Source: Nitrospirales bacterium (GTDB lineage: Bacteria; Nitrospirota; Nitrospiria; Nitrospirales; UBA8639). Taken from it: 50,540 nt of DNA. The stretch covers positions 1 through 50,540 of the forward strand of contig WHTE01000006.1 of NCBI GenBank assembly GCA_009377845.1. The letters are read 5' to 3'. Numbering within the stretch: the stretch's first letter is position 1; each line of letters starts with the position of its first letter. Below are positions 1 through 50,540 of the stretch, one piece after another. The notes beneath the pieces were generated by a model that did not search any database, was not told the DNA's origin, and was given only the letters and a program-made list of their open reading frames with translations. The translations under genes and the position numbers were made by a program.

Positions 1-108
1 ACCGGAGAGTTGATCTCGCCGATTGCGATGGAGCAAGGGGTGCGGTTTGCGGTGCGAGAAGGGGGCCGAACGGTGGGAGCCGGGGTGGTCACGGAAATCG
101 TCGCGTAA
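1..108 (+). CDS. tuf: Elongation factor Tu, 3' end only (first tuf copy)
   Basis: Only the last 35 codons and the stop of an EF-Tu gene are inside the window; the frame begins T-G-E-L and ends V-V-T-E-I-V-A. The 108 bases are identical to the end of the complete tuf gene at 14937-16142, and the identity runs a few bases past the stop. EF-Tu delivers aminoacyl-tRNA to the ribosome. Its position before rpmG, tRNA-Trp, secE and nusG is the usual bacterial arrangement. Two identical copies about 16 kb apart suggest homogenisation by gene conversion (inference). Confidence 0.93.
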
Positions 109-126
109 GAACATAGGGGTATATCG

Positions 127-276
127 ATGAGAGTTATCATTTCTCTAGCTTGCGGAGACTGCAAGCGCCGAAATTATTCAACGATGAAGAACAAGAAAAA
201 CGACCCTGATCGGTTGGAAGTTAAGAAATACTGCCGATTTTGTCGAAAGCATAGTCCTCATAAAGAGGTTAAGTAA
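127..276 (+). CDS. rpmG: 50S ribosomal protein L33
   Basis: A 49-residue ORF starting at ATG 127, 18 bases after the tuf stop. It is the zinc-binding (C+) form of L33, with Cys pairs at residues 9/12 and 36/39, and the typical basic composition and length. L33 sits near the E site of the large subunit. The rpmG, tRNA-Trp, secE, nusG order is the normal context. Confidence 0.93.
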
Positions 277-314
277 TTGATGGGAGGGATCTTCTAGGGT
301 TGCGTGCAGGTTGA

Positions 315-390
315 AGGGGCATAGTGTCAACGGCTAGCACGTCGGTCTCCAAAACCGAAAGTCCGGGTTCGAATCCTGGTGCCCCTGCCA
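315..390 (+). tRNA. trnW: tRNA-Trp (anticodon CCA)
   Basis: A 76-base cloverleaf with a perfect 7-bp acceptor stem (AGGGGCA with TGCCCCT), an anticodon stem TCGGT/ACCGA enclosing CTCCAAA (anticodon CCA), and a T arm CCGGG-TTCGAAT-CCTGG. The 3' CCA is encoded. It lies between rpmG and secE, the conserved place for tRNA-Trp in many bacteria, and is probably co-transcribed with them. Confidence 0.96.
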
Positions 391-463
391 TAGTGGAGCG
401 CTGGGTGGGCGCTCATGAGCTGAAATTGTCGTTTGGATTAAGAAAAGGCTGAGGAGTTAAGGC

Positions 464-658
464 GTGTTTAAGAAAATCTGGTCTTCCGTTACGGAATTTT
501 TGGCTGACGTTCGCGGTGAGCTTAAAAAGATTTCTTATCCCACCAAGGCTGAAACCATCGGGTCGACCACGGTGGTTCTATTGTTTTGCCTTATCATGTC
601 AATGTATCTGTCTGTAGTGGATTCGTTTCTAGTTTGGTTAATCAGCAGGGTTATTTAG
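464..658 (+). CDS. secE: Preprotein translocase subunit SecE
   Basis: A 64-residue protein with a GTG start preceded by a GAGGAG ribosome binding site. It has the short single-span SecE form: an amphipathic N-terminal stretch containing the conserved region around residues 17-25 (V-R-G-E-L-K-K-I-S), then one hydrophobic segment at about 35-60. SecE clamps SecY in the SecYEG channel in the inner membrane. nusG follows after 18 bases, as in most bacteria. Confidence 0.93.
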   Translation: MFKKIWSSVTEFLADVRGELKKISYPTKAETIGSTTVVLLFCLIMSMYLSVVDSFLVWLISRVI

Positions 659-676
659 CGTAAAAGAAGGGAATTC

Positions 677-1213
677 ATGGCAAGCCATTGGTATGTCATT
701 CACACTTACGCAGGATATGAGGGACGGGTTCGAGCCGGTATCGTTGAGCGGGCGAATCAATTGGGAATGGCTGATTCAGTGGCGCAGGTCCTTGTTCCTA
801 CGGAAGACGTCGTGGAATTCAAAGATGGAAAGCGTCGAGCCTCCAAGCGAAAATTCTTTCCCGGATATGTCCTTTTGGAAGCGAACGGGCCAATCGGGGA
901 CGATGTGGTAAATATGATCAAAGAGACTCCAAAGGTCACGGGTTTTATTGGAGGGGGCACCAGGCCGATCCCTCTCGATCCGGAGGAGGTGTCAACGCTC
1001 TTGAAGCAATTGGAAGCTGGGGTGACGGCTCCCAGGGAGCTAGCGAATTTTTCCAAAGGAGACAATGTCAGGATTGTGGATGGTCCATTTTTGGGTTTCA
1101 ATGGATTGGTGGATGAGGTGGATCAAGACCATGGACGGGTCAAGGCGCTGGTCAGTATTTTTGGCCGTTCAACCCCGGTGGAATTGGCGTTTTCACAGGT
1201 TGAGCGGGTTTAG
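677..1213 (+). CDS. nusG: Transcription termination/antitermination protein NusG
   Basis: 178 residues, the usual NusG length. The NGN domain (about 1-115) begins with W-Y-V-I-H-T-Y-A-G-Y-E and contains the F-F-P-G-Y-V-L segment. The C-terminal KOW domain (about 125-178) has F-S-K-G-D-N-V-R-I-V-D-G-P-F and the terminal beta strands. NusG binds the clamp of RNA polymerase and contacts Rho or ribosomal protein S10. It follows secE directly and has an AAGAAGGG ribosome binding site. Confidence 0.96.
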   Translation: MASHWYVIHTYAGYEGRVRAGIVERANQLGMADSVAQVLVPTEDVVEFKDGKRRASKRKFFPGYVLLEANGPIGDDVVNMIKETPKVTGFIGGGTRPIPLDPEEVSTLLKQLEAGVTAPRELANFSKGDNVRIVDGPFLGFNGLVDEVDQDHGRVKALVSIFGRSTPVELAFSQVERV

Positions 1214-1279
1214 GATTGAGTGAAATTCTCCATTTTTTTATTTTAAGCAATACCAAGTGGATGCAAGGTAGGTGAAGGC

Positions 1280-1705
1280 ATGGCCAAAGAAGTAATCAGT
1301 CAAATTAAATTGCAGATTCCGGCTGGAAAAGCCAACCCCGCCCCTCCTGTCGGGCCTTCATTAGGCCAGCACGGGGTGAATATCATGGAATTTTGTAAGC
1401 AGTTTAATTCCCGGACGCAGAAGCAAGAGGGTAGTATTATCCCTGTGGTCATTTCTGTATATAAAGATCGAAGCTTCAGCTTCATTACCAAGACTCCTCC
1501 GGCATCGGACCTCCTGAAGAAGGCGGCAGGGATCATTAAAGGTTCTGGAATTCCGCATAAAAATAAAGTGGGGATCATTACCCATGCACAATTAGAGGAT
1601 ATCGCTAAATTGAAGGTCGAAGATTTAAATGCCAGTGATATTCCTGCTGCGATGAATGTGATTGCTGGGACTGCGAGAAGCATGGGTATTACGGTTGAGG
1701 GATAA
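1280..1705 (+). CDS. rplK: 50S ribosomal protein L11
   Basis: 141 residues, normal length. The N-terminal domain has the [11 protein letters not shown] signature, and the C-terminal RNA-binding domain ends in [11 protein letters not shown]11 with 23S rRNA forms the GTPase-associated centre and the thiostrepton site. It opens the rplK-rplA-rplJ-rplL series 66 bases after nusG; no clear terminator separates them. Confidence 0.97.
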
Positions 1706-1738
1706 ATATTGGAGAGCTTTTAACAGAGGGTATGCACC

Positions 1739-2431
1739 GTGGGAAAGAAATTTGAGTTAGCTTTAGCAAAGGTAACAAAGGCACTGTATTCATTGGATGA
1801 GGCGAGTGACTTGGTCAAGCAAACCGCCTTTGCCAAATTCGATGAGACAGTAGAGATGTCTCTTTGTCTAGGGGTGGACCCCAAGCGTGCAGATCAAATG
1901 GTGCGCGGGACCACCATTCTTCCTCATGGGACGGGCAAAAAGATCCGGATTTTGGTCATTGCGAAAGGAGAAAAGGAGCAGGAGGCGCGTGAGGCCGGTG
2001 CGGATTATGTGGGGGGGGATGATCTTTTGCAAAAAATTCAAGATGGGTGGTTGGACTTTGATTCCATGATTGCGACTCCGGACACGATGGGTGCTGTCGG
2101 GAGATTGGGAAAAGTGCTGGGCCCGCGAGGGTTAATGCCCAATCCTAAAACCGGAACGGTGACTTTTGATGTCGGCAAAGCCATTCAGGAAATCCGAAAA
2201 GGTCGAGTGGAATATAAAGTTGATAAGGCGGGGAATATTCATGTTCCTGTTGGGAAGGTATCTTTTCAGGAGCAACAGATTAAAGAAAATGCCCAGGCAG
2301 TTTTTGATTCCATCCTAAAGGCCAAGCCGTCTTCTAGTAAAGGAAAGTATGTCAAAAGTGCGACCTTATCCAGCACTATGGGGCCAGGCATCCATTTAGA
2401 TAGTGTGGCGATTGCGAAGCAGGTAGGTTGA
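1739..2431 (+). CDS. rplA: 50S ribosomal protein L1
   Basis: 230 residues from a GTG start. It carries the L1 signature [17 protein letters not shown] in the middle of the chain. L1 forms the mobile stalk at the E site and in other bacteria represses its own rplK-rplA mRNA. It lies 33 bases after rplK and 30 bases before rplJ. Confidence 0.97.
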
Positions 2432-2461
2432 ACCTTTAATCTCAGCGGGTGAGTTCGAGGT

Positions 2462-3403
2462 ATGAAAAAAACTGATAAAAATGAAGCTGTGGCGACCATG
2501 CATGAGCGATTCGCTAGTGCACGGATAGCCATTGTGACAGAGTGTGCAGGCATGCCCGTGAATCAAGTCAATGATTTGCGGAAAAGGCTTCGGCAGGCGA
2601 AGGCCAATTTGCATGTGGTGAAGAATACGCTTGCCATAAGAGCCATTGGCGGAACGCCGCTTGTCCCATTGCAAGCATTTTTTAAAGGGCAATCGGCAAT
2701 AGTGATTGGATATGATGATCCGGTATTGCCAGCAAAAGTCATACGGGATTTTATCAAAAGCGAAAAATGTGAAGAGAAATTACAGCTTAAGGGGGCAATT
2801 CTGGACGGGAACGAGCTTGATCCTGCTCGCATTTCGTCTGTGGCGGATTTACCGTCAAGGCCGGAATTGTTGTCGATGTTGCTGTCGGCCTTCCAGGGGC
2901 CGATTCGGGGGTTTGTCGGAGTGTTAGGGCAAATTGTCAGAAGCATTGTTGCGGTTTTGGCTGCAATACAAGAAAACAAAACGCAGAAAGGAGATGGGGA
3001 GATGAGTGCAACTGAGACCAAAATTTCAAAGGAAGATTTTATTAAGGCCATAGAGGGCATGAGTGTCCTGGAATTGTCGGATCTTGTTAAAGGGTTAGAG
3101 GATCGGTTTGGTGTGACGGCGGCAGCTCCGGTCGGAGTGGTGACTGCTGCGGCAGGTGCTGCTGGGGCCGCTCCTGCGGCGGAGGAAAAGACGGAGTTCA
3201 CGGTGGTTCTTGGTGGTGCCCCAGCGGACAAAAAGATTCAAGTCATTAAGGTGGTCCGAGAAATTACGGGTTTGGGTCTGAAGGAAGCCAAGGACTTAGT
3301 CGAAGCTGCTCCGAAGCCGGTGAAAGAGGGTGTGACCAAAGAGGAGTCCGAAACCATCAAGAAGAAGCTTCAAGACGTTGGTGCAACGGTCGAAGTGAAA
3401 TAG
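2462..3403 (+). CDS. rplJ: Ribosomal protein L10 fused in frame to L7/L12 (313-residue ORF)
   Basis: Residues 1-180 are L10, including the [15 protein letters not shown] rRNA-binding region and the C-terminal helix that docks L7/L12 dimers. No stop codon follows: the frame runs through G-D-G-E into codon 181, an ATG that starts a complete L7/L12. In most bacteria L10 ends just before the rplL start. One base fewer in the A-rich run 2973-2981 would put a TGA at 3003-3005, giving an ordinary ATGA overlap, so this is either a true fusion or a one-base insertion error. L10 holds several L7/L12 copies on the stalk base. Confidence 0.85.
2987..2993 (+). promoter_or_regulatory. Internal ribosome binding site for rplL
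   Basis: AAAGGAG lies 8 bases before the ATG at 3002, inside the continuous L10-L12 frame. Such a strong site implies that free L7/L12 is made by internal initiation whether or not the upstream frame is really fused. Confidence 0.75.
3002..3403 (+). CDS. rplL: 50S ribosomal protein L7/L12 (internal start)
   Basis: Starting at the internal ATG, 133 residues form a complete L7/L12: an N-terminal dimerisation helix (about 1-37), an Ala/Gly/Pro hinge (about 40-65), and the C-terminal factor-binding domain with [21 protein letters not shown]7/L12 recruits EF-Tu, EF-G and IF2. The strong ribosome binding site fits the need for several L12 copies per L10. See the rplJ entry for the missing stop codon upstream. 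Confidence 0.9.
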
Positions 3404-3496
3404 TGCTCTCTTTTCTTGAGACTGCGAAGTTCGGGCTAGGAAGGTTCGAAGACCAGCAGAGAGCGGAAGTGGCCGTTAATCCTTAAGGAGACAGGA

Positions 3497-6400
3497 ATGG
3501 GACAACCAGCCTTTGAAGGCAGCATTCAGCGACATAGTTTTTCGAAAATTCGCTCGCATATTGAGATTCCTGATTTAGTCGAGGTTCAGCGACGTTCCTA
3601 TGAAGAATTTTTGCAGGCGGAAACCTTGCCGGATCGTCGCGAGGACAAAGGATTGCATGCGGCGTTTAAAAGTGTGTTTCCCATTATGGATTACAATAAT
3701 TCGGCCATTTTAGAATTTTCCAACTATTCACTGGGAACCCCCAAGTATGACATCAGAGAATGTATTGAACAGGGGATGACCTTCGCGGCACCTTTAAAGC
3801 TTCGGGTGCGGTTAGTTGTTTTTGATCAACAAGATAAAAGTGTGAAAAACCGGGTATTGGATGTCAGGGAACAGGAAGTCTATGTCGGGGAATTGCCTTT
3901 GATGACTGATCGCGGCACCTTTATGGTGAATGGCACGGAGCGGGTGGCGGTTAGTCAGTTGCATCGATCGCCTGGGCCTTCTTTTGGGCATGATAAAGGC
4001 CGGACGCATTCAAGTGGGAAAGTCTTGTTTTCTGGTCGGATCATACCTTATCGAGGGTCATGGCTCGATTTTGAATATGATGCCAGAGATATTTTGTATG
4101 TACGGATCGATCGCCGGAGGAAGATGCCGGCCACAATTCTATTAAAGGGTTTTGGGTTTAGCACTGATGATCTTCTCAAGATGTATTACCCTGTGGAAGA
4201 AGTGCGCGTCGTCCACGGTGCATTACTCCGCAAGCTGGATCCTGACATTCATACGGGGTTGCGAGCTCCGGCTGACCTCTTCGAGAAGGGATCAAGTGAA
4301 CCTTTAGTCAAAGAAGGCATGAAGCTAAATAAGGCTCTCATGGGACGTATTCGTTCAGCCGGAATCAAGGAAATTCCAATCAAGAAAGAGGATTTATTCG
4401 GCCGGGCTGTCTTAACGGAACTGGTGGAACCTGGAACTCAAGAAGTCATTTTGGAGAAAAATCAGCGACTCACGGCACCGGTGATGGAGCAGATTCTGGA
4501 AAGCCGGGTTGAAAGTTTTAAGGTCATCTATCTGGATAGTCCCACGACCAGCCCTGTTATTCTGGATACGTTGGAAGCCGAGCGGACCAATTCAAAGGAA
4601 GAGGCCTGGGTGGAAATTTATAAACGGCTTCGGCCAGGGGAGATGCCTTCCATTGAGTCCGCAAAGTTGTTATTCGAAAATCTCTTTTTGAATCCCAAAC
4701 GGTATGATCTTTCTCCTGTGGGCCGGTTAAAGATGAACAAGCGATTTAACCTTGATTTGTCTTTGGAGCAGCGGACGTTATCTGCGCAGGACATTGTCGA
4801 AGTGGTGAGATGTTTGGTCGATCTCAAAGCTGGAAAAGGCGCGGTGGATGATATCGACCATCTGGGCAATCGTCGCGTTCGATCTGTTGGCGAGTTATTG
4901 GAGAATCAAATTCGTATTGGTCTGGCCAGAATGGAGCGCAGCATTAAGGAACGAATGAATCTGCTGGATATGGAAACTGTGTTGCCTCATGATCTGATAA
5001 ATGCCAAGCCTATTGTTGGTGCCATTAAAGAATTTTTTGCCGGAAGTCAACTGTCCCAGTTTATGGATCAAACCAACCCTTTGGCTGAAATCACGCATAA
5101 GCGAAGACTTTCAGCTTTAGGCCCTGGCGGGTTGACCAGAGAACGGGCGGGATTCGAAGTGAGGGATGTTCACCCGTCCCACTATAGTCGAATTTGTCCG
5201 ATTGAAACGCCAGAGGGACCTAACATTGGATTGATTACCTCATTAGCCACCTATGCACGGATCAATGAGTTTGGTTTTATTGAAGCGCCGTTTCGAAAGG
5301 TTCGGAAGGGCCGCGTGACGGACGAAGTAGAGTTCCTCTCGCCGTTGGATGGGGATCAGGTGGTCATTGCTCAAGCCAATTCAGCTATGAATAAGGAGGG
5401 GATGCTCACTTCAGAGACTATCACTGCCCGAGAAGCAGGAGAATTTGTGACCACTACTCCCGACAAGGTGGATTATTTAGATGTATCTCCTAAGCAAGTG
5501 GTCAGTGTGGCGACGGCGTTAATTCCATTTTTAGAGCATGATGACGCAAATCGGGCTCTCATGGGTTCGAATATGCAACGCCAAGCGGTGCCCACCGTAA
5601 AAAGTGAGGCTCCCCTGGTTGGAACGGGTATGGAAGCAGTAGTAGCGAGAGATTCTGGATATTTGGCTATTGCTCAGCGAGATGGGATTGTTGAGTCGGT
5701 GGATGCGAGAAGAATTGTGGTGAGAACTGGAATCAAAGAGAAGGATGACAAAAAAAAGAGTTCGCGAATCCTTGATACCTATGACTTAGTCAAATTCCAG
5801 CGGACGAATCAAAATACTTGTATTACCCAAACCCCCATTGTTCGAGTTGGGCAGCCTGTAAAACACGGGCAGGTCTTAGCGGATGGCCCGGCTATGGATC
5901 GCGGAGAATTGGCGTTGGGGAAAAATGCGTTGGTCGCCTTTATGCCTTGGGGTGGCTACAACTATGAGGATGCCATTCTCTTAAGTGAAAAACTGGTCAA
6001 AGAAGATATCTTTACTTCCATCCATATTGAGGAATTCGAGGTGGAGGCGCGCGACACCAAGCTAGGAAAAGAAGAAATTACCCGCGACATTCCTAACCTT
6101 GGGGAAGAGGCTCTTCGGAATTTGGATGAAAGTGGCATTGTGCGAATTGGTGCCGAGGTAAAGCCTGGCGATATTCTTGTTGGAAAAGTCACCCCTAAAG
6201 GAGAGACTCAGTTAACGCCTGAGGAAAAACTGCTACGCGCGATTTTTGGGGAAAAAGCTGGTGATGTGAAGGATACTTCGCTCCAGGTTCCTCCTGGCAT
6301 TGAGGGTATTGTGGTGGATGTCAAGATTTTTTCCCGAAAAGGGGTGGATAAAGATGAGCGCTCACGGACTATAGAGACGGATGATCGTGTAAAGGTCGAG

Positions 6401-7462
6401 CGAGACTATCAGGAAGAATTACGGATTATCGAGGAAGAGCGAAATCGTAAGATTCGGAAGCTGTTGCTTGGGCAATTTGTCGGGCGAGATCTGATGGATC
6501 CTGATAGTGGTGAAGTGATTCTGAAAAAGAAGGGGCGTATCACGGCGGAAGTTCTTCGCAAATTGTCTGACGATGATGCGCGTCGGGTGATTTTGGCTGA
6601 TGCCGAAGAGCAGAAGAAACTGGATGAGATCGAACGGGAAGCTAAAGATCAAATCGAGATCTTGCAAACGCAATACGATGAAAAAGTGGGTCGGCTTCGA
6701 CGGGGTGATGAATTGCCTCCTGGAGTCATTAAGCTTGTCAAAGTGTATTTGGCAATTAAGCGGAAAATTGCCGTGGGCGATAAAATGGCGGGCCGCCATG
6801 GAAACAAGGGCGTCGTTTCTCGGATCATGCCTGAAGAGGACATGCCTTATCTTCCGGATGGAACGCCTGTTGAAATCGTTCTGAATCCTCTGGGGGTTCC
6901 CTCCCGAATGAATGTGGGACAAATTCTGGAGACCCATTTGGGGTGGGCGGCAAAAGCTCTGGGCATCCACGTGGAAACTCCCGTGTTTGATGGAGCATCG
7001 GAAAGGGAAATAAAAGAATTATTGAAAAAAGCTAAACTTCCGGAGTCAGGTCAATCAGTCGTCTATGATGGCCGGACAGGGGAACCCTTTAAGAGTCCGA
7101 TCACTGTGGGGTACATGTATATGTTGAAGCTTCACCATTTGGTTGACGATAAAATTCACGCCCGCTCAATAGGACCATATTCGCTGGTTACGCAGCAACC
7201 GCTTGGAGGAAAAGCTCAATTTGGTGGTCAACGCTTAGGGGAGATGGAGGTCTGGGCTCTTCAGGCGTATGGGGCGGCTTCCACCTTGCAGGAGTTTTTG
7301 ACTGTGAAATCCGATGATGTGCCGGGACGGTCACGAATGTATGAAGCGATCGTAAAAGGAGAGAACTTCCTTGAGCCGGGTCTTCCGGAGTCCTTTAATG
7401 TCTTAGTGAAGGAATTGCAAAGTTTAGGGTTGGATGTGGAGCTTATCAAATCTGCTGATTAA
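3497..7462 (+). CDS. rpoB: DNA-directed RNA polymerase subunit beta
   Basis: 1321 residues, full length. The rifampicin region is intact and of sensitive type, with [11 protein letters not shown] followed by [14 protein letters not shown]. Other beta hallmarks are [47 protein letters not shown], and the C-terminal [10 protein letters not shown]. Start ATG 3497 has a good AAGGAG site. It is 93 bases after rplL and 53 before rpoC. Confidence 0.98.
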
Positions 7463-7515
7463 GCCAATAGTCTGCTTGTGCATTCCCACCATTCAACATA
7501 ATCGGAGGAACGAAC

Positions 7516-10500
7516 TTGGAAAGTATCTATTCGCTCTTTGAAAAGCCTCGTGACGCGGTTTCGTTTGATGCCATGCGGATTCGAATCGCTTCGCCTGAGA
7601 AAATCCGCTCATGGTCCTACGGCGAGGTGAAAAAGCCTGAGACGATTAACTATCGGTCCTTTAAGCCTGAACGGGATGGTCTATTTTGCGCAAAAATTTT
7701 CGGGCCAACGAAGGATTGGGAATGTAATTGCGGTAAATACAAGCGGATGAAGCACCGTGGGATTGTGTGTGATAAATGCGGAGTGGAAGTCATTCAGTCG
7801 AAAGTTCGACGGGAGAGAATGGGTCATATCGAATTGGCAGCTCCTGTTGCCCATATTTGGTTTCTAAAGGGTGTGCCCAGCCGAATTGGCATCCTTTTGG
7901 ACATGAGTTTAAAGCAGTTGGAGAAGATCCTGTATTTTGAGGCGTATGTGGTCCTGGATCCGGGCAATACCAATTTGCGAGAACGAGAGTTATTGACCGA
8001 GGAAAGATATCGTGAGTGCGTAGAGGAGAATGGGGCCAATTCCTTTAAGGTGGGTATTGGTGCCGAGGCCATTCGTGAATTGTTACGGAAGGTCGATATT
8101 AGTGCCTTGTGGGATGAGCGGCATGTCAAGATCAAAAGTACAACCTCCGCAGCTGTGGGGAAAAAGCTAACGAAGCGATTGAAAGTGATCGAGGCGTTCC
8201 ATAAATCAGGGAATAATCCAGAATGGATGATTATGGATGCCATTCCGGTTCTGCCACCAGAGCTTCGCCCTCTGGTGCCTTTGGATGGCGGACGATTCGC
8301 TACCTCTGATCTGAATGATCTCTACCGTCGAGTGATTAACCGCAATAACCGTCTTAAACGATTGGTGGAATTGAAAGCTCCTGGCGTCATTATCCGCAAT
8401 GAAATGCGGATGCTCCAGGAAGCGGTTGATGCGTTGTTTGATAATGGGCGTCGGGGGCGGGTGATTCGTGGAGCGAATAAGCGTCCCTTGAAGTCATTGA
8501 GTGATATGTTGAAAGGGAAGCAAGGGCGGTTTAGGCAGAACCTTCTGGGAAAACGGGTTGATTATTCTGGGCGATCGGTCATTGTGGTAGGTCCAGAATT
8601 ACGGCTCAACCAATGCGGACTGCCTAAAAAAATGGCTTTGGAATTATTTAAGCCGTTTATATTTCACAAATTGGAAGAACGCGGAGCCGCAACCACTATC
8701 AAGAGTGCTAAGCGATTGGTTGAGAAGGAGCGTCCCGAAGTATGGGATGTTCTTGATGAAGTCATTCGGGAGCACCCGGTTATGTTGAATCGTGCTCCTA
8801 CCCTTCATCGACTGGGGATTCAGGCTTTTGATCCCATTTTGGTTGAAGGAAAAGCTATTCGTCTTCATCCGTTGGTCTGCGCGGCCTTTAATGCAGACTT
8901 TGATGGGGACCAAATGGCTGTGCACGTTCCTCTTTCGGTAGAAGCGCAAATTGAGTGTCGGGTATTGATGATGGCTGCCAATAATGTTCTTTCTCCGGCT
9001 AATGGCCGACCGTTGTCTATCCCCTCTCAGGATATGGTGTTAGGGTGTTATTGGTTGACCAAAGACCGTGATGGCGCCCGTGGAGAGGGAAAAATCTTCT
9101 CGTCTACAGATGAAGTCCGAATCGCCTATGATGCGCAGGAAGTCGATGAGCAGGCCAGAATCAAAGTGCGGATTGAAGGAGATTTAATTGATACGACGGT
9201 TGGACGAGTTATTCTCTCTGAGGTGTTGCCCTCCAGTATGCCATTTTCGCACGTGAATCAGCTCATGACAAAAAAGGAGCTGACCAAATTGGTAGATCGT
9301 GTTTATCGCCAGGCCGGTTTGCATGAAGTGGTCATCATGCTTGATCGATTAAAAGACTTAGGATTCTCTTATGCCACCAAGGCTGGTGTTTCGATTTGTA
9401 TCGACAATATGCATATTCCTTCTCGTAAGGTGGAATTAATCAAGCGGGCAGAAGGCGATGTTTTGCAAGTTCGTGAGCAATACAGCGAAGGGTTGATTAC
9501 CAATGGGGAGCGGTATAACAAGGTTATCGATATTTGGGCTCACGTCGGTGAGCAAGTTGCCATAGAAATGATGAAAGAAATTAGTGAGGGGGCCGGACGG
9601 GATGCCGCAGAGGGGCTTAACCCTATCTATATGATGGCGGATTCAGGTGCTCGGGGAAGTTCTCAGCAGATTCGGCAATTAGGAGGAATGCGTGGTCTCA
9701 TGGCCAAGCCTTCCGGAGAAATCATTGAAACCCCTATTACTGCCAATTTTCGAGAAGGTCTGACGGTCTTGCAATATTTTATTTCCACTCATGGAGCAAG
9801 AAAGGGGCTCGCCGATACGGCCTTAAAAACGGCCAATTCAGGATATCTGACTCGGCGGCTGGTCGATACGGCGCAGGATGTGATTATCAGTGAGCCCGAT
9901 TGCTTGACAACAGATGGCATCATTGTGTCGGCGTTGATAGAGGGAGGTGAAGTGATTCAACCTCTGGATGAGCGAATTCTCGGGCGGTTAACAGCGGAGG
10001 ATGTGCATGATCCCGTCACACAAGAAATTATTGTTAAAGCTCATGAAGAATTAAACGAAGATCTTTGTAAAACTATTGTGGAAGCTGGAATAGATCACGT
10101 GAAAATCCGTTCCGTCCTTACATGCCAGTCTCGTTGGGGAGTTTGTGTCAAGTGTTACGGTAGAGATTTGGCGCGTGGCCGTCTTGTGGAGAAGGGTGAG
10201 CCTGTTGGTGTCATTGCGGCTCAGTCTATCGGGGAGCCAGGAACTCAGTTAACCATGCGGACTTTTCACATTGGGGGAACGGCCAGTAAGGTAGTGGAGC
10301 AAACCGTTCTGGAATCTAAGCACGATGGAACGATTAAATTTTTAAGTTTTGACACTAAGAAAAATGCTGATTTCCATAATCCCGCCTTGGCGGTAAAAAC
10401 TCGACAGGGAGATTGGGTGGTGATGGTAAGAAATGCCAAGGTTGCGGTTTGTGATGAGACGGGCCGCGAACGGGAAAAATATCCGGTGGTTTATGGAGCT

Positions 10501-11670
10501 AAGATAAAAGTAAAGGATGGTGGAAAGGTCGAAATTGGGCAAAAGTTTGTGGAGTGGGATCCGTATACTCTCACCATATTAACGGAAGTTGGGGGAAAGG
10601 TGGCTTTCGGTGATATCACTGAAGGGGTCACCATGAAAGAGGAGGTCGATGAAGTCACGGGTCTTTCGCGCCGCGTGGTCATCGAGCAAGCTGGGACGAA
10701 TTTGCGCCCACGCTTGTCTGTCAAGGACGAGTCGGGAAAGACCGCCAGGCTTGCCTCAGGTTCACCCGCACGGTACCTTCTTCCTGTTGGAGCTCATATT
10801 TTTGTTGAAAAGGGTGCCATGGTGTATCCGGGTGATGTGTTAGCAAAAATTCCCAGAGAAACGACTAAAACCAAAGATATTACCGGAGGGTTGCCTCGGG
10901 TGGCCGAATTGTTCGAAGCGAGAAAACCAAAGGAACATGCAGTGGTAAGCGAAATTGATGGAGAGGTGTCTTTTGGCGGATTTGTGAAGGGACTTCGCAA
11001 AGTTGTCGTGGATAACAAAATTGGTGATGTGAAGGAATATTTCATTCCACGGGGCCGACACGTTAATGTTCATGAAGGGGATTGGGTTCGAGCTGGCGAG
11101 CCATTAATGGATGGATCTGCTAATCCGCATGATATTCTCAGTGTCTTGGGTCCACGTGAGTTGCAGAAGTATTTGGTGAATGAGGTGCAAGAGGTCTATC
11201 GCCTTCAGGGTGTGGTGATTAATGACAAGCATATTGAAGTTATCACGCGGCAAATGTTGAAAAAGGTGAGAATTGAAGATGCTGGCGATAGTTCATTCTT
11301 GCCGGGAACCCAAGTAAATAAATCGGTTTTTGATGATGAAAATGAGAAGGTGCTTTCCGAAGGAGGAAAACCGGCTTTAGGCAAGCCGGTCTTGCTGGGA
11401 ATTACAAAAGCTTCTCTTAGTACCGATAGCTTTATTTCCGGAGCGTCGTTCCAAGAGACCACTCGAGTTCTTACAGAGGCTGCCATAAATGGGCGCACGG
11501 ATGACCTGCGTGGATTAAAGGAAAATGTGATTGTGGGCAGGTTGATTCCGGCTGGTACTGGTTGGGGTGAGTACCGCGAAACATTTGTTCCTAAGCGAAC
11601 GGAAGAAGAGGCGCTATCTTCTGAGGAGCCGTCAACTGTGGATAAAGTTAAATTGCAAGTAGGTAAATAA
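7516..11670 (+). CDS. rpoC: DNA-directed RNA polymerase subunit beta'
   Basis: 1384 residues. The start is TTG 7516 behind ATCGGAGGAA; the chain begins M-E-S-I-Y-S-L-F-E, as expected for beta'. The N-terminal zinc site is Cys 70, 72, 85 and 88. The catalytic Mg loop N-A-D-F-D-G-D-Q-M is at about residues 459-467 with all three Asp present. A second zinc cluster occurs around [12 protein letters not shown], and the trigger loop region has [12 protein letters not shown]. Co-transcribed with rpoB. Confidence 0.98.
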
Positions 11671-11692
11671 GAGTTTAAAATCTGTAACTATC

Positions 11693-11721
11693 TTGACAGA
11701 AGGGTACTGAATCTATAGGAT
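11693..11721 (+). promoter_or_regulatory. Sigma70-type promoter for the str cluster
   Basis: TTGACA at 11693-11698, a 17-base spacer and TAGGAT at 11716-11721, in the 103-base gap between rpoC and rpsL. Transcription would start near 11728, about 45 bases before rpsL. It could supply rpsL-rpsG-fusA-tuf and perhaps the genes beyond, in addition to read-through from rpoC. Confidence 0.7.
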
Positions 11722-11773
11722 TGTCAGGTTCTCACAATTAATTAAATTTTAAAGAGCATGATTTGGAATATTT

Positions 11774-12145
11774 ATGCCAACAGTTAATCAATTAATCCGA
11801 GTCGGCCGTAAGGCGATAAAAGCTAAAAGTAAGAGTTCCGCGTTAAATCAGTGCCCACAAAGAAGGGGTGTGTGTCTTCGGGTGTATACCACAACGCCGA
11901 AAAAGCCAAACTCTGCCTTGAGAAAAGTGGCGAGGGTTCGATTAACTACTGGTCTCGAAGTTACTGCGTATATCCCTGGGGTGGGTCACAATCTCCAAGA
12001 GCATTCCATTGTTTTGGTCAGGGGTGGGCGTGTAAAGGACCTTCCTGGTGTTAGATATCATATGATTCGTGGAGCCTTGGATGCTGTTGGGGTTGCGAAT
12101 CGCAAGCAGGGGCGATCAAAGTATGGGGCGAAGCGTCCAAAGTAA
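11774..12145 (+). CDS. rpsL: 30S ribosomal protein S12
   Basis: 123 residues. Contains the [12 protein letters not shown] and [12 protein letters not shown] decoding-site motifs with the lysines whose change confers streptomycin resistance in E. coli still present, so it is of sensitive type. S12 monitors codon-anticodon pairing at the A site. First gene of the str cluster, behind the promoter at 11693. Confidence 0.97.
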
Positions 12146-12212
12146 TCTTTCTTAGTGTCTTAACCAACATCTAATTTGAATTCGGCTTGTCACCTCTTTA
12201 GGAAAAAATTAT

Positions 12213-12683
12213 ATGCCACGTAGGCCGCTCGTTCTTCGCCAAAAGTTAGTTCAGGATTCAAGGTATAAGGATCAGGTTGTGGGAAGATTTTTGAATATTC
12301 TTCTGCAAGACGGGAAGAAAAGTACGGCTGAAAGGGTTTGTTATGGTGCTTTTGATATTGTTAAGGAAAAGACTGGCGATGAGCCACTGAAGGTTTTTCA
12401 TGCCGCTCTTGGAAACGTAAAGCCTATGGTAGAAGTGAAGTCTAGAAGGGTTGGTGGGGCATCGTATCAGGTTCCGGTTGAAATTCGTCCGGTGCGTCAA
12501 ATTGCTTTGGCTTTGCGTTGGATTAAGCAGAGCGCGTTAGCTCGCAGCGGCAAAAGCATGAGGGAGAAGCTGGCGGCTGAGCTCATGGATGCTGCCAATA
12601 ATAATGGCTCCTCGGTGAAGAAGCGTGATGAAACACACCGGATGGCTGAAGCTAATAGAGCTTTTGCTCATTATCGGTGGTAG
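12213..12683 (+). CDS. rpsG: 30S ribosomal protein S7
   Basis: 156 residues, usual length. Begins M-P-R-R-P and contains the S7 features G-G-A-S-Y-Q-V-P-V-E-I-R-P and the C-terminal R-M-A-E-A-N-R-A-F-A-H-Y-R-W. S7 nucleates 30S head assembly on 16S rRNA and in E. coli represses its own operon. It lies 67 bases after rpsL and 112 before fusA. Confidence 0.97.
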   Translation: MPRRPLVLRQKLVQDSRYKDQVVGRFLNILLQDGKKSTAERVCYGAFDIVKEKTGDEPLKVFHAALGNVKPMVEVKSRRVGGASYQVPVEIRPVRQIALALRWIKQSALARSGKSMREKLAAELMDAANNNGSSVKKRDETHRMAEANRAFAHYRW

Positions 12684-12724
12684 GTTTGGTATTTTTTATG
12701 CTGCAGGGAATTTGTTCTAAGTAG

Positions 12725-12742
12725 GGAAGGTATTTTCCTTCC
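12725..12742 (+). other. Hairpin between rpsG and fusA
   Basis: A perfect 6-bp stem GGAAGG/CCTTCC closes a TATTTT loop. No U run follows closely, so it is not a clear terminator; it could stabilise a processed 3' end or modulate fusA expression. Seen in sequence; function unknown. Confidence 0.4.
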
Positions 12743-12795
12743 TGTGTTTATGGAAATGAACAGAGTCCTTTGCAGCATTGTTGTGTGAGGAATTT

Positions 12796-14877
12796 GTGAC
12801 GGTAGAAATTTCATTAAGTCGAACGCGGAATATTGGGATTATGGCCCATATTGATGCCGGGAAGACGACGACTACAGAGAGAGTTCTGTACTATACGGGC
12901 GTGTCCCATAAAATTGGGGAAGTCCATGAGGGTGCCGCCACTATGGATTGGATGGAGCAAGAGCGTGAGAGGGGAATAACGATCACCTCCGCGGCAACGA
13001 CTTGTTTCTGGAAAGATTATCGGATCAATATCATTGATACTCCAGGGCATGTTGACTTTACCATTGAGGTGGAGCGCTCTCTTCGCGTTTTGGATGGCGC
13101 GGTAGCGGTGTTTGATTCCGTTCAGGGTGTGGAGCCTCAATCTGAGACGGTATGGCGACAGGCTGATAAGTATCAGGTTCCTCGAATTGTTTTTATGAAT
13201 AAAATGGATCGGGTGGGTGCAGACTTTTTTGCAAGCGTGCAGTCATTGATTGACCGCTTGGGAGCCAAGCCTGTCCCGGTGCAATTGCCTTTGGGAAAAG
13301 AGGATGGATTTCGGGGGGTCATTGATCTCATTTTCATGAAAGCCCTGGTCTTTGATGACGAGACGCTTGGCGCGGCCTATTCCACGCAGGATATTCCTGG
13401 CGAATATCTTGAATTAGCCAAGGAATATCGTGAAAAGCTGTTGGATGCGGTGGTGGAATTTGATGAAGCGGCAATGGAGAGGTATTTAAACGGGGACACG
13501 CTTGGAATTGATGAGATTAAGCGAGCTATTCGTTTGGGGACGGTTGGATTAAAAATTACCCCTGTTTTTTGTGGGTCGGCTTTTAAGAACAAAGGTGTTC
13601 AGCCTTTATTGGATGGAGTGGTGGATTATCTTCCTTCTCCCGTAGATCTTCCCCCCGTGGTGGGAATTGATCCAAATACGAATGGGGAAATAACTCGAAA
13701 GCCTGAAGAAGGTGAGCCTTTCGCTGCATTAGCATTTAAGATAATGTCAGATCCATTTTCTGGGCAACTCACATATTTCAGGGTGTATTCGGGAAGGTTG
13801 ACGACAGGGTCTTACGTATACAATGTTGCCAAGGGGAAAAAAGAGCGAATAGGGCGTTTGTTGAAAATGCATGCCAATAAGCGTGAAGAGATTGGCGAGG
13901 TGTCTGCAGGTGATATCGCTGCCGCAGTTGGTCTTAAGGATACCAGGACCGGGGATACTCTTTGTGACGAAAAGCATCCAATTTTGTTGGAAGTGATAAA
14001 GTTTCCTGAGCCTGTTATTTCCCTGGCGGTTGAACCTAAGACCAAGCAGGATTTGGATAAATTAGGGTATTCCTTGGAGAAGCTCGCTCAAGAGGATCCT
14101 TCTTTTCAGGTGAAATCAGATGAAGAAACGGGGCAAACGATCATTTCCGGTATGGGAGAGCTGCATCTGGAAATTATTGTGGATCGACTTCTTCGTGAAT
14201 TTAAGGTTCAGGCAAATGTTGGAAAGCCGCAGGTAGCCTACCGGGAAACAATCCGGGGGAGAGCTGAAGCGGAGGGGAAGTATATTAAGCAAACCGGTGG
14301 GCGCGGTCAGTATGGGCATGTTTATCTGCGTGTGGAGCCGGCCGAGTCTGGTGTGGGTTTGGATTTCGTTAATAAAATTGTCGGGGGGGCGGTTCCACGG
14401 GAATATATTGCTCCAGTTGAAAAAGGTGTTCGAGAGCGGATGGAAAGCGGGATTCTGGCCGGGTACCCGCTGCGTGATATTCGTGTGACGTTATACGACG
14501 GTTCATTTCATGAAGTTGACTCCAGTGAGATGGCCTTTAAGATTGCAGGTTCGATGGCTCTTGTGAGTGCCTGTCAAAAGGCTGATCTGGTGTTGTTGGA
14601 GCCAATTATGAAAGTGGAAGTTCTTGTTCCTCAGGATTTCATGGGTGATGTCATTGGTGATTTAAATAGTAGGCGCGGGAAGATCCATGGGATGAGGGCA
14701 AGGGGGACTTCTCAAATTGTTGATGCGGCTGTTCCTTTAAGTGAGATGTTTGGGTATTCCACCGATTTGCGCTCTAAGACTCAGGGGCGAGCCACTTATA
14801 GTATGGAATTTGAATCTTATGAGGTTGTGCCAAAGCTTATGGCTCAGCAAATCATAAAAAAGAATCAAGGGGAATGA
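12796..14877 (+). CDS. fusA: Elongation factor G
   Basis: 693 residues from GTG 12796, chosen because TGAGGAA sits 4 bases upstream and the product then begins just before [14 protein letters not shown] as in other EF-G proteins; an in-frame TTG at 12778 would add six residues. G1 is A-H-I-D-A-G-K-T (17-24), switch I R-G-I-T-I, G3 D-T-P-G-H and G4 N-K-M-D. Domains II to V follow, including R-G-Q-Y-G-H-V near the domain IV start. EF-G translocates tRNAs and helps recycle ribosomes. Confidence 0.96.
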
Positions 14878-14936
14878 TGATCCTCTTTTATTATTTATAA
14901 AATTGGTAAAGCATTGATTTGAAGGGGAGGTAGGGC

Positions 14937-16142
14937 ATGGCGAAGGCGAAATTTGAGCGGAAGAAGCCGCATGTCAATGTCGGGACGATTGGGCACGTTG
15001 ACCATGGGAAGACGACGTTGACGTCGGCGTTAACCAAGGTCATGGCCGATACGGGCAAATCCAAGTTCATCCCCTACGATGAGGTGGCCAAGGCCAGTGA
15101 AAGTCAGGGCCGACGAGATCCGACCAAAATTCTGACCATTGCCATCTCGCATGTGGAGTATGAAACGGAGAACCGGCATTATGCGCATGTGGACTGTCCC
15201 GGACATGCCGACTATGTCAAGAACATGATCACGGGCGCCGCGCAAATGGACGGGGCCATTTTGGTGGTCAGTGCGGCCGATGGGCCGATGCCGCAAACGC
15301 GGGAGCATATTCTCTTGGCGCGGCAGGTGGGGGTTCCCTATATTGTCGTCTTTTTGAACAAAGCGGACAAGGTGGAAGACAAGGAATTATTGGAGCTGGT
15401 GGAATTAGAGGTGCGGGAGCTGCTCAGTAAGTATGGCTTTCCGGGGGATGAGGTGCCGGTGGTGATCGGGTCGGCGATCAAGGCCATTGAAGGGGATCAA
15501 AGTGAGGTGGGCGTGCCCGCGATCATGCGCTTATTGGAGGCAGTCGACACCTATATCCCGACGCCGCAGCGGGCCATCGACAAGCCGTTTCTTATGCCGA
15601 TTGAAGATGTCTTTACCATTAGCGGGCGCGGGACGGTGGTGACGGGGCGGGTCGAGCGGGGGCAGGTGAAGGTGGGCGATGAAATCGAGATCGTGGGACT
15701 CAAGCCGACGCAGACGACCATTGTCACGGGCGTCGAAATGTTCCGGAAGGTGTTGGATGAGGGGCAGGCGGGCGACAATATTGGGGCACTCTTGCGGGGG
15801 ACCAAGAAAGAAGATGTGGAGCGGGGCATGGTGTTGGCCAAGCCGAAGAGTATTACGCCGCATACCAAGTTCAAGGCGGAAGTGTATATCTTGACGAAGG
15901 AAGAGGGTGGGCGGCATACGCCGTTCTTCAATGGCTATCGTCCGCAGTTTTACTTTCGGACGACGGATGTGACGGGGGTGGTGCAGTTGAACCCGGGGGT
16001 GGAGATGGTGATGCCGGGGGATAATGTGTCGTTTACCGGAGAGTTGATCTCGCCGATTGCGATGGAGCAAGGGGTGCGGTTTGCGGTGCGAGAAGGGGGC
16101 CGAACGGTGGGAGCCGGGGTGGTCACGGAAATCGTCGCGTAA
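14937..16142 (+). CDS. tuf: Elongation factor Tu (second, complete tuf copy)
   Basis: 401 residues, slightly longer than the usual 393-397. G1 G-H-V-D-H-G-K-T is at 19-26, G3 D-C-P-G-H at 86-90 and N-K-A-D later; domains II and III are canonical. Switch I is odd: where most bacteria have R-G-I-T-I-N-T, this protein has K-I-L-T-I-A-I (64-70) after a roughly five-residue insertion, keeping the Mg-binding Thr but losing the usual Arg-Gly. The gene is visibly richer in G than fusA or rpsJ, fitting high-expression codon choice. Its 3' end is identical to 1-108. Confidence 0.97.
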
Positions 16143-16176
16143 GAATATAATGAGGAAGTGGAAAGGGTAGGTTTTT

Positions 16177-16488
16177 GTGGATCGAGACCGCAGAATTCGA
16201 ATACGTTTAAAGGGGTTTGACTATCGGGTATTAGATCAATCTCTTAAGGAGATTGTGGATACTGTTCGTCGGAGTGGGGCACGCATTGCTGGTCCAGTTC
16301 CCTTGCCTACAAGGATTGAGAAGTGGACTGTTCAGCGTTCCACTCACGTTGATAAAAAGTCACGGGAGCAGTTTGAAATTCGTACCCATAAGCGATTGTT
16401 GGATATTATGGAGCCAACTCCTGAAACTATGGACGCCTTAATGAAATTAAATTTGGCTGCCGGTGTGGATGTGGAAATAAAATTGTAG
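16177..16488 (+). CDS. rpsJ: 30S ribosomal protein S10
   Basis: 103 residues from GTG 16177. Contains the S10 pattern [14 protein letters not shown] and G-P-V-P-L-P-T with the long loop [13 protein letters not shown]10 belongs to the 30S head and is also the NusE transcription factor that contacts NusB and NusG. First gene of the S10 cluster, 34 bases after tuf. Confidence 0.97.
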
Positions 16489-16554
16489 TCTTTATGGCAA
16501 TTATGGCAAAGATCGTTTTTAAGAACGGCCAACTTTTTTAGGTATTGTTGAATT

Positions 16555-17172
16555 ATGGTTAAAGGGTTGTTAGGTAAAAAGTTAGGGATGATTCAGGTTT
16601 TTGACGAGGGCAGGCGTCTGGTTCCTGTGACCGTAATTGAGGCTGGCCCATGTGGAATTGTCCAGGTCAAAAAAATGAGTTCAGACGGCTATGAAGCTGT
16701 GCAGATTGGGTTTAGAGATGTTCCTGAACGAAAGTTGACGAAGCCTCAGGTTGGCCATTTGAAAAAAACAGGAAATCGACTTTGGCGACATCTAAAAGAG
16801 GTAAGGTCGGAGGGGGAATCTCAGGTTGGTTCACTTGTTAATGTGGATATTTTTTCAGAAGGTGAATTGATCGATGTGCAGGGGGTTTCTAAGGGAAAGG
16901 GGTTCCAAGGGGTTATTAAGCGGCATCATTATGCTGGTGGTCCGGCTTCGCATGGGTCTATGTTTCACCGGGCTCCTGGGTCTATAGGAGCCAGTTCTTT
17001 CCCTTCAAGAGTTTTAAAAAACAAAAAATTGCCTGGTCAGATGGGCAATAAGCAAATTACTGTTAAGGGTTTGAAGGTTGTTGGTGTCAAGCATGAGGAA
17101 AATATTCTCCTGGTTTCAGGATCTGTCCCTGGTCCCGTTGGAGGAGTAGTGCTTGTAAGGAAGGTTGGGTGA
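16555..17172 (+). CDS. rplC: 50S ribosomal protein L3
   Basis: 205 residues. Begins G-L-L-G-K-K-L-G-M-I-Q-V-F and carries the extended-loop signature G-K-G-F-Q-G-V-I-K-R-H and the H-G-S-M-F-H-R-A-P-G-S-I-G segment that reaches the peptidyl transferase centre. Its TGA overlaps the rplD ATG by one base, implying translational coupling. Confidence 0.97.
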   Translation: MVKGLLGKKLGMIQVFDEGRRLVPVTVIEAGPCGIVQVKKMSSDGYEAVQIGFRDVPERKLTKPQVGHLKKTGNRLWRHLKEVRSEGESQVGSLVNVDIFSEGELIDVQGVSKGKGFQGVIKRHHYAGGPASHGSMFHRAPGSIGASSFPSRVLKNKKLPGQMGNKQITVKGLKVVGVKHEENILLVSGSVPGPVGGVVLVRKVG

Positions 17173-17804
17173 TGCGACCTATGGATGCTTTTCCCGTTTA
17201 CGGCCCCGACAGACAGCAAATAGACAAGGTCGATCTGAACGATAGAATTTTTAATTCAACGGTCAATCCATCCTTAGTTCACCGGGCTGTGGTTATGCAA
17301 AGGTCTAGTGAGCGACAGGGAACGGCTTCTACTCTTGGGCGTGGGGAGGTTAGGGGCGGTGGTAAAAAGCCATGGAAGCAAAAGCATACAGGTAGGGCCA
17401 GGGCTGGATCGTCCCGTTCTCCAATTTGGAGAGGGGGCGGAACGGTTTTTGGTCCAAAGCCGAGATCGTATTCAATTGCATTGCCAAAAAAAGTATATCG
17501 CGCAGCCTTGAGGGGGGCTTTGGCGGCCATAGTGGCAGCTGAAGGTTTGGTGGTGATGGGCGATTTGGTATTGCCGGAAATGAAGACACGCCATTTGGTC
17601 CAATTGCTATCGAAGGTTGGAGCAAAAGGGAAGGTGCTTTTGGTCATTGATGAAGGACTGATTGATCTCATTCGTATTGGAAAGAATGTGAAGAATTTAA
17701 AAGTTCTTCATGGTAAGGACCTTAACGTGTATGACGTGCTTTGGTGTGACAAGTTAGTTGTCACCAGAGCGGAGTTGGAACGAATTCAGGAAATTTGGGT
17801 GTAA
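17172..17804 (+). CDS. rplD: 50S ribosomal protein L4
   Basis: 210 residues from ATG 17172, sharing its A with the rplC stop. The long exit-tunnel loop is recognisable: R-G-G-G-K-K-P-W-K-Q-K-H-T-G-R-A-R followed by G-G-G-T-V-F-G-P-K-P-R. In enteric bacteria L4 also represses the S10 operon; nothing in the short leader here shows that such control exists. An in-frame GTG three bases upstream is an alternative start. Confidence 0.95.
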   Translation: MRPMDAFPVYGPDRQQIDKVDLNDRIFNSTVNPSLVHRAVVMQRSSERQGTASTLGRGEVRGGGKKPWKQKHTGRARAGSSRSPIWRGGGTVFGPKPRSYSIALPKKVYRAALRGALAAIVAAEGLVVMGDLVLPEMKTRHLVQLLSKVGAKGKVLLVIDEGLIDLIRIGKNVKNLKVLHGKDLNVYDVLWCDKLVVTRAELERIQEIWV

Positions 17805-17805
17805 T

Positions 17806-18093
17806 GTGAATCCACATGATGTTCTTATTCGGCCATTGCTGACAGAAAAGATCACGGCTATTCGGGAAGTGAAAAATGGTGTGGCGTTTGCTGTCCATCG
17901 TAATGCGACACGCATTGATATTCGCCGGGCTGTGGAGAAGGTGTTTAGTGTAAAGGTCGCTTCCGTTAATGTGATGAATGTCAGGGGTAAGAAGAAGCGT
18001 CAAGGTCGTTTTTCTGGAAAAAGGTCAGATTGGCGAAAGGCGTTTATCACATTGAAAAAAGGTGAAAAAATAGAATTGTATGAAAACGCCTAG
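17806..18093 (+). CDS. rplW: 50S ribosomal protein L23
   Basis: 95 residues from GTG 17806, one base after the rplD stop; this start gives M-N-P-H-D-V-L-I-R-P-L-L-T-E-K, matching the family start. Longer in-frame extension into rplD is open but unsupported. The G-K-K-K-R-Q-G-R-F-S-G-K-R-S-D-W-R-K-A loop and C-terminal strand are typical. L23 lies at the tunnel exit and docks trigger factor and SRP. Confidence 0.94.
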   Translation: MNPHDVLIRPLLTEKITAIREVKNGVAFAVHRNATRIDIRRAVEKVFSVKVASVNVMNVRGKKKRQGRFSGKRSDWRKAFITLKKGEKIELYENA

Positions 18094-18134
18094 GGTGCTT
18101 TGTTTGAAATTTAAAAAAATGCGAGAAAAACGTT

Positions 18135-18974
18135 ATGCCAATTAAAGAGTATAATCCCACCTCCCCCGGTCGGAGAGGAATGTCGGCTGTCACCAATGAA
18201 GGGTTGTCTCGTAACAAACCCGAAAAAAGCCTGACGACGTATATTTCTCAGTCAGGTGGAAGAAATAATGTCGGGAGGATTACCTCACGATTCCGAGGAG
18301 GTGGGCATAAGCGCCTCTATCGTAAGATTGACTTCAAACGAGAAAAGTTTAACATTCCGGCGAAAGTAGCCGGTGTCGAATATGACCCGAATCGTTCGGC
18401 GCGAATCGCTTTATTGCATTATGCCGATGGGGAAAAGCGTTATATTTTGGCCCCCCTCGGGTTGAAAGTTGGCGATTCGGTTCTGTCAGGTACTCATGTT
18501 GATGTGCGGGTTGGCAATGCCTTGCCCCTCATGGAAATGCCTTTGGGGGTAGTGGTGCACAATATTGAACTAAAGCCTGGTAGGGGTGCGCAATTGGCGA
18601 GGAGCGCTGGCGCTTCTGCTCAAGTGATGGGCCGAGATGAAGGCTATGTGCAAATTCGCCTAACCTCTGGGGAGATGCGAAAGATCCTTGGGGCTTGTAT
18701 GGCCACGGTGGGGCAGGTTGGGAACCTTGATCATAACAATATCACCATTGGGAAAGCTGGAAGGTCTCGATGGTTAGGCAAAAAGCCGCATCAGCGTGGA
18801 GTGGTGATGAATCCTGTTGACCATCCGCATGGTGGTGGGGAGGGTAAATCAGGTCAGGGTAATCCTCATCCGGTTTCTCCTTGGGGCCAACCAACAAAGG
18901 GTTTTAAGACTCGGAAGCCTCGAAATCAAAGTTCGCGATTTATCATTGCAGGCAGAAAGAAAAAATCCCGTTAA
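18135..18974 (+). CDS. rplB: 50S ribosomal protein L2
   Basis: 279 residues. Contains [19 protein letters not shown] and the conserved [14 protein letters not shown] with the histidine near the peptidyl transferase centre. L2 is needed for subunit joining. It is 41 bases after rplW and 16 before rpsS. Confidence 0.98.
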
Positions 18975-18990
18975 TTGTGGGGGGAAAACG

Positions 18991-19278
18991 ATGTCAAGGT
19001 CAGTTCATAAAGGTCCGTTTGTCGACGACCATATCGCCAAAAAAGTTGAGAAGGCTAGAGAAGCGAGGGAATCCAAGGTGATAAAAACCTGGTCTCGTCG
19101 GTCAACAATAATTCCGGATATGATCGGTTTGACATTTGCCGTTCATAACGGAAAAAAGTTTATCCCGGTATTTATTACTGACAATATGGTTGGTCATAAG
19201 TTAGGAGAATTTGCCCCAACAAGATTTTTTAAGGGACATGGCGCGGCCAAGAGTGAAAAGGCGGTTGCGCTAAAGTAA
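18991..19278 (+). CDS. rpsS: 30S ribosomal protein S19
   Basis: 95 residues from ATG 18991, chosen because it gives [12 protein letters not shown] and follows a GGGGGG ribosome binding site; the frame is open further upstream inside rplB without family similarity. Other signatures are [11 protein letters not shown] and [13 protein letters not shown]19 works with S13 in the 30S head. Confidence 0.97.
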
Positions 19279-19336
19279 GAATAAATTTGACAAATTCCAT
19301 AAGGATTTAAAAGCGCGAAAAGGTAGATATAACGTT

Positions 19337-19675
19337 ATGGCCGAAGCTAAAGCAGTACTGCGACACGTAAGACTTGCCCCACGCAAAGCAAGGTTGATCG
19401 TCGATTTGGTGCGAGGGAGGAATGCGGCCGAAGCGTTGGCCATTTTGAAGTACACTCCTCGGTCGGCTGCCAGGGTTGTTGAGCAATTGCTCTTTTCGGC
19501 CGTATCCAATGCGGGGCAAAAAGATTTAGGTGAGCCAGAAAATCTTAAAATTGCCAGGGCCTATGTGGATGGCGGGCCTATTTATAAGCGGTTTCGTCCG
19601 CGATCAATGGGAAGGGCTAATCCTATTCAAAAGCGTACTAGTCATATAACAATTGTGGTAAGTCCGGCCAGCTAG
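19337..19675 (+). CDS. rplV: 50S ribosomal protein L22
   Basis: 112 residues. Begins with the A-K-A-V-L-R-H-V-R-L-A-P-R-K-A-R-L-I-V-D-L region and ends with the tunnel hairpin R-F-R-P-R-S-M-G-R-A-N-P-I and K-R-T-S-H-I-T-I-V-V. L22 lines the exit tunnel at the constriction with L4. Between rpsS (58 bases) and rpsC (46 bases). Confidence 0.96.
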   Translation: MAEAKAVLRHVRLAPRKARLIVDLVRGRNAAEALAILKYTPRSAARVVEQLLFSAVSNAGQKDLGEPENLKIARAYVDGGPIYKRFRPRSMGRANPIQKRTSHITIVVSPAS

Positions 19676-19721
19676 CGTTGGTTCAATTTCCTGAAATTGA
19701 TAGTTAAGGGAGAAAGAATTC

Positions 19722-20387
19722 ATGGGTCAAAAGACGCACCCGTTTGGTTTTCGATTAGGATATACCCGAACATGGCGATCTCGATGGTATGCCAAAAAAG
19801 ACTATGCCAAGCTTCTCCATCAGGATTTATCCATAAGGGATGTGGTTAAAAAACGGCTGTATCATGCGGGGATCTCAAGTGTTGAAATTGAGCGATCCGG
19901 TAACCAACTGAAGTTAATTATTCATACTGCTCGGCCTGGAATCATAATTGGGAGGAAGGGCGCAGAGGTTGATAAGTTGAAATCTTCCCTTGAAAAGGAA
20001 TATGGGCATGAAGTGTTTGTGACAGTGAAAGAAATAAAAAAGCCAGAGTTGGATGCACAATTAGTCGCTGAGAATATCGCTACCCAGTTGGAGAAGCGGG
20101 TTTCATTTCGGCGTGCCTTAAAGCGCAGCGTGGCTTCGGCTCTTCGACTTGGAGCATTGGGAATTAAGGTGTATTGCGCCGGTCGTCTTGGTGGACATGA
20201 AATTGCGAGAACGGAGTGGTACCGTGAGGGGCGCGTGCCTCTTCATACCCTTAGGGCCGATGTTGAATACGGGTTTGCTGAAGCCAAGACAGCCATGGGC
20301 CAAATTGGGGTCAAAGCCTGGATTTTTAAAGGTGATGCTCAGGTCCCTTCCCTGGAAAAGTCGGAGCCTTCGCTCGGGTTTCTATAA
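19722..20387 (+). CDS. rpsC: 30S ribosomal protein S3
   Basis: 221 residues. Begins [12 protein letters not shown]; the KH domain shows [11 protein letters not shown], and the C-terminal domain has [24 protein letters not shown]3 guards the mRNA entry channel with S4 and S5. Good GGGAGAAAG ribosome binding site. Confidence 0.97.
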
Positions 20388-20424
20388 AAGACGTTTAGAT
20401 TAAAGTGATGGGAGTATCAGGAAG

Positions 20425-20847
20425 ATGTTAGCTCCGAAAAGGGTAAAATTTCGAAAGGTTCAAAAGGGCCGAATGCGTGGAAAAGCTTACCGTGGTGGCG
20501 AAATCGCTTATGGGGTTTTCGGACTTAAAGCCATGGAGCCAGGAAGAATTACTGCCAGGCAAATTGAAGCGGCTCGTATCGCGATGACGCGACACGTAAA
20601 GCGAGGGGGAAGGATTTGGACAAGGATTTTTCCCGATAAGCCCGTTACCAAGAAGCCAGCTGAGGTTCGAATGGGAAAGGGAAAAGGGAACCCTGAATAT
20701 TGGGTGGCTCCAGTTAAATCTGGGAGAATTTTATTTGAAATGGATGATGTCACGCAGGCGGTTGCAGAAGAAGCGTTGCGTTTAGCTGGCCATAAGCTCC
20801 CTGTGGCGACAAAATTTATTATTCGTGGAGAAATACCGGTTTTGTAG
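20425..20847 (+). CDS. rplP: 50S ribosomal protein L16
   Basis: 140 residues. Signatures include [29 protein letters not shown] and [15 protein letters not shown]16 contacts the A-site tRNA and is added late in 50S assembly. rpmC follows nine bases later. Confidence 0.97.
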
Positions 20848-20856
20848 GTCTTGAGC

Positions 20857-21045
20857 ATGGAAATGGACGAAATAAAGAATTTAGAAAAGTCGGAGTTATT
20901 AGAGAAAGTCAGTAAATTGAAGCAGGAATTGTTTCATTTTAGGAGTCAGTTGGCATTGGGGCGAATGGAAAATCCAATGCAAATTCGGGAAACCAGGAAA
21001 AATATTGCCAGAGTTCAAACCGTTCTTCGCCAAAAGTTTCAATAG
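20857..21045 (+). CDS. rpmC: 50S ribosomal protein L29
   Basis: 62 residues from ATG 20857; a TTG at 20851 and an ATG at 20863 are in-frame alternatives. The two-helix fold shows K-L-K-Q-E-L-F-H-F-R-S-Q-L-A-L-G-R-M-E-N and the terminal R-K-N-I-A-R-V-Q-T-V motif. L29 sits beside L23 at the tunnel exit. No strong ribosome binding site, so translation is probably coupled to rplP. Confidence 0.92.
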   Translation: MEMDEIKNLEKSELLEKVSKLKQELFHFRSQLALGRMENPMQIRETRKNIARVQTVLRQKFQ

Positions 21046-21078
21046 GCAGTCACGATTTCAAAGGGAAGTTATGCAATT

Positions 21079-21345
21079 ATGACACAGTCAAGGTCGGTGC
21101 CTCGATCACTTATGGGAAAAGTTGTAAGTAATAAGATGCAGAAGACCGTCGTGGTTGAGGTTATTCGCATAGAGCGGCATTCACTTTATGGGAAGGTAAT
21201 CCGAAGAAAAACAAAATTGAAAGCCCATGATGAAGTGAATCAATGTCAAATGGGTGATCAGGTTAAAATTGTTTATTCCCGACCTTTAAGTAAGAACAAG
21301 CATTGGCGCGTTTCTGAGATATGCAACAAGCAGGTCGGCACCTGA
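21079..21345 (+). CDS. rpsQ: 30S ribosomal protein S17
   Basis: 88 residues with the OB-fold motifs [16 protein letters not shown] and [17 protein letters not shown] and the terminal [12 protein letters not shown]17 binds 16S rRNA helices 7 and 11 early in assembly. The spc-type genes begin 62 bases later with rplN. Confidence 0.96.
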
Positions 21346-21407
21346 TGGCAGGAAGTTTTGTTGATGGGGAAAGTGGCGGTTCGGATATTTTTATTCAGAG
21401 TTAACCA

Positions 21408-21776
21408 ATGATACAAAATTATACCTATCTTGATGTGGCGGATAATTCAGGAGCAAAAAGCGTCCGATGTTTTCATGTGTTGGGAGGGACGAAGCGTCGG
21501 TATGGTTCTTTGGGTGACATTATTGTGGTGTCGGTGCGAGAGGCGATCCCCAAGGCATCGGTTAAAAAAGGCGACGTGATGAAGGCAGTGATTGTCAGGA
21601 CCAAAAAGGGTTGCCGCCGGGATGATGGATCCCATATTAAATTTGATCGGAATGCTTGCGTGTTGGTCAATGCCCAGGGTGACCCAGTTGGGACTCGTAT
21701 TTTTGGGCCGGTGGCAAGGGAATTACGAAAGAAAAAATATATGAAAATCATATCATTGGCTCCTGAGGTTGTTTAG
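21408..21776 (+). CDS. rplN: 50S ribosomal protein L14
   Basis: 122 residues, standard length. Begins [17 protein letters not shown] and contains [11 protein letters not shown] and [14 protein letters not shown]14 forms an intersubunit bridge and is the docking site of the silencing factor RsfS. First gene of the spc order. Confidence 0.97.
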
Positions 21777-21790
21777 GGCAAGTTGACATT

Positions 21791-22123
21791 ATGGCTGAAA
21801 AATTTCGAATTAAAAAAGGCGATACGGTTATGGTTATCACTGGCAAAGAGCGTGGTAAAACTGGAAAAGTCCTCCAGGTTCACGCAAAAAAGGCCAGAGT
21901 AACGGTGGAAAAACTCAATATAATAAAGCGACATACCAAGCCAAATGCTAAAAATAAACAGGGTGGAATCCTGGAGCGAGAAGCCTCCATGGCTATTTCA
22001 AATGTCATGGTGTTTTCTGAGTCTGTACAAAAACCATCAAGAGTTAAGATGAAAATATTTGATGATGGACGGAAGGTCCGCGTCTATCAAAAGGCCCCCA
22101 CGGAAGTTTTGGATAAAAGCTGA
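21791..22123 (+). CDS. rplX: 50S ribosomal protein L24
   Basis: 110 residues with a KOW motif near the N terminus ([19 protein letters not shown]) and the [10 protein letters not shown] loop. L24 initiates 50S assembly at the 5' domain of 23S rRNA. Its TGA shares one base with the next ATG (rplE). Confidence 0.96.
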
Positions 22124-22749
22124 TGAAATCAAAATCTGCCCCAAAAGAAACAGGTAAAGTTAAAGAGAAGAAGATCTCTTCCGCCGCGATCGCGCCGAAA
22201 GATTATATGCCGAGGATAAAGATTATCTACCGGGAAAAAGTTGTTCCGGCCATGATGAAGGAATTTGGGTATAAAAATCACATGCAAGTCCCGCGAGTTG
22301 AGCGGATTGTCTTGAATGTGGGAATGGGGGAAGCGGTTCAAAACGTGAAGTTGTTAGAAAGTGCCGCAGCTGAACTGGAACAAATTACTGGACAGAAACC
22401 GGTGCTGACCAGGGCCAAGAAGGCGATTGCAGGATTTAAATTGCGGGAAGGAATTCCTATTGGGACGAAAGTTACCTTGAGAGGGACAAGGATGCTTGAG
22501 TTTTTGGACAGGTTGGTATCGGTGGCCTTACCGCGGATCCGTGACTTTCGGGGAGTCTCCCCAAAAGCATTTGATGGACGTGGAAATTACACGTTGGGAT
22601 TAAAAGAACAGCTGACGTTTCCGGAAATAAAATATGATGATGTAGCATCAATTCACGGAATGGATATTACCTTTGTTACTACCGCCAAACGGAACGACGA
22701 AGCCAAATCCTTATTAGCCCATTTGGGGATGCCTTTTCGTAAACCCTAA
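22123..22749 (+). CDS. rplE: 50S ribosomal protein L5, with N-terminal extension
   Basis: 208 residues from ATG 22123, which overlaps the rplX stop. Residues 1-28 are a Lys/Ala-rich extension before the usual L5 start region around [15 protein letters not shown]. The core has [22 protein letters not shown] and R-D-F-R-G-V. No ribosome binding site precedes the internal ATG 22207, so the long form is preferred. L5 binds 5S rRNA in the central protuberance. Confidence 0.95.
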
Positions 22750-22767
22750 AGAGGGAAAGGAGCGTTT

Positions 22768-22953
22768 GTGTCAAGGTTAGCACTTAAGAATAAGGCGAAG
22801 CGTGAGCCAAAGTTTCCATGCCGTCATTATAACCGTTGTCCCCTTTGTGGGCGGGTAAGGGGCTTTTTGAGGCGGTTTCTCATGTGTCGAATTTGTTTTC
22901 GTTTTCTCAGTTTACGTGGGGATATTCCTGGTGTCACGAAGTCAAGTTGGTAA
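22768..22953 (+). CDS. rpsN: 30S ribosomal protein S14, type Z (zinc form)
   Basis: 61 residues from a GTG start behind GGGAAAGGAG. It is the short zinc-binding form: Cys 24, 27, 40 and 43 in N-R-C-P-L-C-G-R and L-M-C-R-I-C-F-R, ending G-V-T-K-S-S-W. S14 belongs to the 30S head near S3 and S10. The gene is between rplE and rpsH, its normal place. Confidence 0.96.
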
Positions 22954-23023
22954 TTAACAAAGTGGCTAGTAGGTTATTTATTTTTTAGAAATTGGCAATT
23001 ATTGAATTACGAGGTCTTGAAGC

Positions 23024-23431
23024 ATGTCGATGACTGATCCTCTCGCAGATTTATTTGTTCGAATTCAAAATGCGGGGCGCCGTGGACACGATCTGGTTCA
23101 AATTCCTTCTTCACGTGTCAAAAAAGAAGTCCTCCGAATTTTTAAAGAAGAAGGATTCATTCGCGACTATAAGGCGGTAACCGGACCTAATGGGCATCCT
23201 ATCCTTGATGTTTCGCTTCGATATGCTCCTGGTCGACAAAAGAAATCTTTTATTACAGGAATAAAGCGAGTGAGTAAACCCGGATGTCGAGTATATGCTG
23301 GAAAAGAGGATCTTCCGCGTGTGATGCGGGGTTTGGGGTTGGCTATACTGACCACGGACCGTGGTTTATTGACTGATGAGCAATGCAGGAGTTTGCAGGT
23401 TGGCGGTGAAGTATTGTGCCATGTATGGTGA
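23024..23431 (+). CDS. rpsH: 30S ribosomal protein S8
   Basis: 135 residues. Begins S-M-T-D-P-L-A-D-L-F-V-R-I-Q-N-A and ends with the S8 pattern G-L-G-L-A-I-L-T-T-D-R-G-L-L-T-D and G-G-E-V-L-C-H-V-W. S8 binds the central domain of 16S rRNA; in E. coli it represses the spc operon. GAGG ribosome binding site before ATG 23024. Confidence 0.96.
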   Translation: MSMTDPLADLFVRIQNAGRRGHDLVQIPSSRVKKEVLRIFKEEGFIRDYKAVTGPNGHPILDVSLRYAPGRQKKSFITGIKRVSKPGCRVYAGKEDLPRVMRGLGLAILTTDRGLLTDEQCRSLQVGGEVLCHVW

Positions 23432-23475
23432 AAAATTGAGCATTAATTACGTGATATTCAACTGATAGGTTAATC

Positions 23476-24015
23476 ATGTCGAGGATTGGACGAAAGCCGA
23501 TACCTATTCCGCAAGGTGTGGAAGTCAGGGTTCATGATAGAAACGTTTTGGTGAAGGGTCCTTTGGGACAATTGCAATGGGGCTTGAATCCAGGCATCCA
23601 GGCAAAGGTTGAAAATGGAGAGGTTTCCTTTACCAGGCAAGGCGATTCAGCAAAGTTGAAGGCCATGCATGGACTTACCAGGGCGGAAATTGCAAATCAG
23701 ATGGTTGGGGTGAAGGACGGTTTTAAGAAAAATTTGGAAGTGATGGGGGTAGGATATCGTGCCCAAATTCAGGGAAGCGAATTGAGTTTTACTGTCGGGT
23801 ATGCACATCCTGTGTCCCTTACGTTGCCAAAAGGTGTTGAGGCCTCTGTGGACAAGCAGACTTCGATCTCTCTCAAGGGGATTGATAAGCGAGCGGTCAG
23901 CTTGGTGGCGGCACAGATCAGAAGTATGAAGGTTCCAGATGTGTATAAAAATAAAGGGATAAAGTATATTGGTGAAATCCTTCGTAAAAAAGCCGGGAAA
24001 GCTGGCAAAAAGTAG
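23476..24015 (+). CDS. rplF: 50S ribosomal protein L6
   Basis: 179 residues, typical length. Contains S-R-I-G-R-K-P-I-P-I-P, L-E-V-M-G-V-G-Y-R-A-Q and the C-terminal P-D-V-Y-K-N-K-G-I-K-Y-I-G-E. L6 is close to the factor-binding centre and the sarcin-ricin loop. rplR begins nine bases later. Confidence 0.97.
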   Translation: MSRIGRKPIPIPQGVEVRVHDRNVLVKGPLGQLQWGLNPGIQAKVENGEVSFTRQGDSAKLKAMHGLTRAEIANQMVGVKDGFKKNLEVMGVGYRAQIQGSELSFTVGYAHPVSLTLPKGVEASVDKQTSISLKGIDKRAVSLVAAQIRSMKVPDVYKNKGIKYIGEILRKKAGKAGKK

Positions 24016-24024
24016 GTTGAACTC

Positions 24025-24390
24025 GTGAATATTTTAGAAAAACAAAAAAGGTTGAATAAACGGAGTCGTCGGGTCAGGTTGCGTATTGTAGGCTTATCCT
24101 CCCGCCCGCGATTAAGTGTGTTTAGAAGCAATTCTCATATCTATGCCCAAATCATCGATGATGCAGAAGGGAGGACACTCGTTTCAGCATCATCCTGTGA
24201 TCCTGGTTTGAAAGATAAAATTAAATCTGGTGGTAATATTGAAGCGGCTAAAATTGTGGGACAAACGATTGCCGAACGAGCAAAAGCTATACCAATTGAA
24301 CTCGTCGTATTTGATCGAGGGGGAAGGTTGTATCACGGCAGAGTGAAAGCATTGGCTGATGCTGCTCGCTCGGGAGGATTGAAATTCTAA
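24025..24390 (+). CDS. rplR: 50S ribosomal protein L18
   Basis: 121 residues from GTG 24025. Shows [20 protein letters not shown] and the closing [21 protein letters not shown]18 binds 5S rRNA with L5. Between rplF and rpsE. Confidence 0.96.
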
Positions 24391-24434
24391 TGTGGCTCAG
24401 CCCAAAATTTTGATCAAGGGAAGGATTCACTTCT

Positions 24435-24929
24435 GTGAGGGTTAATGTTGAAGAGCTTAATTTAAAGGATAAACCGGTCGTTATTAACCGCGTGGCCAAA
24501 GTGGTGAAAGGGGGAAAGCGATTTTCCTTTTCAGCTTTGGTTGTTGTGGGTGATGGCGATGGTTGGGTGGGAGTGGGAAAAGGTAAAGCGACCGAGGTCC
24601 CGTCTGCCATAGCAAAAGCCGTGGCGCATGCAAAAAAAAATCTAATCCGGATCCCGTTAAAGTCAAACACCATCCCACATGAGGTTCATGGGTATTTTGG
24701 TGGAGAGCACATCATATTGAAACCCGCCAAACAGGGGACAGGGATCATTGCCGGAGGGGCTGTTCGTTCATTGTTAGAAGTGGCAGGTGCCCAAAATATT
24801 GTGGCTAAAACACTCGGTCGTGGGAATCCATTTAATGCGGTGAGGGCAACTATTCAAGGCCTAAGGCAGCTTCGAGATCCGTATGAAGTGCGAGAGCTGC
24901 GTCGAACGGCCGTAGGCATGGACGATTAA
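24435..24929 (+). CDS. rpsE: 30S ribosomal protein S5
   Basis: 164 residues from GTG 24435. The double-stranded RNA-binding-like domain has I-N-R-V-A-K-V-V-K-G-G-K-R-F-S-F, then G-W-V-G-V-G-K-G-K-A and G-G-A-V-R-S-L-L-E-V-A-G. S5 supports decoding accuracy with S4 and S12 and lines the mRNA entry site. Confidence 0.97.
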   Translation: MRVNVEELNLKDKPVVINRVAKVVKGGKRFSFSALVVVGDGDGWVGVGKGKATEVPSAIAKAVAHAKKNLIRIPLKSNTIPHEVHGYFGGEHIILKPAKQGTGIIAGGAVRSLLEVAGAQNIVAKTLGRGNPFNAVRATIQGLRQLRDPYEVRELRRTAVGMDD

Positions 24930-24966
24930 CTGATATTCGACCGACCAGTGAGGTAACCGAGAAGTC

Positions 24967-25155
24967 ATGGGGAAACCATTAAATCTTTCTATTACATTAA
25001 AACGCAGTACAATAGGCCACCCAGATAAGATGCGTGTGGTCCTATTGGGATTAGGTCTCCGAAAAATTGGGCAGACTGTCTGTCGTCCAGATACCGATCA
25101 AGTCCGAGGATTGATTTATAAGGTCAGACATCTTATTGAGGTTTCAGGTTCATGA
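24967..25155 (+). CDS. rpmD: 50S ribosomal protein L30
   Basis: 62 residues. Contains I-T-L-K-R-S-T-I-G-H-P-D-K-M-R and L-G-L-G-L-R-K-I-G-Q-T-V, the L30 signature. The stop overlaps the rplO ATG by four bases (ATGA), indicating coupled translation. Confidence 0.95.
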   Translation: MGKPLNLSITLKRSTIGHPDKMRVVLLGLGLRKIGQTVCRPDTDQVRGLIYKVRHLIEVSGS

Positions 25156-25601
25156 AGTTACACGATCTACATCCATCTCCAGGTTCGAGAACCAAAAGAA
25201 AGCGCCTTGGCCGTGGTCCTGGCTCTGGTTTGGGAAAAACGGCTGGGAAGGGGCATAAAGGGTTGTTGGCTCGGTCAGGCCGGGCCAACCAAGCGGGATT
25301 TGAAGGGGGGCAGATGCCACTTGCCCGCCGTTTACCTAAGCGTGGGTTTACGAATACCTTTCGGATCGAATATTCGGTGGTGAATATTAAGACTCTAGTT
25401 GCTTATGAAAAAACCATGCATTTCAATCCTGCAATCTTTAAGGAAATTGGATTGATTAAGGGACGTAATCTACTGGTGAAAATACTTGGTACTGGGGAAA
25501 TTGACCGCCCGCTTGTGGTTGAAGCGCATAAATTTAGTGATTCTGCTAGACAAAAAATTGAGAATGCTGGCGGGCAAGCCAAGGTGATCGGCCGTGCTTG
25601 A
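25152..25601 (+). CDS. rplO: 50S ribosomal protein L15
   Basis: 149 residues. Gly/Arg-rich N-terminal tail with [18 protein letters not shown], then [17 protein letters not shown]. The stop overlaps the secY start by eight bases. L15 is a mid-stage 50S assembly protein. Confidence 0.96.
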
Positions 25602-26907
25602 ACGGCTTATCACGAGCCTTCAAAATATTTTTAAAATTCCGGAGTTGCGTAGCCGTGTGGTATTTACCTTGGCTATGCTAGCTGTTTATAGAATTGGGGC
25701 TCATGTCCCTACTCCTGGTATAAACAATGAGGAACTTTTTAAGTTTCTTACCGAACGAGGCGGAGCCCTTATGGGGTTCCTTGATATTTTTTCAGGAGGA
25801 GCTTTATCGAGGCTGACAATTTTTGCATTAGGCATTATGCCTTATATTAGCGCCTCGATTATTTTGCAACTTTTAACCGTTGTTGTTCCACATCTTTCGA
25901 AATTAGCAAAGGAAGGTGAGCGAGGAAGAAAAACAATAATTCAGTATACACGATACGGAACTATTGTTATCGCCTTAATCCAGGGATTTGGTATTGCTCT
26001 CGGCCTTGAAGGGATGAATGGGGGAGTTTTTGTTCTTGACCCCGGTTGGCCATTTCGGTTGATGACTGTGATCACACTAGTAGCTGGTACGGCATTCCTC
26101 ATGTGGCTGGGAGAGCAAATAACGGAACGTGGAGTGGGAAATGGGATTTCCCTCATTATCTTTTCCGGGATTGTCGCCAGCCTTCCTAGTGCGGTTGCCC
26201 AAACATTTGACTTATATCAGGTTGGCCAAATCAGTCTTCTCCTACTTGTGATCCTAAGTATCGTGATGTTGGGAGTGATGGGGGCCATTGTTTTCTTAGA
26301 AAGTGCCAGGAGGAAAATTGCAGTTCAATATGCCAAACGAATAGTTGGACGTCGGGTATATGGTGGGCAGAATACCCATATTCCTTTAAAAATTAATACG
26401 GCTGGTGTTATTCCGCCAATTTTTGCTTCTTCTATTATCGCGTTTCCGGCTACGATTGCGAGTTTCATACAAGTTCCATGGGTCCAAACTGTTGGATCGC
26501 AGTTGGCTCCTGGATCAGTATTTTATACGATGTTGTACGTGGGGCTGATTATATTCTTTTGTTTCTTTTATACTGCGGTTGTACTCAATCCTGTTGATAT
26601 GGCTGATAACATGAAGAAATATGGTGGCTTTATCCCGGGGATTCGCCCAGGACAAAAAACTGCTGATTTTATTTATAAGGTGCTTACCAGGGTAACGTTT
26701 GCAGGAGCGATCTATTTGGCCATTGTATGCGTCATTCCTGAATTGTTGATATATCGACTGAATATGCCATTTTATTTTGGGGGTACCTCACTTTTGATTG
26801 TAATCGGGGTTGGGTTAGACACGGCTCAACAAATAGAAAATCACATGCTTATGCGGAATTATGAAGGATTTTTAGGAAAAGGCGCATTAAAGGGGAGAAG
26901 CGGATAA
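25594..26907 (+). CDS. secY: Preprotein translocase subunit SecY
   Basis: 437 residues from GTG 25594, overlapping rplO. Ten hydrophobic segments are visible. Signatures include [22 protein letters not shown] in the plug/TM2 region, [13 protein letters not shown] in TM4-5, and the cytoplasmic loop [10 protein letters not shown]. SecY forms the protein-conducting channel with SecE (464-658) and SecG. Confidence 0.97.
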
Positions 26908-26911
26908 CAGC

Positions 26912-27562
26912 ATGAGGGTGATTTTTTTGGGTCCTCCTGGAGTTGGAAAAGGGACCCAATCAGAATTTATTGCGCAAAAGTACCATATCCCAAAGATATC
27001 GACTGGAGATTTGCTTAGGGAAAGTGTGGACAGGCAGACTTCACTTGGAAAAGAAGCAAAAGGTTTTATGGACAGAGGGGAATTAGTTCCCGATATTGTG
27101 GTGATCGGATTGGTTGAAGAAAAACTCCAATCTCCGGAATGTCAAAATGGGTTTCTATTAGACGGCTTTCCTAGAACAGTGACTCAAGCGGATGAATTAT
27201 CGTCGTTTTTACAAAGGAATGGAAAGAGCCTGGATCGCGTTGTGTATTTTTCCCTTCCAAAAACAGAAATTGTCAAACGGATAAGCGGGAGGCGGAGTTG
27301 TCCTGAATGTAAGGCGGTGTACCAGCTTGAGTCTATACCCCCGAGAAGAGATGGGATGTGTGATGTGTGCGGGATACCCCTTATTCAGCGAAATGATGAC
27401 AAACCGGAAACTATCGAATCTCGCTTGGCCGTGTATCAGGAGCAAACCGAGCCGTTAATTAAATATTATAAAAACAGGGGCATTCTTTCTGAGTTAGATG
27501 GTTCAGGGTCGGTTGCCGCTGTCCAGGAACGGTTGGTAGTTCTCCTGTCACAGCCCAGGTAG
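26912..27562 (+). CDS. adk: Adenylate kinase (zinc-lid type)
   Basis: 216 residues. P-loop G-P-P-G-V-G-K-G-T at about 7-15, AMP-site T-G-D-L-L-R and D-G-F-P-R-T, and a long LID with two Cys pairs (C-P-E-C and C-D-V-C), so the lid probably binds zinc. Catalyses ATP + AMP to 2 ADP in the cytoplasm. Four bases after secY, one base before map: the common secY-adk-map-infA order. Confidence 0.96.
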   Translation: MRVIFLGPPGVGKGTQSEFIAQKYHIPKISTGDLLRESVDRQTSLGKEAKGFMDRGELVPDIVVIGLVEEKLQSPECQNGFLLDGFPRTVTQADELSSFLQRNGKSLDRVVYFSLPKTEIVKRISGRRSCPECKAVYQLESIPPRRDGMCDVCGIPLIQRNDDKPETIESRLAVYQEQTEPLIKYYKNRGILSELDGSGSVAAVQERLVVLLSQPR

Positions 27563-27563
27563 A

Positions 27564-28316
27564 ATGATTATTATAAAAACGCCTGAAGAAATTGAACTCA
27601 TTGCTCGTGCAGGTGAAATTGTTGCTCAATGTCAAAAGCTCCTAGTTGATGAAGTGAAGCCAGGAATGACAACCCTTGAATTGGATAAACTCACGGAACA
27701 ATGTATCCTTGATTTAGGAGGAGTTCCGGCCTTTAAGGGCTATCGGAATTATCCCAATAGTCTCTGCGCATCCATCAATGAAGAAGTGGTTCACGGGATA
27801 CCCTCAAAGCGGGTGCTCAAGGACGGTGACATCATTGGATTGGATGTTGGGGCAATTGTGGAAGGATTTTACGGGGATGGGGCGGTGACGGTTGCAGTTG
27901 GGGAGGTGCCTACAAGTATTCAAACATTGATTAGAGTAACTCGTGAGGCTTTACACAAAGGTCTTGAGCAGGCTGTAGTGGGCAATCGCCTTTCTGATGT
28001 TTCCTTTGCGATTCAAACGCATGTAGAAAAGCACGGGTATTCGGTTGTGCGTGATTTCGTGGGGCATGGTATTGGGCGTCAATTGCATGAAGAACCGCAG
28101 GTACCAAATTATGGAAGGCCAGGCCAGGGTCCTCGTTTAAAATCTGGAATGACTCTCGCTATTGAGCCGATGGTGAACATGGGAGGATCTGGAGTCAAAA
28201 TCCTACAAGATGGATGGACTGCCGTCACTTGTGATAGATCACTCTCTGCTCATTTTGAGCACACGATCACGATTGAAGCTAATGGTCCACCTCGCATTTT
28301 AACAGGTTGTGTCTAG
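27564..28316 (+). CDS. map: Methionine aminopeptidase, type I
   Basis: 250 residues. The metal ligands are visible: Asp pair in [16 protein letters not shown], His in [12 protein letters not shown], Glu in A-I-E-P-M-V and Glu in F-E-H-T-I-T-I. Removes the initiator Met from nascent proteins after deformylation. No N-terminal zinc-finger extension, so subtype Ia. Immediately after adk. Confidence 0.96.
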
Positions 28317-28339
28317 TTGGAGGTCTTGGCAATTTCCTG

Positions 28340-28558
28340 ATGGGGAAAGAAGACATTATTGAGGTTCAAGGGGCGGTAACTGAGACATTGCCGAATGCGA
28401 TGTTTCGGGTTCAGTTAGAAAATGGGCATAAAATATTAGCTCATATCTCGGGGAAGATGCGAATGCATTTTATTAGGATTTTGCCAGGAGATAAGGTGAC
28501 AGTAGAGCTTTCCCCTTATGACCTGACACGTGGGCGAATTACCTATCGGTTTAAATAG
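28340..28558 (+). CDS. infA: Translation initiation factor IF-1
   Basis: 72 residues from ATG 28340, the exact family length ([11 protein letters not shown]); an in-frame ATG at 28307 inside map would add an unrelated 11 residues. OB-fold with [13 protein letters not shown] and the ending [13 protein letters not shown]-1 blocks the A site during initiation. A GGAGG lies rather far upstream (about 16 bases). Confidence 0.95.
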
Positions 28559-28569
28559 AGGTCGATACC

Positions 28570-28683
28570 GTGAAAGTTAAATCTTCAGTAAAACCTATTT
28601 GTGTTAAATGCAAGGTTATTCGCCGCAAAGGGGTGGTGAGGGTTCTCTGTGTCAACCCCAGACACAAACAGCGACAAGGCTAG
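28570..28683 (+). CDS. rpmJ: 50S ribosomal protein L36 (zinc form)
   Basis: 37 residues from GTG 28570, eleven bases after infA. Zinc ligands Cys 11, Cys 14, Cys 27 and His 32 are all present, so this is the C+ form. The sequence [19 protein letters not shown] is close to other L36 proteins. Confidence 0.95.
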
Positions 28684-28745
28684 GGTGCGTGTGAAATTTT
28701 GGGAGGGATGGAATTAGCCATTCCCAAGAAAGAGGAAAATAAACA

Positions 28746-29117
28746 ATGGCTCGAATCGCAGGCGTAGAATTGCCAGTGGGAAAACGGATTGATGTAGGGT
28801 TAACCTATATTTTTGGGATTGGCCCAGCCAGTTCACGAGATATTTTGCGAAAGGCTGGTGTTTCTCCGGAAACAAGGGTAAAGGACCTTCAGGAAGATGA
28901 GGTAGTCCGATTGCGGGAGACTATCGACAAAGATTATGAGGTAGAAGGTGACCTTAGGAAAGAGGTCACGATGAATGTGAAGCGTTTGATGGATATTGGA
29001 ACATACCGTGGTCTCCGACATCGAAAGGGTTTACCTGTGAGAGGCCAAAGGACGAAAACAAATTCTAGGACGAGAAAAGGGCGACGTGGGGCGATTGGCG
29101 GAAAAGTCAAGAAATAA
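28746..29117 (+). CDS. rpsM: 30S ribosomal protein S13
   Basis: 123 residues. Begins A-R-I-A-G-V-E-L-P and contains [11 protein letters not shown] and the C-terminal [16 protein letters not shown] basic tail that contacts tRNA. First gene of the alpha-type series rpsM-rpsK-rpsD-rpoA-rplQ. Confidence 0.97.
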
Positions 29118-29137
29118 ACTGCCGAAAGGGATATTTC

Positions 29138-29521
29138 ATGAGTGTCAAAAAAGGGAAAAAGAAGGAGCGAAAAGTCGTACAAGTTGGGATCGTGCATATA
29201 ATGGCCTCATTTAACAATACCATTGTAACGATTACCGATATGACCGGTGGGGCTGTATCCTGGGCCAGTGCCGGAAGCCAAGGATTTAAGGGTTCAAGAA
29301 AAAGTACGCCATTTGCCGCTACACGTGCGGGTGAAGTGGCCGCAAAAAAAGGGATGGAATTTGGTCTTCGACAGGTTGATGTCTATGTGAATGGACCTGG
29401 ATCAGGACGAGAAGCAGCTGTGCGGGCTCTTCAATCGGCTGGTTTGCGAGTCAATCTGATCCGGGATGTGACGCCGATTCCTCATAATGGGTGTCGACCT
29501 CCAAAGCGGAGACGAGTGTAG
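29138..29521 (+). CDS. rpsK: 30S ribosomal protein S11
   Basis: 127 residues. Has [15 protein letters not shown], the R-K-S-T-P-F-A-A platform segment, and the terminal [20 protein letters not shown]11 belongs to the 30S platform near the E site. Confidence 0.97.
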
Positions 29522-29585
29522 TCTGTGAGAGGAAGGTTTGTGAATAAACGGTTTTTCGTGATCTGGAGATAGGGGGAGAAAGGCC

Positions 29586-30215
29586 ATGGCCAAATATACG
29601 GGGCCTGTATGTCGGTTATGCCGGCGTGAAGGGGTGAAGTTATTCTTAAAAGGGACCAGGTGCATGACTGAGAAATGCGCAATTGAGCGTCGAAGTTATC
29701 CGCCTGGACAGCATGGGCAGTCACGACGAGGACGCGCTACGGAGTATGGAACTCAGCTTAGAGAAAAACAAAAGCTTCGTCGTGTGTATGGCATGCAGGA
29801 ACGGCAATTTCTCAAGACATACCATTTGGCTGTCCGTCGAAAGGGCATTACTGGCGAACATTTGTTAAGTCTGCTTGAACGGAGACTTGATAATGTTGTG
29901 TATCGGCTAGGATTTGCCTCGTCACGTGGCCAGGCCAGGCAGCTGGTGAATCATGGACATCTTTTGTTGAATGGGCGGAAAGTCACAATTGCTTCCGTGA
30001 CCGTGAACGTTGGGGATACGATTGAAGTCAAGGAGAAGAGTCGGCAACTTGTTCCAGTCCAAGCCGCCCTCGAAATTGCCGGTGGCCGAGGAGTCCCGAA
30101 TTGGTTGGATATGGAGCGAAATCTATTTAAAGGAACCGTCCAAGCCCTTCCCACCAAGCAGGATATTGATGTATTGGTCAATGAACAGGTTGTGGTGGAG
30201 CTGTATTCACGGTAA
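29586..30215 (+). CDS. rpsD: 30S ribosomal protein S4 (zinc-type)
   Basis: 209 residues. The N-terminal region has Cys 9, 12, 26 and 31, the C+ zinc-binding variant. The S4 RNA-binding domain includes [27 protein letters not shown]4 starts 30S assembly on the 5' domain and in E. coli represses the alpha operon. The 64-base gap before it holds a GGGGGAGAAAGG ribosome binding site. Confidence 0.97.
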
Positions 30216-30306
30216 ATGAGCAGTATGGCTCAACCGAACATAGAACAAAAAATACAAATGGATCAATTACACGGCCTTGGGCTCAAGAAAGGGAGATGCG
30301 ATCCTT

Positions 30307-31293
30307 ATGATTAAAAGCATGAAGGATTTCCAAATACCTACGAAGCTGGAATTGGAAAAAGACACTGCTTCATCTACTTATGGCAAGTTTACCGCTGAGC
30401 CATTTGAGCGAGGGTTTGGAACTACCATGGGAAATGCCATCCGGCGGGTATTGCTCTCTTCCCTCCCGGGAGCAGCGGTCACCTCTGTGAAGATTGAGGG
30501 GGTGTATCATGAGTTTTCAACCATTCCCGGAGTGACCGAGGATGTCACGATTCTCATTTTGAACATTAAAGCGTTACGGTTAAGGTTGCATTCCGATAAG
30601 GCCAAGGCCATCCGTCTGAAAAAAAAGGGGCCAGGGGAAGTGCGCGCGGCAGACCTGTCGGTGGATCCAGATGTGGTGATTTTAAATCCCGATTTTCATA
30701 TTGCCACTTTAGATAAGGATGGGATGTTGGATATTGAACTCATTGTAAAGCCTGGACGCGGGTATGTTCCCGCCGAACGGAATAAAGAAGAGGGGTTGCC
30801 TATCGGTGTTATTCCAGTTGACTCGGTCTTCTCTCCCATTAAAAGGGTTAATTTCAGTGTGGAAAGCGCTCGGGTCGGCCGAATCACGGATTACGATAAA
30901 CTGATCCTGGAAGTGTGGACCGATGGAAGTATATCCCCGCAGGAAGCAGTCACCTCAGCTGCGGGAATTCTTCGTGATCATCTAGATATTTGCCTGCCAT
31001 CTGAGGATAGGGGCGAGCCAGTTCAAGAAGAGGGTGGCGATGAGAGTAAGATGTTGATTAACCAGCATTTGTTCAGGAGCGTAAATGAACTGGAACTCTC
31101 AGTCCGTGCCGCTAATTGCTTGAAAAATGCGAATATCAAATCCATTGGTGATTTGGTCCAAAAAAGCGAAAATGAGATGCTAAAAACAAAAAATTTCGGA
31201 AAAAAATCTTTAAATGAAATTAAAGAAGTCTTGGCGGAAATGGGATTGGCATTAGGAACCAAAGTGAGTGAAGTGACAGAAGCCCATTCCTGA
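30307..31293 (+). CDS. rpoA: DNA-directed RNA polymerase subunit alpha
   Basis: 328 residues from ATG 30307, with AAAGGGAG about 12 bases upstream; an in-frame TTG at 30277 is less likely. The N-terminal dimerisation domain (about 1-230) has [21 protein letters not shown] and [10 protein letters not shown]. The C-terminal domain has [14 protein letters not shown] and [11 protein letters not shown], which bind UP elements and activators. Confidence 0.97.
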
Positions 31294-31316
31294 ACTTTTT
31301 TCAAAGGACGTGTATT

Positions 31317-31715
31317 GTGCGTCATCGAAAACGCGGCAGACAATTAGGACGAAACAGCAAGCATCGGTTGGCGTTATTTAGAAATTTGGCGACATCTCTC
31401 TTGGAGCATGAGAGAATCGAAACCACGGAGGCCAAAGCTAAGGAACTTCGTGGCATCACCGACAGATTGATCACGCTTGGTAAACAAGGAACTCTGCACG
31501 CCAGACGAGGGGCGTTGCGTGTGTTACGAACAAAACAAAGTGTCAAAAAACTTTTTGATGATGTGGCCAAGCGATTTTCTGCGCGGGACGGTGGATATAC
31601 CAGGATTATCAAAACTCGCCAACGTCCTGGTGACGCCGCGAAGTTGGTGGCTATTGAATTGGTCGAAAAGGGAAATGAATCGGAGAATGCGAGCTCAACC
31701 TCTCCAACCAAATAA
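31317..31715 (+). CDS. rplQ: 50S ribosomal protein L17
   Basis: 132 residues from GTG 31317. Begins [17 protein letters not shown] and contains [10 protein letters not shown]. The C-terminal ten residues are Ser/Asn-rich and variable. Last gene of the ribosomal superoperon; the next 1.5 kb is gene-poor. Confidence 0.96.
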
Positions 31716-31756
31716 GAATATACGAGAATTGGTTTTTCATAATTCTATTTTCTATT

Positions 31757-31784
31757 CGTAGCGCTTCTCTTACGTTGTTTTTTT
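31757..31784 (+). terminator. Possible intrinsic terminator after rplQ
   Basis: CGTAG (31757-31761) can pair with TTACG (31770-31774), four pairs plus one G-U, followed by TTGTTTTTTT. The stem is short and the loop about eight bases, so this is a weak candidate, but its position at the end of the long ribosomal cluster fits. Confidence 0.35.
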
Positions 31785-32145
31785 ATCACTCCTTTCTCAT
31801 CCTTTCACAGGGTTAAGGTCTTTGAAGTATTTTCCAATATAAAAATGAGTCTGAAGTAGGCTGGTGAATCTGAGTAGCTGGCCTAGTTCTGACTCAGTCA
31901 GATTGGTCAAAAATTCTTCGTACTCTGTCTTGCCAGCCCTTCCTCAAGCCTGTTTCCTGATGGCTGCGGAGATGGACTGGAACAATGGTTGCCGCGCCGT
32001 TCTTGGACTCCGCTAGCATGTAATCTGCTCGACGTAGAGCCCGTTCCGACGACTATACTCGGCCAGCTCCGTCTCGTTCAGCACGGCGGTCTCAATCACG
32101 ACGGGCAGTTTGTTCGCCCTGCTCCCATGTTCGGGATTGGCTGAA

Positions 32146-32326
32146 CCCGGATTCTGCAGTTGGAAAAATGGATTTGAGCACGATGACGTTATCGCTGGCT
32201 GAGTGACTTTGTGTCCACATGTTGAGCAGTGTCAACTGCGGCGCAGTTGAACGTCCTGCAACATCTTGGTTTTCAATACTTTTTTGGAGTTTTTAAAATT
32301 CGGTAAAAACTCAACTGCGCAATTCA
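32146..32326. mobile_element. Small MITE-like insertion with 7-bp target duplication
   Basis: 181 bases interrupt the orfA remnant. Direct repeats GGCTGAA flank it at 32139-32145 and 32327-32333, and the orfA frame resumes exactly across one copy. The ends form an imperfect inverted repeat: GGATTCTGCAGTTG at 32149-32162 against the complement of CAACTGCGCAATTC at 32312-32325 (11 of 14 match). It has no coding capacity, so it is a MITE-like element or an internally deleted IS. The parent IS is not identified. Confidence 0.6.
32232..32320. repeat. Nested inverted repeats (TCAACTGCG motif, three copies)
   Basis: TCAACTGCG at 32232-32240 forms a 9-bp-arm palindrome with CGCAGTTGA at 32242-32250, and GCGCAGTTGA (32241-32250) is a perfect 10-bp inverted repeat with TCAACTGCGC at 32311-32320. 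All lie inside the 181-bp insertion. They may be remnants of a second, roughly 80-bp element or repeated transposase binding sites. Confidence 0.55.
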
Positions 32327-32527
32327 GGCTGAATCCGCCAGCACGGCTTTTCCCTCATGACGAACGCGATTCCGCCACTGGTACAGCGTCTGCGCTGAGA
32401 CTCCCGTTTCTCGGCTTACCTCCGTCACTGACTTCGCATGCGGCGCCATCATCTTGCGCGCACAGCCTGTTCTCTGAAATCTTCACTGTACGGTCGCATG
32501 CCGCCCTCATTTTCCACCCCTCATTTG

Positions 32528-32541
32528 GTTGACTGGTCAAC
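32528..32541. repeat. Short palindrome between the two transposase remnants
   Basis: GTTGACTGGTCAAC is a perfect inverted repeat with 6-bp arms. It lies between the end of the rve-type remnant and the start of the orfA remnant, possibly near an IS end. Function unknown. Confidence 0.35.
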
Positions 32542-32559
32542 ATAACAGACACGACAACT

Positions 32560-33051
32560 ACCCTGACATAGGGGGTTTCCCGCCGCGCAGGCTCTACCAA
32601 TGTGAACCCGAAATGTCTGCCAGCCGCTCAAAACGGAGATCGCAAAGACCAAGAGCGCGCGCTCCTCCATCAACTTCTTGGTGGCAGTGCCGGAAATCGT
32701 GCCATGCCGCGCATCCACTTCGGTCAGCAGTGTCACATCGGTGGCTGTGAACTGCGGCTAAAGCGATGTTTGGGGGCGCTTGGTCTTTTACGATACCTTC
32801 CCGGCTTTGTAGTACTGTCGCACCAATCGGGTGACCTGCTGGCGTGACAATCCAGTCATGCGCTCTAGGTAGCGCCGCAACACGCCCTTGTCGGTTCGCT
32901 CGTGCCGGGCATACCCATGCCGCTTGAGCACTCGCTCGATCAACCCATATCGCCCCTCCTTGGCTACGCGGAATGTCACTTCCGTTCTTTCATCCAGAAA
33001 CGCTTTGACCTGCGCCACAGTTTGCAGCTTTGCTTCGTCCATGTCGATCAC
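32560..33051 (-). pseudogene. rve-type integrase/transposase, 5' remnant with frameshifts
   Basis: The minus frame from 33051 reads M-I-D-M-D-E-A-K-L-Q-T-V-A-Q-V-K-A-F-L, then R-Y-G-L-I-E-R-V-L-K-R-H-G-Y and G-L-S-R-Q-Q-V-T-R-L-V-R-Q-Y-Y, and stops at 32788. After a frame change it continues T-D-V-T-L-L-T-E-V-D-A-R-H-G-T-I-S-G-T-A-T, then, in yet another frame, R-F-E-R-L-A-D-I-S-G-S-H. This matches the N-terminal half of DDE transposases with an integrase core, but the catalytic domain is absent. Dead element; boundaries approximate. Confidence 0.7.
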
Positions 33052-33151
33052 CAGCCTCGTGACCGATTCAGAACTTCAGCCGTTCAGACTCATTCCCTGT
33101 AGGAAATACAGGACATCTTCAGACTCATTTTGTATTGGAAGAGGCTTTTTA

Positions 33152-33180
33152 TTTACTTGCCCTGGACCCTGTGCTATTCT
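33152..33180 (+). promoter_or_regulatory. Candidate promoter for the lpt-rpoN cluster
   Basis: TTTACT (33152-33157), 17-base spacer and TATTCT (33175-33180), preceded by TG one base upstream of the -10 (extended -10). Transcription would start near 33187, 48 bases before lptC, immediately upstream of the hairpins at 33189-33219. Confidence 0.5.
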
Positions 33181-33188
33181 TTTTTAAT

Positions 33189-33219
33189 GGGTTCTTAACC
33201 CTAAGGGGAGGGTTTTTTT
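33189..33219 (+). terminator. Attenuator-like hairpin pair in the lptC leader
   Basis: AACCCT (33197-33202) pairs with AGGGTT (33209-33214), followed by a U run to 33219, which looks like a small intrinsic terminator. The same AACCC can instead pair with GGGTT at 33189-33193 (triloop CTT). The two hairpins are mutually exclusive. Located between the candidate promoter and lptC. Confidence 0.45.
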
Positions 33220-33234
33220 ACTGAGCAAAGCCCA

Positions 33235-33813
33235 ATGCAATTTTATGGTATCAGGAGTCTTTTAACACTGACTGTTTTGGGTCTGGCAGTGTTTATTGGG
33301 CATCGTGTCGTGACTCACATGCAAATACGAAGCCAGGAAATAACTTCGGTGACATTAGATGAGCAGCAGGGAGCTGATGCCTGGATTCAAGGATTTTCCT
33401 ATCGCCAAACACAATCTGGCGCCACCAAATGGGTCGTGAACGCTCATCAGGCCAAGGTATTTGACAAAGAACACGTTGCCAAATTGCAGACGGTTCAAGT
33501 GCGGCTGTTCGACGAAACCTTTCAAAAAGAGCAATTGCTGATTACATCTGAGGAAGGCGTGATGAATACTTCCAATAATGATTTTGAGTTAGTAAGCAAA
33601 AACGAGAAAACAGTGATGACATTTGAGTCTGGTTATCAAGTCTTTTCGGACAGATTCTCATGGAGCGAAAAAACACGACAAATACACACTGCGGATCCAG
33701 TGACTATCCAAGGCGATGGTTTGGTCATCACCGGAACAGGTTTAGCGGGAGACGTGGATAAGAAAGAATTTCGTTTGCTCAAGAATGTTCGTGCGGAGGT
33801 GTCGTCGCCATAA
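33235..33813 (+). CDS. lptC: LPS export protein LptC
   Basis: 192 residues. One N-terminal membrane anchor (about 8-24), then a periplasmic beta-jellyroll domain with the pattern I-Q-G-F-S-Y-R-Q-T and later L-I-T-S-E-E-G-V-M-N-T-S-N-N-D-F-E-L. LptC passes lipopolysaccharide from LptBFG to LptA. The sequence is only loosely conserved; assignment rests on topology, length and the lptC-lptA-lptB-rpoN order. Confidence 0.85.
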   Translation: MQFYGIRSLLTLTVLGLAVFIGHRVVTHMQIRSQEITSVTLDEQQGADAWIQGFSYRQTQSGATKWVVNAHQAKVFDKEHVAKLQTVQVRLFDETFQKEQLLITSEEGVMNTSNNDFELVSKNEKTVMTFESGYQVFSDRFSWSEKTRQIHTADPVTIQGDGLVITGTGLAGDVDKKEFRLLKNVRAEVSSP

Positions 33814-34337
33814 GAGTAGCGCCGCTGTTCCCACTTGTTTGGTGCGTGGTTGCCGTGGTCTTCGTTCTATTCCCAATTTCAGGATGGGGAGAAGGACAGA
33901 AAACAACTACTGTGATTACTTCAAATACGATGACGGCCAGTGACGAGAAAAATCAAGCCATTTTTCAAGGTGCGGTCAAGATGGTCCAAGGAGAATTGGT
34001 GGTTCATTCTGATGTCATGATTGTGTATTTCAAAGAAAAAGCCCCTTCAGGGGCTTCTTCAAATCCTGCCTCAGGGGCCAATTCCGAATCCGGGAAAGAA
34101 ATCAGTTATATCGAAGCGAAAGGTCGGGTCAGAATAGAAAAAGGGGAGAGTCGAGCTACCAGTCAACATGCTTTGTATAACAAAGCCGAGGAAAAGATTA
34201 TCTTGACAGGAACTCCCGTGGCCTGGCAAACAGGGACACGGATTAGTGGTCCTAAAATGACTATGTTTTTAAAAGAAAACCGGAGTGTCGTGGAAGGTGG
34301 AACCCGCGTAGTAATCGAAGGGTCTGAGCAGAATTAG
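33810..34337 (+). CDS. lptA: LPS export protein LptA (periplasmic bridge), probable AUA start
   Basis: The LptA/OstA domain is clear: T-V-I-T-S-N-T-M-T-A-S-D, A-I-F-Q-G-A-V-K-M-V-Q-G-E-L-V-V-H-S-D and Y-I-E-A-K-G-R-V-R-I. The first standard in-frame start is GTG 33846 (163 residues), giving a signal peptide without a positive N-terminus. Frame and signal peptide extend back to ATA 33810 (I-R-V-A-P-L-F-P-L-V), nine bases... behind GGAGG at 33795-33799 and overlapping the lptC TAA. An ancestral ATGA overlap changed to ATAA would explain this. 175 residues from 33810. Confidence 0.8.
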   Translation: MRVAPLFPLVWCVVAVVFVLFPISGWGEGQKTTTVITSNTMTASDEKNQAIFQGAVKMVQGELVVHSDVMIVYFKEKAPSGASSNPASGANSESGKEISYIEAKGRVRIEKGESRATSQHALYNKAEEKIILTGTPVAWQTGTRISGPKMTMFLKENRSVVEGGTRVVIEGSEQN

Positions 34338-34470
34338 TGCTGGACCGTGGAAAGTTGACTTCGCTTGGTGCTTCAATCGAAAGCGTATCTTATTATATTG
34401 TGGGACGAGATGAATAGTTTAAGCAACAATGTCTTGTTTCCAAGTTGAGATGTCTGACGGTTTTGTCACT

Positions 34471-34487
34471 ACTGGAGTAGCTCCAGT
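34471..34487 (+). other. Hairpin in the lptA-lptB gap
   Basis: ACTGGAG and CTCCAGT form a perfect 7-bp stem around TAG, followed by TTCCCC rather than a U run. The 194-base gap between lptA and lptB is otherwise featureless. It could be an mRNA processing or protein-binding site; not a convincing terminator. Confidence 0.4.
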
Positions 34488-34531
34488 TTCCCCAAAGATC
34501 TATAACAGCATGGTTGAATCAAGAACTTTCT

Positions 34532-35288
34532 ATGGCTGAAGAACGGGCTGCTCAATCTCTTCATAGAATCTCTGCGAAGGATCTGAAAAAGAGCTACAAG
34601 GGTCGTCAAGTAGTCAGAGGCGTCAGTTTGGAATTATTGGGGGGGGGAAGTTGTAGGGCTTCTCGGCCCTAATGGCGCTGGCAAGACCACTATATTTGAT
34701 ATGGTGGTGGGGCTATGTCAACCTGACCAAGGAAAAATATTTCTCAATAAGGATGAGATTACCAACCTGCCGATGTACAGGCGGGCTAGACGGGGAATTG
34801 GATATTTACCTCAAGAAGCCTCAATTTTTCGGCGGCTTTCCGTTGAAGATAATGTGTTGGCTGTCTTAGAAACTCTCGATCTACCCACGGCTGGACGAAA
34901 AGCCAGATTAGATGAATTGTTGGAGGAATTGAATCTGAGTCGGCTTCGTACGCATGGTTCTTATACCCTATCAGGTGGAGAGCGTCGACGATTGGAGATT
35001 ACTCGGGCGTTAGCCACGAACCCGAAATTTTTACTCCTAGATGAGCCTTTTGCCGGGATTGACCCGATCGCAGTGGGGGATATTCAAGATATTTTGACCA
35101 GTTTAAAAAAGAAAGATATTGGAATCCTGATTACAGACCACAATGTTCAAGACACTCTTTCCATTACCGACCGAGCCTATATAATAAGTGAAGGAACGAT
35201 CTTAGAAAGTGGCCCACCGGACGTCATTGTGAATAGTCCAAAAGCCAAGGCCGTGTATCTGGGTGAGCGCTTCAAGATGTCGCAATAA
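34532..35288 (+). pseudogene. lptB: LPS export ATPase LptB, frameshifted at a nine-G run
   Basis: From ATG 34532 the frame reads M-A-E-E-R-A-A-Q-S-L-H-R-I-S-A-K-D-L-K-K-S-Y-K and V-S-L-E-L-L-G-G, then goes out of frame in the G run 34639-34647. With eight Gs it would continue [15 protein letters not shown] into a normal LptB of 251 residues: Walker A at 34665-34688, signature L-S-G-G-E-R-R-R, Walker [14 protein letters not shown]-loop T-D-H-N-V. No alternative start serves the second frame before the Walker A. LptB is essential in LPS-making bacteria, so sequencing error or slippage are the main explanations. Confidence 0.85.
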
Positions 35289-35308
35289 AGAGGAATCAGG
35301 TTTCTGAA

Positions 35309-36826
35309 ATGGATCTTCGGTTAGACCTTCGCCTATCTCAAAAGCTGGTGATGACCCCCCAGCTGCAACAAGCCATTAAGTTGTTGCAACTCTCGCGATT
35401 AGAACTTCAGCAAGTGTTAGCTCAACACTTAGTGGAAAATCCACTTTTAGAAGATCTGGCTCTCGAAACACAGGATGAAGAAGCCACGGTAGGGGAAGAA
35501 AACCCGGATCGTGGGAAGGAGCCTGAGGTCGAGGGTGAGACTTCAGGTGACGCGGCAGATCTTCAACCCGCCGTCAAGGAAAGCGAGCCGTTGTCCTCAG
35601 AAGAGTGGGACAATATTTTTGGGAATGATTGGCGGCCTTCTCAGCGAGATGAAGCCTCCTCGGGAGATGAAGAATTTCCCTCGTATGAACAAACGCTCAC
35701 CAAGCCGACTTCTCTTGAGGAATATTTAGAGTGGCAACTCCGGCTCTCCTCCCTCGAAGGAGATGATCGAGACATCGGGAGAATGATCATCGGGAATTTG
35801 GATGAAGATGGGTATTTGCGCGTGCCTCTGCCGGAACTGGCCGAAGACGCCAAATGTTCTGTTGAACATGTTGAAAAGGTATTGCGTCAGATTCAGCAGT
35901 TTGATCCACCAGGGGTTGCGGCTCAGGATTTAGCGGAATGTTTATTGATCCAGCTGGAACATCTTCAACATGATGAGTCCGGCTTAACCAATCATCTACA
36001 GGCCGCAGTACCCATGAGTGTAGTGGCCGCTATCCTGAAGGATCATTTAGTTGATCTTCAGAAAAAACGGTATCAGTCTGTGGCCAAAACATTGGGGGTG
36101 ACTCTGGATGAAGTCTATGAGGCTGTTCGAGTCATAGAGAGCCTAGAACCAAAGCCTGGCCGTCCTTACTTTTCGGATAGTAACTCGATCATTATTCCGG
36201 ATGTCTACGTGGTGAAATACGAAGGAGAATGGGTAGTCCTGCTTAATGATGATGGTTTACCGCGATTGAGAATAAGTCCCTATTATCGGCGCCTCCTTTC
36301 CCATTCCGGAGAAGATTCAGGGAATACTAAAACCTATCTAGAGGAAAAGTTAAAGGGGGCACAATGGATTATTCGCAGTATTGATCAGCGGAACAAGACG
36401 ATCGTGAAAGTTGTCAAAAGCCTGGTGAAGTTTCAAGAAGCTTTTTTGGAAAAAGGCATTCAATATCTTCGGCCATTAGTCTTGAAGCAGGTGGCCGAGG
36501 ATGTGGGTATGCATGAGTCCACAATTAGCCGGGTGACGACCAATAAATATTTGCATTGCCCGCAAGGGATATTAGAACTTAAATTCTTTTTTAATGCAGG
36601 GATTCAGCGGGCTGACAATCGAGGGGAGGATATGTCCTCCGTGACAGTTCGGGAGATGATTCGGGAGATGGTGGCGCAAGAGGATGCGGCCAATCCCTTA
36701 AAAGATCAGGAGATCGTCTCCAGACTTCGCAATAAAAATATCTTGATTGCCCGTCGAACCGTGGCCAAGTATCGTGCTGAATTGCATATTGCCTCTGCCA
36801 GCCAACGGAAACGAATTCCCACATAA
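35309..36826 (+). CDS. rpoN: RNA polymerase sigma-54 factor
   Basis: 505 residues. Region I (1-50) is Gln/Leu rich, with L-V-M-T-P-Q-L-Q-Q-A-I-K-L-L-Q-L; region II (about 60-130) is acidic; the core-binding region and a helix-turn-helix follow (H-E-S-T-I-S-R-V-T-T-N-K-Y). The RpoN box A-R-R-T-V-A-K-Y-R is at 481-489. Sigma-54 directs RNA polymerase to -24/-12 promoters with AAA+ activators. It follows lptB by 20 bases, as in many bacteria; the usual hpf gene after rpoN is absent. Confidence 0.96.
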   Translation: MDLRLDLRLSQKLVMTPQLQQAIKLLQLSRLELQQVLAQHLVENPLLEDLALETQDEEATVGEENPDRGKEPEVEGETSGDAADLQPAVKESEPLSSEEWDNIFGNDWRPSQRDEASSGDEEFPSYEQTLTKPTSLEEYLEWQLRLSSLEGDDRDIGRMIIGNLDEDGYLRVPLPELAEDAKCSVEHVEKVLRQIQQFDPPGVAAQDLAECLLIQLEHLQHDESGLTNHLQAAVPMSVVAAILKDHLVDLQKKRYQSVAKTLGVTLDEVYEAVRVIESLEPKPGRPYFSDSNSIIIPDVYVVKYEGEWVVLLNDDGLPRLRISPYYRRLLSHSGEDSGNTKTYLEEKLKGAQWIIRSIDQRNKTIVKVVKSLVKFQEAFLEKGIQYLRPLVLKQVAEDVGMHESTISRVTTNKYLHCPQGILELKFFFNAGIQRADNRGEDMSSVTVREMIREMVAQEDAANPLKDQEIVSRLRNKNILIARRTVAKYRAELHIASASQRKRIPT

Positions 36827-36841
36827 CCCTCTGTATGTGGG

Positions 36842-36858
36842 CTCCAGGTTGCCTGGAG
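36842..36858 (+). other. Hairpin in the rpoN-rapZ gap
   Basis: CTCCAGG and CCTGGAG form a perfect 7-bp stem with triloop TTG, 16 bases after the rpoN stop. No U run follows, so termination is doubtful; it may protect an mRNA end. Confidence 0.4.
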
Positions 36859-36973
36859 TGCTCATAACATTGTCGTTAACATCAGATGCGCCTTTCATCA
36901 TTGGGTTACTGATTCCTGTTTATCTGGTTGAATGGCGAGTATGTAAATTCGCGACGGTTGTGGGAGTGCTGTT

Positions 36974-37891
36974 ATGTCGATTGAGTCTCCTCAAGTCTCT
37001 CTGAAAAACGATCCATCGCCTCTTCGGCTGATGATGGTGACGGGGACATCGGGGTCTGGAAAGACTCAAGCTTTGAAATGTTTAGAAGATTTAGGGTTTT
37101 TTTGTGTGGATAATCTTCCGCCGGCCTTATTTCAAAAATTCACAGAACTGTGTATTCAACCTGACAAAGATGTGAAGAAGGTGGCCCTGGGAATTGATAT
37201 TCGCGAACGGGCGTTTTTTGAAGATTTGTTGAGTAATCTAGAAGCCTTGCAAAATGATGGATGTCAAGTTGAACTGCTCTTTTTAGAGGCACAGGATGAT
37301 GTGTTAGTCAGGCGCTTTTCCGAATCGCGTCGGCCGCACCCCTTACTCCCGCAACGGCCGATTATTGAGGGAATTCAATTAGAGCGTGAACGGTTGCAAA
37401 GTCTTCGAGCCAGAGCCCATCGAGTGTTGGATACGTCTGAATTCTCTGTCCACGACCTCAAGGCATGGATTATTAAACATTATCGGGACCCGGGTGAAGG
37501 GCAAGCTCTGAAAATTAGTCTCATGAGTTTTGGGTATAAATTCGGGGTGCCCTTCGATGTGGATCTAGTATTTGATGTTCGATTTCTTCGTAATCCTCAT
37601 TTTGTACCCGACCTTCAGCCGTTAACGGGGGAACACGCCGATATTCAACGATTTGTCCTAGACACGAGGGAGGCCAAAGTCTTTCTCGATCATATGAGTG
37701 AATTATTCGCCTTTTTGTTGCCATTGTTCGAAAGGGAACAACGGAGTTATGTCACCATTGCCTTCGGATGTACGGGAGGACGTCATCGTTCTGTGTCAAT
37801 AGCTCTGCGCATGAAAGATATTTTGAAAACATTAGGTTATGACGTCACGATTCAACATCGAGAAATAACTCACGAGGGTGTTTCCCGCTAA
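36974..37891 (+). CDS. rapZ: RNase adapter protein RapZ
   Basis: 305 residues. Walker A G-T-S-G-S-G-K-T at 24-31 is followed by D-L-G-F-F-C-V-D-N-L-P-P; the central R-R-P-H-P-L segment and the C-terminal F-G-C-T-G-G-R-H-R-S-V are typical. RapZ binds nucleotides and, in enteric bacteria, amino-sugar metabolites and small RNAs for RNase E. Those targets may not exist here. Conserved neighbour of rpoN. Confidence 0.94.
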   Translation: MSIESPQVSLKNDPSPLRLMMVTGTSGSGKTQALKCLEDLGFFCVDNLPPALFQKFTELCIQPDKDVKKVALGIDIRERAFFEDLLSNLEALQNDGCQVELLFLEAQDDVLVRRFSESRRPHPLLPQRPIIEGIQLERERLQSLRARAHRVLDTSEFSVHDLKAWIIKHYRDPGEGQALKISLMSFGYKFGVPFDVDLVFDVRFLRNPHFVPDLQPLTGEHADIQRFVLDTREAKVFLDHMSELFAFLLPLFEREQRSYVTIAFGCTGGRHRSVSIALRMKDILKTLGYDVTIQHREITHEGVSR

Positions 37892-37897
37892 TTTGCC

Positions 37898-37916
37898 ATT
37901 CCTCCTTCGGTGGAAT
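37898..37916 (+). terminator. Possible terminator after rapZ
   Basis: ATTCC (37898-37902) pairs with GGAAT (37912-37916) around a loop that contains TTCG, followed by TCTTTA. Short stem and weak U run; a low-confidence candidate at the end of the lpt-rpoN-rapZ group. Confidence 0.3.
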
Positions 37917-38008
37917 TCTTTAGCCAGAGTGATTCCCAACGTTCCCCAATTTGCTGCTTCTTAAGTTCGTTCTCGCTTGTCGTTGCCGATTTCCCCGTAG
38001 ATTTTTAT

Positions 38009-38037
38009 TTGACAACCTCACTAAGCCTTATTGATAT
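38009..38037 (+). promoter_or_regulatory. Candidate sigma70 promoter upstream of pilM
   Basis: A perfect TTGACA (38009-38014), 17-base spacer and a poor -10 TGATAT (38032-38037). It would leave a leader of about 200 bases before pilM. Confidence 0.35.
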
Positions 38038-38246
38038 TCGGAGTATTCCCCAAGGGAAGGGAAATAGGGTTGGGGGTTACCCAGCGTTCTAGAATATGAG
38101 GAATGCGGAAAAGGTTTAACAAAATAAAATATCTAGGTAAAAACACGGCATCATATTGAGGAATGGCCTTCAAGAGTAGAATCCGGCTACAACGTAAACT
38201 GAGGATTATGGGACACCTGGCGATCGATTTTTGACCGATAAAAAAG

Positions 38247-39317
38247 ATGGTAATGACCTGGAAAGGAATAGCCACAAGGGCCGGTGGTTTTTTGTGGAAA
38301 AGCCGGGATGCCACAGGCGTGGATGTGGGGTCTCGCTTCATGAAGTCGGTAATGTTGCAGGGGGGACGGTCATGCCCAACATTAAAAGGTTTTGCGATTG
38401 GAACAGTTGACCCAAGACCTCATCACGATTCTCAATCTGATCTCGAAAAAGGCAGAGCCATCGCCCAAGTTCTTCGAGATCAGTTGACCCCTCCCCCTCA
38501 TACTGTGGGAATTTCGGCATCGGGTCCACAGGTATTGTTAAAGATTCTTACGCTTCCTGTCATGACGGAAAAGGATCTTCGAGAACATTTAGCTCTAGAA
38601 CTTGACCGGTATATTCCCCTCGATGTTCAGCATGTGGTGTGGGACGTGTATCGCCACAAAGTCCCTGTTTTTTTTAAAGATGGAAAGCAGGACCATTTTC
38701 TGGTTGTGGCGAAAAAAGATTTCATTGAAGATCGAATTCGACACTTTGAACATCAAGGGGTGAAAGTCCGCTTTGTCGATGTGGATACTTTTGCGCTGGT
38801 GAATATGGTTGCCTACAACTATGGCGACGAGGGAGCGTGGCTGATCGTTCACCTCGGGCCGACCGGTATCCTCTTGGTGATCATGGAAGAAGGCGAACCG
38901 GTACACATTCGCCAAGTATCCTACGAGGCCGAGTGGTATGGAGATCTGCTGGACCGGGTGCTATTGACGCATGAAACGTCTGATGAAGGCTATAAATTGG
39001 GAGCCTCGGAAACCTTACTCCTGGAGCAATTTTTCAAAGAGACGACCGACCAGATCATTGAAACCTTAACGTATTTTTCAGATATGTCTGAAAAGGCAGT
39101 GATGCCGGGCGTCCTCCTGTCAGGAGGGTATTCCGGGGTTGAGGGACTTCCAGCAAGATTAGCTGATTCGTTGAAAATGCCCGTAAGCCTGGTTGATCCC
39201 TTTAAAGAGATAGCGGTTCCTCCGGCAATTCAACAGGATTTCCGATTTCAAAAGGCATCGCCTTTATTAGGTGTTGCCGTTGGAGTGGCATTGCGTGGTG
39301 TGGCTCACCATGATTGA
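38247..39317 (+). CDS. pilM: Type IV pilus assembly protein PilM
   Basis: 356 residues. Actin-like ATPase fold: G-V-D-V-G-S-R-F-M-K-S-V near residues 24-35, Y-I-P-L-D in the first domain, and L-S-G-G-Y-S-G-V-E-G-L near the end. PilM is cytoplasmic and binds the N-terminal tail of PilN to build the inner-membrane alignment complex. ATG 38253 is an alternative start; neither has a strong ribosome binding site. Overlaps pilN by eight bases. Confidence 0.9.
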   Translation: MVMTWKGIATRAGGFLWKSRDATGVDVGSRFMKSVMLQGGRSCPTLKGFAIGTVDPRPHHDSQSDLEKGRAIAQVLRDQLTPPPHTVGISASGPQVLLKILTLPVMTEKDLREHLALELDRYIPLDVQHVVWDVYRHKVPVFFKDGKQDHFLVVAKKDFIEDRIRHFEHQGVKVRFVDVDTFALVNMVAYNYGDEGAWLIVHLGPTGILLVIMEEGEPVHIRQVSYEAEWYGDLLDRVLLTHETSDEGYKLGASETLLLEQFFKETTDQIIETLTYFSDMSEKAVMPGVLLSGGYSGVEGLPARLADSLKMPVSLVDPFKEIAVPPAIQQDFRFQKASPLLGVAVGVALRGVAHHD

Positions 39318-39873
39318 GATTAATTTAGCTCGCCAACTCCGGGGTTCTGTAGAACGCAAGGAGCCTTCATGGCTGGTATGTTGGCTGGTGAGTGGGTTCG
39401 TGTTCATGGGAGTTGGAGTAGTGAGTTGGTGGTGGACGCAATCCTTGCAGCAGCAGGTTGATTCCTTGCTTCAAGAAAAGATGGTTAAAACTCAGTCTCT
39501 GGTCCGGATGCAGGAAAGACTGAGAAATATGGAACGTTATGGTGAGCAAAAAAAACTCCTCATGGCTTCGGTTGAACGGATAAGTGGTCAGGAGAAAGAG
39601 AAAGCCTGGCCGGTCGCATTACTGGATGGAGTGAGTCGAAGCATAGATGGGCTTGATATCTGGTTAGAGCGGGTACAGCTTGAAGCCCAGATTGTGGAAT
39701 TGCACGGACGATCTCTGGGCCTGGAAGATATTGGAAAATTTATTGAGGCGTTGGAGAATGATAGGGTCATCATGAGTGTGCCTGTGGTGGAAATCCTGGA
39801 TCGTCCAGAAGGAAAATCGGAAGCATATCCCTTTGTGATTCGCTTTGTATTCGATCAAAAGGTGACAGCATGA
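39310..39873 (+). CDS. pilN: Type IV pilus assembly protein PilN
   Basis: 187 residues from ATG 39310, which gives M-I-E-I-N-L-A-R-Q-L, the family's cytoplasmic I-N-L motif bound by PilM. One membrane segment follows at about 18-38, then a coiled coil and the periplasmic ferredoxin-like domain. Start lies inside the end of pilM; the stop overlaps pilO by four bases (ATGA). Confidence 0.9.
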   Translation: MIEINLARQLRGSVERKEPSWLVCWLVSGFVFMGVGVVSWWWTQSLQQQVDSLLQEKMVKTQSLVRMQERLRNMERYGEQKKLLMASVERISGQEKEKAWPVALLDGVSRSIDGLDIWLERVQLEAQIVELHGRSLGLEDIGKFIEALENDRVIMSVPVVEILDRPEGKSEAYPFVIRFVFDQKVTA

Positions 39874-40463
39874 TCGTACGGTGGACGGCACCATCAATCT
39901 GGCATCGATTAGGCCTGTCGGGGATAGTGATGCTTGTGTGTCTGCTGGGTCTGCACATCGTTATTTGGCACGAGATGGATCAATCAATCGAGATGTTGCA
40001 ACAAGAAGTGGCTCACCTAGATCAGGAGAGCCAAGGACTCATCCCGAAACTAGGCTCTCTAAAAGCCATAGAAAAAGACATTACCGAATTACGTGAAAAT
40101 CTGTCCTCTCGAGTCCAACAATTCCCCGAACACATTGAATCAAAAACTTTTCGAAGGGACGTCGTGGAAATTGCGAAGCGAAGGAGCGTGACGGTTCGAG
40201 TGTGGAAACCTGAAGTTCCCTTAATGGGCCTTCAGCATTCTGAGACCTCTATTCCGATAACCGTCAGAATAGAAGGGGATTTCCAAGGTACCGTTCAATT
40301 TTTAGATGAACTGCGCCAGCTCTCATGGATCCAAAGCATTGGCTCCATTGGCATGGCCAGAAGGCAGGGGATCGAGGATTCATCCCTCATCATCACTAAC
40401 ATCGTCATACACGGGTTGACTCCCTTGGGTATTGAACATGTCCAAAAGCTGCTTAAGGCATAA
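39870..40463 (+). CDS. pilO: Type IV pilus assembly protein PilO
   Basis: 197 residues. Short cytoplasmic N terminus, one membrane helix (about 12-32), a coiled coil (about 35-75), and a periplasmic domain with F-R-R-D-V-V-E-I-A-K-R and I-P-I-T-V-R-I-E-G-D-F-Q-G-T-V-Q-F-L-D-E-L-R. PilO pairs with PilN in the inner membrane and contacts PilP. Operon order confirms the call. Confidence 0.9.
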   Translation: MIVRWTAPSIWHRLGLSGIVMLVCLLGLHIVIWHEMDQSIEMLQQEVAHLDQESQGLIPKLGSLKAIEKDITELRENLSSRVQQFPEHIESKTFRRDVVEIAKRRSVTVRVWKPEVPLMGLQHSETSIPITVRIEGDFQGTVQFLDELRQLSWIQSIGSIGMARRQGIEDSSLIITNIVIHGLTPLGIEHVQKLLKA

Positions 40464-40512
40464 CCTGGTTGACCCGAGCTTGACGGGCCTGCGAGGTACC
40501 CGAGCCATTGAA

Positions 40513-41055
40513 ATGCCGTGTATTCTATCCACTATGACCCCCTGCCTGAGAGGATCAGAGAGCTATTCAGTCTGTTTTCTGGGGTGCCTAATTTTTTGGT
40601 TAATGGGAGTGGTTGCGGTGGAAGGAAAAGTAACCCCGCCTTCTCAACCGACCACCCCGGGAGAGAATAGCTCAGTTCACGACAATTCCCGACACACCGA
40701 AGTGAACCGTCGAGACCCTTTCAAACGGATTAAAAAACGCATGCCAACTCCAGTGGTCTCGAAAAAATCTCATCCTGAATCAACAATTGTCCCCAAAAAA
40801 GTGGAAAATCCGGTTTGGAGGCTCCTTGGCGTGATTCACGGCCAAAGTGGCCACCAGGCGGTCATTCAAATATCTCCTAAGGAGAGGGTCGTTGTGCAAC
40901 CAGGGTCGGAACTGGCTCGATCAGGATGGACCATCAAAACCATCACCGAGGGGGAGGTATTACTTGAGCGACTTTCTTCAACCTCTTCAGTGGGGGTCTC
41001 TTCACCGCCAGGAAACTTCATTCTCTCCTTCTCTGCCATTCGAAAATCACCATGA
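40513..41055 (+). CDS. pilP: Type IV pilus assembly protein PilP
   Basis: 180 residues from ATG 40513 (ATG 40534 is an alternative). A hydrophobic signal segment at about 15-35 is followed by a Pro/Ser-rich linker with R-R-D-P-F-K-R and the PilP beta domain: W-R-L-L-G-V-I-H-G, Q-A-V-I-Q-I-S-P-K-E and G-S-E-L. PilP links PilNO to the PilQ secretin. A Cys occurs near the signal segment, but the lipobox is not canonical. No pilQ follows. Confidence 0.72.
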   Translation: MPCILSTMTPCLRGSESYSVCFLGCLIFWLMGVVAVEGKVTPPSQPTTPGENSSVHDNSRHTEVNRRDPFKRIKKRMPTPVVSKKSHPESTIVPKKVENPVWRLLGVIHGQSGHQAVIQISPKERVVVQPGSELARSGWTIKTITEGEVLLERLSSTSSVGVSSPPGNFILSFSAIRKSP

Positions 41056-41064
41056 ATATTTTGG

Positions 41065-41093
41065 TTGAGAAAGCCTGAAAAAACCTTCATAAT
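41065..41093 (+). promoter_or_regulatory. Sigma70 promoter for the aroC operon or a leader RNA
   Basis: TTGAGA (41065-41070), 17-base spacer and CATAAT (41088-41093), each one base from consensus. It lies just after the pilP stop. Transcription from about 41100 would give a leader of roughly 310 bases before aroC. Confidence 0.6.
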
Positions 41094-41375
41094 CTAAAAT
41101 CCTGAAGCCCGAAGGCCCAATTAAATTTCCGTGTATGACTGCCTCGGAAACGGGACATTTCCGAAAATTTTTAGTATGCCGTGCATATACCAAAGGGGGG
41201 ACGGTGAATATTTCATCCTCAAGCCATGTTGAGGCTTCATCGATCCTATCACGGGTATCGAGGCAGGACGAGGGAGTGTTCAAAAAGACACGTCCAGCAA
41301 GCCCATAGCCACATGCACGGGAAGAATGTCCAGGTACCCATAAGAACAGGGCTACAGGGTGAGAATGCCGCTGGT

Positions 41376-41394
41376 GGGATTGTTCAACAATCCC
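41376..41394 (+). promoter_or_regulatory. 19-bp palindrome directly before the aroC ribosome binding site
   Basis: GGGATTGTT-C-AACAATCCC is a perfect inverted repeat with 9-bp arms. As RNA it gives a 7-bp stem with loop UUCAA that ends one base before AAAGGA, the aroC ribosome binding site. It could be a dimeric repressor operator or a hairpin that affects initiation. Confidence 0.5.
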
Positions 41395-41409
41395 TAAAGG
41401 AATGATCTG

Positions 41410-42567
41410 TTGAGATATTTAAATGCTGGGGAATCCCATGGGAGAGGTCTCATGGCGGTATTGGAAGGAGTTCCATCCGGTTTGCCGGTCACGGCCGAGG
41501 AAATTAATGCGGATTTGATCCGGCGGCAAGGAGGATATGGTCGAGGCGGCCGGATGCGCATTGAAAAAGATCGGATTGAGTTTATTTGTGGGGTTCGAAA
41601 AGGGAAAACCTTGGGGAATCCCTTAGGGATGTTGATTTGGAACAAAGATTGGGAAAACTGGAAAGATATCATGGCGTCGGAACCTGGTCCGTCCTCTACC
41701 GAACGCGTGGTAACTCGCCCCAGGCCAGGGCATGCAGATTTGGTAGGAGCGATCAAATATGGCCATCGGGATATCCGAAATGTGCTGGAAAAGGCCAGTG
41801 CCCGGGAAACAGCTATCAGAGTGGCCATTGGTGGAGTGGCGAAGTCGTTGCTGGCCCAGTTCGATATGCGGGTGGTCAGTTATACCATGGACATCGGAGG
41901 CATTGCTGCCCCAAGACCGAACGATCCGTTGATCGCGTATGAACAGGCGGAACAATCTGAGGTACGGTGCCATGACTCCGATACGGCAAAAAAAATGATT
42001 GAACAGATTCGATCTGCCAAGCATAAAGGGGATTCTTTGGGCGGTATCTTTGAAATCGTCGTTACAAACGTCCCGATCGGACTGGGAACCTACGCCCAGT
42101 GGGATCGGCGACTGAGCGCTCGCTTGGCTTTTGCCGCTATGAGTATTCAAGCCATGAAGGGCGTCGAAATTGGAATGGGCTTTGAATCGGCACGTAGGTT
42201 TGGGTCCGAAGTGCACGACGATATTTATTTCGATAAAGCCTCGGGACAATTCATCAGGAAGTCGAACAATGCCGGAGGTCTAGAAGGCGGTATTACCAAT
42301 GGGCAACCGATTGTCCTGCGAGTGGCCATGAAACCCATCGCCACCCTGTACACCCCAAAAGACAGCGTGGATATCGAGACGAAAGAACCCTTCGAGGCCA
42401 CCGTGGAGCGCTCGGATATTTGTACCGTGCCGGCGGCTGGCGTCGTCGGAGAATCCGTGATTGCCTATGAAATGGCCAACGCCATGATTGAAAAATTTGG
42501 AGGAGACACGTTGGAGGAAATGAAACGAAACTTCGAGGCCTATCAAGAATATGTCCGCACGTTTTAG
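41410..42567 (+). CDS. aroC: Chorismate synthase
   Basis: 385 residues from TTG 41410, with AAAGGA eight bases upstream; the product begins M-R-Y-L-N-A-G-E-S-H-G, the normal start. Signatures: R-R-Q-G-G-Y-G-R-G-G-R-M, R-P-R-P-G-H-A-D-L and R-N-V-L-E-K-A-S-A-R-E-T. Converts EPSP to chorismate using reduced FMN, the last shared step of aromatic biosynthesis. aroB follows after 78 bases. Confidence 0.96.
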   Translation: MRYLNAGESHGRGLMAVLEGVPSGLPVTAEEINADLIRRQGGYGRGGRMRIEKDRIEFICGVRKGKTLGNPLGMLIWNKDWENWKDIMASEPGPSSTERVVTRPRPGHADLVGAIKYGHRDIRNVLEKASARETAIRVAIGGVAKSLLAQFDMRVVSYTMDIGGIAAPRPNDPLIAYEQAEQSEVRCHDSDTAKKMIEQIRSAKHKGDSLGGIFEIVVTNVPIGLGTYAQWDRRLSARLAFAAMSIQAMKGVEIGMGFESARRFGSEVHDDIYFDKASGQFIRKSNNAGGLEGGITNGQPIVLRVAMKPIATLYTPKDSVDIETKEPFEATVERSDICTVPAAGVVGESVIAYEMANAMIEKFGGDTLEEMKRNFEAYQEYVRTF

Positions 42568-42645
42568 CCACCTCGACGTGAGCTGTCACCGGGTAGGGTT
42601 CTTTCGTTCTTCCAATTGGGTAGTTCTTTTGGTGACTTCCGCTAG

Positions 42646-43812
42646 ATGAAGACCCCTTTGTACTCGAATCAAATTCCGGTTTCTTTAGGAAATCGGAGCT
42701 ATGAAATCTTGATCCAACCTAATATTCTGACTCAGATTGGCCGTGTGCTCCAAGACATTGGATTATCCGGCCGAGTGGGCATTGTGACCAATCCGGTCGT
42801 CAATGAGCTCTATGGCCGGGTGGTCCACCGGTCATTAAAACAGGCCGGGTTTTCTCCATTTCTCGTGGTGATTCCCGATGGAGAGCAAGCCAAATCGGTG
42901 CACTGGCTGTCAAAAATATTGGATGCACTTGTGACTCAACGATTTGAACGGCAGGATGTGGTGTTGGCTTTAGGTGGGGGGGTCGTGGGAGATGTGGCAG
43001 GATTTGCAGCCTCCGTGTACCTGCGCGGTGTCCCATTTGTCCAAGTACCGACTACCTTGGTGGCGCAGGTGGATTCCAGCGTGGGTGGCAAAACAGGGGT
43101 CAACCATCCTATAGGGAAAAATTTGATAGGAGCGTTTTATCAGCCATGTGTCGTGGTGATTGATCCACAGGCGTTGCAGACTCTTCCAAAACGTGAATGG
43201 GTAGCGGGATTAGCGGAAGTGATTAAGTACGGCATGATTGCCGATTCCCAGTTCTTTGAATATTTAGAACGACATGTTGAAGGACTGCGTGCGCAAGCAG
43301 AGGAAGTGATCCCCACCGTGATTCGGCGATGTTGTGAAATAAAAGCTGAGGTGGTGGGGGGAGATGAACGAGAGTCCGGACGCCGACGCATTCTGAATTA
43401 TGGTCATACCGTGGGCCATGCGCTGGAAACCTGGGGTCATTATAAAACATGGATTCATGGAGAAGCGGTGGGAATTGGCATGGTGCAGGAAGCCGAGATC
43501 GCCCGGTTTTTGGGAATGTGTGACAAGGAGCTTGTGGAACGGCAACGTGATCTGATTCAGGATGTGGGATTGCCCATTGCCATGCCCTCCATGAAATTTA
43601 TGGATCTCTGGGGAGCCATGCAACACGACAAAAAGGTCGTAAAAGGTCAAATAAATTGTGTGGTGCCCAAAAGAATCGGTGACGTCCAGGTCGTTCCTCT
43701 GGTTCGACAGCATATTCGTCAATGGTTTGCAACCAGTCAGGTCTCTCGTGCGAAACGATTGAAGCCGGTTCCACAGGCGTTGACACGTCCACGTCCACAC
43801 AAGAAAAAATAA
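42646..43812 (+). CDS. aroB: 3-dehydroquinate synthase
   Basis: 388 residues. NAD-binding G-G-G-V-V-G-D-V-A-G-F-A-A, then R-G-V-P-F-V-Q-V-P-T-T-L-V-A-Q-V-D-S-S-V-G-G-K-T-G and the zinc ligands Glu in the L-A-E-V-I-K region, His in N-Y-G-H-T-V-G-H-A and His in W-I-H-G-E-A-V. Makes 3-dehydroquinate from DAHP. The C-terminal 20 residues form a basic tail (R-P-R-P-H-K-K-K). The next gene starts two bases later. Confidence 0.96.
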   Translation: MKTPLYSNQIPVSLGNRSYEILIQPNILTQIGRVLQDIGLSGRVGIVTNPVVNELYGRVVHRSLKQAGFSPFLVVIPDGEQAKSVHWLSKILDALVTQRFERQDVVLALGGGVVGDVAGFAASVYLRGVPFVQVPTTLVAQVDSSVGGKTGVNHPIGKNLIGAFYQPCVVVIDPQALQTLPKREWVAGLAEVIKYGMIADSQFFEYLERHVEGLRAQAEEVIPTVIRRCCEIKAEVVGGDERESGRRRILNYGHTVGHALETWGHYKTWIHGEAVGIGMVQEAEIARFLGMCDKELVERQRDLIQDVGLPIAMPSMKFMDLWGAMQHDKKVVKGQINCVVPKRIGDVQVVPLVRQHIRQWFATSQVSRAKRLKPVPQALTRPRPHKKK

Positions 43813-43813
43813 C

Positions 43814-45067
43814 ATGGCTCAGGCCCGCCATTCGACAACGGAAGAACTGAAGCACCTCGTTCGAGAAAGGATACGGGAGGTGCAGATTCTTCATCGGATC
43901 AGCGAATCCATTAGTAGCACCTTGGAGCTGGAAACGGTGTTAAAACAAATTGTGGAGGTGGTGGTTGAAGTCACGAAGGGTGATGCCTGCTTGCTGTATT
44001 TGATTTCTGAAGCAACGGATGAACTCATTCTTCGTGCCTCGAAAAATCCCCATCCCCGGCTCATCGGGCGGATATCCATAGGATTGGGAGAAGGGATTAC
44101 CGGGTGGGTGGCACGAGAAAAAGTCCCGGTGGTGATTTCTCGAAATGCGAGCGATGACGCCAGATTTAAGTTTTTTCACCGTCTGCCGGAAGATCGATAC
44201 CAGGCCTTTGTGTCAGTCCCGATTATGAGTAAAGGGGAAATAGTCGGAGTCATCAATGTGCAGCATAAGCGGCCCAAGCGGTATGCCGAAGAGACGCTGG
44301 CCCTCTTACTCACTATTGCTAATCAGGTGGGTGGAGCGATTGCCAATGCCAGACTCTATGATGACATGCGGCAGAAAGCCCGTCGTCTGGAAACCCTTTC
44401 CCAGGTTTCGGAAACGGTGGCCTCTAATCGATTGATAGAGGATGTTCTGCAATTAATCGTCACCATGACGGCCCAGCTGATGAATTCAAAGATTTGCTCT
44501 ATCATGCTTGTCGACCAGGATTCCGGGGAACTTCGTATTGCCGCTACCCAAAGCTTAAGTGATGCCTACCGGCGTAAGCCGCCGTTGAAGATCGGCCAGA
44601 GCATGAGCGGCCGGGCTGTTCAAGATCAACATCCGGTTTATGTCCCGGATGTGACGGCAGAAGGTGGATATTTTTATCGGGATTTGGCTAAACAGGAGGG
44701 ATTACATTCGTTGTTGTCTGTCCCCATGCTTATGAAGGATAACCCGATAGGGGTTATTAATGTGTACACCTCCAGTTATCATGCGTTTTCAGATGAAGAG
44801 GTCAAAACACTACAAGCCATTGCGAATCAATCAGCGGTCGCCATTGAGCATACCCGACTCATGGAAAAATCTTTTGAGATGCAAGAGGCACTGGAAGTGC
44901 GAAAATTGGTTGAGCGCGCCAAAGGGTTTTTAATGGCGTCAAAGGGACTTTCAGAACCTGAAGCGTTTCGTCTCATGCAGCGACAAAGCATGAATCTTCG
45001 AAAATCCATGAGGGAAATCGCGGATGCCATCATTCTTGCTGAGGAACTTCAACGGGCCACTCAGTAG
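43814..45067 (+). CDS. GAF-GAF-ANTAR transcription antitermination regulator
   Basis: 417 residues. A short coiled segment (1-25) leads into GAF 1 (about 25-170; G-E-G-I-T-G-W-V-A and F-V-S-V-P-I-M), a helical linker, GAF 2 (about 195-345; G-Q-S-M-S-G-R-A-V and L-L-S-V-P-M-L), then a C-terminal ANTAR domain (about 358-413) with A-L-E-V-R-K-L-V-E-R-A-K-G-F-L-M, L-S-E-P-E-A-F-R-L-M-Q-R and M-R-E-I-A-D-A-I. ANTAR domains bind paired RNA hairpins to prevent termination; GAF domains usually sense a ligand, unknown here. A matching RNA site lies directly downstream (45150-45228), before nadE. It follows aroB by one base and is probably co-transcribed with it. Confidence 0.92.
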   Translation: MAQARHSTTEELKHLVRERIREVQILHRISESISSTLELETVLKQIVEVVVEVTKGDACLLYLISEATDELILRASKNPHPRLIGRISIGLGEGITGWVAREKVPVVISRNASDDARFKFFHRLPEDRYQAFVSVPIMSKGEIVGVINVQHKRPKRYAEETLALLLTIANQVGGAIANARLYDDMRQKARRLETLSQVSETVASNRLIEDVLQLIVTMTAQLMNSKICSIMLVDQDSGELRIAATQSLSDAYRRKPPLKIGQSMSGRAVQDQHPVYVPDVTAEGGYFYRDLAKQEGLHSLLSVPMLMKDNPIGVINVYTSSYHAFSDEEVKTLQAIANQSAVAIEHTRLMEKSFEMQEALEVRKLVERAKGFLMASKGLSEPEAFRLMQRQSMNLRKSMREIADAIILAEELQRATQ

Positions 45068-45079
45068 GAAGCCCTTATG

Positions 45080-45100
45080 GGATTCATGAAGAAGGAATCC
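45080..45100 (+). other. Inverted repeat after the ANTAR gene
   Basis: GGATTC (45080-45085) and GAATCC (45095-45100) form a 6-bp stem with a nine-base loop, 13 bases after the antiterminator gene stop. No U run. It lies upstream of the nadE promoter, so it may be a 3'-end hairpin or an operator. Confidence 0.35.
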
Positions 45101-45114
45101 TGGTGAGTGGTGGT

Positions 45115-45143
45115 TTGAACGGGTTCTTAAGCACTTGTATAAT
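45115..45143 (+). promoter_or_regulatory. Strong sigma70 promoter for the nadE leader
   Basis: TTGAAC (45115-45120), a 17-base spacer and a perfect TATAAT (45138-45143). The predicted start, about 45150, coincides with the first base of hairpin P1, so the transcript would open directly with the antitermination site. Confidence 0.75.
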
Positions 45144-45148
45144 GCCTT

Positions 45149-45205
45149 GAGGAGCGACAACGAAGTCTTCCTTTAAAATTTGGCTCAAAAGGACAATGGC
45201 GTCCT
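45149..45205 (+). promoter_or_regulatory. Dual-hexaloop ANTAR-binding RNA site (P1 and P2)
   Basis: P1: GGAGCGAC (45151-45158) and GTCTTCC (45165-45171) pair with one bulged C around hexaloop AACGAA. P2: AGGAC (45190-45194) and GTCCT (45201-45205) pair around hexaloop AATGGC. Both loops have A at position 1 and G at position 4, the recognition pattern of ANTAR antiterminators, and are joined by an A/U-rich linker of about 18 bases. The 3' arm of P2 is also the 5' arm of the terminator at 45198-45236, so P2 and the terminator exclude each other. Base pairing was worked out by hand. Confidence 0.75.
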
Positions 45206-45236
45206 CGGTTCCGCTGGGACAGAGGACGTTTTTTTT
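45198..45236 (+). terminator. Intrinsic terminator in the nadE leader
   Basis: CGTCCTC (45200-45206) pairs with GAGGACG (45222-45228); inside it GTTCC (45208-45212) pairs with GGGAC (45216-45220) around GCT. Eight Ts follow (45229-45236) and the nadE ATG is at 45240. The 3' arm contains GAGGA, the only ribosome binding site candidate for nadE, so the folded terminator would also hide it. Confidence 0.85.
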
Positions 45237-45239
45237 ATC

Positions 45240-47030
45240 ATGACTTTTCGATTGGCGATGGTCCAGATGAATGCGGTGGTTGGTGACCTTGAAGGAAATG
45301 TGCGTGCCATTTGCCGGTGGATTCGTGAAGCCAGGAAAGCCAAAGCGGATGTGGTGGTCTTCCCGGAATTGGCCGTGTGTGGCTATCCACCAGAAGATCT
45401 TCTCCTCATGCCAAAATTTCTTCTCGATATCAGCCGGATGCGTAACCGTATTGCCAAAGCCACGACCGGGATTATGGCGGTGGTGGGAAGTGTGGTGGAG
45501 CCTGGTCATCTGGCGCACCGTCCCATCCGGGAGCCGTTGCCGGAAGAAAGGAAACCCTTTAATGCGGCTTGGGTCCTGGCAAATGGCCGAATGAAGGGAA
45601 CGTATGCAAAATGCAAGCTGCCAAACTATGGTGTTTTTGACGAAGAACGGTATTTTCAACCGGGAAATACCAGCCCGGTCTATTGTCTGGGCTCGTTACG
45701 GATCGGAATCAATATTTGCGAAGACATTTGGTTTGCTGATGGTCCAGCCAGCATACAAGCTACGCATGGAGGAGCTCACCTGATTTTGAACATCAATGCC
45801 TCACCCTATCACGTCGGGAAAACGCAAAGTCGGGAAGACATGTTGGCGGTCCGAGCGAAGGACAACGACGTGATCGTGAGTTACACCAACATGGTCGGGG
45901 GGCAGGATGAATTGGTATTTGATGGGAATAGTCTCGTACTGGACTCCACCGGTCTGGTGCTCGCAAGGGCGAAAGCCTTTGAAGAAGATCTCTTACTCAC
46001 AGATCTCAGGATTCCGTCGATCCGAAAGCGGATATCCAAAGGTTTTGGAACAGTAACTGGAACCAAAGTCGATGATGTTCGAGTTCCGGGGATCCGCATT
46101 GGGTGGACACCTACGCGTCCAAAGTCTTTAGCTCCTTGTGCCCCAACGATGACCCCGGCAATCGAGGAGTCAGAGGAGATATACCGGGCATTAGTGTTAG
46201 GGGTAAGGGATTATGTGAGGAAGAATGTCTTCTCAAAAGTTCTTGTGGGAATCAGCGGTGGCATTGATTCAGCATTGACAGCAGTTATTGCCCGAGATGC
46301 CTTAGGAGCTTCCAATGTGATGGGTGTGACGATGCCATCTCCCTATACCTCGCAGGAAAGCCGACGGGATTCTCGCCAGTTAGGCAAAAATTTAGGAATT
46401 CGCTTGCTCAATCTTTCGATTGCGAAGATGTTCAAAGTTTTTCTTCGGCTGTTGCGCAAGCCTTTCCAGGGGTGTCAGGCTGATACAACGGAAGAGAATC
46501 TGCAAGCCCGCATTCGAGGCACACTCCTGATGGCCCTCTCCAACAAGTTTGGATATTTAGTGCTGACTACGGGCAATAAAAGCGAAATGAGTGTGGGCTA
46601 TGCCACGCTCTATGGGGATATGGCTGGTGGTTTTGCGGTCATCAAAGACGTTCCAAAAACGAAGGTGTATCAACTCTCTCGATGGCGAACTGAGTACAGG
46701 GGCTCTTTTTTTGAAAGGGTGACCATTCCTGAGAGCATTCAGGTACGTGCGCCTTCGGCTGAGTTAAAGCCAGATCAGATAGATCAGGACACACTCCCGC
46801 CTTATCCTGTGTTAGATGCGATCTTACAAGCCTATGTCGAGGATAATTACTCGAGAAGCAGGATTGTGAAGATGGGCTATGATGCACATGTTGTCCGAAC
46901 AGTCATGGGAATGGTGGATCACAGTGAATACAAGCGTCGACAGGCTCCAGTGGGCATTAAAATTACTCCGAGGGCATTAGGAAAAGACCGGCGGATGCCG
47001 ATTACCAACCGGTATCCTTCAGGAGCCTAA
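45240..47030 (+). CDS. nadE: Glutamine-dependent NAD+ synthetase
   Basis: 596 residues from ATG 45240; an in-frame TTG at 45180 would lie in the leader hairpins and is rejected. N-terminal nitrilase-type glutaminase (about 1-270) with Glu in F-P-E-L-A-V-C-G-Y-P-P, Lys in Y-A-K-C-K-L-P-N-Y and Cys in I-N-I-C-E-D-I-W. C-terminal ATP-pyrophosphatase domain with G-I-S-G-G-I-D-S-A and T-T-G-N-K-S-E-M-S-V-G-Y-A. Amidates deamido-NAD+ using glutamine nitrogen and ATP. The leader suggests control by antitermination. glnD follows. Confidence 0.95.
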   Translation: MTFRLAMVQMNAVVGDLEGNVRAICRWIREARKAKADVVVFPELAVCGYPPEDLLLMPKFLLDISRMRNRIAKATTGIMAVVGSVVEPGHLAHRPIREPLPEERKPFNAAWVLANGRMKGTYAKCKLPNYGVFDEERYFQPGNTSPVYCLGSLRIGINICEDIWFADGPASIQATHGGAHLILNINASPYHVGKTQSREDMLAVRAKDNDVIVSYTNMVGGQDELVFDGNSLVLDSTGLVLARAKAFEEDLLLTDLRIPSIRKRISKGFGTVTGTKVDDVRVPGIRIGWTPTRPKSLAPCAPTMTPAIEESEEIYRALVLGVRDYVRKNVFSKVLVGISGGIDSALTAVIARDALGASNVMGVTMPSPYTSQESRRDSRQLGKNLGIRLLNLSIAKMFKVFLRLLRKPFQGCQADTTEENLQARIRGTLLMALSNKFGYLVLTTGNKSEMSVGYATLYGDMAGGFAVIKDVPKTKVYQLSRWRTEYRGSFFERVTIPESIQVRAPSAELKPDQIDQDTLPPYPVLDAILQAYVEDNYSRSRIVKMGYDAHVVRTVMGMVDHSEYKRRQAPVGIKITPRALGKDRRMPITNRYPSGA

Positions 47031-47073
47031 CAAGGATGTGTGTCATGATCAGCATTACCGGGAGTTACATTCG

Positions 47074-49773
47074 ATGAGCGCAAGCAATTCTTTTACCCCT
47101 ACGTTTTTTACGGACCCCAAGGCTTCCTCAATGGGCCTCCATGTTCTTCAGGAACAACGGGAGATCCTGCAGCATCGATTGATGGATGGAGTGACCGGCG
47201 GTGAGATCACTCAAGCATTCTCTGATTTTATGGATGCCTTGCTGATCGCCCGGTTTCGGGAGGTGATTCAGCAAGGCAATGCTGGTGTGCGAGCCGGATG
47301 GCAGCAGTGTTGCTTGGTGGCGATGGGGGGATATGGGCGTCGGGAATTAGCACCGTATTCGGATATTGATGTCATGGTATTAACCCAGGGTAACCAACAG
47401 GAAGTCGCTCAGGCCCTTTCCACTGGAGTCTTCCACCGGCTGTGGGACCTGGGTTTTCAAGTTGGCCATAGTGTCCGGTCTATTGTGGAATGTCTGACGA
47501 TTGCGGAGACCGATTTGGTTGCTTGCACCTCGCTGATGGAATCCCGGTTTCTTGTTGGCAGTGCTCCCGTGTTCCAGGAATTTCAGAGAAAATTCGACCG
47601 TCGGATCGTCAAGAAAAAGTCGCAGCGATTTATTCTCGATAAAATCGAAGAGCGCGAACGAGAGTATGCCAGATTTGGCGAGACCGTCTTCATGCTTGAA
47701 CCGAATATTAAAAAAAGTAAGGGCGGGCTCCGGGATGTGCATCTTCTGCAATGGGTTGGCCACGCCCGGTATGGGGCGGGGACGATTCAGGAACTATCGA
47801 ATCGGGGATTGATGGCCATTCAGGATTATCAGGTGTTACAGGAAGCGCAAGAATTTCTCTGGCGGGTTCGGTGTTTTTTACATTTTGAGGCGGGACGGGC
47901 TCAGGATATTCTCACGTTTGACGACCAGGTCCGGCTCTCTGCGCAATGGGGATTTGTGGATCATCCCCATTTGTTGGCGGTTGAGCAATTTATGCAGGTG
48001 TATTTCCGTCATACGACCGGTCTGTTTGACCGTTGTGGCCGGTTTCTTGATCAAGCCAGGGAGGTAAGCTGGTGGAACCGGGTTAGACGATGGTGGCCTC
48101 CCCCCTTGATTGAGGGGCACTTCCGTATCCTGGAAAACCGGCTGACCATTCAGCCGGATAAATTGCTCGAGGTCCTGGAGAGCCCCATATTGCTCCTCAG
48201 GTTGTTTGTGGTCTCTCATCGTCAAGCAGTCCTCATCGATTCCCGCATCCTGAATGAATTGTCACAGCACATGGGAACCATACCCAATGAACGGTTTCAT
48301 ACTGAACAGGTGAGTGGGTTATTTCGAGAAATTCTTTCAAACCCTGGTCGAATTGCTCAAACTCTTGAGGCCATGCACCAGGCTAGCCTGCTGGAAAAGT
48401 TGGTGCCGGCTTTTTCCCGGGTGCGGGGGCTCATGCAATTCAATCAATATCATAAATACACGGTCGACGAGCACAGTCTGCTCGCGGTGAGGGAAGCAGA
48501 GCGTCTCCAGGATCATCCAGGGAAGATAGGAGACATTTACCGGAACATTCCCGATAAAGACCTTTTGCATCTGGCCTTGTTGCTACATGATTTAGGAAAA
48601 GGACGTCCCGGGGATCATAGTGAAGTGGGTCAGGAGATTGCCCACAAAACCGCTGATCGGTTGGGATTATCCGAGAAGGAGCGGCAGGTCCTCGCCTTCC
48701 TTGTCTATCACCATCTGCAGATGTCCCATACGGCATTTCGTCGAGACCTCAACGATCCCAAAATTATTTTAACCTTCGCCCGCATGGTGAAGACCGTCGA
48801 TGTGCTACAGAAAATGTTCATTCTGACCATTGCAGATATTTCAGCGGTGGGACCTGAGGTGATGACGAAATGGAAAGAGGCCTTGTTGTGTGAACTGTAT
48901 TCCCAGACCTACGCAGAACTTGTGGGTGGGAAAGGTCCTTCTGCTAATGGGAAGGAGAATCTTCAGCCGGCCGCACGAGACGAACTCATCGCGATCTTAA
49001 CGAGGCACCGAATAGAAGGAGACGCTCATGAATCGGATTGGTCGCAATGGGTGAATGATAGACTTCAACAACTTCCTGCCCGCTATATTCAGTCCACACC
49101 GGTTGATCAAATGGCGGCATATCTCTTAGCCATTCGTTCCCTCCCCTTAAAGCCGACGCATGTGGAGGCAAGATTCAATCAGGCATTAGGTGTTTCGGAG
49201 TATGTGTTGATTACGCATGAACAGGCCAAGCCAGGTATTTTCATGCAAGTGACGGGTGTGTTAGCCGCCATAGGATTGCAGGTATTGGAAGCGCAAATTA
49301 TGACACTCAAGGATGGTACGGTGTGGGATGTGTTTTCGGTATACGATCCGGATTATGAGGAACCGCCACCCGCAAGCCGCTTGGCGGAGGTCTCGCAGGA
49401 GATTCAAGAGGTCGTGGAGGGACGGCAATCAGTTCACCAATTGTTTGAGCGACGACGGCGTATGGCCTTTGGCCGGCCATTTCCCACTGGCCGGCATCCC
49501 ACCGAAGTCCATATCGATCATGAGGTTTCTGATACCTATACGGTGATTGATGTGTTCGCGGATGACAAGCAGGGTTTGCTCTTTGTGATCGCCCGAACGC
49601 TGGTCAGTTTGGACCTGTCGATTCATATGGCGAGGATCGGAACCAGATTAGACCAGGTGGCCGACGTATTTTATGTGACCAATTCGCAGGGAGAAAAAAT
49701 TCTCCCAGGTGAAGGCTGCGAACATATTCAACGCGCCCTTCAAACCGTCGTTGATCAATTCCTGGCTGAGTAA
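47074..49773 (+). CDS. glnD: PII uridylyltransferase/uridylyl-removing enzyme GlnD
   Basis: 899 residues from ATG 47074 (GGGAG nine bases upstream); an in-frame GTG at 47038 is an alternative. N-terminal nucleotidyltransferase G-G-Y-G-R-R-E-L-A-P-Y-S-D-I-D-V with its paired Asp; K-K-S-K-G-G-L-R-D-V-H; a central HD domain L-L-H-D-L-G-K-G-R-P-G-D-H-S; and two C-terminal ACT domains (about from 700) that bind glutamine. It uridylylates PII proteins when glutamine is scarce and reverses this when it is abundant. It follows nadE by 43 bases with no terminator between. Confidence 0.95.
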   Translation: MSASNSFTPTFFTDPKASSMGLHVLQEQREILQHRLMDGVTGGEITQAFSDFMDALLIARFREVIQQGNAGVRAGWQQCCLVAMGGYGRRELAPYSDIDVMVLTQGNQQEVAQALSTGVFHRLWDLGFQVGHSVRSIVECLTIAETDLVACTSLMESRFLVGSAPVFQEFQRKFDRRIVKKKSQRFILDKIEEREREYARFGETVFMLEPNIKKSKGGLRDVHLLQWVGHARYGAGTIQELSNRGLMAIQDYQVLQEAQEFLWRVRCFLHFEAGRAQDILTFDDQVRLSAQWGFVDHPHLLAVEQFMQVYFRHTTGLFDRCGRFLDQAREVSWWNRVRRWWPPPLIEGHFRILENRLTIQPDKLLEVLESPILLLRLFVVSHRQAVLIDSRILNELSQHMGTIPNERFHTEQVSGLFREILSNPGRIAQTLEAMHQASLLEKLVPAFSRVRGLMQFNQYHKYTVDEHSLLAVREAERLQDHPGKIGDIYRNIPDKDLLHLALLLHDLGKGRPGDHSEVGQEIAHKTADRLGLSEKERQVLAFLVYHHLQMSHTAFRRDLNDPKIILTFARMVKTVDVLQKMFILTIADISAVGPEVMTKWKEALLCELYSQTYAELVGGKGPSANGKENLQPAARDELIAILTRHRIEGDAHESDWSQWVNDRLQQLPARYIQSTPVDQMAAYLLAIRSLPLKPTHVEARFNQALGVSEYVLITHEQAKPGIFMQVTGVLAAIGLQVLEAQIMTLKDGTVWDVFSVYDPDYEEPPPASRLAEVSQEIQEVVEGRQSVHQLFERRRRMAFGRPFPTGRHPTEVHIDHEVSDTYTVIDVFADDKQGLLFVIARTLVSLDLSIHMARIGTRLDQVADVFYVTNSQGEKILPGEGCEHIQRALQTVVDQFLAE

Positions 49774-49784
49774 ATTTGGTAGTC

Positions 49785-49805
49785 GATCAGTTGAATATCC
49801 TGATC
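49785..49805 (+). repeat. Inverted repeat after glnD
   Basis: GATCAG and CTGATC form 6-bp arms around a nine-base spacer, 11 bases after the glnD stop. No U run, so it is not a good terminator. It lies between the converging glnD and lipoprotein genes. Confidence 0.3.
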
Positions 49806-49849
49806 TACGGGCGCTGGTGATGAGGCTTGGAAGGGGAAGCTCTGCGAAG

Positions 49850-50128
49850 CTAGGGTTTTTCAGCCAGGATCCAGTTTTTGGCCATTAAGCATTGTTCCAT
49901 GGCATCTTCAGATACTTTTAAATTAAGGGAAAGAGGTTTGGAAGTTCCCTGTTGGCCAGAGTTAGAAATGATTGTTTCGCGGCACTGACTCACATCCTCT
50001 TCGAATTCACCTGGTTGGGCGCCTGATTTTGCCCAAAACAGTTGAGGAGTGCATCCGACCGTGAGGAGGATGAAGACGGAAAGAATTCCCTTACGCCAGA
50101 AGAAGATGTGTTTAAATGAATCACGCAT
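49850..50128 (-). CDS. Small putative lipoprotein, function unknown
   Basis: 92 residues from the ATG at 50128; an in-frame start at 50245 would add 39 residues lacking signal features. The N terminus is basic (R-D-S-F-K-H-I-F-F-W-R-K), then a hydrophobic stretch ending L-L-T-V-G-C-T-P, a plausible lipobox with Cys at about residue 25. The mature part has two further Cys (S-Q-C-R-E and E-Q-C-L-M-A-K) and ends M-A-K-N-W-I-L-A-E-K-P, resembling small secreted Cys-containing proteins of unknown function. Not otherwise recognised. Convergent with glnD. Confidence 0.5.
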   Translation of the reverse strand: MRDSFKHIFFWRKGILSVFILLTVGCTPQLFWAKSGAQPGEFEEDVSQCRETIISNSGQQGTSKPLSLNLKVSEDAMEQCLMAKNWILAEKP

Positions 50129-50177
50129 TAGGGGAACGACACAAAGAATAACATCCAAGCAGCATAGCAGATGGATA

Positions 50178-50206
50178 TTTATGGGAAAAGAGGCAGTTTC
50201 CTCCAA
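50178..50206 (-). promoter_or_regulatory. Possible promoter of the lipoprotein gene
   Basis: On the minus strand TTGGAG (50206-50201), 17-base spacer and CATAAA (50183-50178). The start would be about 43 bases before ATG 50128. Weak match to consensus. Confidence 0.3.
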
Positions 50207-50540
50207 ATAAAATGAGTCGGAAGGGAGGCCGGTCTTGATGGCCATTGGCTCCCATCCACAACTCTTCAGGGAGTGTTAATGCATTCCGTGAGAGGTCTTC
50301 TCGCCCTTTGGCCGTGCCCACGTACTCCTTCGTACGCCCCCCAGTTCAATTGGCTGTGGTTTTGTCCGTGAAAAGGCACATTTTGTTGCTCCGGGTTGTG
50401 GGGGCAGTATGGGACTTCCCTCGTTGAACCTCATCTATGAAAGTTTTGTCAAGTGCGAGCCTGTATGCCGTGACGTGACCCCATGCTGGTACCCGCACTT
50501 CTCCCTCTCGGCCTCCCTTGTCGCCTCCCGATGATCTCGG
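50207..50540. other. End of window without recognised gene
   Basis: Both strands have only short open frames with no family similarity that I recognise. The stretch 50310-50335 contains a small inverted repeat (ACGTAC, then GTACGC) within CCACGTACTCCTTCGTACGC. It could be the far end of a gene or mobile element continuing outside the window. Confidence 0.4.

Follow-up and report, generated by a model that had tools for sequence, protein, structure and literature searches.

ANTAR antitermination systems and the nadE-glnD locus

Control of nitrogen genes by ANTAR proteins is known in other bacteria, and the general ANTAR RNA model has a variable linker; in the eut leaders the linker between hairpins P1 and P2 is 5-12 nt, and lengthening it to 14 nt impaired induction (available part of PMC3369931). 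EutV of Enterococcus faecalis, the ANTAR protein of these leaders, receives its input through a receiver domain and a histidine kinase. NasR senses nitrate through a NIT domain. In the NasR-nasF system of Klebsiella the sensor and the ANTAR domain lie in one protein, the leader hairpin carries A1 and G4, and the target is nitrogen assimilation (available part of PMC3369931). A different kind of control acts on NAD synthetase itself: NadE-Gln is a binding partner of PII and is regulated by it, and several phyla, Nitrospirae among them, are reported to have PII-nadE gene islands (available part of PMC7196632).

The window, a 50,540-nt stretch of DNA from a Nitrospirales bacterium, holds a leader in front of nadE and glnD that is very probably an ANTAR antitermination switch, worked by the neighbouring GAF-GAF-ANTAR protein, which would also act in trans on a nitrogen regulon. 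The features concerned are as follows.

43814..45067, + strand: gene of the GAF-GAF-ANTAR regulator, 417 aa (Pfam GAF E 1e-40, ANTAR E 4e-21)
45115..45143, + strand: promoter TTGAAC-17-TATAAT (direct reading and promoter scan)
45150..45172, + strand: hairpin P1, hexaloop AACGAA with A1 and G4 at 45159-45164 (fold weak alone; covariation)
45173..45189, + strand: P1-P2 linker, 17 nt (direct reading)
45190..45205, + strand: hairpin P2, the putative antiterminator, hexaloop AATGGC with A1 and G4 at 45195-45200 (fold; near-invariant in relatives)
45198..45236, + strand: intrinsic terminator with eight T (fold z -3.8; pairing in 23 leaders; RNAalifold consensus)
45240..47030, + strand: nadE, NAD synthetase with a glutamine-using CN_hydrolase domain, predicted first controlled gene (NAD_synthase E 9e-71, CN_hydrolase E 5e-30)
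47074..49773, + strand: glnD, PII uridylyltransferase, predicted second controlled gene (GlnD_UR_UTase, HD and ACT-like domains)

The ORF list also contains an earlier GTG start for glnD at 47038.

The locus shares with NasR-nasF the fusion of sensor and ANTAR domain, the A1/G4 leader hairpin and a target in nitrogen assimilation, whereas its sensor is a tandem GAF and its element stands before many operons. It differs from EutV in its GAF-GAF input, in a linker of 17 nt against the 5-12 nt of eut, and, as also from the wider ANTAR RNA set, in its targets nadE and glnD; Nitrospira is unnamed in the available main text of PMC3369931. Like the PII-NadE control of PMC7196632 (available part), it would tie NAD synthetase to glutamine and PII status, but through RNA antitermination rather than protein-protein control of enzyme activity. 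We found no report of ANTAR control of nitrogen genes in Nitrospirota in the open-licence literature, although the supplementary tables of PMC3369931 may hold a Nitrospira entry. The available parts of PMC7602753, PMC9409073 and PMC4395418 contain no link of ANTAR to nadE or to Nitrospirae.

Anatomy and folding of the leader

All the elements of the switch, namely promoter, P1, P2, terminator and T8, were confirmed within 45115-45239. The promoter (TTGAAC at 45115-45120, 17 nt, TATAAT at 45138-45143) agrees with the consensus at 10 of 12 positions and has a predicted start at about 45150, the first base of P1, as a sequence-only reading of this DNA had proposed. P1 consists of AGGAG, a bulged C, GAC, the loop, GTC and TTCCT, so that its core stem is only GAC/GTC with the outer stem beyond a bulge; P2 consists of AGGAC, the loop and GTCCT. 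Both hairpins therefore have at least three pairs and the A1 and G4 hexaloops that the same reading had noted. An outer stem TTGAG/CTCAA around P1 was set aside because its first bases would lie upstream of the predicted transcript start. The leader had no match above gathering score among Rfam families.

The terminator stem (45198-45230) pairs GGCGTCCTC with GAGGACGTT, with the inner pairing GTTCC/GGGAC, and is followed by the T run at 45229-45236. Direct reading and folding agree that its 5' arm is the 3' arm of P2, again as previously described, and P2 and the terminator are therefore mutually exclusive. The nadE ATG was said to lie four bases after the T run; the separation is in fact three bases, ATC. 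A simple terminator scan did not return this terminator, probably because of its interrupted stem.

The segment 45190-45238 folds as the terminator at -20.2 kcal/mol (z -3.8), with none of 200 shuffles as stable, while P2 alone (45190-45208) reaches -5.7 kcal/mol (z -2.1) and a P1 segment (45152-45175) has little stability (-2.8, z -0.5). Folding of the complete leader (45150-45240) gives P1 together with the terminator (z -1.95; 9/200 shuffles as stable). A 68-nt fragment truncated within the terminator (45150-45217) did not yield the P1+P2 fold and took another one at -16.9 (z -0.55); P1+P2 is not favoured by free-energy folding by itself. This would suit a plain attenuator or ordinary terminator in which the hexaloops are coincidental, as would the background frequency of promoter- and terminator-like sites as such in the scan (4 promoter-like sites found against 4.6 expected). 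The comparison with relatives given below bears on this reading.

The terminator 3' arm also contains GAGGA, a possible ribosome site about 14 nt before the nadE ATG. Control could thus be mainly translational, with the 3' arm masking GAGGA and ANTAR binding freeing it, and actinobacterial ANTAR RNAs that overlap the ribosome site have been reported (available part of PMC8164766). However, the nadE leaders read have a T run behind the stem, and at 17 sites of the sister family 51-218 nt separate P2 from the start of the nadE match, which is too far for masking in most of them. We consider translational control very unlikely as the main mode, and antitermination remains our reading of the leader.

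Conservation and covariation in relatives

P2 followed by a T tract was found in all 31 loci that have nadE beside an orthologous GAF-GAF-ANTAR gene; relatives keeping the gene pair have thus kept the P2 loop rather than losing it, the outcome that the sequence-only reading had named as speaking against it. That reading expected an invariant A1 and G4, which held for G4 of the P2 loop (31/31) and failed for A1 (A in 25, G in 6), and by eye a clear P1 hexaloop was missing in six of the 31 loci (L041, L048, L051, L054, L069, L072). Leader variants among relatives include P1-less and tandem double-terminator forms. The promoter rule TTGANN 15-19 nt before TANNNT, upstream of P2, was satisfied in 14 of 17 close relatives (L032-L045, L047, L049, L068) and had no match in L033, L041 and L044. 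A covariance model (R1) recovered the nadE leader in 20/20 genus genomes, a count that is not independent, as these genomes supplied 20 of the model's 23 training rows.

Covariation had been expected in all stems, and the stems behaved differently in this respect. The P1 stem is kept by compensatory change. Outside the bases fixed by the search pattern, pairing of the outer P1 positions at depths 1-6 was 83, 82, 75, 59, 57 and 58% in 76 elements, compared with shuffled means of 66, 61, 44, 39, 38 and 44%; the observed values were matched by 0/1000 shuffles at depths 1-5 and by 5/1000 at depth 6. These elements were required to have a T tract and duplicates were removed, though many come from close relatives and relatedness is uncontrolled. 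In the terminator, 98.2% of the cells across 23 leaders are paired. P2 hardly varies: in alignment A1 four of its five pairs never change, the combined P1+P2 covariation is modest (24/500 shuffles reach the paired percentage), and P2 pairing in the genus therefore lies beyond a covariation test, a point that the plain attenuator could also claim.

The distance from the core GTC to GGAC in the 76 elements is 15-38 nt, an upper bound on the linker because outer P1 pairs are counted in, from a search that allowed only 8-38. Seven leaders (L061-L067) have a linker of 0-5 nt.

Co-occurrence with the ANTAR protein

The dual-hexaloop pattern occurs in 41/295 genomes of the phylum against 2/295 for the reversed control. 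Within the order, the element is present in 62 of 67 genomes with an ANTAR protein and in one of 31 without (in genus g7, 8/8 against 1/31), a co-occurrence that rests on few evolutionary events since the ANTAR-lacking genomes all belong to one genus. The element is present and ANTAR absent in G197; conversely, five ANTAR-containing genomes of the order have neither pattern (G138, G226, G245, G277, G312). The phylum-wide pattern, the P1 covariation and the tie of the element to ANTAR and to nitrogen operons leave the plain attenuator with a practically negligible chance. Together with the 31 P2 and T-tract loci, the covariation and the co-absence support the earlier proposal of an ANTAR switch at nadE-glnD paired with the neighbouring protein.

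A true ANTAR target could still be worked by some other ANTAR protein, since regulator and target are apart in several genomes and some more distant genomes of the phylum have two ANTAR genes. In Nitrospira moscoviensis about 11 kb separate nadE from the ANTAR gene, yet nadE retains its leader, which argues for action in trans. In six genomes the contig continues for at least 3 kb past the regulator with no nadE in that stretch; the element lies within 250 nt of nadE in three of them (L052, L053, L057) and not in the others (L058, L059, L060). However, the 417-aa protein is the only ANTAR (PF03861) match in the window's own genome, and each of the 67 ANTAR-containing genomes of the order has a single match, so that we regard another protein as extremely unlikely and the neighbouring one as the probable regulator.

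The regulator protein

Pfam bears out the earlier assignment of the upstream 417-residue protein as GAF-GAF-ANTAR. Its ANTAR domain aligns with those of Rv1626, EutV and NasR (4akk) and weakly with that of AmiR. Nine EutV residues have been mutated singly or in groups in RNA-binding assays (available part of PMC8934654). In the domain alignment, for which a numbering offset of two was inferred, the window protein has the same residue at six of the nine positions (R142, K143, E160, M172, N173, R175), a conservative change at two (K147 to R, Y164 to F) and S in place of R177; the RNA-contact residues are thus largely conserved.

The first GAF domain matches the GAF domains of PtsP well (3ci6 E 1.9e-25, 3trc E 4.5e-20), and the EI-Ntr GAF is reported to bind glutamine (available part of PMC4848567). 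A structure model, used at fold level only, consists of two GAF domains linked by long helices (mean pLDDT 81.7, pTM 0.53) and matches 3ci6_A with TM 0.85 by target length. Its best fold matches are tandem GAFs of cyclases and phosphodiesterases, with query TM-scores of 0.33-0.59 among the 50 matches listed. They would fit tandem GAFs answering cyclic nucleotides instead of nitrogen metabolites; a further alternative is a bound protein that closes the regulon. At these scores and this pTM, however, the match may reflect only the common tandem-GAF layout, and the mutual exclusion of P2 and terminator means that stabilising P2 would open the switch. Such an opposite sense or signal appears extremely improbable to us, and an opening switch is the reading we retain.

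Target genes of the element

Most dual-motif matches (53 of 64, two of them assigned from earlier results) lie at most 2 kb upstream of nitrogen genes, namely nadE(-amt-glnK-glnD), urt, amt, bbp2-amt and nrt-cynS. For six the downstream genes are of other kinds or unclear (G157:C4, G173:C12, G115:C8, G197:C17, G243, G165); the first gene in G243 and G165 is sensor-kinase-like, and urtA follows about 4.9 kb on. The remaining five, which have neither T tract nor nitrogen gene, were discarded as chance (G033, G043, two in G061, G281). Among 30 loci with P2 plus a T run, 29 stand before nadE (11), a bbp2 porin (14) or nirC/cynS (4). A nadE-amt-glnK-glnD operon with nadE as its first gene is frequent in the sister family, and in the genome of the window porin-amtB is preceded by a second element. 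The second targets came to light through weaker R1 matches.

T tracts at amt- and nrt-type sites are often interrupted (e.g. TTTGTGTTT), and one amt site (G179:C1:2272336) lacks four consecutive T. Pfam gave no match for the urt-linked porin, whose name is our own label. A search of the window's own genome, which is 93% complete, did not find nirC; this search had no positive control.

These matches support the view that the element marks a nitrogen-assimilation regulon comprising amt, glnK, glnA, urt, nrt and nirC-nirA. By its sequence context nadE-glnD is one operon of this ANTAR regulon. The sequence-only reading had seen a switch for NAD synthetase and GlnD; the nadE-glnD leader stands, while special control of NAD synthesis as its main meaning was rejected, as the same element precedes many nitrogen operons. 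The regulation of NadE-Gln by PII and the PII-nadE islands make nadE plausible as a nitrogen gene.

Proposed mechanism and significance

By default, transcripts starting at about 45150 would end at the terminator (45236). In its active state, the GAF-GAF-ANTAR protein would bind the P1 and P2 hexaloops through its C-terminal ANTAR domain and keep P2 folded; P2 would then withhold its 3' arm from the terminator, and polymerase would read into nadE-glnD. The protein would act in trans on the same element before other nitrogen-uptake and assimilation operons. Binding and its direction, activation by antitermination, are inferred by analogy with EutV and NasR. Our guess is that the first GAF, given its resemblance to that of PtsP (EI-Ntr), responds to glutamine or a related indicator of nitrogen status, and that nitrogen shortage thereby opens the regulon.

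The switch looks like a main nitrogen control of these nitrite-oxidising bacteria, although promoter-level control may operate as well, since NtrYX homologues are reported in Nitrospirae (available part of PMC9409073). A broader proposal, which we put forward tentatively and hold to be somewhat short of an even chance, is that nitrite-oxidising Nitrospirota have as their global nitrogen regulator a single GAF-GAF-ANTAR protein that reads glutamine directly. RNA antitermination would be its main means of opening the operons for ammonium, urea, nitrite, cyanate, glutamine synthetase, PII and NAD synthetase, and individual lineages would have rewired the system through longer linkers, P1-less leaders, tandem double gates and loss in much of one genus.

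To our knowledge, little is known about how nitrite-oxidising Nitrospira choose the nitrogen source that they assimilate. With one RNA-binding protein and a recognisable site, much of the nitrogen regulon would become readable from sequence in these mostly uncultured bacteria. NAD synthetase joins the likely targets of ANTAR control, and these leaders offer a test case for ANTAR recognition that may tolerate extended linkers, a missing P1 and a G as the first loop base.

Leader architecture

The window derives from a member of the Nitrospirales, and the closest named loci in a protein-based scan of named genomes are Nitrospirota/Nitrospirales MAGs. The gene order in the window is aroC, aroB, the gene of the GAF-GAF-ANTAR regulator, a 172-nt gap, nadE and glnD.

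Annotated features of the window
42646-43812, aroB
43814-45067, GAF-GAF-ANTAR gene
45240-47030, nadE
47074-49773, glnD
315-387, + strand, tRNA gene (Rfam; the only match in the window at the gathering score)

The sequence-only reading had placed a promoter, two hexaloop hairpins, a P2/terminator overlap and eight Ts in the gap, and all of these were recovered. As read from the sequence, a TTGAAC-17-TATAAT promoter is present, hairpins P1 (loop AACGAA) and P2 (loop AATGGC) are separated by a 17-nt linker, and the terminator reuses the 3' arm of P2 as its 5' part and ends in T8. The offset to the nadE ATG needed correction, as three bases intervene after T8, not four. A GAGGA at 45222-45226 lies inside the 3' arm of the terminator and could be the nadE ribosome site, so that the terminator fold might block translation of nadE too.

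In computed folding, the complete leader forms P1 and the terminator. The arrangement is off by default, the terminator piece exceeding isolated P2 in stability by a wide margin (-20.2 versus -5.7 kcal/mol; terminator z -3.8, equally stable shuffles 0/200). A fragment stopping inside the terminator was predicted to adopt a fold other than P1 plus P2, so that P2 would not form unaided. This would fit a requirement for a protein that holds P2, and a spurious P2 would look alike. If the regulator works like EutV and NasR, its active form would hold P2, allowing the polymerase to enter nadE-glnD.

Conservation in relatives

The regulator was found in 41 loci, and nadE adjoins it in 31 of these. 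All thirty-one have a P2 hairpin whose loop starts with a purine and then A and has G at position 4, and a T tract comes next. Loop position 1 is A in 25 loci and G in six. A clear P1 was missing by eye in six of the 31 (L041, L048, L051, L054, L069, L072). Across 23 aligned leaders, 98.2% of cells are paired in the terminator, 99.1% in P2, with low variation, and 84.1% in P1, where three pairs are altered on both sides.

Several leader variants were observed. Upstream of nadE in L051, L054, L069, L072, L077, L079 and L080, P2 and the terminator are retained and no P1 hexaloop is recognisable; the P2 loop is AAAGGC (AATGGC in L077), and a AGACGACTC-like stretch replaces P1 in several of them. 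Seven other relatives (L061-L067, alignment A4) carry a tandem double gate before nadE, no more than about 240 nt downstream of the ANTAR gene. It starts with P1 (stem TAGCAC/GTGCTA or similar), continues with P2 and terminator 1, and ends with another P2-like hairpin and terminator 2; G occupies position 1 in 18 of their 21 loops and position 4 in all. In the L038 MAG (like G012:C121:26319-27569) the ANTAR gene has one in-frame TAG and the nadE leader looks intact.

Among the ten loci where nadE does not adjoin the regulator, the contig runs on for at least about 3 kb past the regulator in six, and the two genes are therefore apart. An element within 250 nt of nadE occurs in three of the six (Nitrospira moscoviensis, with nadE about 11 kb from the regulator, and the genomes of L052 and L057) and was not found at this distance in L058, L059 and L060. 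L055 and L056 have the element at nadE on contigs too short to judge separation; nadE was not found in the genome of L071, and L070 is a fragment.

Covariation and co-occurrence with ANTAR

The covariation proposed as a check is seen in P1, while P2 varies little. In 76 elements, the P1 stem positions not fixed by the pattern (those beyond GAC/GTC) pair in 83, 82, 75, 59, 57 and 58% at depths 1-6, against 66, 61, 44, 39, 38 and 44% with shuffled partners; the observed values were reached by 0/1000 shuffles at depths 1-5 and 5/1000 at depth 6, the shuffle ignoring relatedness.

An ANTAR domain occurs in 117 of the 295 genomes of the phylum set. Within the order, the dual motif with a T tract was found in 35/67 genomes with an ANTAR match versus 1/31 without. 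Of the 32 remaining ANTAR-positive genomes, 27 have a P2-plus-T-run pattern, found among the ANTAR-negative genomes again in G197 only (reversed control 2/63). Thirty loci were fetched from these 28 genomes, and 29 lie before nadE (11), a bbp2 porin (14) or nirC/cynS (4), the sole exception being that of G197. The combined patterns occur in 62/67 versus 1/31 genomes (P 7e-19, related genomes treated as independent).

All ANTAR-negative genomes of the order fall in one genus, g7, where the match is absent in 31 of 39 genomes and the elements are absent there too except in G197. This genus is a natural loss experiment for ANTAR and its elements (elements in 8/8 ANTAR-positive versus 1/31 ANTAR-negative genomes; P 1e-7, related genomes again treated as independent). 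The G197 element (G197:C17:157110-157166) has no recognised nitrogen gene behind it and may be a relic.

Probable target genes

A covariance model built from the nadE leaders gave second sites. In the window's genome this site lies upstream of a bbp2 porin and amtB, at the end of a contig. On a separate contig, glnA follows an amtB-like fragment; the sister-species operon reads bbp2-amtB-glnK-amtB-glnA. In another sister-species operon, nirC-nirA lies downstream of two elements.

Searching the phylum set for the pattern gave 64 dual-hexaloop matches in 41/295 genomes, versus 2/295 in the reversed control. All 64 were assigned, two of them (G019:C6 and the match in the window) from separate analyses.

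Targets of the dual-hexaloop matches
nadE (frequently nadE-amt-glnK-glnD in the sister family), 21/64
porin-urtABCD, 20/64
amt, 6/64
bbp2-amt, 4/64
nrtA-nrtB-cynS, 2/64
other or unclear, 6/64
neither T tract nor nitrogen gene, 5/64

Representatives of UrtA, UrtB, UreC, CynS, Amt and GlnA score above curated NCBIfam cut-offs. P-II, NirC and NirA fall below the equivalog cut-offs, NirC and NirA being above those of Pfam; the NrtA name rests on the operon and a broad NMT1-like match, and remaining copies were named by tblastn to representative proteins.

Two elements are present in nirC leaders of the window's genus (L103, L104, L106, L108, L110 and L112, about 1500-1850), spaced by about 170-185 nt where measured (L114, L116, L117). 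A 7-nt P2 loop (e.g. AATGGGC) is seen in the first; in the second, the P2 loop is AAAGGC or AAGGGC and a T run lies shortly before nirC. In L196 (G243) and L197 (G165) a dual-hexaloop element lies directly ahead of sensor-kinase-like and response-regulator-like genes, with urtA about 4.9 kb downstream.

Regulator and linker

The regulator is 60-96% identical to 26 other aligned orthologues, and Rv1626, EutV, NasR and, weakly, AmiR have ANTAR domains that align with its own. Of nine EutV positions at which changes reduced RNA binding (PMC8934654), six are identical in the regulator, two conservative and one replaced. No receiver domain was found with Pfam, and EutV-like switching by phosphorylation is therefore not expected. 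Because the GAF1 sequence resembles PtsP GAF domains closely and NifA-like GAFs less closely, glutamine or 2-oxoglutarate would be a reasonable guess for the input, and no more.

The longer P1-P2 linker is the main departure from the EutV and NasR analogy. According to PMC3369931, eut linkers are 5-12 nt and extending one to 14 reduced induction, whereas the window has 17 nt. Linkers of other elements reach 38 nt, an upper bound counted from the core GTC with a pattern allowing 8-38, and those of the L061-L067 clade are 0-5 nt. Related genera appear to manage with no recognisable P1. Long linkers and P1-less leaders would suit a loosely spaced, recruiting P1, compatible with the handover model of PMC8934654.

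Other bacteria are known to place nitrogen genes under ANTAR control, among them those for P-II and for ammonium, urea and nitrite transporters (PMC3369931). A search of open-licence papers, covering passages of their main text, gave no report of such control in Nitrospira/Nitrospirae and none for nadE. The interesting part of the finding is the lineage-wide regulon.
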